This document shows, piece by piece, positions 1-46,789 of a DNA stretch of 46,789 bases. The notes beneath the pieces are model-generated. The model was not told the DNA's origin and ran no database searches. It worked only from the letters and a program-made list of their open reading frames with translations. A program made the translations under genes and the position numbers. This stretch comes from Gemmatimonadaceae bacterium (lineage in GTDB: Bacteria; Gemmatimonadota; Gemmatimonadetes; Gemmatimonadales; Gemmatimonadaceae), in contig DASXUN010000018.1 in assembly GCA_036504815.1 (NCBI GenBank), positions 1 through 46,789 on the forward strand, in the 5' to 3' direction. The number at the start of each line of letters is the position of its first letter. Position 1 is the stretch's first letter.

Positions 1-122
1 GAGACAACAGCCGTGGGGGACTCCTCCGTCCGTGCCGCGCGAACCGCGTATTGGTTACGGACGCGGTCCGCGCGCTCCCCACGCCCTTTCCGCGCAAATC
101 GCAAATCGTAAGTTTGTCGCCC

Positions 123-1430
123 ATGCTGCGCCGCACGCTTACCACGCTGCCGCTCGTCTTCGTCATCTACTTCAACGTCTCGGGCGGCGCGTTCACGCTC
201 GAGGGGTTGGTGGCCGGGGCGGGGCCGGGACTGGCGCTCCTCATCCTGCTGCTCATCCCGATCTTCTGGTCGCTGCCGGAAATCCTGATCATCGGCGAGC
301 TGGCGAGCATGCATCCCGACGAGGGCGGCTACTACCGGTGGGTGCGCCGCGCCTTCGGCGATTTCTGGGCCTTCCAGAATGGCTGGTACACCTGGCTCTA
401 CTCGCTGGTGGACATGGCCATCTACCCGGCGATGCTGAACCTGTACCTCGCCTGGTTCGTGCCGGACCTCGCGGCGGGCACGCGGTGGGCCGTATCGCTG
501 GTGATGATCTGGACGGCGGCCGGCATCAACCTGCGTGGCGCGCGGCCCGTCGGGCGCGTCTCGGTGATGGTGGGGATGCTGATTCTCGGCGCGTTCCTGC
601 TCGTGGCGCTCTGCTCGATTCCGCACATCACGCACGCCCCGTGGCAGCCCTTCATGAAGTCGGGGCAGGGGCTCGGCACCGGACTCGCCGTGGGTCTCTC
701 GACGGCGCTCTGGAACTACATCGGCTGGGACAACGCCTCCACGGTTGGCGGTGAGGTGGTGGACGCGGGACGCACCTACCCGCGCGCGCTCGCGCTGGCG
801 TTGCCACTGGTCACGCTGGGCTACTTCGTGCCGCTCCTGCCAACGCTCGGGGCCACCGACTGGACGACGTGGCGTGAGGGCGGGTGGCCGGCCATCGCCG
901 CCAGCGCCACGGGAGCCGCGGGCGTCTACCTCGCGCCATTGCTCGCCATCGCGGGAATCTGCAGCGCCATCGCGCTCTTCAACGCGCTGTTGCTCTCGTA
1001 CACGCGCATCCCGATGGCGATGTCGGCGGACGGACTGCTTCCCGAAATCTTCAGCCGCACCGACGCGCGCGGGACGCCGCGCGTGGCGATCATCGTCTCC
1101 GCTGCCATCTACAGCGTCGTGTCGCTGCTCCCGTTCGGCAATCTCGTGGTGGCCGACGTCATCTTCTACGCCGCGGCAGTGTTGCTCGAGTTTGCCTCGC
1201 TCATCTGGTTCCGCATCCACGAACCGCACCTGCGCGGCCCCTTCCGCGTGCCGCTCGGCACGGCGGGGATGGTGGCGCTGACCATCGTCCCCTCGGCCGT
1301 CTTCCTCTCGGTGCTCGTGATTTCCTTCTACGACGGCGAGTACGGATTCGCCTCGGCGGGTATCGCGATGCTGATGATGGCGGGCGGAATGCCGTGGTAT
1401 CTCGTGATGCGGCGATTGTCGCGGCGCTGA
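123..1430 (+). CDS. APC-superfamily polyamine/amino-acid transporter (PUT/PHS-like)
   Basis: A 435-residue, strongly hydrophobic protein with about 12 membrane segments, of the size usual for APC-superfamily permeases. The region around residues 70-120, with EGGYYRWVRRAFG followed by FQNGWYTWLYSL and a YPAMLNLYL stretch, resembles the polyamine:H+ symporter branch (plant PUT-like proteins) more than classical bacterial PotE. It probably imports polyamines or cationic amino acids across the inner membrane by proton symport. I chose the ATG at 123; an in-frame TTG at 51 would add 24 polar residues before the first membrane segment and is less likely. It is convergent with the amidohydrolase gene. 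speA lies about 7 kb away, so a polyamine link is possible but not an operon. Family is fairly certain; substrate is inference. Confidence 0.82.
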   Translation: MLRRTLTTLPLVFVIYFNVSGGAFTLEGLVAGAGPGLALLILLLIPIFWSLPEILIIGELASMHPDEGGYYRWVRRAFGDFWAFQNGWYTWLYSLVDMAIYPAMLNLYLAWFVPDLAAGTRWAVSLVMIWTAAGINLRGARPVGRVSVMVGMLILGAFLLVALCSIPHITHAPWQPFMKSGQGLGTGLAVGLSTALWNYIGWDNASTVGGEVVDAGRTYPRALALALPLVTLGYFVPLLPTLGATDWTTWREGGWPAIAASATGAAGVYLAPLLAIAGICSAIALFNALLLSYTRIPMAMSADGLLPEIFSRTDARGTPRVAIIVSAAIYSVVSLLPFGNLVVADVIFYAAAVLLEFASLIWFRIHEPHLRGPFRVPLGTAGMVALTIVPSAVFLSVLVISFYDGEYGFASAGIAMLMMAGGMPWYLVMRRLSRR

Positions 1431-1466
1431 GCGCTTGCGGGGGCAGCGACGCGCGTCGCCGGTTGA

Positions 1467-2735
1467 CTAGGGCTTCCGCGCGATCACGCCACCCTTCATC
1501 ACCATCGCCACCGCGCGCACCGCATGGATGTCGCGCGTCGGGTCGCCCTTCACCGCCACGAGATCCGCGAGCAGGCCCGGCGCCACGCGTCCCACGCGAC
1601 TCTCCCAGTGCAGCAACTTCGCGTTGCCCGACGTGGCGGCCTTCAGGACGGCAAGCGGCGCCATGCCGTAGTCGACCATCAGCTCCAGCTCGCGCGCGTC
1701 ATCGCCGTGCGCATAGACGCCGACGTCGCCGCCCACGCACATCGTCACGCCGGCGGCGAGCGCCGCCCGGAAGGACGCGCGCTTGGCGGTGATCGACGCC
1801 GGTTCGGGATCCACGCCCTTCTTCCAGCCGGCGTACTGCCGCGTCGCGTCGCCCGCCGCGAGCGTCGGGCAGAAGGTGACGTTGTGCTCCTTCATCAGGC
1901 GCCACGTCTCGTCAGTGCCGCCATCACCGTGCTCGATGGATTCGACGCCGGCCACGATGGCGCGCCGCATCCCCTCGGGGGTGCTGGCGTGCGCCACCAC
2001 CGCCCGGCCGCTGCTGCGGGCCGCCTCGACGATGGCGCGCAACTCGGCCTCGGTGAACGTCGGCATCGTCTCGCCGCGCGGTCCCCACCGGTAGTCGGCG
2101 TACACCTTTACCCAGTCGGCGCCGTGCGCAATCTGGTCGCGCGCCACCCGCATCACGCCATCGATGCCGTCCGCTTCTTCCGCGCCCTGCGGCGGGTCGA
2201 ACGCAAAATCCGTGCGCCGGGGGGCGTAGCTGCCCGTCACCAGCATCGCGCGCGTCGTCACGACCATGCGCGGGCCCGGGATGATCCCCTGATCGATGGC
2301 CTGCTTGAGTCCGACGTCGGCGTAGCCCGCCCCTTCGGTGCCAAGGTCGCGAATGGTCGTGAAGCCGGCCAGCAGCGTGGCGCGCGCGTGGTTCACCGCC
2401 CGCGCCGTGCGCAGCGCGAGCGGCTCGCGCATCACCTGGTCGTTCCACGGCGTCTCGTTGTAGGGGTGGAGGAAGAGGTGCGTGTGCGCCTCGATCATCC
2501 CCGGGATCAACGTCGTCCCCGGCAGTTCAAGCACCGAGGCGCCCTTCGGCACGCCCACCTGCGCCGCCGGCCCGACCGCCGCGATGCGGTCCCCGCGCAC
2601 GAGCACCGTCCATCCCGTGGATGGCGCGTCGCTCGTCCCGTCCCACACCGCCGACGGCTTCAGCAGCAGCAGTGAGTCAGGTGCCTGCGCGGCAACCGGC
2701 GCGGCAAGAATGGTGAGCAGGAAGAGTGTGCGCAT
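1467..2735 (-). CDS. Secreted metal-dependent amidohydrolase
   Basis: A 422-residue protein beginning MRTLFLLTILAAPVAAQA, a signal peptide with an AQA-type cleavage site. It has the amidohydrolase-superfamily layout: a small beta domain, then PGMIEAHTHLF with the metal-binding HxH at H84/H86, a downstream VVAHAST histidine, an IEHGDGG histidine and a late GGDVG aspartate, and finally the C-terminal LLHWESRVGRVAPGLLADLVAVKGDP segment typical of imidazolonepropionase/prolidase-like amidohydrolases. It most likely cleaves C-N bonds of a cyclic amide or dipeptide in the periplasm; the substrate cannot be read from sequence. The start at 2735 is set by the signal peptide; the open frame continues upstream but that extension overlaps the DUF502 gene in another frame and shows no protein-like pattern. 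Confidence 0.85.
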   Translation of the reverse strand: MRTLFLLTILAAPVAAQAPDSLLLLKPSAVWDGTSDAPSTGWTVLVRGDRIAAVGPAAQVGVPKGASVLELPGTTLIPGMIEAHTHLFLHPYNETPWNDQVMREPLALRTARAVNHARATLLAGFTTIRDLGTEGAGYADVGLKQAIDQGIIPGPRMVVTTRAMLVTGSYAPRRTDFAFDPPQGAEEADGIDGVMRVARDQIAHGADWVKVYADYRWGPRGETMPTFTEAELRAIVEAARSSGRAVVAHASTPEGMRRAIVAGVESIEHGDGGTDETWRLMKEHNVTFCPTLAAGDATRQYAGWKKGVDPEPASITAKRASFRAALAAGVTMCVGGDVGVYAHGDDARELELMVDYGMAPLAVLKAATSGNAKLLHWESRVGRVAPGLLADLVAVKGDPTRDIHAVRAVAMVMKGGVIARKP

Positions 2736-2806
2736 ACCCACGAGCCCTCGTGTGATCGGACCACCCCAATCGACAATCGCCGTCCGCGATCGCTGTCCTG
2801 TGTCGC

Positions 2807-2827
2807 AATCCGGATTCCCAATCCTCA
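2807..2827 (-). repeat. Dispersed 21-bp repeat, copy 1
   Basis: A 21-bp element with the core AATCCGGATTCCC followed by AATCCTCA. Two further copies, each with one mismatch, lie at 14578-14598 and 14722-14742. Read on the minus strand, the similarity to the 14578 copy continues for about 60 bp with a degenerate GCGGAT/GCGATT pattern. The copy overlaps the stop codon of the DUF502 gene and sits between it and the amidohydrolase gene. Confidence 0.7.
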
Positions 2828-3379
2828 ATGCAGTTTCGGAAAGTCCGTCACGCCACCCGATACAATGAACGCCATGAACTCCGCGCTGTCCGTCGCCAGC
2901 AGCTTCACCTTCGCGGACGGCATGATGAGCATCTGTCCCGACCAGGCGTACGAATGCGGCACGTACACCACGACGGATCCGTCCAGGCCCAGGCGCTCCG
3001 CCGATGACTGCGTGAGGAAGCCGAGCACCTGCACGTCGCTCCCCAGTCCCAGGTCCACCAGCGCCGGCTGGCTGAAGCGCTTCTTCTCGCCCACGAAGGC
3101 GCTCAGCACATCCTTGGTGGACGTGTAGAGCAGGCGGACGAAGGGCAGGCGCTGGAGCAGGTCTTCGAATATCGTCACGGCCGAGCGGGTGAGGATGCTC
3201 GAGCCCAGCGCGCCGATGGTGGTGATGATCACCAGGGTCAGGACGAACCCGATGCCGGGGGTCTTGATGCCGAGCCAGCCGTCGACGCGGGTGAAGATCC
3301 CGTAGCAGACCCAGACGGTCACGACGACGGGTACCGTCAGGATGAGGCCGCGGATGAAGTAGCCGAAGATCCGTTTCAT
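2825..3379 (-). CDS. DUF502 family membrane protein
   Basis: A 184-residue protein starting MKRIFGYFIRGLILTVPVVVTVWVC. It has two N-terminal membrane segments (about residues 8-30 and 48-70) and then a soluble, probably cytoplasmic domain containing RLPFVRLLYTSTKDV and the segment GSVVVYVPHSYAWSGQMLIMP, the conserved pattern of DUF502 proteins. The molecular function of the family is not established; roles at the cell envelope have been suggested. I chose the ATG at 3379 because the longer frame adds a basic, low-complexity leader. The gene stops inside a dispersed repeat (2807-2827), and the amidohydrolase gene follows on the same strand after about 90 bp. Confidence 0.85.
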   Translation of the reverse strand: MKRIFGYFIRGLILTVPVVVTVWVCYGIFTRVDGWLGIKTPGIGFVLTLVIITTIGALGSSILTRSAVTIFEDLLQRLPFVRLLYTSTKDVLSAFVGEKKRFSQPALVDLGLGSDVQVLGFLTQSSAERLGLDGSVVVYVPHSYAWSGQMLIMPSAKVKLLATDSAEFMAFIVSGGVTDFPKLH

Positions 3380-3484
3380 GGGCTCGTGGGCAACGGAGTG
3401 TGCGAGGTATTCGTACCTTAGGGAAACCCGGCGGAAAGGCCTTCGTCTCCCGCGGGGAAGATAACTCCACACCCGGATTCCGCG

Positions 3485-6373
3485 ATGAACATTCGCCGCA
3501 TCGTCTTCAACGCCCTTCGCGTTCTGCTGCTCAGCGCCGCGTCAATTCCGCTCGCTGCCCAGTCGAAGAAACCCATCACGCAGGACACGTACGACCTGTG
3601 GCGCGCCATTCAGGGGGCAACGCTGTCGCCCGACGGCAAGTTTGCGATGTACACGGTCTCTCCGGTCGTGGGGGACGGCGAGGTGGTCATTCGAGGCACG
3701 GGCACGGGCACGGAATACCGCTTTGCCCGCGGCTACACGGGGCGTCCGCAACTGATGCCGGCCGCCGACTCGGCGGCGATCTTCGTGGCGCCTCCGGCGC
3801 AGTTCTCGGCCGGCTCAACAGTTGCGGCATTCATTACATATGCCGCGCGCGCCGATTTCGAGTCCGCTCGCAAGGCGAAGCCACGCCCGCTGCCGCCGCC
3901 GCGCACCTCGCTGACCATCGTGACCCTTGCCGACGGCAAGGCTCAGGTGATTCCGCGCGTGCGGTCGTTCCGCTTTGCGCGTGAGGGCGGCAGGTACCTC
4001 GCCTACCTGATGGAAGCCGACACGGCAGCCCCGGGAAGCGGCGGCACGGCGCCAGCTGGCGGTGCGGGCGCCCCGGGCGGTGCGCGCGCTGGCGCCACCG
4101 GCGGCACCCGCAGCGATCCGGCCGCGCCGCTGATGCTGCGCGACCTGACCACCGGACAGGAACTCAAGATCGATGACGTGACCTCGTACCTGTTCGACGA
4201 AGGCGAGAAGGTGCTCGTCTACGCCACGACGGTGGCGACGGACAGCACCAAGACGGGCGTCTACGTGCGCGACCTGGCCACCGGAACCGTCACGACGCTG
4301 GCCGCCGGGAAGGGGAACTACAAGTCGCTCGCCGTCGACCGGAAGGCCGCGCAAGTGGCCTTCGTGACCGATCGCGATGACATCGCCTCGGCCAAGCCAC
4401 GCTACGCGCTGTATCACGCGTTGCTCGTGCTGGCGAAGGGGCAGAAGGGGCCCGTTGCCGCGACGAAGGTGGTGGACCAGGCGATGGTAGGCGCCGAGCA
4501 GGTGATTGCCGATCGCGGTCGCCTCGATTTCGTGCGCGACGGCACGGCGCTGCAGTTCGCGTTGGCGCCAATCCCGATTGACTCCATCCCGGCCGACTCG
4601 CTCACCGACAAGGCCGTGTATGACCTGTGGCATTACAGGGACACGCAGGTAATGCCGATGCAGAAAGTGAACGCCGCGCGTGAGCGCGGCCGCACCTGGA
4701 CCGCGCTGTACACGCCGGCGGTCAGGAAGTGGGCCAAGCTTGGCAACGACTCGCTCCGTCAGGTCACGGTCTCCGACAACGGCAAGGTCGTGCTGGCGCT
4801 GAATGCGGTGGAGTACGCCATCGAACAGACGTGGGGCGAGGGAGGCAGCGACGCGTACCTCCTCGACCCGACGACCGCCGCGCGCACGCTCGTGGCCCGG
4901 AAGCTCGACGGCGCCCAGCTTTCGCCGGGCGGCAAGTACGTGACCTTCTTCCGCGACGGCAAGTGGTTTGCGCATGCGACGGCCAGCGGCAAGCAGGTGG
5001 AGATCACCGCCGCCATCAAGGGCGTGAAGCTGGACAACGAGGAGTTCGACATGCCCGATACCCGTCCGCCGTACGGACTCGGCGGCTGGACGACGGACGA
5101 CGCGCGCGTGCTCGTGTACGACCGCTACGACGCGTGGGAAGTGGACCCGGCGGGCGTCGCCGCCCCGGTCAACCTGACGGCCGGCGCAGGACGCGCGAAG
5201 AAGGTGACGTACCGCGTGGTGAATCTCGACAGCGAGGATCGTTTCCTCGATCCGGCCGAACCGCTGATGCTCCGCGCCTTCGACAACGAGACGAAGGCGA
5301 GCGGCTACGCGCGTGCCAGGCTCGGCGCGAGCGCGGCCCCCGAGGTGCTCGTGATGGGGCCGAAGAACTACGCGGCCCTCCAGAAGGCGCGGAAGGCCGG
5401 GCAGTATCTGCTGACCCAGCAGAGGTACCGTGAGTTCCCCGACCTCTGGACGGGCACGGCGCTGAACGCCGTCACGAAGATCTCCAATGCGAACCCGCAG
5501 GACGCCGAGTATCCGCGCGGTGACGTGGAACTCGTCAGTTGGCTCAACGACGACGGCGTCCCCCTGAAGGGGATGCTCTTCAAGCCCGAGGGCTTCGATG
5601 CGTCGAAGAAGTACCCGATGATCACGTACTTCTACGAGAAGCTCGCCGACGGCCTGCACACCTACTACGCGCCGTCGGGGCGGAATACGGTCAATCCGCT
5701 CGTGTACAACTCGCTCGGCTACCTCGTCTTCATGCCCGACATCGTCTACACCGACGGTTTTCCGGGGCCGAGCGCGGCCAAGGCGATCATCCCGGGCGTG
5801 CAGTCGCTGATCGCCCGCGGCTTCGTCGATTCCAGGAAGCTCGGCGTCACCGGCCAGTCGTGGGGCGGCTACCAGTCGGCGTACCTCATCACGGTCACCA
5901 ACATGTTCGCCGCGGCGGTGCCGAATGCGACGGTCGTGAACATGACGTCGGCGTACGACGGCATCCGCTGGCAGAGCGGCCTGCTGCGCCAGATGCAGTA
6001 CGAGCACTCGCAGAGCCGCATCGGCGGTTCGCTGTGGCAGTATCCCGAACGGTTCATCGAGAACTCGCCGCTGTTCAAGCTCGACCGCGTGACGACGCCG
6101 GTGCTCTTCATGGCCAACGACAACGACGGCGCGGTGCCGTGGTACCAGGGGATCGAGTTCTACGGGGCGATGCGCCGCCTGCAGAAGGAGGCGTACCTGG
6201 TGGTCTACAACGGCGACGAGCACAACCCGACCAAGCGCGCCAACCAGAAGGACATCGACCGCAAGATGCAGGAGTTCTTCGGCGCCAAGCTGCTGAGCCA
6301 GCCGGAACCTGACTGGATGAAGAACGGGATCCCGTTCCTCAAGAAGGGGCAGGATCAGCTGAACCGCAGATAA
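3485..6373 (+). CDS. Secreted S9 family peptidase (prolyl oligopeptidase-like)
   Basis: A 962-residue protein with a signal peptide (MNIRRIVFNALRVLLL...PLAAQS). The middle is WD40/propeller-like repeat sequence, and residues from about 690 form an alpha/beta-hydrolase domain. The nucleophile elbow is GQSWGG with Ser792; the acid is probably Asp881 in NDNDGAVPW and the base His913 in GDEHNPTKR, giving the S9 order Ser-Asp-His. Residues about 185-205 are a Gly/Ala/Pro-rich linker (GGTAPAGGAGAPGG), which looks like an insertion between propeller blades. It probably degrades peptides in the periplasm or outside the cell for nutrition. The gene stands alone and is followed by a 10-bp tandem repeat starting at its own stop codon and then a hairpin. 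Confidence 0.9.
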   Translation: MNIRRIVFNALRVLLLSAASIPLAAQSKKPITQDTYDLWRAIQGATLSPDGKFAMYTVSPVVGDGEVVIRGTGTGTEYRFARGYTGRPQLMPAADSAAIFVAPPAQFSAGSTVAAFITYAARADFESARKAKPRPLPPPRTSLTIVTLADGKAQVIPRVRSFRFAREGGRYLAYLMEADTAAPGSGGTAPAGGAGAPGGARAGATGGTRSDPAAPLMLRDLTTGQELKIDDVTSYLFDEGEKVLVYATTVATDSTKTGVYVRDLATGTVTTLAAGKGNYKSLAVDRKAAQVAFVTDRDDIASAKPRYALYHALLVLAKGQKGPVAATKVVDQAMVGAEQVIADRGRLDFVRDGTALQFALAPIPIDSIPADSLTDKAVYDLWHYRDTQVMPMQKVNAARERGRTWTALYTPAVRKWAKLGNDSLRQVTVSDNGKVVLALNAVEYAIEQTWGEGGSDAYLLDPTTAARTLVARKLDGAQLSPGGKYVTFFRDGKWFAHATASGKQVEITAAIKGVKLDNEEFDMPDTRPPYGLGGWTTDDARVLVYDRYDAWEVDPAGVAAPVNLTAGAGRAKKVTYRVVNLDSEDRFLDPAEPLMLRAFDNETKASGYARARLGASAAPEVLVMGPKNYAALQKARKAGQYLLTQQRYREFPDLWTGTALNAVTKISNANPQDAEYPRGDVELVSWLNDDGVPLKGMLFKPEGFDASKKYPMITYFYEKLADGLHTYYAPSGRNTVNPLVYNSLGYLVFMPDIVYTDGFPGPSAAKAIIPGVQSLIARGFVDSRKLGVTGQSWGGYQSAYLITVTNMFAAAVPNATVVNMTSAYDGIRWQSGLLRQMQYEHSQSRIGGSLWQYPERFIENSPLFKLDRVTTPVLFMANDNDGAVPWYQGIEFYGAMRRLQKEAYLVVYNGDEHNPTKRANQKDIDRKMQEFFGAKLLSQPEPDWMKNGIPFLKKGQDQLNRR

Positions 6374-6422
6374 CGACAGAGTACGACAGAGTACGACAGA
6401 GTACGACAGAGTACGGCAGGGG
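6373..6422 (+). repeat. Decanucleotide tandem repeat after S9 peptidase
   Basis: Four exact copies of ACGACAGAGT in a row, followed by a fifth degenerate copy (ACGGCAGGGG). The first base is the last base of the peptidase TAA stop codon, so the array forms the immediate 3' untranslated region. The unit length is not a multiple of three and the array is outside the coding region. Confidence 0.9.
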
Positions 6423-6447
6423 GCTCGGCCTTCGGGGCGGGCCCCCT
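6418..6447 (+). terminator. Candidate terminator hairpin downstream of S9 peptidase
   Basis: AGGGGGC pairs with GCCCCCT across a GC-rich interior. The stem is imperfect inside and no T-run follows, so this is only a possible terminator of the peptidase transcript. Confidence 0.4.
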
Positions 6448-6495
6448 CGCATTTCCCTGAGCGGTGCTCCAGCGTCAATACAGGATCGCCGCCCC

Positions 6496-6524
6496 TTGAA
6501 AAACACTATATCGCGATATAGTAT
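6496..6524 (+). promoter_or_regulatory. Promoter with embedded 18-bp palindromic operator
   Basis: A -35-like TTGAAA (6496-6501) is followed after 17 bp by a -10-like TAGTAT (6519-6524). Between and across them lies a perfect 18-bp palindrome ACTATATCGCGATATAGT (6505-6522), overlapping the -10 box. This AT-rich island is unlike the surrounding GC-rich sequence. The arrangement is that of a repressor operator controlling the DUF302-thioredoxin pair that starts 27 bp downstream. The regulator is not identified in the window. Confidence 0.65.
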
Positions 6525-6550
6525 TATATAGACCCTAACCACAACGTCCC

Positions 6551-6961
6551 ATGCCCTCCCAGACTCGCTACGGAATCACCGCCCAGGTTCGCAAGCCGTT
6601 CGACGCCACGGTCGAGGCGGCGCGCGCGGCGCTCGCCGCCGAGGGGTTCGGCGTCCTCATGGAGGCCGACCTGAAGGCCACCTTCCTGAAGAAGCTCGGC
6701 GCCGAGCACACGCCCTACGTGATTCTCGGCGCCTGCAGTCCGCGCGATGCGTTCGATGCGATCCAGCTCGAACCCGACCTCGGCCTGCTCCTCCCGTGCA
6801 ACGTGATCGTGCGCGACGCGGGCAACGGCACCACGCACGTGGCGGCGCTCGATCCCACCGCGCAGCTGCGCCTGGCGGGGAATGCGGCGCTCGAACCTGC
6901 CGCCGCGGCCATTCGCGACCGGCTCGCCCGCGCCATCGCTGCGCTCGAGGCGGCGCCGTGA
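6551..6961 (+). CDS. DUF302 domain protein
   Basis: A 136-residue protein made almost entirely of one DUF302 domain. It begins TRYGITAQVRKPFDATVEAARAAL, then GFGVLMEADLKATFLKKLG, YVILGACSPRDAFDAIQLEPDLGLLLPCNVIV, which are the characteristic blocks of the family. Two cysteines (in GACSPR and LLPCNV) are conserved in many members. There is no signal peptide. The function of DUF302 is not established. The stop codon overlaps the GTG start of the thioredoxin gene, so the two are translationally coupled and share the palindrome-bearing promoter upstream, which suggests a shared thiol or metal stress role (inference). Confidence 0.85.
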   Translation: MPSQTRYGITAQVRKPFDATVEAARAALAAEGFGVLMEADLKATFLKKLGAEHTPYVILGACSPRDAFDAIQLEPDLGLLLPCNVIVRDAGNGTTHVAALDPTAQLRLAGNAALEPAAAAIRDRLARAIAALEAAP

Positions 6962-7416
6962 CCACCCCGGTCGAAAGCACGGCGGCCTCAGCCGTCGTCG
7001 CCTGCCCGTTCTGCTCGCAGCTGAATCGCGTCGCCCTCGGACGGCTCGATGACCGGCCCCGGTGCGCCGAGTGCCAGAAACCGCTGCTGCTGGACCGCCC
7101 GGTGCACGCCAAGGATGATCACCTCTCGAAGGTGATCAACGGCGCGAGCGTTCCGGTCGTCGTCGATTTCTACGCCGACTGGTGCGGACCGTGCAAGATG
7201 ATGGCGCCCGTGCTCGATGACCTGGCGGCCGAGCGCGCGGGCGAACTGCTCGTCGTGAAGGTGAACTCCGACCAGAATCCCGTCTCGCCGCAGCATTACG
7301 GCGTGCGGGGGATCCCGACGCTCATCGTCTTCCGCGATGGGCAGGAAGTGGCGCGTCAGGTCGGCTTCGCGCCAAAGGCGCAGCTGGCGCAGCTCATCGA
7401 CTCGTCGGCTCCATAA
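6958..7416 (+). CDS. trxC: Thioredoxin 2-type protein with N-terminal zinc-binding motif
   Basis: A 152-residue protein read from the GTG at 6958, which overlaps the DUF302 stop (GTGA). Residues about 15-45 contain two CxxC pairs (CPFC and CAEC) expected to bind zinc as in TrxC/thioredoxin 2. The rest is a thioredoxin fold with VDFYADWCGPCKMMAP, the active-site CGPC, and the cis-proline GIPTLIVF. It reduces protein disulfides in the cytoplasm; TrxC members are often oxidative-stress induced. An upstream extension in the same frame has no family similarity. A strong hairpin follows the gene. Confidence 0.9.
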   Translation: MTTPVESTAASAVVACPFCSQLNRVALGRLDDRPRCAECQKPLLLDRPVHAKDDHLSKVINGASVPVVVDFYADWCGPCKMMAPVLDDLAAERAGELLVVKVNSDQNPVSPQHYGVRGIPTLIVFRDGQEVARQVGFAPKAQLAQLIDSSAP

Positions 7417-7429
7417 CGACGGCGCGACA

Positions 7430-7463
7430 AGGCGCCCATCGCGAACGCTCGCGATGGGCGCCT
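7430..7463. terminator. Bidirectional terminator hairpin (15-bp perfect stem)
   Basis: AGGCGCCCATCGCGA pairs perfectly with TCGCGATGGGCGCCT around a 4-base loop (ACGC). It lies in the short gap between the convergent trxC and dihaem cytochrome genes. No clear T-run is present on either side, but the stem length and position argue for a shared terminator. Confidence 0.75.
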
Positions 7464-7477
7464 CGTGCTGCGGATGC

Positions 7478-8380
7478 CTAGCGTCCGCCGTACGGCTTGG
7501 GCGGGACGGTCCTCAGGAAGAGCCAGAGCGCTCGAATCTCGTCGTCCGTCATCAGCTTCGTGAAGCGGTACGGCATGAGCGAGTCGATGGCCACGCCGCT
7601 CGGGCGCTTTCCTTCGCGCAGGGCACGGAAGAAATCCTCTTCCGTGTAGTGGCCGATGCCGGTGGGCGTGATGTTCGCCGCCGGCTTCCAGTCGGGCGGC
7701 GTGCCGGGAATGTGGCCGCCGGAGAAGCCCTCGCCGTGGCAGCCGGTGCACCCGCCGATCTCGGCGAGGTAGCGCCCGTACTCCGGCGTCACGGCCATCG
7801 GCGCGGCGACCGGATGCTTGTCATGCGCGACCCGCTCGGCCGGGACGAGCGCCAGCTCGCCCTTGGCATACAGCGCGCGGCCAATCGGACCGACGCTGTT
7901 CTTCGCCGGCACGCGATCCACCGGCGGCATCGTTTTGAGATACGCGATGAGCGCGGCGAGGTCGTCGTCGCTCAGGAACTGGAATTCAAGCGACGGCATG
8001 AAGAGCAGCGCGGAGCCGTCGGGCTTCACGCCGTGCCGGATGGCGCGCTCCCAGTCGAGGTCGCTGAGCTGTCCGCCCACGCCGCCCTTGCCGCGCGTCA
8101 GGTTGGCCGCGTACAGCCGGGCGACCGGCGGCACGTCGATGAATTGGCGGCCGCCGAGGTCGGCGCCGTGGCAGTCCACGCACTTGGAGAGCGCCGTGGC
8201 CACGTGGTGGCCGCGCACCAGCGCAAGCGAGTCGGTGGGAATGGTCAGCGGGTGTCCCGCGATGGCGTACCGCCTGTCGATGCCACGCTGCGTGTAGAAG
8301 TACAGCGCGCAGCCGGCCACGAGCAGCAGCACCAGCACGGCACCAACGCCCCACGCGAGTGCGCGGACGATCTTCCTCAT
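7478..8380 (-). CDS. Dihaem cytochrome c
   Basis: A 300-residue protein with an N-terminal hydrophobic segment (RALAWGVGAVLVLLLVAGCALYF) that is either a membrane anchor or, through LVAGC, a possible lipoprotein signal. Two cytochrome c domains follow, each with one haem site: CVDCHG around residue 70 and CTGCHG around residue 215, each with a later methionine as likely axial ligand. Segments such as GGQFIDV...LYAANLTRGKGGVGG match the two-domain cytochromes that act as electron donors to dehydrogenases or oxidases. A GGAGG lies a few bases before the ATG at 8380. It is divergent from speA across about 140 bp. It needs the ccm machinery encoded downstream for haem attachment. Confidence 0.85.
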   Translation of the reverse strand: MRKIVRALAWGVGAVLVLLLVAGCALYFYTQRGIDRRYAIAGHPLTIPTDSLALVRGHHVATALSKCVDCHGADLGGRQFIDVPPVARLYAANLTRGKGGVGGQLSDLDWERAIRHGVKPDGSALLFMPSLEFQFLSDDDLAALIAYLKTMPPVDRVPAKNSVGPIGRALYAKGELALVPAERVAHDKHPVAAPMAVTPEYGRYLAEIGGCTGCHGEGFSGGHIPGTPPDWKPAANITPTGIGHYTEEDFFRALREGKRPSGVAIDSLMPYRFTKLMTDDEIRALWLFLRTVPPKPYGGR

Positions 8381-8522
8381 AGGGGGCCTCCGAAGGAGAA
8401 TGAGAAGAAGCGGACAACATGCATGCCGCGCCGTCCGGCGTCCAATTGCCGGGGGCGCGGCCACGCCGACGTCCGCTCGCCTATCGCGTACGCCGTCCGG
8501 CCTTTGTAGGTTTCGCCACAAC

Positions 8523-10480
<1,958 letters not shown>

Positions 10481-10481
<1 letters not shown>

Positions 10482-11779
10482 TGAACCTCTGGGCTGCCAT
10501 GGCCGCTCCGGCGAGCGGCGGTCCCGACGTCCCCGCGTTGCTGCTGACGCTCGCCGCCGTGCTGGTCGCAACGAAGGTGATCGGCGCGCTCGCGCGGCGC
10601 ATCAACCAGCCGGCGGTGCTTGGCGAGCTTGTCGCCGGCATCCTGCTGGGCGGCTCCGTGCTGGGCGTGCTCGACTCCAACGAGCCCGTGCTGCACGTGC
10701 TGAGCGAGATCGGCGTGCTGATCCTGCTCTTCGAAGTGGGCCTCGAGACCGACCTGCAGTCGCTGCGCCGCGTCGGCGGCGCCGCGCTCACGGTCGGCGG
10801 CGTCGGCATCGTCGTTCCGTTCGCGGGCGGCTTCGCCGTGGCCTCCGCCTTCGGCGCGTCCACCTTCTCGTCGCTCGTGATCGCGGCCGCGCTCACGGCC
10901 ACCTCGATTGGCATCACCGCCCGCGTGCTCGGTGACCTCGGACGCCTGAAGAGCGATGAAGGGCAAATCGTGCTCGGGGCCGCCGTCATCGACGACGTGT
11001 TGGGGCTGGTGATCCTCGCCGTCGTCAGTGGCCTGGTGGCCGGCGAATCGCTGACGACGCTCGGCGTCGCGTCCAAGGCGCTCGTGGCGATCGGTTTCGT
11101 CGTGGCCGCCGTGGTGCTCGGCGCGTACGTTGCGCGTCCGTTGATGGACGCGGTGTCCCGCGTGCGGGTGGCCGGCACCGTGGGCGTCACCGCGCTCGTC
11201 CTCGTCTTCGTCACCGCGGCCATCGCGGCCAGGGTGGGATCGGCGATGATCATCGGCGCGTTCGCCGCGGGGCTCGTCCTGCACCGCACGCCGCAGCGCC
11301 ACGAGATCGAGAAGTGGGTGACGTCGCTCGGCCACGCCCTCGTTCCGGTCTTCTTCGCCTCCGTCGGGGCGGCCGTGGACCTGCGCGCCATGTTTTCGCC
11401 GGCGGCGCTGGGTCTCGGTGCCGCGCTGATCGTCGTCGCCGTGGTAGGGAAGGTCGTGGCCGGCTATGCGCCGTGGTGGTTCAGGGGGCGCAAGCTGCTC
11501 GTGGGCGTGGCGATGGTTCCCCGCGGCGAGGTGGGGCTCATCTTTGCGCAGATGGGCGTGGGCGCGGGCGTGCTCGCCGGCGGGGAGTTCGGCGCGGTGA
11601 TCGCAATGATCGTGGTGACCACCTTCCTCACGCCGCCGCTGCTCGCCCTCGTCGCCGGGCCGTCGCCCACCGGGCGCGGCGATGGCGACGGCGAGAGCGG
11701 GTTGAACGAGCTGGTGGCCGAGGGGGCGCCGCCCGCGCCGCCGCGGCGCGCGACGCAGGCGAGGCCCCGCCTCAACTGA
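10481..11779 (+). CDS. CPA2-family Na+(K+)/H+ antiporter
   Basis: A 432-residue membrane protein with about 12-13 hydrophobic segments. It shows KefB/NapA-like blocks: INQPAVLGELVAGILLGG near the start, LSEIGVLILLFEVGLETDL, ALTATSIGITARVL, and GAAVIDDVLGLVILAVVSG, with an Asp-Asp pair at the ion-binding site. The C-terminal 40 residues are polar and there is no TrkA-N domain, so it is a plain antiporter rather than a Kef channel. It exchanges a monovalent cation for protons at the inner membrane. Its start overlaps the speA stop; coupling to a proton-consuming decarboxylase would make sense for pH homeostasis (inference). It converges on the SRPBCC gene with a 10-bp gap. Confidence 0.88.
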
Positions 11780-11789
11780 GCGCGCCCGA

Positions 11790-12767
11790 TCAGGCCGCTG
11801 CGAGCACTTCCCGCTCGAGCCGCTGATAGCTCGCTTCCATCCCGGCCGTCATCCCGGTGCCGAGGATCATGTCGCGCACTTCCTTGCTCGGATACGTGAT
11901 GAGGAGCGACAGCAGCGTGCCGGCGGGAACCGCGGTGAGCGTCAGCTCGTTGCGCGTCGCCGGACCGGGGACGCCGATCATCGCCTCGGTGGTCACGGCG
12001 CGGTACGGCGCGGCCGACTCGAGCAATTCTCCCTCGAAGCCGAAACGCTGCCCCTGCGCGGCGTTTTCCCACTCGTAGCGATAGCGTCCGCCAACCGTCG
12101 TGGCGACTTCGCAGACGGGCATCGTCCAGCCGTCGGGGCCGAGGAGCCAGCGTTTCATCAGCGCAGGTTCGTGATGCGCGCGCCAGACCTGCTCGACGGT
12201 GCCGCGGATGACGCGGCTCACGCGCACCTGCGTGTCGCTGAGGAGCTGGGCCTCCGCGGCGCGGCTGGCGGCGAAGGACGCGAGGTCGGCGAGCACGCCA
12301 TCGATCTGGCTCATCGCCGACTGCATCCCCTCCATCATCCCCATCTGCACCAGCTGCTCCATGGCCGCGATGCTCGGAAAGCGGGTGACGCTGGTGAAGC
12401 GCGAGCCCGTCGCGGTCTTCTCGAAGTTGAAGACCATGCGCATGGTGGGCATCTCGGCGTTGCGGCGGCCGTCCTCGTGGGCGAAGCCGTCCTCGACTTC
12501 AAAGCAGCGAAGCGGTTCCACCTTGAGGAAGCGGAACCAGCCGCGTGCACGCTCGCCGTCCGGGCCCGACATGTAGTAGTGCGACTCGCCGCCGACGGTC
12601 ATGTCGTGCCGCGTGAAGGTGGCCGGCCACTCCACCGGGCCCCAGAAGCGCTCCAGCTGGCGCGGGTCGGCGTAGGCCTCCCAGAGGCGTTCGACGCTCA
12701 CCGGGTAGTCGGCGACGACGGTGAGGGTGAGGGCGGCGGGATCGGACGAGACGGAGGTGATGGGCAT
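11790..12767 (-). CDS. Tandem SRPBCC/AHSA1-domain protein
   Basis: A 325-residue cytoplasmic protein built from two AHSA1-type START-like domains. The first runs from about residue 10 to 170 (YPVSVERLWEAYADPRQLERFWGP, then VGGESHYYMSGPDGERARGWF). The second runs from about 182 to 322 (IRGTVEQVWRAHHEPALMKRWLLGPDGW, then VGGRYRYEWE). Such domains bind small hydrophobic ligands in a deep cavity. Most family members have a single domain of about 150 residues, so this is a natural fusion or duplication. It lies 3 bp downstream of an ArsR-family gene; ArsR-SRPBCC pairs are a common operon type. The ligand is unknown. Confidence 0.88.
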   Translation of the reverse strand: MPITSVSSDPAALTLTVVADYPVSVERLWEAYADPRQLERFWGPVEWPATFTRHDMTVGGESHYYMSGPDGERARGWFRFLKVEPLRCFEVEDGFAHEDGRRNAEMPTMRMVFNFEKTATGSRFTSVTRFPSIAAMEQLVQMGMMEGMQSAMSQIDGVLADLASFAASRAAEAQLLSDTQVRVSRVIRGTVEQVWRAHHEPALMKRWLLGPDGWTMPVCEVATTVGGRYRYEWENAAQGQRFGFEGELLESAAPYRAVTTEAMIGVPGPATRNELTLTAVPAGTLLSLLITYPSKEVRDMILGTGMTAGMEASYQRLEREVLAAA

Positions 12768-12770
12768 GGG

Positions 12771-13124
12771 CTACTCCTTCGGGGGACGGGACTCGGCGAG
12801 AATGGCGTCGAGTTGGCTGAAGCGTGACGTCCATAGACGCTCGAGCTGTTGGAGGAGCTGGCGCGCGTGCGCCAACTGCTGGGGATTGCCGCGGACGATG
12901 CGTTCGCGGCCCTGCGGGCGCTTGGTCACAAGTCCTGCCTTCTCCAGTACGGCCACGTGCTTCTGCACGGCGGCGAACGACATGTCGTAGCGTGCCGCGA
13001 GGGCGGAGACCGAGGCGTCGCGGCCACTGAGGAGGCGCGTGACGATGTCACGCCGCGTGGTATCCGCGAGGGCGTGGAAGAGGCGGTCGAGGGCCGCCGG
13101 CGAGAGGTGGGATCGTACAACCAT
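12771..13124 (-). CDS. ArsR-family winged-helix repressor
   Basis: A 117-residue protein starting MVVRSHLSPAALDRLFHALADTTRRDIVTRLL, the standard entry of the ArsR/SmtB fold, followed by the recognition region SVSALAARYDMSFAAVQKHVAVLEKAGLVTKRPQGRERI. It lacks the ArsR/SmtB cysteine metal site (no ELCVC), so it belongs to the SdpR-like, non-metal group usually paired with SRPBCC genes. A longer reading to 13289 adds an unrelated basic leader. The start is marked by the operator and promoter described at 13115-13161: the ATG lies inside an inverted repeat about 8 nt after the -10 box, suggesting a leaderless mRNA and direct autorepression. The SRPBCC gene follows after 3 bp. Confidence 0.88.
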   Translation of the reverse strand: MVVRSHLSPAALDRLFHALADTTRRDIVTRLLSGRDASVSALAARYDMSFAAVQKHVAVLEKAGLVTKRPQGRERIVRGNPQQLAHARQLLQQLERLWTSRFSQLDAILAESRPPKE

Positions 13125-13161
13125 TCGGTTGTACGTTAGTGGCACGCGATTCGACGTGCAA
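13115..13161 (-). promoter_or_regulatory. Promoter and autoregulatory operator of arsR-SRPBCC
   Basis: On the minus strand, TTGCAC (13161-13156) is followed after exactly 17 bp by TAACGT (13138-13133), a good -35/-10 pair. An inverted repeat with perfect 8-bp arms, GTACAACC and GGTTGTAC separated by 4 bp, occupies 13115-13134; it overlaps the -10 box and contains the ATG at 13124. Eight bases separate the -10 box from the start codon, so transcription should begin at or beside the A of ATG. Confidence 0.75.
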
Positions 13162-13188
13162 GGGGGGCAATCCGGCATCCATAATGCA

Positions 13189-13212
13189 GAAGGGGCGCGC
13201 GAGCGCCCCTTC
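13189..13212. terminator. Terminator hairpin downstream of sod
   Basis: GAAGGGGCGC pairs perfectly with GCGCCCCTTC around the tetraloop GCGA, giving a 10-bp stem. It lies 26 bp after the stop of the superoxide dismutase gene (minus strand) and upstream of the arsR promoter, which would insulate the two units. Confidence 0.75.
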
Positions 13213-13237
13213 GTCGTACGTCCATCAAGCCGGTCTT

Positions 13238-13846
13238 CTACCGCGCCGAATAGCGCCTTGCCACCTCGGCCCAGTTCACGACGTTCCACCAGGCCTCGAT
13301 GTAATCGGGGCGGCGGTTCTGGTACTTGAGGTAGTACGCGTGCTCCCAGACGTCGAGGCCGAGGATGGCGTGCTTGCCGTCCATCAGCGGGTTGTCCTGG
13401 TTGGGCGTGCTTTCAATGGTCAGCGCGCCGTCGCGACCGGCGACGACCCACGCCCACCCCGAGCCGAACCGCCCGACGGCCGCCGCCTTGAAGGCGTCGC
13501 GGAACTTGCCGAAGTCGCCCCACGTCTTCGTGATCGCCGCGCCGACGTCGCCACCCGGCTCGCCGCCGGCGCTGGGCGCCATCAGTTCCCAGAACAGCGA
13601 GTGATTCCAGTGGCCGCCGCCATTGTTGCGCACCGCCGTGCGCACCGTCTCCGGCACCTGCGCGATGTTGCGGCACAGGTCGCCCAGCGACCAGTTGCCA
13701 AGTTCCGGCGCCTTGTCGATGGCCGCGTTCAGGTTGGTGACGTAGGCGTTGTGGTGCTTGTCGTGGTGGATCGTCATCGTCAGCGCGTCGATGTGCGGCT
13801 CGAGCGCGTTGGCGGCGTAGGGCAGGGGGGGAAGCGTATGGGCCAT
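13238..13846 (-). CDS. sodA: Superoxide dismutase, Fe/Mn type
   Basis: A 202-residue protein of normal family length. It begins [22 protein letters not shown] and carries the metal ligands in order: His27 in [12 protein letters not shown], His in [11 protein letters not shown], Asp in [11 protein letters not shown] and the following His. The [11 protein letters not shown] and [19 protein letters not shown] blocks lean towards manganese or cambialistic enzymes. It lacks a signal peptide and dismutates superoxide in the cytoplasm. A GGAG lies upstream of the ATG at 13846 and a 10-bp palindrome CTAATATTAG upstream of that. A perfect hairpin follows the stop. Confidence 0.95.
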
Positions 13847-13878
13847 GGGAGTCTCCAGGGGGGCTGAAGGAAGCTGCT

Positions 13879-13888
13879 CTAATATTAG
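13879..13888 (-). promoter_or_regulatory. AT-rich palindrome in the sod promoter region
   Basis: CTAATATTAG is a perfect 10-bp palindrome 33 bp before the sod start; read on the minus strand it contains TAATAT, a plausible -10 box. No convincing -35 box is seen at 17 bp. It may be a promoter element or operator. Confidence 0.35.
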
Positions 13889-13901
13889 CGGTCTTTCGGG
13901 C

Positions 13902-14546
13902 TTACGGGTTCCCGCGAACGGCCCGGCGGGCCTTGATCGCGCCGAGGATGGCCGGCGAAATGGAGATCAGCACGACGAGAATGATCACTTTCTCCACGTG
14001 CTGTGCCACGCCGGGCACGTACCGTCCCAGCAGGAAGCCCGTCAGCAGCATGGACCAGATCCAGGCGAGCCCGCCCATGATGCTGAACGTCAGGAAGGTG
14101 CGATACCGCATCACCGCCACGCCCGCCACGAGCGGCGCGAAGGTGCGAATGATGGGCATGAACCGGCAGAGGACGACGGTGACCGGGCCCCACTTCTCAT
14201 AGAAGGCGTGCGCCTCATCCACGTACTTCTTCTTGAAGAAGAACGAGTCGTCGCGCTTGAAGATGCGCGGACCGGTGAGCCGCCCCACCCAGTAGTTCGT
14301 GTTGTCGCCGAGGATTGCCGCCGCGCTGAGCAGGCTGCCGAGCGTCACCAGGTCGAACTTGACCGGCGAATCCGGGGTCGCCGACAGCAGCCCGGCCGTG
14401 ACCAACAGCGAGTCGCCGGGGAGGAAAAAGCCGAAGAAGAGCCCGGTCTCGGTGAAGATGATGCCCGCGAGGCCGGCCATGCCGGCCCAGGCGACCAGGG
14501 CGTCGAGGTCGCGGAGCTTGTGGAACAGGTCGAGAATGAGATCCAT
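13902..14546 (-). CDS. DedA-family membrane protein
   Basis: A 214-residue membrane protein of normal DedA length. Diagnostic blocks are [21 protein letters not shown], with the F/LPGDS motif at the first re-entrant loop, [13 protein letters not shown], and [37 protein letters not shown], with the conserved FxRF/IPxIRTFxP arginine region. DedA proteins are inner-membrane transporters implicated in recycling of undecaprenyl phosphate or other lipids and in maintaining proton motive force. It is upstream of sod on the same strand with a gap of about 55 bp. Which lipid it moves cannot be told from sequence. Confidence 0.92.
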
Positions 14547-14577
14547 GGGCGGAAATCTAGCGCCTCGGAACGGCGAT

Positions 14578-14742
14578 TGAGGATCGGGAATCCGGATTTC
14601 GATTTAGGATGGCGAATGCGGATCGCGATTTGCGAATCACAGCCGAAGGCTTCGCGCTCACCGGCCGGCTCGCGGAGGCCCTGATCGCGAGTCGTGGTCC
14701 GAAATCGACCTCCTGAATCCCAATCCGAATTCCCAATCCTCA
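14578..14742. repeat. Inverted pair of the 21-bp dispersed repeat, copies 2 and 3
   Basis: Copy 2 (14578-14598, minus orientation) and copy 3 (14722-14742, plus orientation) are related to copy 1 at 2807-2827 with one mismatch each; the shared core is GGGAATCCGGATT or its complement. They face each other 123 bp apart between the divergent DedA and methyltransferase genes. The stretch next to copy 2 continues with GCGGAT/GCGATT-like units that also follow copy 1. Confidence 0.65.
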
Positions 14743-14756
14743 GTTATCTTCTTGCC

Positions 14757-15557
14757 GTGCCTCTCCTCGATCGCCTCTCCATCGTCTTCCTCTACCCGCA
14801 GGATCCCGTGAACATCGCGGCGACCGTGCGGGCGATGAAGAACATGGGCGTCAGCGACCTGCGCCTGGTGAAGCCGTGCCCGTACGACCCGTTTCGCATC
14901 GAGGGCGTGGCGCACGGGACGCGCGACGTGGTGGAGAAGATCCGGCACTTCGAGACGCTCGACGAGGCGCTCGCGGATTGCCATCGCGTCATCGGCTTCG
15001 CCGGCAAGCGGCGCTCGGCCAAGTGGGAGCGGCTGCCGCCGCGCGCCATCGCCGAGCGCCATGTCGAGGATCTCGCCGCCGGGCACCGCGTCGCGCTCCT
15101 GTTCGGGCAGGAAGATCACGGGCTGCCCAACGACGCCCTCGACCGGGCGCAGGTGCTCTGCATGATCCCCACCACCGAGCACTCGTCGCTGAACCTGGCG
15201 CAGGCCGTGCTGGTGGCGCTCTACGAGTTCCACCTGGTGGCGGGCGACGCCACGCGCCGGGTCGAGGCGCATCGCCACCAGGCCGGTCCGGCCACGCACG
15301 ACGAGTGGGAGCGGCTGTTCGAGGACACCGAACGGGCGCTGGATGCCATCGCCTTCTTCCGGACGCGGAACCCCGAGCTGGTGATGCGCTCGATGCGCAG
15401 CCTGGCCTTTCGCGCGAAGCCTGACGAGCGGGAAGTGACGATGTTGCGCGCGGTCGCCATCGAAGTGCAGCGCACCATCGATCGCATCACGCGCGGCCTG
15501 GCGAAGGGCCCGTGGCGGCGCCGGGGCGAACCGATGCACCCGCCGGAAGAGGGGTGA
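14757..15557 (+). CDS. TrmH/SpoU-family RNA methyltransferase (TrmJ-like)
   Basis: A 266-residue protein read from the GTG at 14757. It starts LSIVFLYPQDPVNIAATVRAMKNMGVSDLRLVKP, the N-terminal block of SPOUT methyltransferases of the TrmJ (tRNA Cm32/Um32) branch, where the more usual HxGNIG is replaced by DPVNIA. The knot motifs follow: VALLFGQEDHGLPNDAL, then MIPTTEHSSLNLAQAVLVALYEF, which binds S-adenosylmethionine. The C-terminal roughly 90 residues are helical (WERLFEDTERALDAIAFF), as in TrmJ dimers. It methylates ribose 2'-O in tRNA or rRNA. The exact target position is not decided by the sequence. The frame is open upstream through a repeat-rich region that I do not regard as coding. 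Confidence 0.85.
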   Translation: MPLLDRLSIVFLYPQDPVNIAATVRAMKNMGVSDLRLVKPCPYDPFRIEGVAHGTRDVVEKIRHFETLDEALADCHRVIGFAGKRRSAKWERLPPRAIAERHVEDLAAGHRVALLFGQEDHGLPNDALDRAQVLCMIPTTEHSSLNLAQAVLVALYEFHLVAGDATRRVEAHRHQAGPATHDEWERLFEDTERALDAIAFFRTRNPELVMRSMRSLAFRAKPDEREVTMLRAVAIEVQRTIDRITRGLAKGPWRRRGEPMHPPEEG

Positions 15558-15691
15558 GCGCAACTCCGCGCGACTTCTTGGCTTAGGCTTGCGCGGCCCT
15601 ATTCAGGCGGTGAAATTCCCTCGCTTGTTTCGCACCAGGTGTCCGCACGTGGTGCAGTCCCCCGTATTCCCTCTCTCCCGGACGACATCCG

Positions 15692-16423
15692 ATGACGGGA
15701 CGCAGGAAGTGGCTGGCGATTCTCGGCGTCGTGGCGATTGCGGTCGCTTCGACGCTGATGTCTGCCTATGCTGGCAATTACCAGACCGCCGCCGTGGCCG
15801 CAGGCACCACGGAGACCGCGACGCAGAAGGCGAACCGCGAGGCGCTCGGCAAGGCGAAGCCCGGGCCCTGGGGGTACAGCGGCGCGTCGGGCTACACCAA
15901 CTATCTGGGACAGGGCACGGGCCGTTCGCCCGTCCAGCCCGTCATCTTCCCGCACCCGGTGCACGTGAACACGCTCAAGATGAACTGCGTGTTCTGTCAC
16001 TTCTCCGCGAACAAGTCGCCGGACCCGGGCCTTCCCGCCGGCTCCACCTGCATGGGTTGCCACGCCATCACCGCGATCGACCGCCCCGAAGTGAAGAAGG
16101 TCGCGGAGGCGTACAACAAGCAGCTGCCGATTCCGTGGGTGCGCGTGCACAAGGTGCCGGAGTACGTGCGGTTCACGCATGTGCGCCACATCAACGTGGG
16201 CATCACGTGCCAGACGTGCCACGGCCAGGTGCAGAACATGGCGCGGGTCTTCCAGTACTCCTCGCTCAACATGGGCTGGTGCGTGTCCTGCCATGTGAAC
16301 GGCTATTCGCGCGCCGAAGGGCTGCGGGCGGCCGGATACGAACCCGACTCCGCCGCGCTCGCCGACGAACGCAAGGGCGTGCGCAAGGTCGCGTCCTACG
16401 ATTGCGCCAACTGCCACTACTAG
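15692..16423 (+). CDS. actA: Alternative complex III subunit A, pentahaem cytochrome c
   Basis: A 243-residue protein with an N-terminal membrane anchor or signal segment (KWLAILGVVAIAVASTLMSAYAG) and five CxxCH haem sites: CVFCH, CMGCH, CQTCH, CVSCH and the terminal CANCH. FPHPVHV and VRFTHVRHINVGITC supply histidine ligands. This is the architecture of ActA, the periplasmic pentahaem subunit that carries electrons out of the complex. It is the first gene of a six-gene actABCDEF operon; actB follows after 10 bp. Haem insertion needs the ccm operon encoded 8 kb downstream on the same strand. Confidence 0.94.
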   Translation: MTGRRKWLAILGVVAIAVASTLMSAYAGNYQTAAVAAGTTETATQKANREALGKAKPGPWGYSGASGYTNYLGQGTGRSPVQPVIFPHPVHVNTLKMNCVFCHFSANKSPDPGLPAGSTCMGCHAITAIDRPEVKKVAEAYNKQLPIPWVRVHKVPEYVRFTHVRHINVGITCQTCHGQVQNMARVFQYSSLNMGWCVSCHVNGYSRAEGLRAAGYEPDSAALADERKGVRKVASYDCANCHY

Positions 16424-16433
16424 AGACCGACGC

Positions 16434-19400
16434 ATGACGATCCCCGTGGAAACGACGAACGGCGTCAAGCGCCGCGATTTCCTGAAGGTTCTCGGCGTCA
16501 CTGGCGCCGCGACGACCATGGTCGGCTGCAGCACCGACAAGGTCGAGAAGCTCATTCCGTACGTCACGTCACCCGATCACACGGTGCCGGGCGTCTCCAA
16601 CTACTACGCCAGCACCTGCCGCGAATGCGCGGCGGGCTGCGGCATCCTCGTCGAGACGCGCGACGGCCGCGCGATCAAGATCGAGGGCAACCCCGATCAT
16701 CCGGTGAACCGCGGGGCGCTCTGCGCCCGCGGCCAGGCGGCGCTGCAGGGGCTCTACAACCCCGACCGCTTCCGCGGTCCGATGCTGCGGCAGAATGGCC
16801 AGCTCGTGCCGATCACCTGGACCCAGGCGATGGACGCCCTGCACAAGGGCGTGGACACGGCGATGAAGAGCGGCAAGGCCAAGGGCGCCGTCTTCATCAA
16901 CCAGCACGAGCAGGGGCTGCTCCACACCTTCCTCGACGAGTGGCTGTCGCTGCGCGGCATGCCGCCGCACATCAGCTATGACGCCGAGGCGCCGTTCGCG
17001 ACCATTGCCGCCAACAAGGCGGTGTACGGCGTGTCGTGGCCGAAGCTCGACTTTGGCGCCGCCCAGTTGATCGTCTCGTTCGCGGCGGACTTCCTCGATG
17101 GCTGGGGACTTCCGGTGCCGCAGCAGCTCGACTTCGCCGAAGCGCGCGGCAAGATCGACGGGGCGCCGCGCCTCATCTACATCGGCCCGCGCCGCCCGCT
17201 CACCGGCCTCAACGCCGACCAGTGGATCGCGGCCAAGCCAGGCACGGCGGGCGCGATCGCCAAGATGCTCGCTGGCAAGATGTCGGCGGCCGACGCGGCC
17301 GCCAGCACCGACGTGCCGGTCAAGGTGCTCGCGGCGCTGCAGAAGGAAGTGGCCGCCGCCAAGCCGTCGCTGATCATCGCCGGCGGCTCGGGGCCGCACG
17401 CCCTCGACCTCAACACCGAGGTGGCCAACCTCAACAAGGCGCTCGGCAATGTCGGCGTCACGGTGAAGCCAGCCGAGGCGCACGGCGCGTGGGAAGGTGT
17501 GGTGCCGCCCGCCGTGCTCAACGATGTCGTGGCCGCCATGGAAGCCGGGGAAGTGCCCGCCTTCTTCGTGCGTGGCGCCGATCCGGTCTATAGCACGCCG
17601 GCCGGCGTGGGATTTGCCGCGGCGCTCAAGAAGGTGCCGTTCAAGGTCTCCTTCTCCTCCGTGCCGAACGAGACGACGGCGCTCTGCGACCTCATCCTCC
17701 CCGATCACCACGCGCTCGAGAGCTGGGGAATCGCGGAGCCGGTGCAGGGAACGCTGAGCCTGCAGCAGCCGAGCATGGATCCGGTCTTCAACACCCGGTC
17801 CACGGCAGATGTGCTGCTGGCGTCGCTGAAGCCCGCGCCGTGCTTCGCCTGCCCGGAGAATCCAGCCGAGGACAAGCGGCACGCCGCGGACGTCGCCAAG
17901 TTCCCGCCCGACTATCGCGGCGTCGTGGCCAAGCACATCGGCGGCAACGGCCGGCTGCAGAACGCGCTGCCGAAGGCCGTGCTCGCGGGCTCGCTTCCCA
18001 AGCGGGTCGCGCCGGTGGCGAAGATCATGAAGCCGGCCATCGCCGGCGAGCAGAACGGCGACTTCTACCTCGCGACCTACTCCAACCTGCTGATGGGCGA
18101 CGGCCGCGGCGCCAACAAGCCGTGGCTGCAGGAGCTCCCCGACCCGGTCACGAAGATCTGCTGGCAGACCGTGGTCGAGATGCATCCCGAGACGGCGCGG
18201 AAACTGGGCGTCGCGAGCGGCGATCATGTCACGGTGAAGACGGCCGCCGGATCGATCACGGCGCCCGCCTTCCTTTATATCGGCGTTCGCCCCGACACCA
18301 TCGCGGTGATGGTGGGACGCGGACAGCAGGCATCCGGTCGCTACGCGACCAACACGGGGCACAACGCGTGGAGCCTGCTCCCCGCCTCGAATGACCAGGC
18401 CGGCGGCTACCAGCTCGTCGGCGTGCGCTGCACGGTCTCGAAGGCCGAAGGGCACTCGATGATCGTCACCACCGAGGGTTCCGGCCGACAGCACGGGCGT
18501 GGCATCGCGCGCGCCGCGACGCTCGAGGAACTGCTGAAGGGCGCGGAGCACGGTGAGCACGCGTTCCCCGGGCAGGCCTCGACGGAGTTCCTGCCGGGCC
18601 TTCGCGCGCCGGTGGCCAATGATGCGCAGGGCGAACTCGGCGACCCGAAGTCGGGCCAGCTGGGCGAGTACGATCCGAAGCATCCGAGCGGCCTGGCCAA
18701 GCGCCGCTGGGCGATGACGATCGACCTCGCGAAGTGCACGGGGTGCTCGGCCTGCGTGACGGCCTGCTACGCCGAGAACAACATCCCGACGGTCGGCGCC
18801 GAGTGGCAGGGGCCGATCCTGTACCCGGACCGCAAGTTCCCGGGGGCCAACATCACGCGCTCGCGCGAGATGGCCTGGCTGCGCCTCGAGCGCTACTACG
18901 AGATCGACCGCGAGTACAAGGACGTGGCGTGGAACCCGGAGCATCATCCCGAGGCGCGCGTCATCCCGATGATGTGCCAGCACTGCGGCAACGCGCCGTG
19001 CGAGCCCGTCTGCCCGGTCTACGCGACCTACCACTCGCCGGACGGCCTGAACGTGCAGGTCTACAATCGCTGCGTGGGCACGCGCTACTGCTCGAACAAC
19101 TGCCCGTACAAGGTCCGCTACTTCAACTGGTTCGGGTACGGCGAGGAGGATCGCGCGCAGTATGCGTTCCCGGAGCCGCTCAACTGGCAGCTCAATCCCG
19201 ACGTGACGGTGCGCGGGAAGGGCGTCATGGAGAAGTGCTCGTTCTGCGTGCAGCGCATCCGCGACGCGGAGACGCTGGCCAAGGTGCAGAAGCGCGAGAT
19301 CAACGCCGACGAGTTCACCACGGCATGCGCGCAGGCCTGCCCGTCGCGCGCCATCATCTTCGGCGACGCCGCGGATGAGAACTGGTCGGTCACCAAGCTC

Positions 19401-19508
19401 ATCGAGGACCGCCGCGCGTATCACGTGTTCGAGGAACTGAACACGTTCACCGCGGTCGTCTACCTGAAGAAGATCAACCACCCGGCCCCGGCCGGGGCTA
19501 CGGCGTAA
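16434..19508 (+). CDS. actB: Alternative complex III subunit B, molybdopterin-like plus iron-sulfur fusion
   Basis: A 1024-residue periplasmic protein with a twin-arginine signal (KRRDFLKVLGVTGAATTMVGC). Residues about 55-730 form a molybdopterin-oxidoreductase-like domain (B1), which in this complex does not hold a molybdenum cofactor. Residues about 755-1000 form an NrfC-like ferredoxin domain (B2) with the cysteine groups CTGCSACVTAC, CQHCGNAPCEPVC, CVGTRYCSNNC, and CSFC with CAQAC, enough for four iron-sulfur clusters. ActB links quinol oxidation in ActC to the haems of ActA. The B1 domain here still shows CRECAAGC (from Cys62) and a later LCARGQ, the set that binds a [4Fe-4S] cluster in true molybdoenzymes. 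The gap to actC is 13 bp. Confidence 0.95.
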   Translation: MTIPVETTNGVKRRDFLKVLGVTGAATTMVGCSTDKVEKLIPYVTSPDHTVPGVSNYYASTCRECAAGCGILVETRDGRAIKIEGNPDHPVNRGALCARGQAALQGLYNPDRFRGPMLRQNGQLVPITWTQAMDALHKGVDTAMKSGKAKGAVFINQHEQGLLHTFLDEWLSLRGMPPHISYDAEAPFATIAANKAVYGVSWPKLDFGAAQLIVSFAADFLDGWGLPVPQQLDFAEARGKIDGAPRLIYIGPRRPLTGLNADQWIAAKPGTAGAIAKMLAGKMSAADAAASTDVPVKVLAALQKEVAAAKPSLIIAGGSGPHALDLNTEVANLNKALGNVGVTVKPAEAHGAWEGVVPPAVLNDVVAAMEAGEVPAFFVRGADPVYSTPAGVGFAAALKKVPFKVSFSSVPNETTALCDLILPDHHALESWGIAEPVQGTLSLQQPSMDPVFNTRSTADVLLASLKPAPCFACPENPAEDKRHAADVAKFPPDYRGVVAKHIGGNGRLQNALPKAVLAGSLPKRVAPVAKIMKPAIAGEQNGDFYLATYSNLLMGDGRGANKPWLQELPDPVTKICWQTVVEMHPETARKLGVASGDHVTVKTAAGSITAPAFLYIGVRPDTIAVMVGRGQQASGRYATNTGHNAWSLLPASNDQAGGYQLVGVRCTVSKAEGHSMIVTTEGSGRQHGRGIARAATLEELLKGAEHGEHAFPGQASTEFLPGLRAPVANDAQGELGDPKSGQLGEYDPKHPSGLAKRRWAMTIDLAKCTGCSACVTACYAENNIPTVGAEWQGPILYPDRKFPGANITRSREMAWLRLERYYEIDREYKDVAWNPEHHPEARVIPMMCQHCGNAPCEPVCPVYATYHSPDGLNVQVYNRCVGTRYCSNNCPYKVRYFNWFGYGEEDRAQYAFPEPLNWQLNPDVTVRGKGVMEKCSFCVQRIRDAETLAKVQKREINADEFTTACAQACPSRAIIFGDAADENWSVTKLIEDRRAYHVFEELNTFTAVVYLKKINHPAPAGATA

Positions 19509-19521
19509 GGGGGCGCGGACG

Positions 19522-20951
<1,430 letters not shown>

Positions 20952-20952
<1 letters not shown>

Positions 20953-21452
20953 TGCGCGGCGTCCTCGGTCACTTCAAGGAGTTGGACAGCGCGGTGGACG
21001 CCATCACCGAGCTGAAGACGGCGCGCCTTGGCGACGTGACGGTGTTCACGCCGACGCCGCGCCACGAGTTCGAGGTGGCGGTGAAGCCGCCGACAAGTCC
21101 GGTGCGGCTCTACCTGCTGATCGGCGGCCTCGCCGGCTGCGTGTTCGGCTACTGGATTGCCATCTGGGCGTCCGCCTACTGGCCGCTGGTGGTGGGCGGC
21201 AAGGCGTTCGCGTCGTGGATCCCGTACACGATCTTCGGCTTCGAGGTCTTCGTGCTCGTGGGCGCCCTGTCGACGGTCGCCGGCCTGTTCATCCACGCCG
21301 GCGTCCCGCGGCTGACCATGATGGTCGGCTACGATCCCCGCTTCAGCAGCGGCGACTTTGGCGTCTGGGTGGAATGCACGCCCGATCGCCTCGCGTCGGC
21401 CGAAGCGCTGCTGCGCAAGCACGGGGCGGTGGAGGTGCGCGGTGAACGCTAA
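20952..21452 (+). CDS. actD: Alternative complex III subunit D (DUF3341)
   Basis: A 166-residue protein with an N-terminal soluble part (GVLGHFKELDSAVDAITELKTARLGDVTVFTP), two membrane helices (about residues 55-80 and 95-120) and a soluble C-terminal part with DPRFSSGDFGVWVEC. This is the DUF3341/ActD pattern. It is a peripheral structural subunit without cofactors, anchored in the inner membrane. It overlaps actC by the TAATG junction and actE by 11 bp. Confidence 0.93.
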
Positions 21453-22167
21453 ATCGCTTCTCCGTCGCGCGGCGCTGGTCGCGCTGCCGCTCGCGCTCGG
21501 CGCCTGCGGCACCGGCACGTGGCTCGGCGACTTCAAGCAGCAGCCGTCCGTGGGGCCGTGGCAGGTCTTCAACCCCGACTCGGCGGAGACCAAGGGCTTC
21601 CGCGGCAATCCGGCCGGCTCGGTGTCCACCAATGGCACGCTGATGCCCGCGTGGGTCGTGTCGTACGGGCAGTTGCCGAGCGTGATCGACTCCATGTCCA
21701 CGCTGGCGAATCCCGTGGCGGCCGACACCGCGTCGGTGCACCGCGGCCGCGTCTACTACCAGATCAACTGCGCGCCGTGCCACGGCGTGTCGGGGAAGGG
21801 AAACGGGCTCGCGACCACGCTCGGCATGGTACCGATGCCGCTCGTCTCGGACCGCGCCAAGAATTTCACCGACGGCTACATCTGGGGCATGATCCGCAAC
21901 GGTCGCGGCCTGATGCCGTCGTACAATCGCATTGAAGAGATGGACCGCTGGGACGTCGTGAACTACATCCGCGCGCTGCAGGACAAGGTGCCGGGGATCG
22001 TGGCCGACACGACGCCGGCCGGCCTGCCCGGGGAGACGGGTGACAAGCTGCCCGGCTTCACGCAGATCGGTCCCAACCGCAACCCGGCCTTCGTCCGCCC
22101 GATCGTGACGGCGGCACCGAAGTCCGCCGAGCCGGCGGCCCAGGCCAAGACGGAGGGCCACAAGTAA
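21442..22167 (+). CDS. actE: Alternative complex III subunit E, monohaem cytochrome c lipoprotein
   Basis: A 241-residue protein read from GTG 21442, chosen because it yields a lipoprotein signal (SLLRRAALVALPLALGACG) with an LGAC lipobox. One haem site is seen in YYQINCAPCHGVSGKG, with a downstream methionine (NGRGLMPSYNRI) as likely sixth ligand. This is ActE, the monohaem subunit that passes electrons from the pentahaem ActA to soluble carriers or an oxidase. The C-terminal roughly 60 residues are proline- and alanine-rich. It overlaps actD by 11 bp and actF by TAATG. Confidence 0.94.
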   Translation: MNAKSLLRRAALVALPLALGACGTGTWLGDFKQQPSVGPWQVFNPDSAETKGFRGNPAGSVSTNGTLMPAWVVSYGQLPSVIDSMSTLANPVAADTASVHRGRVYYQINCAPCHGVSGKGNGLATTLGMVPMPLVSDRAKNFTDGYIWGMIRNGRGLMPSYNRIEEMDRWDVVNYIRALQDKVPGIVADTTPAGLPGETGDKLPGFTQIGPNRNPAFVRPIVTAAPKSAEPAAQAKTEGHK

Positions 22168-23510
22168 TGAGCGCCCACGATACTCCCGCCCCGTCGCGCG
22201 AACGCGTGGTGGCGGCCATCGACAAGCCGATTCCGGCGACCATCAAGCAGGCCTTCCTGGCGATGTTCGTCGCCGGCTTCGCCGTCTTCCTGTACGGCGT
22301 CGCGCGCGGCAACGGCCGCGCGTGGCAGGCCTTCCATGTGAACTGGCTGTTCTTCACGACCATCGCGTCGGCCGGCGTGACGTTCGTGGCGGTGCAGCGC
22401 ATCACGACGGCGCGCTGGTCGCGCTCGGTGATCCGCTTCCTCGAGGGGTTCGTCGCCTTCCTCCCGTTCGCGTTCGTCGCGCTGATGCTCACCATCTTCT
22501 TCGGCGGCCGGGCGGTCTATCCGTGGTGGGACATGCCGGGGACCGGCGAGCTCATCCCCGAGAAGAACCTGTACCTGAATCACACGTTCTTCTGGGCCCG
22601 GTCCATCGGCGTGTTCGGCGCGCTGGTGGCGCTGCAGGTCTGGTACGTGTGGACGTCGGTGCGGCTGGACGTCGGCGTGACGCCCGAGCACGGCGCCAAG
22701 TGGGCGGCCGGCATTCGCGCCGCGATGCGGCGCAGCTTCGGCGAGGAGCGCCGGGAACTCCATTCCACCCACAGCCGACAGGGGTGGATGGCGGTGGTGA
22801 TGGCGCTGCTGTTCGGGTTCGGGTGGGTCGTGATGGCGTGGGATCACAGCATGTCGCTCGACATCCACTTCTTCAGCACGATGTACGGCTGGCAGGTCTT
22901 CATGGGCGGCTGGGTCGTGGCGCTGATGATCTTCAGCGCCCTCGTGCGGTGGTTCAACCATCACCTCGGCGCGCCGGACCTGATCACCGAGAAGCAGTAT
23001 CACGACATCGGCAAGCTGTGCTTTGCCTTCACGGCGTTCTGGGGCTACCTGACCTTCTCGCAGTACCTCGTGATCTGGTACGGCAACATGCCGGAGGAGA
23101 CGCACTTCTTCACGCTGCGCCTGACCGGCGCGTGGAAGACGGCCACGGTGTCGGTGGCGATGCTGATGTTCACGCTGCCGTTCTTCGGCCTGCTGAGCGT
23201 GAAGGCCAAGCTGTACACGCCGACAATGATGTTCTTCGCCGCCTGCTCGTTCGTCGGGCTGTGGCTGGCGCGGTATGTCGAGGTGTATCCGTCGATCTAC
23301 GGGCCGCGCGCGCTGGGTGAGCTGCCGGCGCTGTGGAAGTGGAACCTGGCCCTGTTCGTCGGCTTCCTCGGGGCGTTCGGCTGGTTCTACACCCAGTTCA
23401 TGGACGGCTTCCCCAAGATGCGTGTCTTCCTGATGACGTCGCCGTATCGCGACGAGGTGCAGGTGCCGTGTGATCCGGAAACCATGGAACCGCTCCCTGC
23501 GCATGAATAG
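22167..23510 (+). CDS. actF: Alternative complex III subunit F, second NrfD-like membrane subunit
   Basis: A 447-residue integral membrane protein with about ten helices, related to ActC. Recognisable parts are WQAFHVNWLFFTTIASAG near the start, WWDMPGTGELIPEKNLYLNHTFFWARSIGVF and, late, YHDIGKLCFAFTAFWGYLTFSQYLVIWYGNMPEET. ActF is the second quinone-oxidoreductase-like membrane subunit and a proposed proton path. It is the last act gene; no cytochrome oxidase gene follows within the window. A repeat and the four-helix-bundle cassette begin 17 bp after its stop. Confidence 0.95.
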   Translation: MSAHDTPAPSRERVVAAIDKPIPATIKQAFLAMFVAGFAVFLYGVARGNGRAWQAFHVNWLFFTTIASAGVTFVAVQRITTARWSRSVIRFLEGFVAFLPFAFVALMLTIFFGGRAVYPWWDMPGTGELIPEKNLYLNHTFFWARSIGVFGALVALQVWYVWTSVRLDVGVTPEHGAKWAAGIRAAMRRSFGEERRELHSTHSRQGWMAVVMALLFGFGWVVMAWDHSMSLDIHFFSTMYGWQVFMGGWVVALMIFSALVRWFNHHLGAPDLITEKQYHDIGKLCFAFTAFWGYLTFSQYLVIWYGNMPEETHFFTLRLTGAWKTATVSVAMLMFTLPFFGLLSVKAKLYTPTMMFFAACSFVGLWLARYVEVYPSIYGPRALGELPALWKWNLALFVGFLGAFGWFYTQFMDGFPKMRVFLMTSPYRDEVQVPCDPETMEPLPAHE

Positions 23511-23527
23511 ATCCGTGCTGGGCCAGT

Positions 23528-23553
23528 GATGGCGGATGGCGGAGGGCGGGTGG
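23528..23553 (+). repeat. GGCGGATGGC-type repeat, left flank of four-helix-bundle cassette
   Basis: The stretch consists of units such as ATGGCGG, ATGGCGG, AGGGCGG and GTGGCAG. The same units occur in inverted orientation at 24004-24041, on the other side of a small gene, and as another inverted pair at 43262-43412. Confidence 0.7.
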
Positions 23554-23572
23554 CAGATGCGGCGGGCCGGGG

Positions 23573-23938
23573 CTATCCGGTCCGCCGGTTTGCGTTGCGG
23601 CGGACGGCTTGGAGGAGGCGGACGAGTCTCGGGACCAAGCGGTCGAGTTCGGCGTGCAGTGCCTCGCAGTCTGGGACAAGAAGCAGTCCGGCATCCTGCG
23701 CCACATGCAGGTGACTCGCGGTTTCGCGCGCGGACGCAACTGAGATGGCGATGTAGCGCGCGAAGCTCGCTTGCGACTCGGACGCCGCGCCCTCGGCGAG
23801 GTTGGCGGGGATTGCACGGACAGAGCGAAGCAACTGGGCGCGCAGATCGCGGTCTCGAACTCTCGCCGCGACTGCGCTGCAGTTGGCAGCGAGGGCTCTC
23901 GCCTGAGCGTAGACCTCGAGCTTGTGCAACGGATACAT
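23573..23938 (-). CDS. Four-helix-bundle protein (23S rRNA intervening-sequence protein family)
   Basis: A 121-residue, all-helical protein beginning MYPLHKLEVYAQARALAANC. The centre, LRAQLLRSVRAIPANLAEGAASESQASFARYIAI, is the hallmark of the four-helix-bundle / S23 family (TIGR02436 type), with the conserved N-(L/I)-AEG. Members occur in rRNA intervening sequences and as free genes; Avd proteins of diversity-generating retroelements share the fold. Their role is not settled; nucleic-acid binding is plausible. A TTG two codons upstream (23944) is an alternative start. The gene is bracketed by inverted GGCGGATGGC-type repeats (23528-23553 and 24004-24041), is opposite in strand to the act and ccm operons, and sits between actF and tRNA-Ala, so it looks like an inserted cassette. 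No reverse transcriptase is nearby. Confidence 0.85.
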   Translation of the reverse strand: MYPLHKLEVYAQARALAANCSAVAARVRDRDLRAQLLRSVRAIPANLAEGAASESQASFARYIAISVASARETASHLHVAQDAGLLLVPDCEALHAELDRLVPRLVRLLQAVRRNANRRTG

Positions 23939-24003
23939 GCCCAAATCCTGCGGCCGCTGCCGCGTACCGCGTCATCACGAGAAGGCATGGTCATCATTCG
24001 AGT

Positions 24004-24041
24004 GCCGCCCGCCATCCGCCATCCGCCATCTGCCATCTGCC
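24004..24041 (-). repeat. GCCATCCGCC-type repeat, right flank of four-helix-bundle cassette
   Basis: The stretch reads as GCCGCCC followed by GCCATCC, GCCATCC, GCCATCT and GCCATCT units. It is the inverted counterpart of 23528-23553 and lies 65 bp upstream of the four-helix-bundle start and 35 bp before tRNA-Ala. Confidence 0.7.
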
Positions 24042-24076
24042 CTTCCCACCCATCGATACTTAGATTTGTGCACGTC

Positions 24077-24149
24077 GGGGCGTTAGCTCAGTTGGGAGAG
24101 CACCGGCTTTGCAAGCCGGGGGTCATCGGTTCGAACCCGATACGCTCCA
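24077..24149 (+). tRNA. tRNA-Ala (anticodon UGC)
   Basis: A 73-base cloverleaf. Acceptor GGGGCGT pairs with ACGCTCC (one G-U), D-arm GCTC/GAGC, anticodon stem CCGGC/GCCGG with loop TTTGCAA giving anticodon TGC, variable loop GGGTC, T-arm ATCGG/CCGAT with loop TTCGAAC, discriminator A. CCA is not encoded. A hairpin follows 7 bases later. Confidence 0.97.
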
Positions 24150-24155
24150 TACGAG

Positions 24156-24187
24156 GACGGGGATCGGCACTACGGCCGGTCCCCGTC
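24156..24187 (+). terminator. Terminator hairpin after tRNA-Ala
   Basis: GACGGGGATCGGC pairs with GCCGGTCCCCGTC (one T-G wobble) around a short loop, followed by a pyrimidine-rich stretch. It lies directly after the tRNA and fits an intrinsic terminator. Confidence 0.75.
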
Positions 24188-24276
24188 ATCTCGTTTGCTG
24201 TCATTCTCTTTCTCACAAGCGCACAACGAAAACCCTGCTCGCAGAGATACGCTCGAACGTTCAACTCGTTATGCCA

Positions 24277-24282
24277 TATAGT
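24277..24282 (+). promoter_or_regulatory. Possible -10 box for the ccm operon
   Basis: TATAGT in the low-GC spacer between tRNA-Ala and ccmA, 81 bp before the ccmA start. Only a weak -35 candidate (TCGAAC, 18 bp upstream) is seen, so this is tentative. Confidence 0.3.
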
Positions 24283-24363
24283 GTTACTACGTAGGGTAAA
24301 GCCGTACAGAAAATCGGCATCCTGCGACTGGAAAAGAGGGAGGCAATTGTACTCTTTTCTTTC

Positions 24364-25104
24364 GTGACCAGCGCCGCCACCCTTCGCGCCCCTGATCTCG
24401 CGCTCGACGCGCGCGGCATCGCGCGCCGCTTCGGTGCCCGCTGGGTGTTGCGCGGCGTCAATCTCCAGGTGCAGGCGGGCGAGATGGTCGGCCTGCTCGG
24501 CCACAATGGCTGCGGCAAGAGCACGTTCATGCGCATCGTCGCCACGCTGCTCAAGCCATCGGCCGGCGACTGTTTCGTCTACGGGTCGAACGTGAAGACC
24601 GAAGGCGACGACGTCCGCCATCACGTGGGCTTCTTCTCCCACGTGCCGGGGCTCTACGATGACCTCACGGCCCGCGAGAACCTCGCCTTCGCCGCCACGA
24701 TGCTGGGCTTCCCGTCCGCCGATATCGATGCCGCGCTCGAGCGGGTGGGGCTGACCCACGTCACGCATGAACGCGTGCGCGGCTTCTCCGCCGGGATGCA
24801 GCGCCGCCTCTCGCTGGCGCGCCTCATCCTGCAGCGCCCGCGCCTGCTCCTCCTCGACGAGCCATACAACAACCTCGACGTGGCGGGCATCGCGCTGATG
24901 AACAGCTTCATTCGCGAACTCAACGCTGCGGGGGGCGCGGCGGTGGTCGTGCTGCACGACCTGGTGCCGGCCAAGGGCGTGCTCGACCGCACGGTCATCA
25001 TTCGCGAGGGCAAGGTGCACGCGCCCACGCTCGGCGACATGGCGCACGACGGCGCGTCGCCGCAGGCCATCACGCTCCCGGCCGGCGCGGCGGGGATCTC
25101 GTAA
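24364..25104 (+). CDS. ccmA: Cytochrome c maturation ABC ATPase CcmA
   Basis: A 246-residue ABC ATPase read from GTG 24364. It has Walker A GHNGCGKST, signature FSAGMQRRLSLARL, Walker B LLLLDEP followed by YNNLD, and the switch histidine in VVLHDL. With CcmB and CcmC it forms the System I complex that releases haem-loaded CcmE. The C-terminal 40 residues are longer than in E. coli CcmA and low in complexity. First gene of an eight-gene run in which almost every junction overlaps; its stop overlaps the ccmB ATG (TAATG). Confidence 0.93.
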   Translation: MTSAATLRAPDLALDARGIARRFGARWVLRGVNLQVQAGEMVGLLGHNGCGKSTFMRIVATLLKPSAGDCFVYGSNVKTEGDDVRHHVGFFSHVPGLYDDLTARENLAFAATMLGFPSADIDAALERVGLTHVTHERVRGFSAGMQRRLSLARLILQRPRLLLLDEPYNNLDVAGIALMNSFIRELNAAGGAAVVVLHDLVPAKGVLDRTVIIREGKVHAPTLGDMAHDGASPQAITLPAGAAGIS

Positions 25105-25790
25105 TGGCCGTCCGCGACGACATCCGGCGCATCCGCGCGATCGTGTGGAAGGACATCACCACCGAGCTGCGCTCGAAGGCGGGCTTCAACTCCGTCGCCG
25201 CCCTCGGCGTCACCATCCTCGTGCTCTTCGGTCTCGCCCTCGGCCCCGACGGCCCGGCGCTGAAGGACGCGGCGGCCGGGGCGCTCTGGCTCGCCGTGCT
25301 GTTCGCCGGCGTGCTCGCGTTCAACCGCTCGTACCAGGTGGAACTCGATGGCGGCGCGCTCGAGGCGCTGCTCCTCTACCCGGGGGCGCGCTGGGCGATC
25401 TTTGCCGGCAAGCTGATCGCCAACCTGATCTTCGTGACGCTGATGCTGGTCATCGTCGTGCCGGTCGGGATCGTGCTGTTCTCGGTGTCCGTCCCGTCGA
25501 CGTGGCCGTCGATCCTCGGCGTCATGATGCTGGGCGTCGTCGGCATCGTGGCGCTCGGCACGTTCTATTCCGCGATGTCGAGCCGCAGCCGGGCGCGCGA
25601 GGTCCTGCTTCCGCTGCTGCTCTACCCCATGCTGATTCCGGTGCTGCTCGCCTCCATGTCGGCCACCAAGGCCCTGCTGTTCGGCGACGTGATGCAGGAG
25701 ACGGGGGCCTGGGTGCAAATGCTCGCGGCGTTCGATGTCATCTTCCTCGTGGCAACCTTCGTGGCCTTTGAATACGTGATCGAGGTCTGA
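25104..25790 (+). CDS. ccmB: Cytochrome c maturation permease CcmB
   Basis: A 228-residue inner-membrane protein with six hydrophobic segments. It begins RIRAIVWKDITTELRSKAGFNSVA, the cytoplasmic entry helix of CcmB, and contains SRSRAREVLLPLLLYPMLIPVLL, a conserved late-family block. It is the membrane partner of CcmA. Length matches the family. It starts on the ccmA stop codon and ends 8 bp before ccmC. Confidence 0.93.
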   Translation: MAVRDDIRRIRAIVWKDITTELRSKAGFNSVAALGVTILVLFGLALGPDGPALKDAAAGALWLAVLFAGVLAFNRSYQVELDGGALEALLLYPGARWAIFAGKLIANLIFVTLMLVIVVPVGIVLFSVSVPSTWPSILGVMMLGVVGIVALGTFYSAMSSRSRAREVLLPLLLYPMLIPVLLASMSATKALLFGDVMQETGAWVQMLAAFDVIFLVATFVAFEYVIEV

Positions 25791-25798
25791 TCTTCCCA

Positions 25799-26512
25799 AT
25801 GTCCCCCGCAACGTCCGGTCAATTCGGTCCGCCGAAGCCGACCCCCGCCTCGCTCGGCTGGGTCGCCATCCTGTTCTTCGTCTTCGCGCAGGTCTACTCG
25901 GTCCTCACGTCCCCGGCGGACGCGATGATGGGCCACCTGCAGAAGATGATGTACGTGCACGTCCCCGCGGCCTGGGTCACCTTCGCCGCCTTCGCCGTCG
26001 TCCTCATGGCCTCGGTCCTGTACCTGTGGAAGGACGACGAGCGCGCCGACCTGCTGGCGGCCTCGTCCGCGGAGGTCGGCTCGCTGTTCTGCGGCCTCAC
26101 GCTCGTGCTCGGCATGCTCTGGGGGCGGCCGACGTGGGGGGTCTGGTGGTCGTGGGACGCGCGACTGACCAGCACGCTCGTGCTCTTCCTCATTTTCGTG
26201 GGGTATCTGGCCCTGCGGTCATTCGTCGAGGATCCGCAGCGGCGTGGGCAGTGGAGCGCCGCCGTCGGGATCCTCGGTGCCATCAACGTGCCGATCGTCT
26301 GGATGTCGGTGCGGTGGTGGCGGACGCTGCACCAGATCCAGAGCAATCCGCGCGGCCTGTCCCCGGAGTACCTCCGTGGGCTGCTGCTCAACGTGGCGGC
26401 GTTCACGCTGCTCGTGATCTGGTTCATCTGGCGCCGGTACGAGGCGGCGCGCTACGAGCGCGCGGCGGAACATGCGGCGCAGGCGGCGGCGCTGGGAGGC
26501 AACAATGGTTAA
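25799..26512 (+). CDS. ccmC: Haem exporter/ligation protein CcmC
   Basis: A 237-residue, six-helix membrane protein. It has the tryptophan-rich haem-handling motif WGRPTWGVWWSWDARLTS on a periplasmic loop and the two axial histidines in MYVHVPAAW and WWRTLHQIQ. CcmC attaches haem to CcmE. It overlaps the ccmD-like gene by 8 bp. Confidence 0.95.
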   Translation: MSPATSGQFGPPKPTPASLGWVAILFFVFAQVYSVLTSPADAMMGHLQKMMYVHVPAAWVTFAAFAVVLMASVLYLWKDDERADLLAASSAEVGSLFCGLTLVLGMLWGRPTWGVWWSWDARLTSTLVLFLIFVGYLALRSFVEDPQRRGQWSAAVGILGAINVPIVWMSVRWWRTLHQIQSNPRGLSPEYLRGLLLNVAAFTLLVIWFIWRRYEAARYERAAEHAAQAAALGGNNG

Positions 26513-26663
26513 CGGACTGGAGGACGGCGGCATCGGGTACGTGGTGGCGTCGTACGTCATCACGTGGGTGGTGCTCGGGGTCATGCTGGTGCGGCTGGCC
26601 GGTGCGGCGCGCCGGGCCCGGGCAGAGTACGATCAGGCGGCCAAGGGAGAGTTCAGGACATGA
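26505..26663 (+). CDS. ccmD: CcmD-like small membrane protein
   Basis: A 52-residue protein with one membrane helix (GYVVASYVITWVVLGVMLVRLA) and a basic, alanine/arginine-rich cytoplasmic tail (RRARAEYDQAA). Sequence conservation in CcmD is low; the call rests on size, topology, the helix followed by arginines, and position between ccmC and ccmE. CcmD holds CcmE in the CcmABC complex. Start ATG 26505 overlaps the ccmC end; the stop overlaps the ccmE ATG (ATGA). Confidence 0.8.
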   Translation: MVNGLEDGGIGYVVASYVITWVVLGVMLVRLAGAARRARAEYDQAAKGEFRT

Positions 26664-27112
26664 CGACGAAACGGACCAAGTGGGGCGCGCTGGCTGCGGT
26701 CGGCGTGCTCGTGATTGCCTTCGGCTGGCTGATCTACGGCGGCCTCGACAGCAACGTGGTGTACTTCCTCACCCCCAAGGAACTGCTGGCGAAGGGGGCG
26801 GATGGGTATGACAAGCCGATCCGGCTGGGCGGGCAGGTGAAACCCGGATCGGTCATCTGGGACGAGAAGGCGCTCGACCTGCGCTTTGCCGTCACGGACG
26901 GCACGGGCGAGGTGGTGGTGCACTCCAAGGGCGCGCCGCCGAACATGTTCAAGGACGGCCAGGGCGTGGTGGTGGAGGGACGCTACGGCAAGGACGGCGT
27001 CTTCAAGAGCACCAGCCTGATGGTGAAGCATTCCAATGAGTACAAGGCGCCGACGAAGGGCGAACGCCCGTCGGAGATGTACAAGTCCCTCATGAAGAGC
27101 ACCGGGACATGA
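26660..27112 (+). CDS. ccmE: Haem chaperone CcmE
   Basis: A 150-residue protein with an N-terminal anchor (GALAAVGVLVIAFGWLIYGGL) and an OB-fold periplasmic domain. VRLGGQVKPGSVIWDEK-like sequence (here IRLGGQVKPGSV), FAVTDGTGEVVV and the haem site VKHSNEY with His124, in the HxxxY form, identify it. CcmE carries haem covalently from CcmC to CcmF. It overlaps both neighbours by four bases (ATGA). Confidence 0.95.
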   Translation: MTTKRTKWGALAAVGVLVIAFGWLIYGGLDSNVVYFLTPKELLAKGADGYDKPIRLGGQVKPGSVIWDEKALDLRFAVTDGTGEVVVHSKGAPPNMFKDGQGVVVEGRYGKDGVFKSTSLMVKHSNEYKAPTKGERPSEMYKSLMKSTGT

Positions 27113-29103
27113 CCCGACTGTTAGCCTACGACGCCATCCTGGTCGCCCTCGCCGTCACGGCGCTGGGGGCGCTCTTCGGCCCGATCGCCGTCCGGCGCGG
27201 ACGCCGTGACTGGCTGATGTACCTGTACGCCGCGGTCTACACCAACTTCGTGCTCGTCACGGTGTCGACGCTGGCGCTGGTGTACGGCCTGGTCTCGCAC
27301 GACTTCAGCATCTCGTACGTCGCGCAGGTGGGCAGCCGCGCGACGCCGACGTTCTACACGATCATCTCGCTGTGGGGCGCGCTCGAGGGCTCGATCGTCT
27401 TCTGGGCCTGGGTGCTCGCGATGTACGCGGCCGCCGTCGTCTGGTTCAACCGGAAGCGCGAGGGGAACCTCGTGCCGTACGCGGCGATGACGCTTCTGGT
27501 GGTGGCGCTCTTCTTCCACGTCCTGCTGATCGGGCCGGCCAATCCGTTCCAGCCGGTCTTCCCGGTGCCGTTCGACGGCCCGGGGCCGAATCCGCTGCTG
27601 CAGAACCACATCCTGATGGGCGTGCATCCGCCGCTCCTCTACCTGGGCTACGTCGGGCTCACGGTGCCGTTCGCCTTCGCCGTGGGCGCGATGCTCAGCG
27701 GCGAGGTGGCGAGCGACGACTGGATCCGCCTGACGCGCCGCTGGACGATCACCGCCTGGGGCTTCCTCACCGCCGCGATCATCGCCGGCATGTGGTGGTC
27801 GTACGAAGTGCTGGGCTGGGGCGGCTACTGGGCGTGGGATCCGGTCGAGAATGCGTCGTTCATTCCCTGGCTGACGGCCACGGCCTACCTGCACTCGGTG
27901 ATGGTGCAGGAGCGGCGCGGGATGCTGAAGCTGTGGAACCTGAACCTGATGGTCGGCACCTTCGTGCTGACGATCCTCGGCACGTTCCTCACGCGCTCCG
28001 GGATCATCTCGTCGGTGCACGCCTTCACGCAGGGCACCATCGGCTACTACTTCCTCGGCTTCATCGCGCTGGTGCTGGTCGCCACGCTCTTCCTGGTGGC
28101 GGGCAACAGCGACAAGCTGGCGTCCGACGGCAAGCTCGACGCGCCGCTGTCGCGCGAGACGGTCTTCCTGCTGCAGAACCTGCTCTTCACGACGTTCATG
28201 TTCACGGTGCTCATCGGCACGCTCTTTCCGCTGGTCGCCGAGGCGGCGCGCGGCGTGAAGGTGAGCGTGGGAACGCCGTTCTTCAACCGCATGAGCATCC
28301 CGCTGATGGTGGCGCTCCTCTTCCTGATGGGCGTCGGCCCGGCGCTGCCGTGGCGGAAGGCGGCGGGGCCGGAGCTGAAGGCGAAGCTCGTCCCGGGCGT
28401 GATCCTCGGGCTGGTGCTCGCCATCGTGGCAATCGTCGCCGGGGCGCGCAACGTCTACTCCATTCTCGCCTTCTCGTTCGCCGGCTTCGCGCTGGGCGTC
28501 AACGTCGAGGAGTTCGTGCGCGGAGCCAACGCCCGCGTGAAAGCGCACGGGGAATCGTGGCCCATCGCGCTGTCGCACCTGGTGGGCGGCAATCGCCGGC
28601 GCTACGGCGGCTACATCGCCCACATCGGCGTGGTGCTCGTCGCGTTCGGCGTGACCGCCTCGTCGACGTTCCGCACGGAGCAGGAAGCGACGCTGAAGCC
28701 GGGTGAGACGGTGACGGTGGCCGGCCACACGGTGCGCTTCAAGAACGCGTGGGGGCGGGAGGAGAAGCAGCGCCAGGTGATCGGCGCGACCATGGAGCTG
28801 ATGGACGGCAACCGCGTGGTCTCCACCGCCGAGCCGCGGATGAACTACTATCCGACGTCGCAGCAGCCGGTGCCGACGCCGGACGTGCGCAGCATGCTGT
28901 CGGGCGACCTCTACTTCAACCTGATGGCCTTCAAGCAGGACGGGTCGAACGTCACTGTGAAGGTGATCTGGGAGCCGCTCGTGCCCTGGATCTGGTTTGG
29001 CGGGTTCGTGCTCTGTCTCGGCGCCGTCGTCGGGATCCTGCCGCAGCGCCAGAAAATGGCGGCGGCGGTACCGGCCGTGGCGCTGGCGGAGGCCGCGCCG
29101 TGA
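27109..29103 (+). CDS. ccmF: Cytochrome c haem lyase CcmF
   Basis: A 664-residue membrane protein with about 14-15 helices. It carries the WWD-type motif WGGYWAWDPVENASFIPWL, conserved periplasmic histidines (MGVHPPLLYLGY and VHAFTQG), and a large periplasmic domain between about residues 505 and 635 (TVRFKNAWGREEKQRQVIGATMEL). CcmF joins haem from CcmE to reduced apocytochrome cysteines. Length is full for the family. Overlaps ccmE (ATGA) and ccmG (GTGA). Confidence 0.96.
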   Translation: MTRLLAYDAILVALAVTALGALFGPIAVRRGRRDWLMYLYAAVYTNFVLVTVSTLALVYGLVSHDFSISYVAQVGSRATPTFYTIISLWGALEGSIVFWAWVLAMYAAAVVWFNRKREGNLVPYAAMTLLVVALFFHVLLIGPANPFQPVFPVPFDGPGPNPLLQNHILMGVHPPLLYLGYVGLTVPFAFAVGAMLSGEVASDDWIRLTRRWTITAWGFLTAAIIAGMWWSYEVLGWGGYWAWDPVENASFIPWLTATAYLHSVMVQERRGMLKLWNLNLMVGTFVLTILGTFLTRSGIISSVHAFTQGTIGYYFLGFIALVLVATLFLVAGNSDKLASDGKLDAPLSRETVFLLQNLLFTTFMFTVLIGTLFPLVAEAARGVKVSVGTPFFNRMSIPLMVALLFLMGVGPALPWRKAAGPELKAKLVPGVILGLVLAIVAIVAGARNVYSILAFSFAGFALGVNVEEFVRGANARVKAHGESWPIALSHLVGGNRRRYGGYIAHIGVVLVAFGVTASSTFRTEQEATLKPGETVTVAGHTVRFKNAWGREEKQRQVIGATMELMDGNRVVSTAEPRMNYYPTSQQPVPTPDVRSMLSGDLYFNLMAFKQDGSNVTVKVIWEPLVPWIWFGGFVLCLGAVVGILPQRQKMAAAVPAVALAEAAP

Positions 29104-29726
29104 ACTGGAAGCGCGCCTCGATTGCCGCGGCCACGGCCGCGCCCGTGATCGCGCTCTTCGCGTGGGGACTGACGCGCGATCCGAACAACATTCCCTCGCC
29201 CCTGCCGGGGCGCGAGGCGCCGCAGTTCGCGCTGCAGGTCTTTGCGCCGGGGCAGGGGGACCTGCATCGCCCGATCGGCGACACCGTGCGCCTCGCCGAC
29301 CTGCGCGGCAAGGTGGTGGTGCTGAATTTCTGGGCGTCGTGGTGCCTCGCCTGCCGTGACGAGCACGCCGCGCTTTCCGAAGTGGCGCAGACGTACGCGG
29401 GCCAGCCGGTGCAGTTCCTCGGCGTGCTCTACAACGACGTGCCCGACAAGGGCACGGCCTGGATTGCCGAGATGGGCGGGCAGTCGTATCCGTCAGTGGA
29501 CGATCCGGGCGCGCGCGTGGCCATCGATTACGGCCTCTATGGCGTGCCGGAGACGTTCTTCCTCGACGCCAGCGGACGCGTGGCGTACAAGCACACGGGG
29601 CCGGTGACGCCCGGCGTCGTGCGCCTGAAGGTGGACTCACTGATGGCCGCGGCGCGGCAGGCGGCGCCCGCGGCACCCGCGGGAGCCGGTGTCGCTCCCG
29701 CTCCCACGCCGGAGAGCGGCAAATGA
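29100..29726 (+). CDS. ccmG: Thioredoxin-like reductase CcmG/ResA/DsbE
   Basis: A 208-residue protein read from GTG 29100. It has a signal anchor (RASIAAATAAPVIALFAWGL) and a periplasmic thioredoxin fold with VVLNFWASWCLACRDEHAAL and a cis-proline in YGVPETFFL. It keeps apocytochrome CxxCH cysteines reduced. The active site is CLAC, whereas CcmG/ResA proteins usually have C(E/V)PC with a proline; this should alter redox potential. The C-terminus has a 25-residue Ala/Pro tail. Overlaps ccmF and ccmH by four bases. Confidence 0.92.
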   Translation: MNWKRASIAAATAAPVIALFAWGLTRDPNNIPSPLPGREAPQFALQVFAPGQGDLHRPIGDTVRLADLRGKVVVLNFWASWCLACRDEHAALSEVAQTYAGQPVQFLGVLYNDVPDKGTAWIAEMGGQSYPSVDDPGARVAIDYGLYGVPETFFLDASGRVAYKHTGPVTPGVVRLKVDSLMAAARQAAPAAPAGAGVAPAPTPESGK

Positions 29727-30253
29727 TCTACTCCCGAATCCTCGCCCGGCTGCTCGTTGGCGTGACGGCGGCGGTATCGCTCGCGGGCGGCACGCTCGTC
29801 GCCCAGGCGCCGGCCCTGCCGGCCGCGCCGCAGAACGCGCCGCAGGACAGCGGCGCCCTGCGCGTGCAGGTGCAGGGCACGCTGACCGACGCGCAGAAGA
29901 ACGACAAGTCGCTCGAAGCCGCCACCAAGTCGGTGGCCTCGGAACTCCGCTGCCCCGTCTGTCAGGGCGTGTCCATCCAGGACTCGCCGTCCGAACTGGC
30001 GCAGCAGATGCGCACCGTGGTCAAGGAGCAGCTCGCCGCGGGCAAGTCCTCGGATCAGGTCAAGGACTACTTCATCTCCAAGTACGGCGAGTGGATCCTG
30101 CTCGAACCCAAGGCGTCCGGCTTCAACCTGCTGGTCTACCTGCTGCCGGCGTTTCTCGTGCTCGGCGGCGCGGTCTTCCTTGTCTTCCTCGTGAAGAAGT
30201 GGACGTCGGCCGCGCCGGCCGCGGCAGCGCCGAGTGCGCTTGACGACGAGTAG
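29723..30253 (+). CDS. ccmH: Cytochrome c maturation thiol protein CcmH/CcmL
   Basis: A 176-residue protein with a signal peptide (LARLLVGVTAAVSLAGGTLVAQA), the redox motif VASELRCPVCQGVSIQDSPSELAQQMR and a C-terminal membrane anchor (LLVYLLPAFLVLGGAVFLVFLV). This is the short CcmH (CcmL) type, which reduces apocytochrome with CcmG. An insertion of about 35 residues separates signal peptide and CcmH domain. No CcmI/TPR gene follows; the next gene is convergent, so CcmI is missing from this operon. Confidence 0.93.
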   Translation: MIYSRILARLLVGVTAAVSLAGGTLVAQAPALPAAPQNAPQDSGALRVQVQGTLTDAQKNDKSLEAATKSVASELRCPVCQGVSIQDSPSELAQQMRTVVKEQLAAGKSSDQVKDYFISKYGEWILLEPKASGFNLLVYLLPAFLVLGGAVFLVFLVKKWTSAAPAAAAPSALDDE

Positions 30254-30326
30254 GACGGTCCGCTAGAAGCGTCTGCCGGGTGCGGTTGATCGGGCCGCGC
30301 AGGCGTGCCACCGCGCCGGCGGCGTC

Positions 30327-31760
30327 TCAGGCGTCGCCTCGCGCGGGGAACTCGAGGGTGACCGTGGTACCGACGCCGAATTCGCTTTCGACCTTGGCCT
30401 CTCCGCCATGCAGCCGCATGATGGAGCGCACGATCGCGAGCCCAAGGCCGGAGCCGGGGCGGTCGGTTGCGCCGTCATCGGCGCGATAGAATCGGTCGAA
30501 GAGTTGAGGCAGATGTTCCGGCCGTATACCGCACCCGTTGTCGCGGACGGTCACGGTGGCGCCGCCGCCCGAACGTTGCTGCGCATTCAGGACCACCGTC
30601 CCACCCGGAGGCGTGTGCTTCAACGCGTTGGCCAGCAGGTTGCTGACGGCGCGTCGCACGAGCATCGGGTCGCCCGTGATCGTGGCGTCTCCATCACAGC
30701 GCGTCCGCACGTCGCGTTCCGCCGCGAGCGCCTCGTAGAAATCCTGTACGGCCACGAGTTCCCGCCGGATGGGGAACGAGGTGGAGTCGATCGCCTGCCG
30801 GGGATCCTCGCTGCGGGCGATGAACAAGAGCCCGTCGATCAACCGGGAGAGCCGCTCAAGTTCTTCGAGGCTCGAGCCGAGCGATTGCTGGTACTCCTCG
30901 GCCGTCCGAGGGCGGGCGAGGGTAACCTCGGCGTTGCCCCGCAGGTTGTTGATCGGGTTCCTGAGCTCATGCGCGAGGTCCGCGGCGAATTGCGACAGGC
31001 GGTTGAATGCTTCGCCAAGGCGCGCCAGCATCTCGTCGAAGTCGTTTGCGAGTCCCTGTAGTTCCGTCGGCCAGGGACGCGACGAGAGCGGCTGCAGGTC
31101 GAGACGGCTGGCGGTAATGGCGCGCACCCGGCCGGCGATGTCGTAGACTGGACGGACGGCCATGCGCGACACGAGCAGGCTGGCGAGCGCCGAGAGGATG
31201 ACGCCGGCGCCGAGTACGACCGCCAGCAGCCAGGCGTAGCGGCGCAGCACGCCCTCGGTGCGTTCGATGTCGAGGGCCACCTGCAGGCGCACCGGTCCCG
31301 TGCCGTCCACGCCGTCGGCGAGTCGCGACGCCAGCAGGTACCGGTCATCCGCGCTCGGCGCGCATTCAGCGCAGTTCGATGTCGCGGCGCCCTGTGCTGC
31401 GTGCGCGGGGAACGCCGTAACGGACAGTGCGGGCGGCATGCCGGTTGTCTCGATGATCACGCGGCCAGACGGTTCGAGGATCCGCAGGTAGTACCGCAGC
31501 GGCCCCTCGTCGCCTGCCTCGTGCTGGATCTCACTCGCAATTGCCTCCGAGCCCAGCGGGAACGACGAGACGAGATGGGCGAGCACGGTGAGCTTGCTAG
31601 CGACGAGTTTGGCGTCCTGCTGCCGCAGTTCGCGGGCGAGACCCCAGTAGAGAATGCTGCCCGCGGCCGTCAGCAGCGCCAGGGTCTTCAATGCGTGAAC
31701 GTGCGACAGGCGGCCCGCAATGGACCACGGTCGGCTGGACCGCTGCGGCGTCTCAGGCAT
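30327..31760 (-). CDS. Heavy-metal-type sensor histidine kinase (CusS/CopS-like)
   Basis: A 477-residue inner-membrane kinase. Two membrane segments (about residues 25-42 and 172-195) enclose a periplasmic sensor of about 130 residues. A HAMP domain follows, then the H-box [19 protein letters not shown] with His264, the N-box [14 protein letters not shown], and G-boxes [22 protein letters not shown] and [12 protein letters not shown]. The form matches CusS/CopS/CzcS kinases. The sensor contains a Cys-Ala-Glu-Cys pair (Cys130/Cys133), a plausible metal or redox site. The start at 31760 overlaps the regulator stop by 8 bp, so it is coupled to it. With mtrAB upstream on the same strand, it probably controls that locus (inference). 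Confidence 0.9.
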
Positions 31761-32424
31761 GCTCGAGAACGTAACCAACTCCGCGTACCGTCCGGATGAG
31801 CTTCGTGGTGAACGGGTCGTCCACCTTCGCCCGGAGCCGACGGATGGCGACGTCCACCACATTGGTATCGCTGTCGAAGTGCATCTCCCAGACCAGTTCC
31901 GAGATCAACGTGCGCGACAGGACCTCGCCGCGCCGGCGCACAAGCAACGACAGCAGCGCGAACTCCTTGGGGGTCAGGTCTAGGCGCTGCCCGCCGCGCG
32001 TGGCGCGATGGCGAGTGACGTCGAGTTCGAGATCGTCGACGGTCAGCACGTCCGGCTGGCGGGCCGGGCCGCGCCGCAGGATCGAGCGAACGCGCGCCAG
32101 GAGTTCGGAGAAGGCAAACGGCTTCACCAGATAATCGTCGGCCCCTTCCTCGAGACCTCGCACCCGGTCGCTCACGGCGTCGCGCGCGGTCAGGAAGAGC
32201 ACAGGCGTCTGGCGTCCGGCGCGCCGCAAGGAGGCGAGCACCGACCAGCCATCGCGACGCGGCAATCCGATATCGAGCACGATGAGGTCGTACGTCTCTT
32301 CGAGCGCCAGGTGCAAGCCGTCGTCGCCGTTGAGCGCCACGTCCACCACGAATCCTGATTCCGACAGGCCGCGATGCAGGTAGTCGGCAGCCTTGCGCTC
32401 GTCCTCAACGATCAGAATTCGCAT
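31753..32424 (-). CDS. OmpR-family response regulator (CusR/CopR-like)
   Basis: A 223-residue regulator. The receiver (1-120) has the acidic pair E7-D8, phosphoacceptor Asp51 in [12 protein letters not shown], Thr in FLTARD and Lys in DYLVKPF. The winged-helix effector (about 125-222) has [54 protein letters not shown] and the end [11 protein letters not shown]. The [25 protein letters not shown] region is characteristic of heavy-metal regulators such as CusR and CopR. It lies 222 bp after the MtrB-like gene on the same strand and overlaps the kinase gene. A possible target site is described at 36265-36280. Confidence 0.92.
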
Positions 32425-32646
32425 GGCGGAGAGTCGCGATCAGCGTGAAAGTGCGGCGCGCCAGGCGGGACAGCGCCGGTGGAGCGTTCGAAGGAGCCGG
32501 AAACAACGAGCGGCCAGCCAGGCGCAGGAGGGGACGCCAGCCAGCCGCACGCTGCCCATGCCAATCTAGCGGTCCTTCAAAGCTCCGGGTACGCGGCGGG
32601 GGTGTCGATGCGGCCCGCGTCCCGGGGCTTGAGGGGGTGTGTCGAC

Positions 32647-35112
32647 CTACCTGGTCCCGCCGAATCCGTACGTCAGTCCGACGTACACCGCCGTTCCATT
32701 GTACGCAGGCGCGAGATACGAACCCAGATTCGGGAGCCGGTTGCCCCACTGATGCGACCGCGACGTATCGCGCAGCAGCAAGTCGCTGCCAACGGTCTCG
32801 AACTGGGGCGTCCCGGCGCTCTGCTGCCAATCGTCCAACGTATAGCGCTCGTTGCGCAGCCCAAGCCGAGCCTGAATCCGGCCGAACAGCGGCGCGACGA
32901 GCGAGACGTCGGTCACCGTGGTGCGCTGCTGCACCGGCGTTGGCGACTGGAAGGCATACTCATTGGTCGCCGGCAGTGGGGTACCGTCGAAACTGGTGGC
33001 GCCGAATCCGCCGTACGCGAGGTCCATGTCGGCCCTGGCGGACGTGAAGTTCACCGCCACGGTGACCCGATTCGGCACCAGGGCGTACGTGCCGCCGAGC
33101 ATCATGTAGGTGTTGCGGTCCTCGAAGTTGGCGGTCCACTCGCTGGACTCGCGCGTCCATGGACCGAGCACGGCGGTATTGATCGCACTCGGGTTCATCT
33201 TGTTATTCTCGTTGAACTCGATGCCCCGCATGTCGGATGTGCCGAGGTCGTAGCCGTACGACGCATTGAGGCCCAGCCGGTCATTGGGCGCGTACGTGGC
33301 ATCGAAGGACAGCTGTTGCTGCGAGCGCTTGAGCAGGCCCAGTTGCTTGCCCGGCGTGCGCGCCTCCCGGTCCGCGACGGAGAGGCCGATCAGCGGCTGC
33401 ACCGATGTCACGTCCGAGTCGAAATCGTCGGTGCGCGTCTTGAACCGAGTGGAGAGCGACAGTGTCGAGGTCGGCGTCAGCGTGACCGAGAGATCGGCCT
33501 GGTCGCGCGTCCGGTCGGCCATCGTGTAGGCCCGCGTGTCCGGGTGGTTCTCGAACGAGAACTGGGGGTTGTTGTTGTCGTTCGCATCCGTCGGCGCGTA
33601 CCAGTAGCTCTTGCTCGCCGCCCGCCAGTTGTACTCGCCGGCGTCGCGCGTCCCGCGCTGCAGGCGCGCGCGCGCCGAGAGCCACTTCGCGGGACGGCCG
33701 TTCCAGGCCAGCCGCACGATGTTCTCGGACGTCGACTCGGCTTCGAGATGCTCGCGCCCGAAGTCCTCGCGCTCGAAGCCGACGGTGACGCTTCCCTTGA
33801 GCAGGGGCACTCGCACCGCCGTCTCGACGCCGAAATTCTGGCGATCCCACGCGAACTCCTCGTTCACTCGCTTATTCACGTACGACACCGTGCCGGTCAG
33901 GCCAGCCGCGTCCTGCGTGACGTATTGCCACTGCGCCGACGGCGTCTGATTGTCCAGGGCGTAGTGACGGGCGAAGGCTCGGAGGTTCAGGCGCGGCAGC
34001 GGGGCGATGCTGTACTCCGCCGAGAGCGCCGTGGTCTCCATCTTGCCCTGTGTACTGGCGCGCGGGAGCGTCTTGTTGGCCAGCATGTCATTTTGATAGG
34101 CATACGGCAGCAGGTCGCCGTCCTGTTCCATCGTGCCGCGTACGACGCTGGCGGTCAGCCGGCTGGCCCACGGAAGGGCAAGTCCCCCGGAGAGCGTGAC
34201 CGCCTGGTAGCTATTGTCGGGCGACAGCGGGCGGCGACCGTACACGCCAACCGCGCGGTCCCACGTGTCGAATGACGCACCCGCTGGGGCCGACGCCCAG
34301 ATATTGCGCCAGGTCAGGACATCGATCTCGTTCTCGAACTGTGACCGAAGGTATTCGGCGCGCACCTGATAGCGCGGTTTCACGATCTCCGCAGTCAGGG
34401 TGAGGTCGCCGGTCGCATAGTCCACCGGCTCCGCGAACTGGACGTTCAGCGTGCGCGGCGGACGGTCCCCGATCGGCCCGTAGCCGACCTTGCTCCCCGC
34501 CTTCTCGCGCCGAGTGTAGCCTGCCGAGAGATTGACCGACTGGATGCCACTGTACTGCAGGACGAAGGAGCCGTTCTTCGACGTCGTTCCGAGCGCAACG
34601 GGCCGAGCGTAGGCCTGCATATACGCGGCCGCGATCGCGTCGCTGGCCACCACATTGGCCGCATCCGACGCGCCGGTGCCGAGCTTCTTGAACGTGATCG
34701 CCATGGTCTGCGACACGTCGAGCGTGCCCGGCGTGGATGACGTATACGGGCTCTTCGCCGCGTGACTGAGGTCGTGCGGCAGCTCGTCCCACGTGGCCTT
34801 CAGGCGCCACACGCCGGGCTGGCCCACCGAAAGTCCCAGACTCTGGTCGCGGCGCGTCACGTCGGCTCCGGCGATGTTGAAGCTGAGTCCACTGGCCGAC
34901 TTGGTTCCGAAGTTGAACGCGAGGGGCGTGCGGCCGTCCCGGAGGTCACGATACTCCGTGAAGACGCTGGAGTTCGTACTGTTGTCCACCTGCTGGAGGC
35001 CGATCGTGATCTGCCCGCCGCTCGTAGCGGGAGCGGTCTTCGCCGCGGTCCCCTGGGGCGACGCGATCGCCGGAAGGGCCGCCAGCGTCAAGCTTGCGAT
35101 CAGTTTGCGCAT
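32647..35112 (-). CDS. mtrB: MtrB/PioB-family outer-membrane beta-barrel of a porin-cytochrome conduit
   Basis: An 821-residue protein with a signal peptide (MRKLIASLTLAALPAIASPQ) followed by alternating amphipathic strands to the end. Blocks such as GLSFNIAGADVTRRDQSLGLSVGQPGVWRLKATWDELPHDLSH, then SVNLSAGYTRREKAGSKV and LTLTPTSTLSLSTRFKTRTDDFDSDV-type strand repeats match the MtrB/PioB decahaem-associated outer-membrane family. Such barrels sheath a decahaem cytochrome so that electrons cross the outer membrane. No cysteine is seen, so the N-terminal CxxC of Shewanella MtrB is absent, as in PioB-like members. It lies 12 bp after the decahaem gene, with GGAG before the ATG. The symbol is used for the family; orthology is not proven. 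Confidence 0.88.
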   Translation of the reverse strand: MRKLIASLTLAALPAIASPQGTAAKTAPATSGGQITIGLQQVDNSTNSSVFTEYRDLRDGRTPLAFNFGTKSASGLSFNIAGADVTRRDQSLGLSVGQPGVWRLKATWDELPHDLSHAAKSPYTSSTPGTLDVSQTMAITFKKLGTGASDAANVVASDAIAAAYMQAYARPVALGTTSKNGSFVLQYSGIQSVNLSAGYTRREKAGSKVGYGPIGDRPPRTLNVQFAEPVDYATGDLTLTAEIVKPRYQVRAEYLRSQFENEIDVLTWRNIWASAPAGASFDTWDRAVGVYGRRPLSPDNSYQAVTLSGGLALPWASRLTASVVRGTMEQDGDLLPYAYQNDMLANKTLPRASTQGKMETTALSAEYSIAPLPRLNLRAFARHYALDNQTPSAQWQYVTQDAAGLTGTVSYVNKRVNEEFAWDRQNFGVETAVRVPLLKGSVTVGFEREDFGREHLEAESTSENIVRLAWNGRPAKWLSARARLQRGTRDAGEYNWRAASKSYWYAPTDANDNNNPQFSFENHPDTRAYTMADRTRDQADLSVTLTPTSTLSLSTRFKTRTDDFDSDVTSVQPLIGLSVADREARTPGKQLGLLKRSQQQLSFDATYAPNDRLGLNASYGYDLGTSDMRGIEFNENNKMNPSAINTAVLGPWTRESSEWTANFEDRNTYMMLGGTYALVPNRVTVAVNFTSARADMDLAYGGFGATSFDGTPLPATNEYAFQSPTPVQQRTTVTDVSLVAPLFGRIQARLGLRNERYTLDDWQQSAGTPQFETVGSDLLLRDTSRSHQWGNRLPNLGSYLAPAYNGTAVYVGLTYGFGGTR

Positions 35113-35124
35113 GGTAGGGTCTCC

Positions 35125-36039
35125 TTACCGGGTAAACTTCGGACCCGACGGGTGCTGCGACCCGTGGATCGTGATGTGGCAGTTCACGCAGCCTTCGCCC
35201 TGCGGATTGCTCGTGCGGTTGTAGCGCGGAAGGTTGATGTGCCCGCCGTACGAGTGACACGAGAGGCAGAGGAACGCCTCCTTCTTGTTGAGGAGCTTCC
35301 GGTTCGTCGAACCGTGTGCGTCGTGACAGTTCACGCAGCTTTCGCGGACCGGCGCATGCTCCCAGAGGTATGGACCGCGCTTGCCGGCATGGCACGACGT
35401 GCACGTCTCGTTGACGGACGCGGTCTTGAGCAGCGCCGGGTTCGAGCCATGCACATTGTGGCACGACGCGCAGTCCATCCGCCCTTCGCGCACGGGGTGA
35501 TGCGACGTCTTCGCCATCTGGACCCTGGTCGTGGCGTGGCAACGGAAGCAGGTCTCCGTCACCCGGCCGCGGGTGAGGACCGCCGAGGCGTCGCGGGGGG
35601 CCTTGGCGGCATGGCACGATGTGCAGCTGACGTCACCGCCCAGGTGGGCACCCGACATGAAGGTCAGTCGGCTGCCCCCGGCATGGCATTGCATGCAGAT
35701 GCCGGACTGCTGTGCCTTCGTCAGCGAGTGCCATTCGGTGCCCGGCTTCGGGTCGTCGATGTGCTTGCTGCGCGGCCCATGGCACGATTCACAACTGCCC
35801 GACACGGCGGTCTTGCCCGCCTTGAAATACTCGGCGTGCGCGCTCAGTCCGAACTTCGCGTGCATCTCCTCGTGGCAGCCCGCGCAGGTCTTGTCGTCGC
35901 GCACGAAGGTCGCGCCCTTGAACGCGGGATTGAGTCGCTCCCAATCCACCTGCTGGGCGCCGGCCGTCGTAGTTGCCGCGAACGACATCCCCGTCAGCGC
36001 GGCCACCGCGAACATCCACCTCTCCAAAGCACGTCGCAT
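35125..36039 (-). CDS. mtrA: Decahaem c-type cytochrome, MtrA/PioA/DmsE family
   Basis: A 304-residue periplasmic protein with a signal peptide (WMFAVAALTGMSFAATTTAGAQQ) and exactly ten CxxCH sites in order: CAGCH, CESCH, CMQCH, CTSCH, CFRCH, CASCH, CTSCH, CVNCH, CLSCH, CVNCH. Spare histidines such as SAHAEYF, SHHPVREG and WEHAPVRE supply distal ligands for bis-His haems. Size, haem count and a downstream MtrB-like barrel match MtrA/PioA/DmsE proteins that thread into the barrel. It is first of the apparent mtrA-mtrB-regulator-kinase unit. No MtrC/OmcA-type surface cytochrome or CymA-type quinol dehydrogenase lies in this window, so the inner and outer partners are unknown; Act or the dihaem cytochrome could contribute electrons (speculation). 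Confidence 0.92.
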   Translation of the reverse strand: MRRALERWMFAVAALTGMSFAATTTAGAQQVDWERLNPAFKGATFVRDDKTCAGCHEEMHAKFGLSAHAEYFKAGKTAVSGSCESCHGPRSKHIDDPKPGTEWHSLTKAQQSGICMQCHAGGSRLTFMSGAHLGGDVSCTSCHAAKAPRDASAVLTRGRVTETCFRCHATTRVQMAKTSHHPVREGRMDCASCHNVHGSNPALLKTASVNETCTSCHAGKRGPYLWEHAPVRESCVNCHDAHGSTNRKLLNKKEAFLCLSCHSYGGHINLPRYNRTSNPQGEGCVNCHITIHGSQHPSGPKFTR

Positions 36040-36264
36040 GGCGTGTTTGCTCCCTTGAGTGATTCCTGGAGCTCCGGGCTGGACTGCTCGGAGCTGGCCA
36101 ATCAGTAGCGCCCATGAGCGGCGCAGATCCGCAACCCGTCCCAGAAGACAACGTCTGGGTCCGACGGCGGATGGAGGCAGCATGCGACCGGAGGGGCTCG
36201 GCTTTCTGTTGCTTCCGGTGCATGCAGTCTGATGTCCGGGCCCCAACGGCAGGATGACCGGCGG

Positions 36265-36280
36265 ATTACACTTCTGTCAT
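36265..36280 (-). promoter_or_regulatory. Candidate heavy-metal-regulator box upstream of mtrA
   Basis: On the minus strand this reads ATGACA, GAAG, TGTAAT: an inverted repeat with 5 of 6 matching arm positions and a 4-bp spacer. It resembles the TGACA...TGTAAT style of CopR/CusR boxes. A TGACAG here with CATCCT 17 bp downstream gives a weak promoter towards mtrA, leaving a leader of roughly 190 bases. Confidence 0.4.
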
Positions 36281-36326
36281 CTCATCGGCGCCGCATCCGA
36301 GGCCGCCGGTGCCCCGCCACATTGTG

Positions 36327-36342
36327 ACGCGGCGCGCCGCGT
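36327..36342 (+). promoter_or_regulatory. 16-bp palindrome upstream of sugar operon
   Basis: ACGCGGCGCGCCGCGT is a perfect palindrome ending 35 bp before the glycosidase start. TTGTGA (36323-36328) and a poor AACTTT (36346-36351) flank it at 17-bp spacing. The position fits an operator for a sugar-responsive repressor, which is not in the window. Confidence 0.4.
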
Positions 36343-36377
36343 GCGAACTTTGGGCCGACGCTTCCCCGTGACGGTTG

Positions 36378-38585
36378 ATGCTCGACCCCATCGAACACCT
36401 CGCGCGCGACGACAAGTGGCAGCTGGGCGCCGGCGACGGCACGCTGTTCGCGCCCACGTATCCCGCGTGGCTTGACACGCCGGGGTTCTGGGACGAGGCC
36501 ACGGTCTACCAGTACGCCTTCGCGCCGCTCTTCACCGTGACGGTGCTCGACGCCGCCGGCCGCGAGGTGCCGGCCCGCGCGGTCTCCCGGCGCTGGACGC
36601 CCGCCGACCTGACCGTGACCTACCGGCTCGACTCGGGGATCACCGCGACCGAGGTGCGCACCGTGCATCCGGGCGGCGTCTTCGTCTCGGAATGGCGATT
36701 CGCCTCGTTCGGGCCGGTGACCGTGCATCTCGTGGCATGGACGGCGCAGGACGGCGTGTCGGTGCCGATGGGCGAGGCGGCGTGGTCGGACGGGGCCATC
36801 GCATTTCCCCGCCTGCTCAGCGACCGGCGGCAGCAGCCGCTGCGCGTGCGCGCCGAGCTTGCCTGCATCGGCGAGGCGGCGTCCTGGTCGGCGCTGCGCA
36901 GCGAGAAGAACGCGCCCCACCCGCTGTGGCGACACACGCCGTTCGTCGAGCAGTGGCGTGCCGGCGGATTGCCGCGCGTCGTCCGCGATGAAGGCATCGC
37001 CCCCGACGGGTTGTTCTACGCGGCGGTGCATCGCGCGGTCGACATCGGCTACCAGGGCGCCTCCGCGGTCTTCGCGATGAAGGTGACCGCGGACGATCCG
37101 GCGCTCCCGGTGACGGCGGCGTCGCGCAGCGTGCGGCCGTCGCACGGCACCATCGCCGGCGCGAGCCGACGCCGCTGGCATGCCTGGTTCGAACGCGTGC
37201 CGCAGCTGCGCTGCTCCGACCCGTACCTCGAGACCTACTACTACTACCGCTGGTACGGACTCTTCCTGAACGCGACGGCGGGCGGGCACGGCAACCATCG
37301 CTGGCCCTCGATGTGCGAAGGCATTGGCTTCTTCCACCAGCCCATCTCGTACTCGGCGCAGTGCCACGCCCGCGAGCTCCGGTGGCTCGACGACGCGGAG
37401 CACGCCCGCGGCGTGCTGCGCACCTTCTTTGCGCACCAGAAGGAGGACGGCGCGCTGCACGGACGCATCTACGCCAACCATCTCACCGGCACCGACTACT
37501 ATCACGCCGACTGGGGCGGTGCGCTGATGGCGCTCGACGCGGCGTGGCCCGACGACGCGTTCATTCGCGAGCTCTATCCGGCGATGGCGCGCTTTGCCGA
37601 GTGGATGGTGCGCACGCGCGACGCCGACGGCACGGGGATGATTGACGTCGTGGACCAGTACGAGACCGGCCAGGAGTACATGAGCCGCTATCAGGCGGTG
37701 GACCCCGACGCCGACCGCTACGGTTGGGAGAACCGCCTGCGGCTCAAGGGAATCGACGTCACCGTCTACGCCTACGTGCTCTTTCGCACGCTCGAGCGGT
37801 ACGCGCCCAAGGCCGGCGACGCCGCCGCGCGCTGGAAGCACCTGGCCACGCGGACGCGCGACGCGGTGCGCGACGAGATGTGGGACGCGGAGCGCGAACT
37901 GTTCTCCGACGTCCACCCCGGGACGGGGCAGCGCACCGGCGTGAAGGCGGCGGTCTGTTTCTACCCGTACTTCACCGACATCGTGGACGAGTCGCATCTG
38001 CGCGGCCTCCGCCAGTCGCTGCTGGACCCGAAGCAGTTCTGGACCGCCTTTCCGGTGCCCTCCTCCGCGCTCGACGATCCGCTCTTCAATGCCGAGGCGG
38101 AGTGGAAGGGCAAGCGACACGTCTGTCCGTGGAACGGCCGCACGTGGCCGATGACCAACAGCCATATGGTCGAGGCGCTGGCGGCGGCGTCGCGCCTGGG
38201 CGCGCCCGCGCTGCGCGAGCGCGCCGGCGAGCTGCTGCAGCGTTTCGTGCGGATGATGTTCCACGACGGCGACCTGCGGCGCCCGAATTGCTTCGAGCAC
38301 TACAATCCGTTCACGGGGCACGCGTCGGTCTACCGCGGCATCGACGACTATCAGCACTCGTGGGTGGCGGACCTGATCCTGCAGTACGCGGCGGGGGTGC
38401 GCCCGCACGAGCACGGCGTGACCATCGATCCATTCCCGCTGAACCTCGAGCAGCTCACGCTGACCGGTGTCCGCGTCCGCGGTCGGGCGCTCGAAGTGCG
38501 CATCGTCGGCGACCGGTTCACGGTGATCTCCGGCGGCGACCGGATTGAATCGACCATCGGCGACGCGGTGGAGCTGCCCGACTAG
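36378..38585 (+). CDS. MGH1-like (alpha/alpha)6 glycoside hydrolase
   Basis: A 735-residue protein without a signal peptide, hence cytoplasmic. Residues about 1-240 form a beta-rich N-domain (IEHLARDDKWQLGAGDGTLFAPTYPAW). From about 270 there is an (alpha/alpha)6 toroid with YYYRWYGLFLNA, WPSMCEGIGFFHQPISYSAQCHARELRWL, DYYHADWGGALMALD (candidate acid Asp378), DVVDQYETGQEYMSRY and CPWNGRTWPMTNSHMVEAL, resembling the mannosylglycerate hydrolase (MGH1)/GH63-like group. A short C-terminal beta domain ends the protein. It would release glucose or mannose from a small glycoside such as mannosyl- or glucosylglycerate, trehalose or kojibiose; substrate is open. Start ATG 36378 rather than the preceding TTG. 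The ABC transporter begins 2 bp after its stop. Confidence 0.82.
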   Translation: MLDPIEHLARDDKWQLGAGDGTLFAPTYPAWLDTPGFWDEATVYQYAFAPLFTVTVLDAAGREVPARAVSRRWTPADLTVTYRLDSGITATEVRTVHPGGVFVSEWRFASFGPVTVHLVAWTAQDGVSVPMGEAAWSDGAIAFPRLLSDRRQQPLRVRAELACIGEAASWSALRSEKNAPHPLWRHTPFVEQWRAGGLPRVVRDEGIAPDGLFYAAVHRAVDIGYQGASAVFAMKVTADDPALPVTAASRSVRPSHGTIAGASRRRWHAWFERVPQLRCSDPYLETYYYYRWYGLFLNATAGGHGNHRWPSMCEGIGFFHQPISYSAQCHARELRWLDDAEHARGVLRTFFAHQKEDGALHGRIYANHLTGTDYYHADWGGALMALDAAWPDDAFIRELYPAMARFAEWMVRTRDADGTGMIDVVDQYETGQEYMSRYQAVDPDADRYGWENRLRLKGIDVTVYAYVLFRTLERYAPKAGDAAARWKHLATRTRDAVRDEMWDAERELFSDVHPGTGQRTGVKAAVCFYPYFTDIVDESHLRGLRQSLLDPKQFWTAFPVPSSALDDPLFNAEAEWKGKRHVCPWNGRTWPMTNSHMVEALAAASRLGAPALRERAGELLQRFVRMMFHDGDLRRPNCFEHYNPFTGHASVYRGIDDYQHSWVADLILQYAAGVRPHEHGVTIDPFPLNLEQLTLTGVRVRGRALEVRIVGDRFTVISGGDRIESTIGDAVELPD

Positions 38586-38587
38586 CC

Positions 38588-39637
38588 GTGGCGGACCTCG
38601 CCCTCCTGGCCCTCCGCAAGCAGTTCGCCGGCGGCGTGATTGGCGTCGACGACGTCACGCTCGTCGTGCCCGACGGCGCGTTCACGGCGCTCGTCGGTCC
38701 GTCGGGGTGCGGCAAGACCACCATCCTGCGGCTCGTCGCGGGGCTCGAGGAGCCGACGAGCGGCGCGGTGCGCATCGGCGGGCGCGATGTCACCTTCCTG
38801 CCGCCGCGCGATCGCGACGTGGCGATGGTCTTCCAGAATTATGCGCTCTATCCGCACCTCTCGGTGCGCGCCAACATCGCCTTCCCGCTGACCGTGCGGC
38901 GCGTCGCGGGGGCGGAGGTCACGCGGCGCGTGCGACACGCCGCGGAACTGCTCGAGATCGACGGGCTGCTCGACCGCAAGCCGGCCCAGCTCTCGGGCGG
39001 CCAGCGGCAGCGCGTGGCGCTCGCGCGTGCCATCGTGCGCGAGCCGGCCTGCTTTCTCTTCGACGAGCCGCTGTCGAACCTCGATGCGCAGGTCCGCGCG
39101 CAGACGCGCGCCGAACTCGTGGCGCTGCATCGCCGGCTCGGCGCGACGATGCTGTACGTCACGCACGATCAGGTCGAGGCGATGACCATGGCGCAGACGG
39201 TGGCCGTGATGGCGCACGGCCGTGTGCTGCAGGAAGGGGCGCCCATGGAGCTCTATCGCAGCCCGGCATCGCTCGCCGTGGCGCGGTTCATAGGATCGCC
39301 CGCCATCAACGCCGTGGCCGGCCGCACGACGGGCACCAGGTTCGAGGGCGCGCTCGCCTGCGGCACACGGGCGCCGGCGCACGCCGAGGTGGTGCTTGCG
39401 GTGCGACCGGAGCACCTGGTCCTCGGCCACGCGATGGATGCCGCGCCCGCGCAGGTAACGCTGGTCGAGCCGCTGGGCCCGGAATCACTGGTGCGGCTGC
39501 GCCTGCGGAGTGGCGAGGAGTTGGTGGCGCGCGTGGCGGGCGAGGCGCGGTGCCGGATGGGAGATGAAGTCGGCGTGCGCATTGCCGCCGGCGAGGGGCT
39601 CTTCTTCCGCGCCGCCGACGGCGCGCGGCTGGTGTAG
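38588..39637 (+). CDS. Sugar ABC transporter ATPase (MalK/UgpC-like)
   Basis: A 349-residue ATPase read from GTG 38588. It has Walker [11 protein letters not shown]-loop [13 protein letters not shown], signature [15 protein letters not shown], Walker [17 protein letters not shown] and switch [10 protein letters not shown]. The C-terminal roughly 110 residues are a TOBE/OB regulatory domain ([29 protein letters not shown]), as in MalK. It powers the importer formed with the following three genes. Joined to the hydrolase gene by 2 bp and to the binding-protein gene by 1 bp. Confidence 0.94.
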
Positions 39638-39638
39638 C

Positions 39639-40913
39639 ATGCGACGTTCCTGGCGCTGGAGCCTGGCGTTCGCGGCGCTCGCGCTGGTGGCGTGTCGCAA
39701 GGTCGAGACGGTGACGCTCCGCATCACCTCGTGGCAGAGCCCCGAGGAGAACGCCATCGACGCGGTCGACTTCCGGGCGTTCGAGCTGGCGCATCCCGGC
39801 GTGCGCATCGTCAACGACCCGGTCTCGGTGAACGCCGAGTATCGCGAGAAGGTGCTGACGTCCATTGGCTCCGGATCGCCGCCCGATGTCTTCCTGCTCG
39901 ATGGCATCGACGTGGCAGCCTTCGCCGCGCGCGACGTCGTGCTCGACCTGCAGCCGTTCGCGGAGCGCGCCGGTGCGCAACTGGGGCTGTTCTTTCCGCA
40001 GGTCGTCGAGCCCTTCCACGTCGGCGGCAAGCTGCTGGCGTTTCCCAAGGGCTTTTCGCCGATGGTCTACTACTACAATCGCGAGCTGTTCGCGAAGGCC
40101 GGCCTCGCGCCCCCGAAGAACGGCTGGACGCAGGCCGAGTTCCTGGCGACGGTCCGTGCACTCACGCGTGATACGAACGGCGATGGTGTGGTGGACCAGT
40201 GGGGGACCGTGCTCGACCGGCGGCTCTACGCCTGGCAGGCGTGGCTCTGGAGTGCGGGCGCCGACATCCTGACCCCCGATGGTCGGCGCGCGACGGGCGC
40301 GATCGACCAGCCGGCGGCGGAGCGCACGCTGACGCTGCTCACCGACCTTCCACGGCTCGGGTACGCGCCACCGCCCAGCGCGTCCGGCGGCGCGCTCGGG
40401 TTCGAGCAGCGGCTGTTCTACAGCGGCAAGCTCGCCCTGATGACGAGCGGACACTGGATGATTCCGCGCATCCGGCGCTATCTCCAGCAGGGGCGCGTCC
40501 AGTTGGGCGTCGTGTCGGTGCCGCGCACCGATGGGCATCAGGTGAAGACGCCGCTCTTCGCGAGCGGGTGGGCCGTCCCCTACAACACCCCGCACCGCAA
40601 GCTCGCCGTGGAACTGGCGGCGTGGATGGTGCGCGCCGACGCGCAGCGGCGGCGCGCCGCGTCCGGGCTCGAAATCCCGACGCTGATGACCGTCGCGTAT
40701 GAGTCAGCCGCCAAGGATGCCACCGGGATGGAGATGGACTTCCTGTGGCAGGTGCCGTACGGCGGCGTGCCGTGGGGCGCCCGTGTGCCGCAGTACCGCG
40801 AGATCGAGAAGACGATGATGGACCTCGTCGACCGCGTCGTCGTGGATCGCGTTCCGGTCAGGACAGCCACGCGCGAGGCGGCCGCCGCGGTGGACGGCGT
40901 CCTGCGTCGATGA
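39639..40913 (+). CDS. Sugar-binding lipoprotein of ABC importer
   Basis: A 424-residue lipoprotein with signal RRSWRWSLAFAALALVAC and lipobox LVAC. It has the extracellular solute-binding protein family 1 pattern: LRITSWQSPEENAI, VNAEYREKVLTSIGSGSPPDVFLLDG, FSPMVYYYNRELFAKAGL, and ALMTSGHWMIPRI. It captures the sugar in the periplasm and delivers it to the two permeases. Start ATG 39639 is one base after the ATPase stop. It overlaps the next gene by four bases (ATGA). Confidence 0.93.
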   Translation: MRRSWRWSLAFAALALVACRKVETVTLRITSWQSPEENAIDAVDFRAFELAHPGVRIVNDPVSVNAEYREKVLTSIGSGSPPDVFLLDGIDVAAFAARDVVLDLQPFAERAGAQLGLFFPQVVEPFHVGGKLLAFPKGFSPMVYYYNRELFAKAGLAPPKNGWTQAEFLATVRALTRDTNGDGVVDQWGTVLDRRLYAWQAWLWSAGADILTPDGRRATGAIDQPAAERTLTLLTDLPRLGYAPPPSASGGALGFEQRLFYSGKLALMTSGHWMIPRIRRYLQQGRVQLGVVSVPRTDGHQVKTPLFASGWAVPYNTPHRKLAVELAAWMVRADAQRRRAASGLEIPTLMTVAYESAAKDATGMEMDFLWQVPYGGVPWGARVPQYREIEKTMMDLVDRVVVDRVPVRTATREAAAAVDGVLRR

Positions 40914-42445
40914 TGACGTCGCATCGGCGGGCCGCGCTGCTGGTGGCGGTCGCGTGGGCCGCCGCGACGGCTGGGGTCTCGTGGCGGACGCTGGTCGGCA
41001 TCGATCGCGCGGCGCGCAGCCGTGAGGCGCTGACGCAGGCGCGGGCGCAACGGGGGCGCGTGCCGCGCCCCGCCTTTCCCGCCGGGTTGAATGCGCGCGA
41101 CTCCGCCGCGGTGCGGAACGAGGAGATCCCGCTGGTGGTGTCGACGGCGGCGGGCGCACGCATCACGGCGCCCGTGAAGGACGCCGATGACTGGGACATC
41201 ATCGGCGTCGCCGCCGTGCCGACCCGCGCGCGGGAACAGGGCGTGAGCGTGCTCGCGCCAGTGGCCGTGGCCTTCGCGGCGATGACCGCGCTGCTGGTTG
41301 CTCTGCCCGCCGGTTCGGCCCGCCGGCGCCGCACCCACCTCGCGATGCTCGCCGTCATCGCGGGCGCGGCCGCCGTGATGGTTGGCGGACGGCTCGACGT
41401 CGCGACGCACGCGCTCGCGCCCGCGTCCGCGTCCGCGGTCCCGCGCGACCTGGCGCGCCTCGCGTTTACGGCGCCGTCGATGGGCTTCACGTTGCTCGTG
41501 CTCGTGGGCCTTGCGGCGCTCGGCGTGCTGGCGCAGTGGATCATCGACTGGCACGAGGCTTCCTCCGGTCGCCCGGCGCGCGTTCAGGAAACGGTCGGCG
41601 CGTGGGCGTTCATCGCGCCGAGCCTGCTGCACCTGCTCGTCTTCACCATCGCGCCGGTGGGGTTTCTCTTCTGGATCTCGGTCCACGACTGGGACCTGCT
41701 GGCCACCGATCGGCCGTTCGTGGGCTTCGCGCACTTCCGCGAGATTGGCGCGGACCCGCTCTTCTGGCGCGCCCTGCGCAACGGACTCGTCTACGCGCTC
41801 TACGTGCCGGCCACGATGCTCGCCGCGCTCGCGGCCGCGCTCGTGCTCGATCAGCCGTTGCGCGGCATCAAGGCGCTGCGCGTCGTGGTCTTCCTGCCCT
41901 ATGTCGCCTCCACGGTGGCGGTGGCGCTGGTCTGGCAATGGCTGCTGCATCGCGACTTCGGGCTGCTGAACTCGGTACTGGTGGAGCTGCACTTGCCGCG
42001 CGTGGACTGGCTCGGCGATCCGTCCACGGCCCTCCCGGCGCTGATGCTGGTGAGTGCCTGGGGGCAGCTCGGGTACATGATGGTCGTCTACCTGGCCGGC
42101 CTGCAGGCCATCCCGGCTTCACTGCTCGAGGCGGCGCGCCTCGACGGCGCCGATGCATGGCAGCGATTCCGGCTCGTCCTCTGGCCGATGCTGCGCCCGG
42201 TCTCGACGTACCTCCTGCTCACGGGCATCATCTGGTCGTTCCACGGCTTCACGCTGGTCTACGTGATGACCGAGGGTGGGCCGGCGCACGCCACCGACGT
42301 GCTGGTCTATCGCATCTACCAGACCGCCTGGGAGTTCCGCCGCTTCGACGTCGCGGCCGCGATGAGCGTCGTGCTGTGCCTGTTGCTGCTGGCGCTGACG
42401 GCGCTGCAGTGGCGCACGGTACGGGGAGAGCAGGTCGATGCCTGA
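40910..42445 (+). CDS. Sugar ABC permease, MalF-like, with long N-terminal extension
   Basis: A 511-residue permease. The C-terminal roughly 290 residues are a standard MalF-type subunit: AWAFIAPSLLHLLVFTIAPVGFLFWISVHDWDLL, and the EAA loop LEAARLDGADAWQRFRLVLWPML. The first roughly 215 residues are extra: a membrane segment (8-25), an extracytoplasmic domain of about 90 residues (REALTQARAQRGRVPRPAFPAGLNARDSAA...), then three hydrophobic segments before the permease core. MalF-type subunits are usually about 290-330 residues; E. coli MalF is longer because of a periplasmic loop elsewhere. I do not recognise the extra domain. Start ATG 40910 overlaps the previous stop; the end overlaps the next permease by 8 bp. 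Confidence 0.87.
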   Translation: MMTSHRRAALLVAVAWAAATAGVSWRTLVGIDRAARSREALTQARAQRGRVPRPAFPAGLNARDSAAVRNEEIPLVVSTAAGARITAPVKDADDWDIIGVAAVPTRAREQGVSVLAPVAVAFAAMTALLVALPAGSARRRRTHLAMLAVIAGAAAVMVGGRLDVATHALAPASASAVPRDLARLAFTAPSMGFTLLVLVGLAALGVLAQWIIDWHEASSGRPARVQETVGAWAFIAPSLLHLLVFTIAPVGFLFWISVHDWDLLATDRPFVGFAHFREIGADPLFWRALRNGLVYALYVPATMLAALAAALVLDQPLRGIKALRVVVFLPYVASTVAVALVWQWLLHRDFGLLNSVLVELHLPRVDWLGDPSTALPALMLVSAWGQLGYMMVVYLAGLQAIPASLLEAARLDGADAWQRFRLVLWPMLRPVSTYLLLTGIIWSFHGFTLVYVMTEGGPAHATDVLVYRIYQTAWEFRRFDVAAAMSVVLCLLLLALTALQWRTVRGEQVDA

Positions 42446-43259
42446 CCGGCGCGTGCAGCGGGTGGTCGGCTATGCCGCGGCGCTCGGCCTCGCGTTCGTG
42501 ATGGTCGCGCCGTTCCTGTGGATGCTCTCCACGGCGCTGATGGATGAGTTCGAGGTCTATCAGGCGCCACCGCCGCTGCTGCCGGCCGTGCCGCGCGTGG
42601 CGAACTTCACCGAGGCGCTCACCGCGCTCCCGTTCGCGCTCTACTTCCGCAACTCGCTCATCCTCGCGGCGGCCACGGTGACGGGGCAGGTGGTGACGGC
42701 GGCGATGGCGGGCTACGCCTTCGCGCGCCATCGCTTTGCGGGGCGCACGCCGCTCTTCGCGGTCTATCTCGGCACGCTGATGATTCCGGGGATCGCGCTG
42801 CTCGTGCCGCGTTTTCTCCTCGTCGACGCGATGGGACTCGTGGACACGGTCGCGGGGCTCGTCTCGGTGGAACTCGTCGCGGCGTGGGGAATCTTCCTGA
42901 TGCGGCAGTACTTCCTGTCGCTGCCCCGTGACATGGAAGATGCCGCGCGCCTCGACGGCGCCGGCGAGTGGCAGGTCTTCTGGCACGTGGCCGTGCCGCT
43001 CGCGCGCCCGGCGCTGGCCACGGTGGCGCTCTTCGCCTTCATCGATGCCTGGAAGGCGCTGCTCTGGCCGCTCGTGATCGCGCGGTCACCCGACCTGCGC
43101 GTCGTCGAGGCCGGCGTGGCCTCGTTCCACGGGATGTACTACGCCAACTGGCCGTGGCAGATGGCGGCCGCCGTCGCCGCGCTCGTGCCGGTGCTCGTGG
43201 TCTTTCTCGTGGCGCAGAAGGCGTTCTTGCGGGGGCTGGCGTTTGGGGGGTTCAAGTAG
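42438..43259 (+). CDS. Sugar ABC permease, MalG-like
   Basis: A 273-residue, six-helix permease. It begins RVVGYAAALGLAFVMVAPFLWMLSTALMDEFEVY, has AMAGYAFARHRFAGR and the EAA loop MEDAARLDGAGEWQVFWHVAVPLARPALATVALF, and ends AQKAFLRGLAFGGFK as MalG-type subunits do. It pairs with the preceding long permease. Last gene of the sugar operon; a repeat-rich inverted segment begins 2 bp after its stop. Confidence 0.94.
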   Translation: MPDRRVQRVVGYAAALGLAFVMVAPFLWMLSTALMDEFEVYQAPPPLLPAVPRVANFTEALTALPFALYFRNSLILAAATVTGQVVTAAMAGYAFARHRFAGRTPLFAVYLGTLMIPGIALLVPRFLLVDAMGLVDTVAGLVSVELVAAWGIFLMRQYFLSLPRDMEDAARLDGAGEWQVFWHVAVPLARPALATVALFAFIDAWKALLWPLVIARSPDLRVVEAGVASFHGMYYANWPWQMAAAVAALVPVLVVFLVAQKAFLRGLAFGGFK

Positions 43260-43261
43260 GG

Positions 43262-43412
43262 ATGGCAGAGGGCGGATGGCGGATGGCCGATGGCCGATGG
43301 CCGATGGCCGATGGCCGATGGCAGATGGGGAGAGCGTGCGCTCGATCCGGCATCACTTCCGCGCGCAGCGCAATCCGCTCTCATCCGCCATCTGCCCTCC
43401 GCCATCTGCCAT
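43262..43412. repeat. Inverted GGCGGATGGC-type repeat pair with heptamer tandem array
   Basis: The left part (43262-43326) has GGATGGC/GGCAGATGG units and about five consecutive GATGGCC heptamers. The right part (43383-43412) has the complement, ATCCGCCATCTGCC followed by CTCCGCCATCTGCCAT. About 55 bp separate them. The units are the same as those flanking the four-helix-bundle gene at 23.5-24.0 kb. The element lies between convergent genes, so it may also act as a terminator. Confidence 0.75.
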
Positions 43413-43437
43413 CACTCACCCGCCAGGCAGATCTCGT

Positions 43438-43887
43438 CTAGCCTTTTACCGCTTTCACCTCGATCCGCTTCGGCTTGGGCTGTTCCATCTTCGGCACGCG
43501 GACGTGCAGCACGCCGTTGGTGAGCGACGCGTCGATCTTGTCCTCCTGCACGTTCGTCGGCAGCTGGAACGAGCGGCGGAACGAACCGAAGGCACGCTCG
43601 ACGATGTGCCACTTGCCCTCCTCGCCTTCCTTCTTCACGCTCGACTTCTCGCCGGCGATCGCGAGCACGCCGCCCTCGCAGGTGATCTCCAGCTTGTCTT
43701 CCGTGACGCCGGGCATCTCGAGGTCGAAGAGCAGGGCATCGTTCGTCTCCTTCACGTCGACGGACGGAAGCCAGCCATTCGTCGAGGGCAACGAAATCCC
43801 CGCATTGCCGAACGTGTCCTCGAACAGCTTGTCGATTTCACGGCGAAGACCAAAGACGGGGGCGGCGAACTTGGTGGTGCGGACCAT
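43438..43887 (-). CDS. Small heat-shock protein, Hsp20/alpha-crystallin family
   Basis: A 149-residue protein with a short N-arm (KFAAPVFGLRREIDKLFEDTFG), an alpha-crystallin domain (about 40-140) including VDVKETNDALLFDLEMPGVTEDKLEITCEGGVLAIAGEK and ERAFGSFRRSFQLPTNVQEDKIDASLTNGVLHVRVPK, and a short basic tail. The AxLxxGVLxxxxPK-type signature is present. It is an ATP-independent holdase in the cytoplasm. GGAGG precedes the ATG at 43887. An in-frame ATG further up lacks a ribosome-binding site. About 76-100 bp upstream is a consensus sigma-54 promoter. Confidence 0.95.
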   Translation of the reverse strand: MVRTTKFAAPVFGLRREIDKLFEDTFGNAGISLPSTNGWLPSVDVKETNDALLFDLEMPGVTEDKLEITCEGGVLAIAGEKSSVKKEGEEGKWHIVERAFGSFRRSFQLPTNVQEDKIDASLTNGVLHVRVPKMEQPKPKRIEVKAVKG

Positions 43888-43974
43888 AGGACCTCCGAAA
43901 AGCAGACGCATGGTGTGTTGGATTGAGGGACCAATCGGCGGCGCATTCGCGCGCCGCTTCTGCCCCCCTCTTGC

Positions 43975-43989
43975 GCAACGCCCGTGCCA
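43975..43989 (-). promoter_or_regulatory. Sigma-54 (-24/-12) promoter of hsp20
   Basis: On the minus strand the sequence is TGGCACG, GGCG, TTGC: the GG and GC doublets are separated by exactly 10 bases, matching the RpoN consensus at nearly every position. Transcription would start near 43963 and give a leader of roughly 76 bases before the hsp20 ATG. Confidence 0.7.
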
Positions 43990-44059
43990 GCCGCGCTGTG
44001 CCAGCGCGGCGCGCTCGTCTGTCAGCCTGATCGACGCGCCTGCCAGACTTGCACGGGCG
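43979..44059. repeat. Inverted repeats in hsp20/kinase divergent region
   Basis: CGCCCGTGC (43979-43987) and GCACGGGCG (44051-44059) are perfect 9-bp inverted arms; between them is a perfect 8-bp hairpin CCGCGCTG / CAGCGCGG with loop TGC (43991-44009). TGCCAG recurs three times within the segment. The first arm overlaps the -24 half of the sigma-54 promoter. Confidence 0.6.
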
Positions 44060-44136
44060 TTGTCGCGGCGGGATCGGTCATCTTGTCTGGTCTGGCGCCG
44101 GGGCGTACCTTCGCCTTCCGTACTTTTCCCCGCCTC

Positions 44137-45684
44137 GTGACTGAACCGACCACTTCCCTCGCTCCTTCCACACGCGCGCTCGACGCGCTGGCGTCGGTCA
44201 TCGCGGAGTTCAACGCGGATCGCCCTCTCGAGACGAGCATCGACCTCGCCCTCGGCGCGCTCCGGCAGTCGCTCGAGGCGGCGGAATGCTCGCTCTGGCT
44301 GCGGACAGCGGACGGGTTCGTGCGGACGTGGGTTGCGGGCGATGCGCGGGCGCAGGAGGCGACGGTCACCGCCGCGGTGACGGCAAGCACGCCGGTGGAC
44401 GGCGTCCGGGCGGTCGCGGTAAATGGGGCGGGGCGCGAAGTCGGTGCACTGGCGCTGCGGCTCGGCCGCGCGGCCGAGCCCGGGGACGACAAGCTCCTCA
44501 CCGCCGTGGCCAACCTGCTTGCCCCCGAACTGGCACACGCCGAGCGCTCGCGCCAGCTCGAGGTGGAGGTGGCGGCGCGCACGGCGGAAATCGACCGCGA
44601 GCGGCGCTTCACCGAGAAGATCATCGACTCGCTTCCCCTCGGACTCTACGTCATCGACCGCGAGTACCGGATTCAGGCGTGGAATCGCAAGCGCGAGACG
44701 GGCATGCAGGGCGTCTCGCGCGACGAGGCGCTGGGGCGGAACATTTTCGACATCCTCCACCGCCAGCCGTTCGAGATGCTGCGCCGCGAGTTTGACGAGG
44801 TCTTCGCGACCGGGCGCATCCAGGAATACCAGATGGAGTCGAGCGCCAGCGGCACGGCGCGCACGTTTCGCATCACGAAGATCCCCATGCGGCTCGGCGA
44901 CTCGGCGGTGACGCACGTCATCACCATCGGCGAGGACGTGACGGACTGGCGCGAAGGACAGCAGCGCTACTCGCAGGCCGAGAAGCTCGCGGCCATCGGC
45001 ACGCTGGCGGCGGGGGTGATGCACGAGATCAACAACCCGCTCGCCACCATCGCCGCGTGCGGCGACGGCCTCGGCTATCGCCTCGAGGACCTGCAGAAGC
45101 AGGGCGCCGAGGTCAACAAGGACCTCTTCGATTACATCGAGATCATCGAGAACGAGGTCGTGCGCTGCAAGCAGATCGTGGACCAGCTGCTCGACTTCAG
45201 CCGGCCCAAGCAGCTGGCCAAGTCGCCGGTGGACCTCAACGAGGTGGTGGAGAAGACGCTCTTCCTGATGAAGCACCACGGCGGCTTCCGGAAGATGACG
45301 CTGGTCAAGGAGCTCGAGCCCTCGCTCGCCGTCGTCCCGCGCGGCAACGCGGAGCAGCTGGTGCAGGTGCTGATGGCGCTGATCATCAATGCCACCGACG
45401 CCATTGGCGGCCATGGCACGATCACCCTGCGCACGCGCGCCGGCCCGACACCGGCCGACGGGGCGATCGTGGAGGTGGCGGACACCGGCCACGGCATCCC
45501 GCGCGCCGAGCTGTCAAAGATCTTCGAGCCGTTCTACACGACGAAGGCGCCGGGGACGGGGACGGGGCTCGGTCTCGCCATCTGCTACGGCATCGTGCAG
45601 GATCACCGCGGACGCATCGAGGTGGACAGCGTGGTCGGGAAGGGGAGCACCTTCCGCGTCCTGCTGCCGACGATCGAATGGTGA
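44137..45684 (+). CDS. GAF-PAS sensor histidine kinase (NtrB-like, soluble)
   Basis: A 515-residue cytoplasmic kinase read from GTG 44137, with no membrane segment. Residues about 10-145 resemble a GAF domain (LASVIAEFNADRPLETSIDLALGALRQSLEAAECSLWL), then a coiled linker (RQLEVEVAARTAEIDRERRF) and a PAS domain (about 163-280; IIDSLPLGLYVIDREYRIQAWNRKRE). The HisKA box is TLAAGVMHEINNPLATIAACG with His296, followed by N-box LIINATDAIGGHG and G-boxes DTGHGIPRAELSKIFEPFYTTK and GTGLGLAICYGIV. The MHEINNPL and FEPFYTTK forms belong to NtrB/AtoS-like kinases that normally pair with sigma-54 activators. The next gene, a lone Fis-type HTH, overlaps its stop by 7 bp. Confidence 0.9.
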   Translation: MTEPTTSLAPSTRALDALASVIAEFNADRPLETSIDLALGALRQSLEAAECSLWLRTADGFVRTWVAGDARAQEATVTAAVTASTPVDGVRAVAVNGAGREVGALALRLGRAAEPGDDKLLTAVANLLAPELAHAERSRQLEVEVAARTAEIDRERRFTEKIIDSLPLGLYVIDREYRIQAWNRKRETGMQGVSRDEALGRNIFDILHRQPFEMLRREFDEVFATGRIQEYQMESSASGTARTFRITKIPMRLGDSAVTHVITIGEDVTDWREGQQRYSQAEKLAAIGTLAAGVMHEINNPLATIAACGDGLGYRLEDLQKQGAEVNKDLFDYIEIIENEVVRCKQIVDQLLDFSRPKQLAKSPVDLNEVVEKTLFLMKHHGGFRKMTLVKELEPSLAVVPRGNAEQLVQVLMALIINATDAIGGHGTITLRTRAGPTPADGAIVEVADTGHGIPRAELSKIFEPFYTTKAPGTGTGLGLAICYGIVQDHRGRIEVDSVVGKGSTFRVLLPTIEW

Positions 45685-45899
45685 CGACGCCGACGCCGGC
45701 CGTGCCGGGCATCGCCGCGTCGGGGGCGCGCGCCGCGTTGACGCTGGCCGAGATGGAGCGGCAGCACATCGCGGCCGCGCTGGAGCGCACGGGCTGGCAC
45801 CAGGGGCGCGCCGCCGAGGAGCTGGGCATCTCGGTGAAGACGCTCTACCGGAAGATCCGGGCATACGGGTTCCAGCGACCGGGAGCGCGCAACCGATGA
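45678..45899 (+). CDS. Stand-alone Fis-type (HTH_8) DNA-binding protein
   Basis: A 73-residue protein. After a flexible N-terminus (TPTPAVPGIAASGARAA) comes LTLAEMERQHIAAALERTGWHQGRAAEELGISVKTLYRKIRAYGF, which is the C-terminal Fis-like helix-turn-helix of NtrC-family activators. There is no receiver and no AAA+ domain, and the DNA before it is the kinase gene in another frame, so it is not a fragment of a longer frame. ATG 45678 overlaps the kinase stop; its own stop overlaps the OmpR regulator start (ATGA). Translation of all three should be coupled. It could bind DNA as a dimer like Fis, or act as a separate output domain. Confidence 0.82.
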   Translation: MVTTPTPAVPGIAASGARAALTLAEMERQHIAAALERTGWHQGRAAEELGISVKTLYRKIRAYGFQRPGARNR

Positions 45900-46564
45900 A
45901 AGTGCTCGTCATCGAGGACGACAAGACCGTCGGCCAGTTCGTGAAGCGCGGGCTCGAGCAGCAGCGCTGGAGCGTGGACCTCGTCGCCGACGGCATCGAG
46001 GGCGAGCGCCTCGCGCGCACGCAGCCGTACGACGTGGTGGTGCTGGACATGCGGCTCCCCGGCAAGCAGGGGCTCGACATCCTGCGCGACCTGCGCGCCT
46101 TCGGCTTCGAGCGTCCCGTGCTCGTGCTCACGGCGCAGGACGCGGTGGACGCCAAGGTGACGACGCTGCGCGCCGGGGCCGACGACTACGTCACCAAGCC
46201 ATTCGCCTTCGAGGAGCTGCTGGCGCGCGTGGAGGCGCTCGCGCGCCGGCCACGGGCGATTGCAACGCCGGTGCTGACGGTGGGCGACCTGACCCTCGAT
46301 CTCGACACGCGGGAGGTCCGGCGTGGCGACCGGCTCGTCGACCTGACGCCCAAGGAATTCGTGGTGCTGGAGTACCTGATGCGCCACGCCGGCCGCGTGA
46401 TGAGCCGCACGCTGATCACCGAGTACGCGTGGGGCTACCACTTCGATCCCGGCACCAACATCGTGGACGTGGTGATCAACCACCTGCGCAAGAAGATCGA
46501 CGTGAAGTCCGAGAAGAAGCTGATCGCCACGGTGCGCGGCGTCGGCTACGTGATCAAGGGCTAG
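45896..46564 (+). CDS. OmpR-family response regulator
   Basis: A 222-residue regulator. The receiver has E7-D8-D9, phosphoacceptor Asp51 in VVLDMRLPGKQG, VLTAQD and DDYVTKPFAFEELLARV. The winged-helix domain (about 125-220) has RLVDLTPKEFVVLEYLMRHAGRVMSRTLITEYAW, DPGTNIVDVVINHLRKKID and VRGVGYVIKG. It is similar in type to the regulator at 31.8-32.4 kb. Its partner is either the upstream soluble kinase or the membrane kinase starting 9 bp downstream. Confidence 0.93.
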   Translation: MKVLVIEDDKTVGQFVKRGLEQQRWSVDLVADGIEGERLARTQPYDVVVLDMRLPGKQGLDILRDLRAFGFERPVLVLTAQDAVDAKVTTLRAGADDYVTKPFAFEELLARVEALARRPRAIATPVLTVGDLTLDLDTREVRRGDRLVDLTPKEFVVLEYLMRHAGRVMSRTLITEYAWGYHFDPGTNIVDVVINHLRKKIDVKSEKKLIATVRGVGYVIKG

Positions 46565-46573
46565 GCCGGCCGC

Positions 46574-46789
46574 GTGGCCACCATCCGCTCCCGCGTCACC
46601 GCGGCCTACGCCCTCGCCCTCGGCGGGACGATGCTCGCGTTCAGCGCCGCGGTCTGGACGGCGCGCCGCGCCGCCGTGCTGCGCGACCTGCAGACCCGCG
46701 TGTCGATGCTCGCCGACCTCGGGCACCTCGTGCTGACGCAGGCGGGAACGCAGAACAACCCCGTCGTGGTCGACACCACCGGCTCGCAG
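46574..46789 (+). CDS. Sensor histidine kinase, N-terminal part (cut by window end)
   Basis: An open frame of 72 codons from GTG 46574 to the window end, 9 bp after the regulator stop. It reads ATIRSRVTAAYALALGGTMLAFSAAVW: a short basic lead and one membrane helix, then an extracytoplasmic segment (LRDLQTRVSMLADLGHLVL). This is how OmpR-linked membrane kinases begin. The catalytic domains lie outside the window, so the call rests on position and topology. Confidence 0.65.
   Translation, partial: MATIRSRVTAAYALALGGTMLAFSAAVWTARRAAVLRDLQTRVSMLADLGHLVLTQAGTQNNPVVVDTTGSQ

Follow-up and report, generated by a model that had tools for sequence, protein, structure and literature searches.

The window analysed here, a 46,789-nucleotide stretch of a Gemmatimonadaceae genome, carries a small gene for a four-helix-bundle protein between actF, which belongs to the alternative complex III operon and ends at 23510, and tRNA-Ala (24077-24149). 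The gene is read in the opposite direction to its surroundings, between inverted repeats, and the locus raises the question of whether gene and repeats belong together and, if so, as what kind of element. Proteins of the PF05635/S23 family are widespread, their structures have been solved (2gsc, 2rld), and their function is unknown; for the heptamer repeats known from Xanthomonas, cyanobacteria, and others, the descriptions include no partner gene. Should gene and repeat form one system, the function of the protein and the missing partner of the heptamers become questions that can be tested jointly.

The cassette, which runs from 23528 to about 24041-24043, consists of the four-helix gene between inverted arrays of the heptamer GGCGGAT (Table 1). 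The first-pass annotation had described a TIGR02436-type gene bracketed by units in opposite orientation, about 515 bp end to end, between the end of the act operon and tRNA-Ala and against the surrounding strand. The gene (above the cut-offs of both family profiles), its placement, and the length from array limit to array limit were all borne out. The opposite orientation also stands, as the inverted arms (23528-23555 and 24003-24030, 447 nt apart) are 93% complementary, but the units turned out to be tandem 7-mers, GGCGGAT and GGCAGAT, rather than isolated decamers, and the arrays stretch past the arms, to ~23559 and ~24041. An alternative TTG start of the gene at 23944 (ORF 23573-23944, minus) would give a product of up to 123 aa. 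RNA folding predicted the paired arrays as the terminal stem of the cassette RNA (z = -4.1). No target-site duplication was visible by inspection of 23520-24050; the insertion is older than the genus, and a duplication may have decayed. A general conserved 5' element inside the cassettes was not found either, apart from a weak GRTGACG-like word and a hairpin of the 11-mer family.

Table 1. Coordinates of the cassette, its interval, and a gene-less array pair in the window
Feature	Position	Strand	Basis or remark
Left array, about four tandem heptamers GATGGCGGATGGCGGAGGGCGGGTGGCAGAT, degenerate GGCGGAT unit	23528-23559	+	Repeat inspection
Four-helix-bundle gene (S23/IVP family)	23573-23938	-	121 aa from ATG; profile, AlphaFold, and fold matches
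Right array, about five tandem heptamers running the other way (GGCAGAT/GGCGGAT in minus-strand reading)	24003-24041	-	Repeat inspection
Entire inserted interval, actF to tRNA-Ala	23511-24076		Only ~55-120 bp in several other genera
Gene-less inverted array pair, GGCGGAT unit	43261-43410		Between a sugar ABC permease gene (+) and an hsp20-type gene (-)

The window ORF matches the TIGR02436 profile with 69.1 bits (cut-off, 24) and PF05635 with 66.1 bits (cut-off, 33.8). Only this four-helix family was above cut-off, with no match to a HUH tyrosine transposase. The AlphaFold model is a confident four-helix bundle (pLDDT 96.7) that resembles Xcc0516 (TM 0.81-0.86 to the chains of 2gsc) and also matches BT_0352 (2rld) in fold, and the profile search returned the same two solved relatives. 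Avd is a more distant fold match (TM 0.76 to 4dwl; also 8ub7 and 8ube), with a sequence identity of 9%. The protein is basic (pI ~10), no transposase or nuclease could be recognised among its matches, and neither PADLOC nor PHROG assigned it to a defence or phage family. Judged from its codons, the gene is under purifying selection, with a dN/dS of ~0.20 that equals that of actF and no stops in 10 orthologs. Its dS among congeners is three times that of actF at equal dN/dS (1.71 vs 0.57), for which codon bias of actF, local hypermutation, or conversion are candidate causes. Four further TIGR02436 matches in the window genome (L034-L037) cover the C-terminal three quarters only and lie in longer open frames. 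Their inverted repeats are weak, distant, or absent, mostly without a clear bracket; they are possibly a separate, vertically inherited subfamily and were excluded from the set of 63 cassettes used below.

For each gene, the 350 bp that precede it were aligned locally with the reverse-complemented 350 bp that follow it; the best alignment gave the bracket score, and the threshold was set at 16. This score was reached by 55 of 63 cassettes from Gemmatimonadaceae and their relatives (87%), compared with 3 of 333 genes predicted in control regions, 1 of 1520 positions drawn at random, and 1.2% of shuffled left-right flank pairs. A scan of named genomes supplied 75 usable relatives from other groups of bacteria and archaea, namely Acidobacteria, Bacteroidetes, Planctomycetes, Proteobacteria, Clostridiales, Actinomycetes, Verrucomicrobia, Chloroflexi, ANME-1 archaea, and others; 46 of them reached the threshold, as did 3 of 551 control positions from these loci, so that ~40% of the cross-phylum members stay under it. 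The clear cross-phylum cases are mostly 7-bp arrays, and five of the seven cyanobacterial plasmid copies examined score at least 16. These alignments establish that the gene and bracketing inverted arrays occur together in most members tested, in many phyla. An artefact of chance or composition in a G+C-rich genome has practically no probability left as an explanation. The window is indeed G+C-rich and words like GGCGGATGGC do arise by chance (12.5 one-mismatch sites expected in the window), but 31 such sites are observed, the exact GGCGGAT dimer is present in 65 copies across the 3.5-Mb genome and its reversed control in none, random positions reach the threshold in 0.07% of cases vs 89%, and the bracket pattern is also present in A+T-rich Nostoc plasmids. 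The reversed-pattern, random-position, and cross-phylum tests together refute it.

Two side observations concern the scores themselves. In L222 (79 bp upstream of the gene), L244, and L252, the inverted ends are very long and near-perfect (scores 71, 155, and 144), a pattern that suggests recent homogenisation between both ends. In the Gemmatirosa-like genome G025, control genes at L117:5115-7568 have inverted repeats with scores of 39 and 28, possibly dispersed arrays of a resident cassette or another element. One hit in G025 agrees in position with Gemmatirosa kalamazoonensis plasmid NZ_CP007129, which makes a Gemmatimonadaceae origin of the window most likely.

A single GGCGGAT unit common to all family members could be rejected: this heptamer flanks the window gene only, which led to the finding of gene-specific units. 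Other family members are bracketed by units of their own, in the window genome an 11-mer CAACAGAGAAA and a 10-mer AGAGTACGAC, and in relatives 7-, 8-, and 12-mers. Units differ between paralogs in one genome, which are no more alike than random pairs, and across all cassettes the units resemble each other to the extent that the proteins do (Mantel r 0.49, p 0.0005), whereas sharing a genome makes no such difference. Part of this link is due to vertical inheritance at a single site. The comparison establishes that repeat units are specific to gene lineages and that several gene-unit pairs coexist in a genome. This bears on the view that the heptamer arrays are independent host repeats and that the gene is a passenger, inserted into or tolerated within existing pairs. 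Gene-less arrays do far outnumber cassettes, and in G016 the equivalent site is occupied by an array pair that lacks the gene. We nevertheless consider a passenger gene improbable, because the 87% association involves gene-specific 7-, 8-, 10-, 11-, and 12-mers, stands against <1% for other genes of the same lineages, and recurs in unrelated phyla.

Some cassettes outside the family lie in apparent essential operons, at sites that differ among related genera. Those of Xanthomonas (L265, L270, L274) stand directly before accC, a gene name assigned from sequence, and those of Pseudoxanthomonas and a Lysobacteraceae genome (L267, L300) within an apparent carA-carB, with heptamers other than the GGGAATC type. 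On a plasmid of Nostoc edaphicum, a cassette (L308:1483-1851) with GGGGAGT/TAGGGAG heptamers is placed between the genes for the beta and alpha chains of ribonucleotide reductase.

How the repeat behaves when species diverge can be followed at the actF/tRNA-Ala site, where 10 of 10 congeners have an ortholog (52-70% identity) with heptamer arrays in each, the left array of G003 being lost in an assembly gap. The cassette heptamer varies by species (GGCGGAT, GGCAGAT, GGTAGAG, GGTAGAT, GGGAGAC, GGGAGAT, or GGTRGAC), usually with the change on both sides of the gene, and the counts establish that in the species counted it is accompanied by a genome-wide peak of the same unit. GGCGGAT dimers are most frequent in G007 (90) and the window genome, G000 (65; next genome, 15), GGGAGAY trimers in G008 (94) and G001 (47; next, 14), and GGTRGAC trimers in G002 (340) and G010 (217; next, 19). 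For all three units, the top two counts belong to the two species whose cassettes carry that unit, each match having a chance of 1/55. The GGTRGAC test was blind to composition, as only the total counts of G002 and G010 were known beforehand, whereas the GGGAGAY test was not fully blind, partial listings of G001 and G008 having been seen before the prediction. Unit-by-unit counts cover the species of these three units, and the other congeners are outside them. Sampled dispersed arrays of G005 are mainly GGCAGAC/GGCGGAC and its cassette is GGTAGAG. The 11-mer, the bracket of a second gene family within the genus, is present in 34-177 copies in six congeners (window genome counted in) and in no more than five copies in each of the remaining five; the 49 other relatives lack it altogether. 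Cassettes with it were found in four of the six 11-mer-rich congeners; only sibling units were found in G004 and G010, although assemblies break in repeats. Gene-repeat covariation between lineages, a criterion taken from RAYT/REP pairs, is met, with G005 and the 11-mer in G004 and G010 as exceptions.

The cognate unit is, by direct search, dispersed as gene-less arrays and pairs that are mostly intergenic. The listed genomic sites are arrays of 2-15 units, several of which form inverted pairs around a short, gene-free spacer, and 19 of the 20 gene-less sites analysed are intergenic, often near a 3' end. The pair at 43261-43410 lies between convergent genes and starts 2 bp past a stop codon; G007 carries an array at the equivalent place. 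Arrays directly after tRNA-Ala are present in G005, G007, and G008 and missing from the window, and a comparison of array gain and loss found arrays to be sparse across the 47-kb syntenic region. Such placement is what might be expected if the protein were a repeat-binding regulator, or a nucleoid or RNA-processing factor, that acts at gene ends on transcript ends or translation, the arrays owing their spread to slippage, gene conversion, and selection instead of to the protein. The basic, conserved protein would suit that role, and the heptamer literature proposes regulation together with a repeat-binding protein (PMC4679880, PMC4692102). A regulator alone, however, leaves unexplained the inverted bracketing of the gene, the paralog-specific units within one genome, and the turnover of units between species; we regard it as unlikely, although it deserves to be kept in mind.

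In three other genera of the family (G026, G028, G033), the interval between actF and tRNA-Ala is short and has neither cassette nor arrays. In G016, it contains a gene-less inverted pair of GTGACTA, a unit that also stands next to the G016 cassette gene elsewhere and occurs in a random 20-kb stretch of that genome. Since the cassette is present in all congeners and its site is empty in other genera, it was probably acquired along the stem lineage of the genus, with vertical inheritance thereafter. The first-pass annotation had likened the locus to a small mobile or repeat-dispersing element of the REP/RAYT kind. The likeness holds for co-occurrence, dispersal, and empty sites, whereas mobilisation by the protein remains undemonstrated. 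Of the checks it had proposed, the test of co-occurrence came out far above chance in both sets of genomes (55/63 vs 3/333; 46/75 vs 3/551), and the genome-wide search found the unit dispersed without the gene and tending to match the cassette unit by species. The search for an empty site and a target duplication succeeded in part, with empty sites in other genera and a gene-less cognate pair in G016, but with no duplication and a cassette that is vertical genus-wide. The outcome that would have spoken against the proposal, a gene without repeats, repeats spreading independently, and no empty sites, was mostly not encountered, the exceptions being the mismatches between species and unit. The finding is wider than that proposal in that cassettes have their own units and that their closest relative proves to be the intervening sequence of 23S rRNA.

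We suggest, with moderate confidence and from sequence comparison alone, that the element has two parts, a basic four-helix protein and the cognate inverted tandem repeat on which it acts, and that the cassette is its gene-bearing copy; that the protein mobilises the repeat is inferred. By analogy, a REP/RAYT-like gene-repeat pair is the best reading. The protein, probably a pentameric ring like its relative Xcc0516, would specifically recognise its repeat as DNA or as an RNA hairpin, might help host replication or repair enzymes to copy arrays to new intergenic sites, and might promote the homogenisation of arrays through host enzymes. The catalytic steps would be those of the host, because the protein has no transposase or nuclease match and a reverse transcriptase was undetected in most genomes. 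The data suggest a widespread, overlooked gene-plus-repeat system that may spread DNA repeats. The broader proposal, that S23/IVP proteins are trans-acting, non-enzymatic, repeat-specific drivers of selfish 7-12 bp tandem arrays in bacteria and archaea via host replication or repair, and that intergenic cassettes, rRNA intervening sequences, and many orphan heptamers are one system, is put forward only tentatively and may well prove wrong. Movement was not observed directly, no target duplication was found, and the cassette site is identical in all 11 congeners, all of which speak against the two-part element, as do the unit mismatches of G005, G004, and G010, the slow dispersal in Xanthomonas, and the cross-phylum members under the threshold.

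A mechanism at the RNA level has also been considered, in which a transcript folded by the arrays is cut by RNase III, as in intervening sequences, and returned to DNA by a reverse transcriptase, the Avd-like protein serving as an accessory. The fold similarity to Avd of diversity-generating retroelements, the predicted terminal stem formed by the arrays, and an anatomy like that of the Coxiella element with its RNase III cut in the stem (PMC4990558) agree with it. Yet RVT_1 was found neither in the window genome nor in 50 of the 60 genomes searched, some of them gene-rich, which makes a retroelement mechanism unlikely and already weakens this reading. In addition, the gene is on the strand opposite to actF and is therefore not read in the actF transcript. 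We give RNA-level mobility only a slight chance; a reverse-transcriptase partner for the four-helix gene was rejected, as most genomes searched lack one.

Among known systems, the two-part element we favour can be compared with four. RAYTs (TnpA-REP) are single-copy genes with inverted short-repeat flanks, gene-less copies between genes, and lineage-specific pairing. The cassette shares the single gene with inverted short repeats, the dispersed intergenic copies, and the lineage-specific gene-repeat pairing, and so meets the RAYT/REP criterion of inverted flanking copies of a genome-dispersed repeat. It does not meet that of a HUH tyrosine transposase gene, as its protein is a four-helix bundle, and its repeat consists of 7-12 bp units in tandem, whereas a REP is a single imperfect palindrome (background on REP/REPIN and RAYT: PMC2817692, PMC3116915, and PMC8266576). 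With Avd it shares the fold and the character of a basic scaffold protein, at an identity of only 9%; the criterion of a reverse transcriptase near the avd gene is not met, the RVT_1 search of G000 having found none.

The 23S rRNA intervening sequences of Coxiella burnetii and Leptospira share with the cassette the S23 protein family, a length of ~430-520 bp, and complementary ends able to form a stem around the ORF, and the criterion of an S23 ORF within such ends is met. The Coxiella sequence has an S23 ORF, complementary ends, GACAGAT heptamers before the ORF, and an RNase III cut in the stem (PMC4990558); the heptamers ahead of the ORF are GGCAGAT/GGCGGAT in the cassette. Unlike these sequences, the cassette lies not in a 16S or 23S rRNA gene but between protein and tRNA genes, both of its arrays are built from a tandem unit that is dispersed genome-wide without the gene, and its gene evolves under purifying selection, in contrast to the degrading ORF of Coxiella. 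Intervening sequences that carry an S23 ORF might be the same type of element, landed in rRNA; if so, the S23 ORFs in fragmented 23S rRNAs would mark one landing site of a general element.

The orphan heptamers, finally, include GGGAATC in Xanthomonas, GGGGA(C/T)T in Nostoc, and TAACTGA in Beggiatoaceae, and their published descriptions propose regulatory roles and a repeat-binding protein (PMC4692102, PMC4679880). In X. campestris, GGGAATC forms 186 dispersed arrays, with 70 convergent pairs, and 83% of the arrays are conserved in position between two Xanthomonas species, so dispersal is slow (PMC4692102). The cassette repeats resemble them in unit length, intergenic placement, and convergent array pairs; the difference is that no partner gene is named for the orphan heptamers in the accessible parts of PMC4692102 and PMC4679880. 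No link of S23 or four-helix genes with dispersed heptamers was found in the open-access papers searched, subscription journals and preprints being outside the search. Four-helix genes of Xanthomonas, relatives of Xcc0516, and of a Nostoc plasmid are bracketed by GGGAATC-type and GGGGAGT-type units, respectively. This tie between orphan heptamers and a four-helix gene is the new point, and it suggests a partner gene for repeats such as GGGAATC of Xanthomonas.
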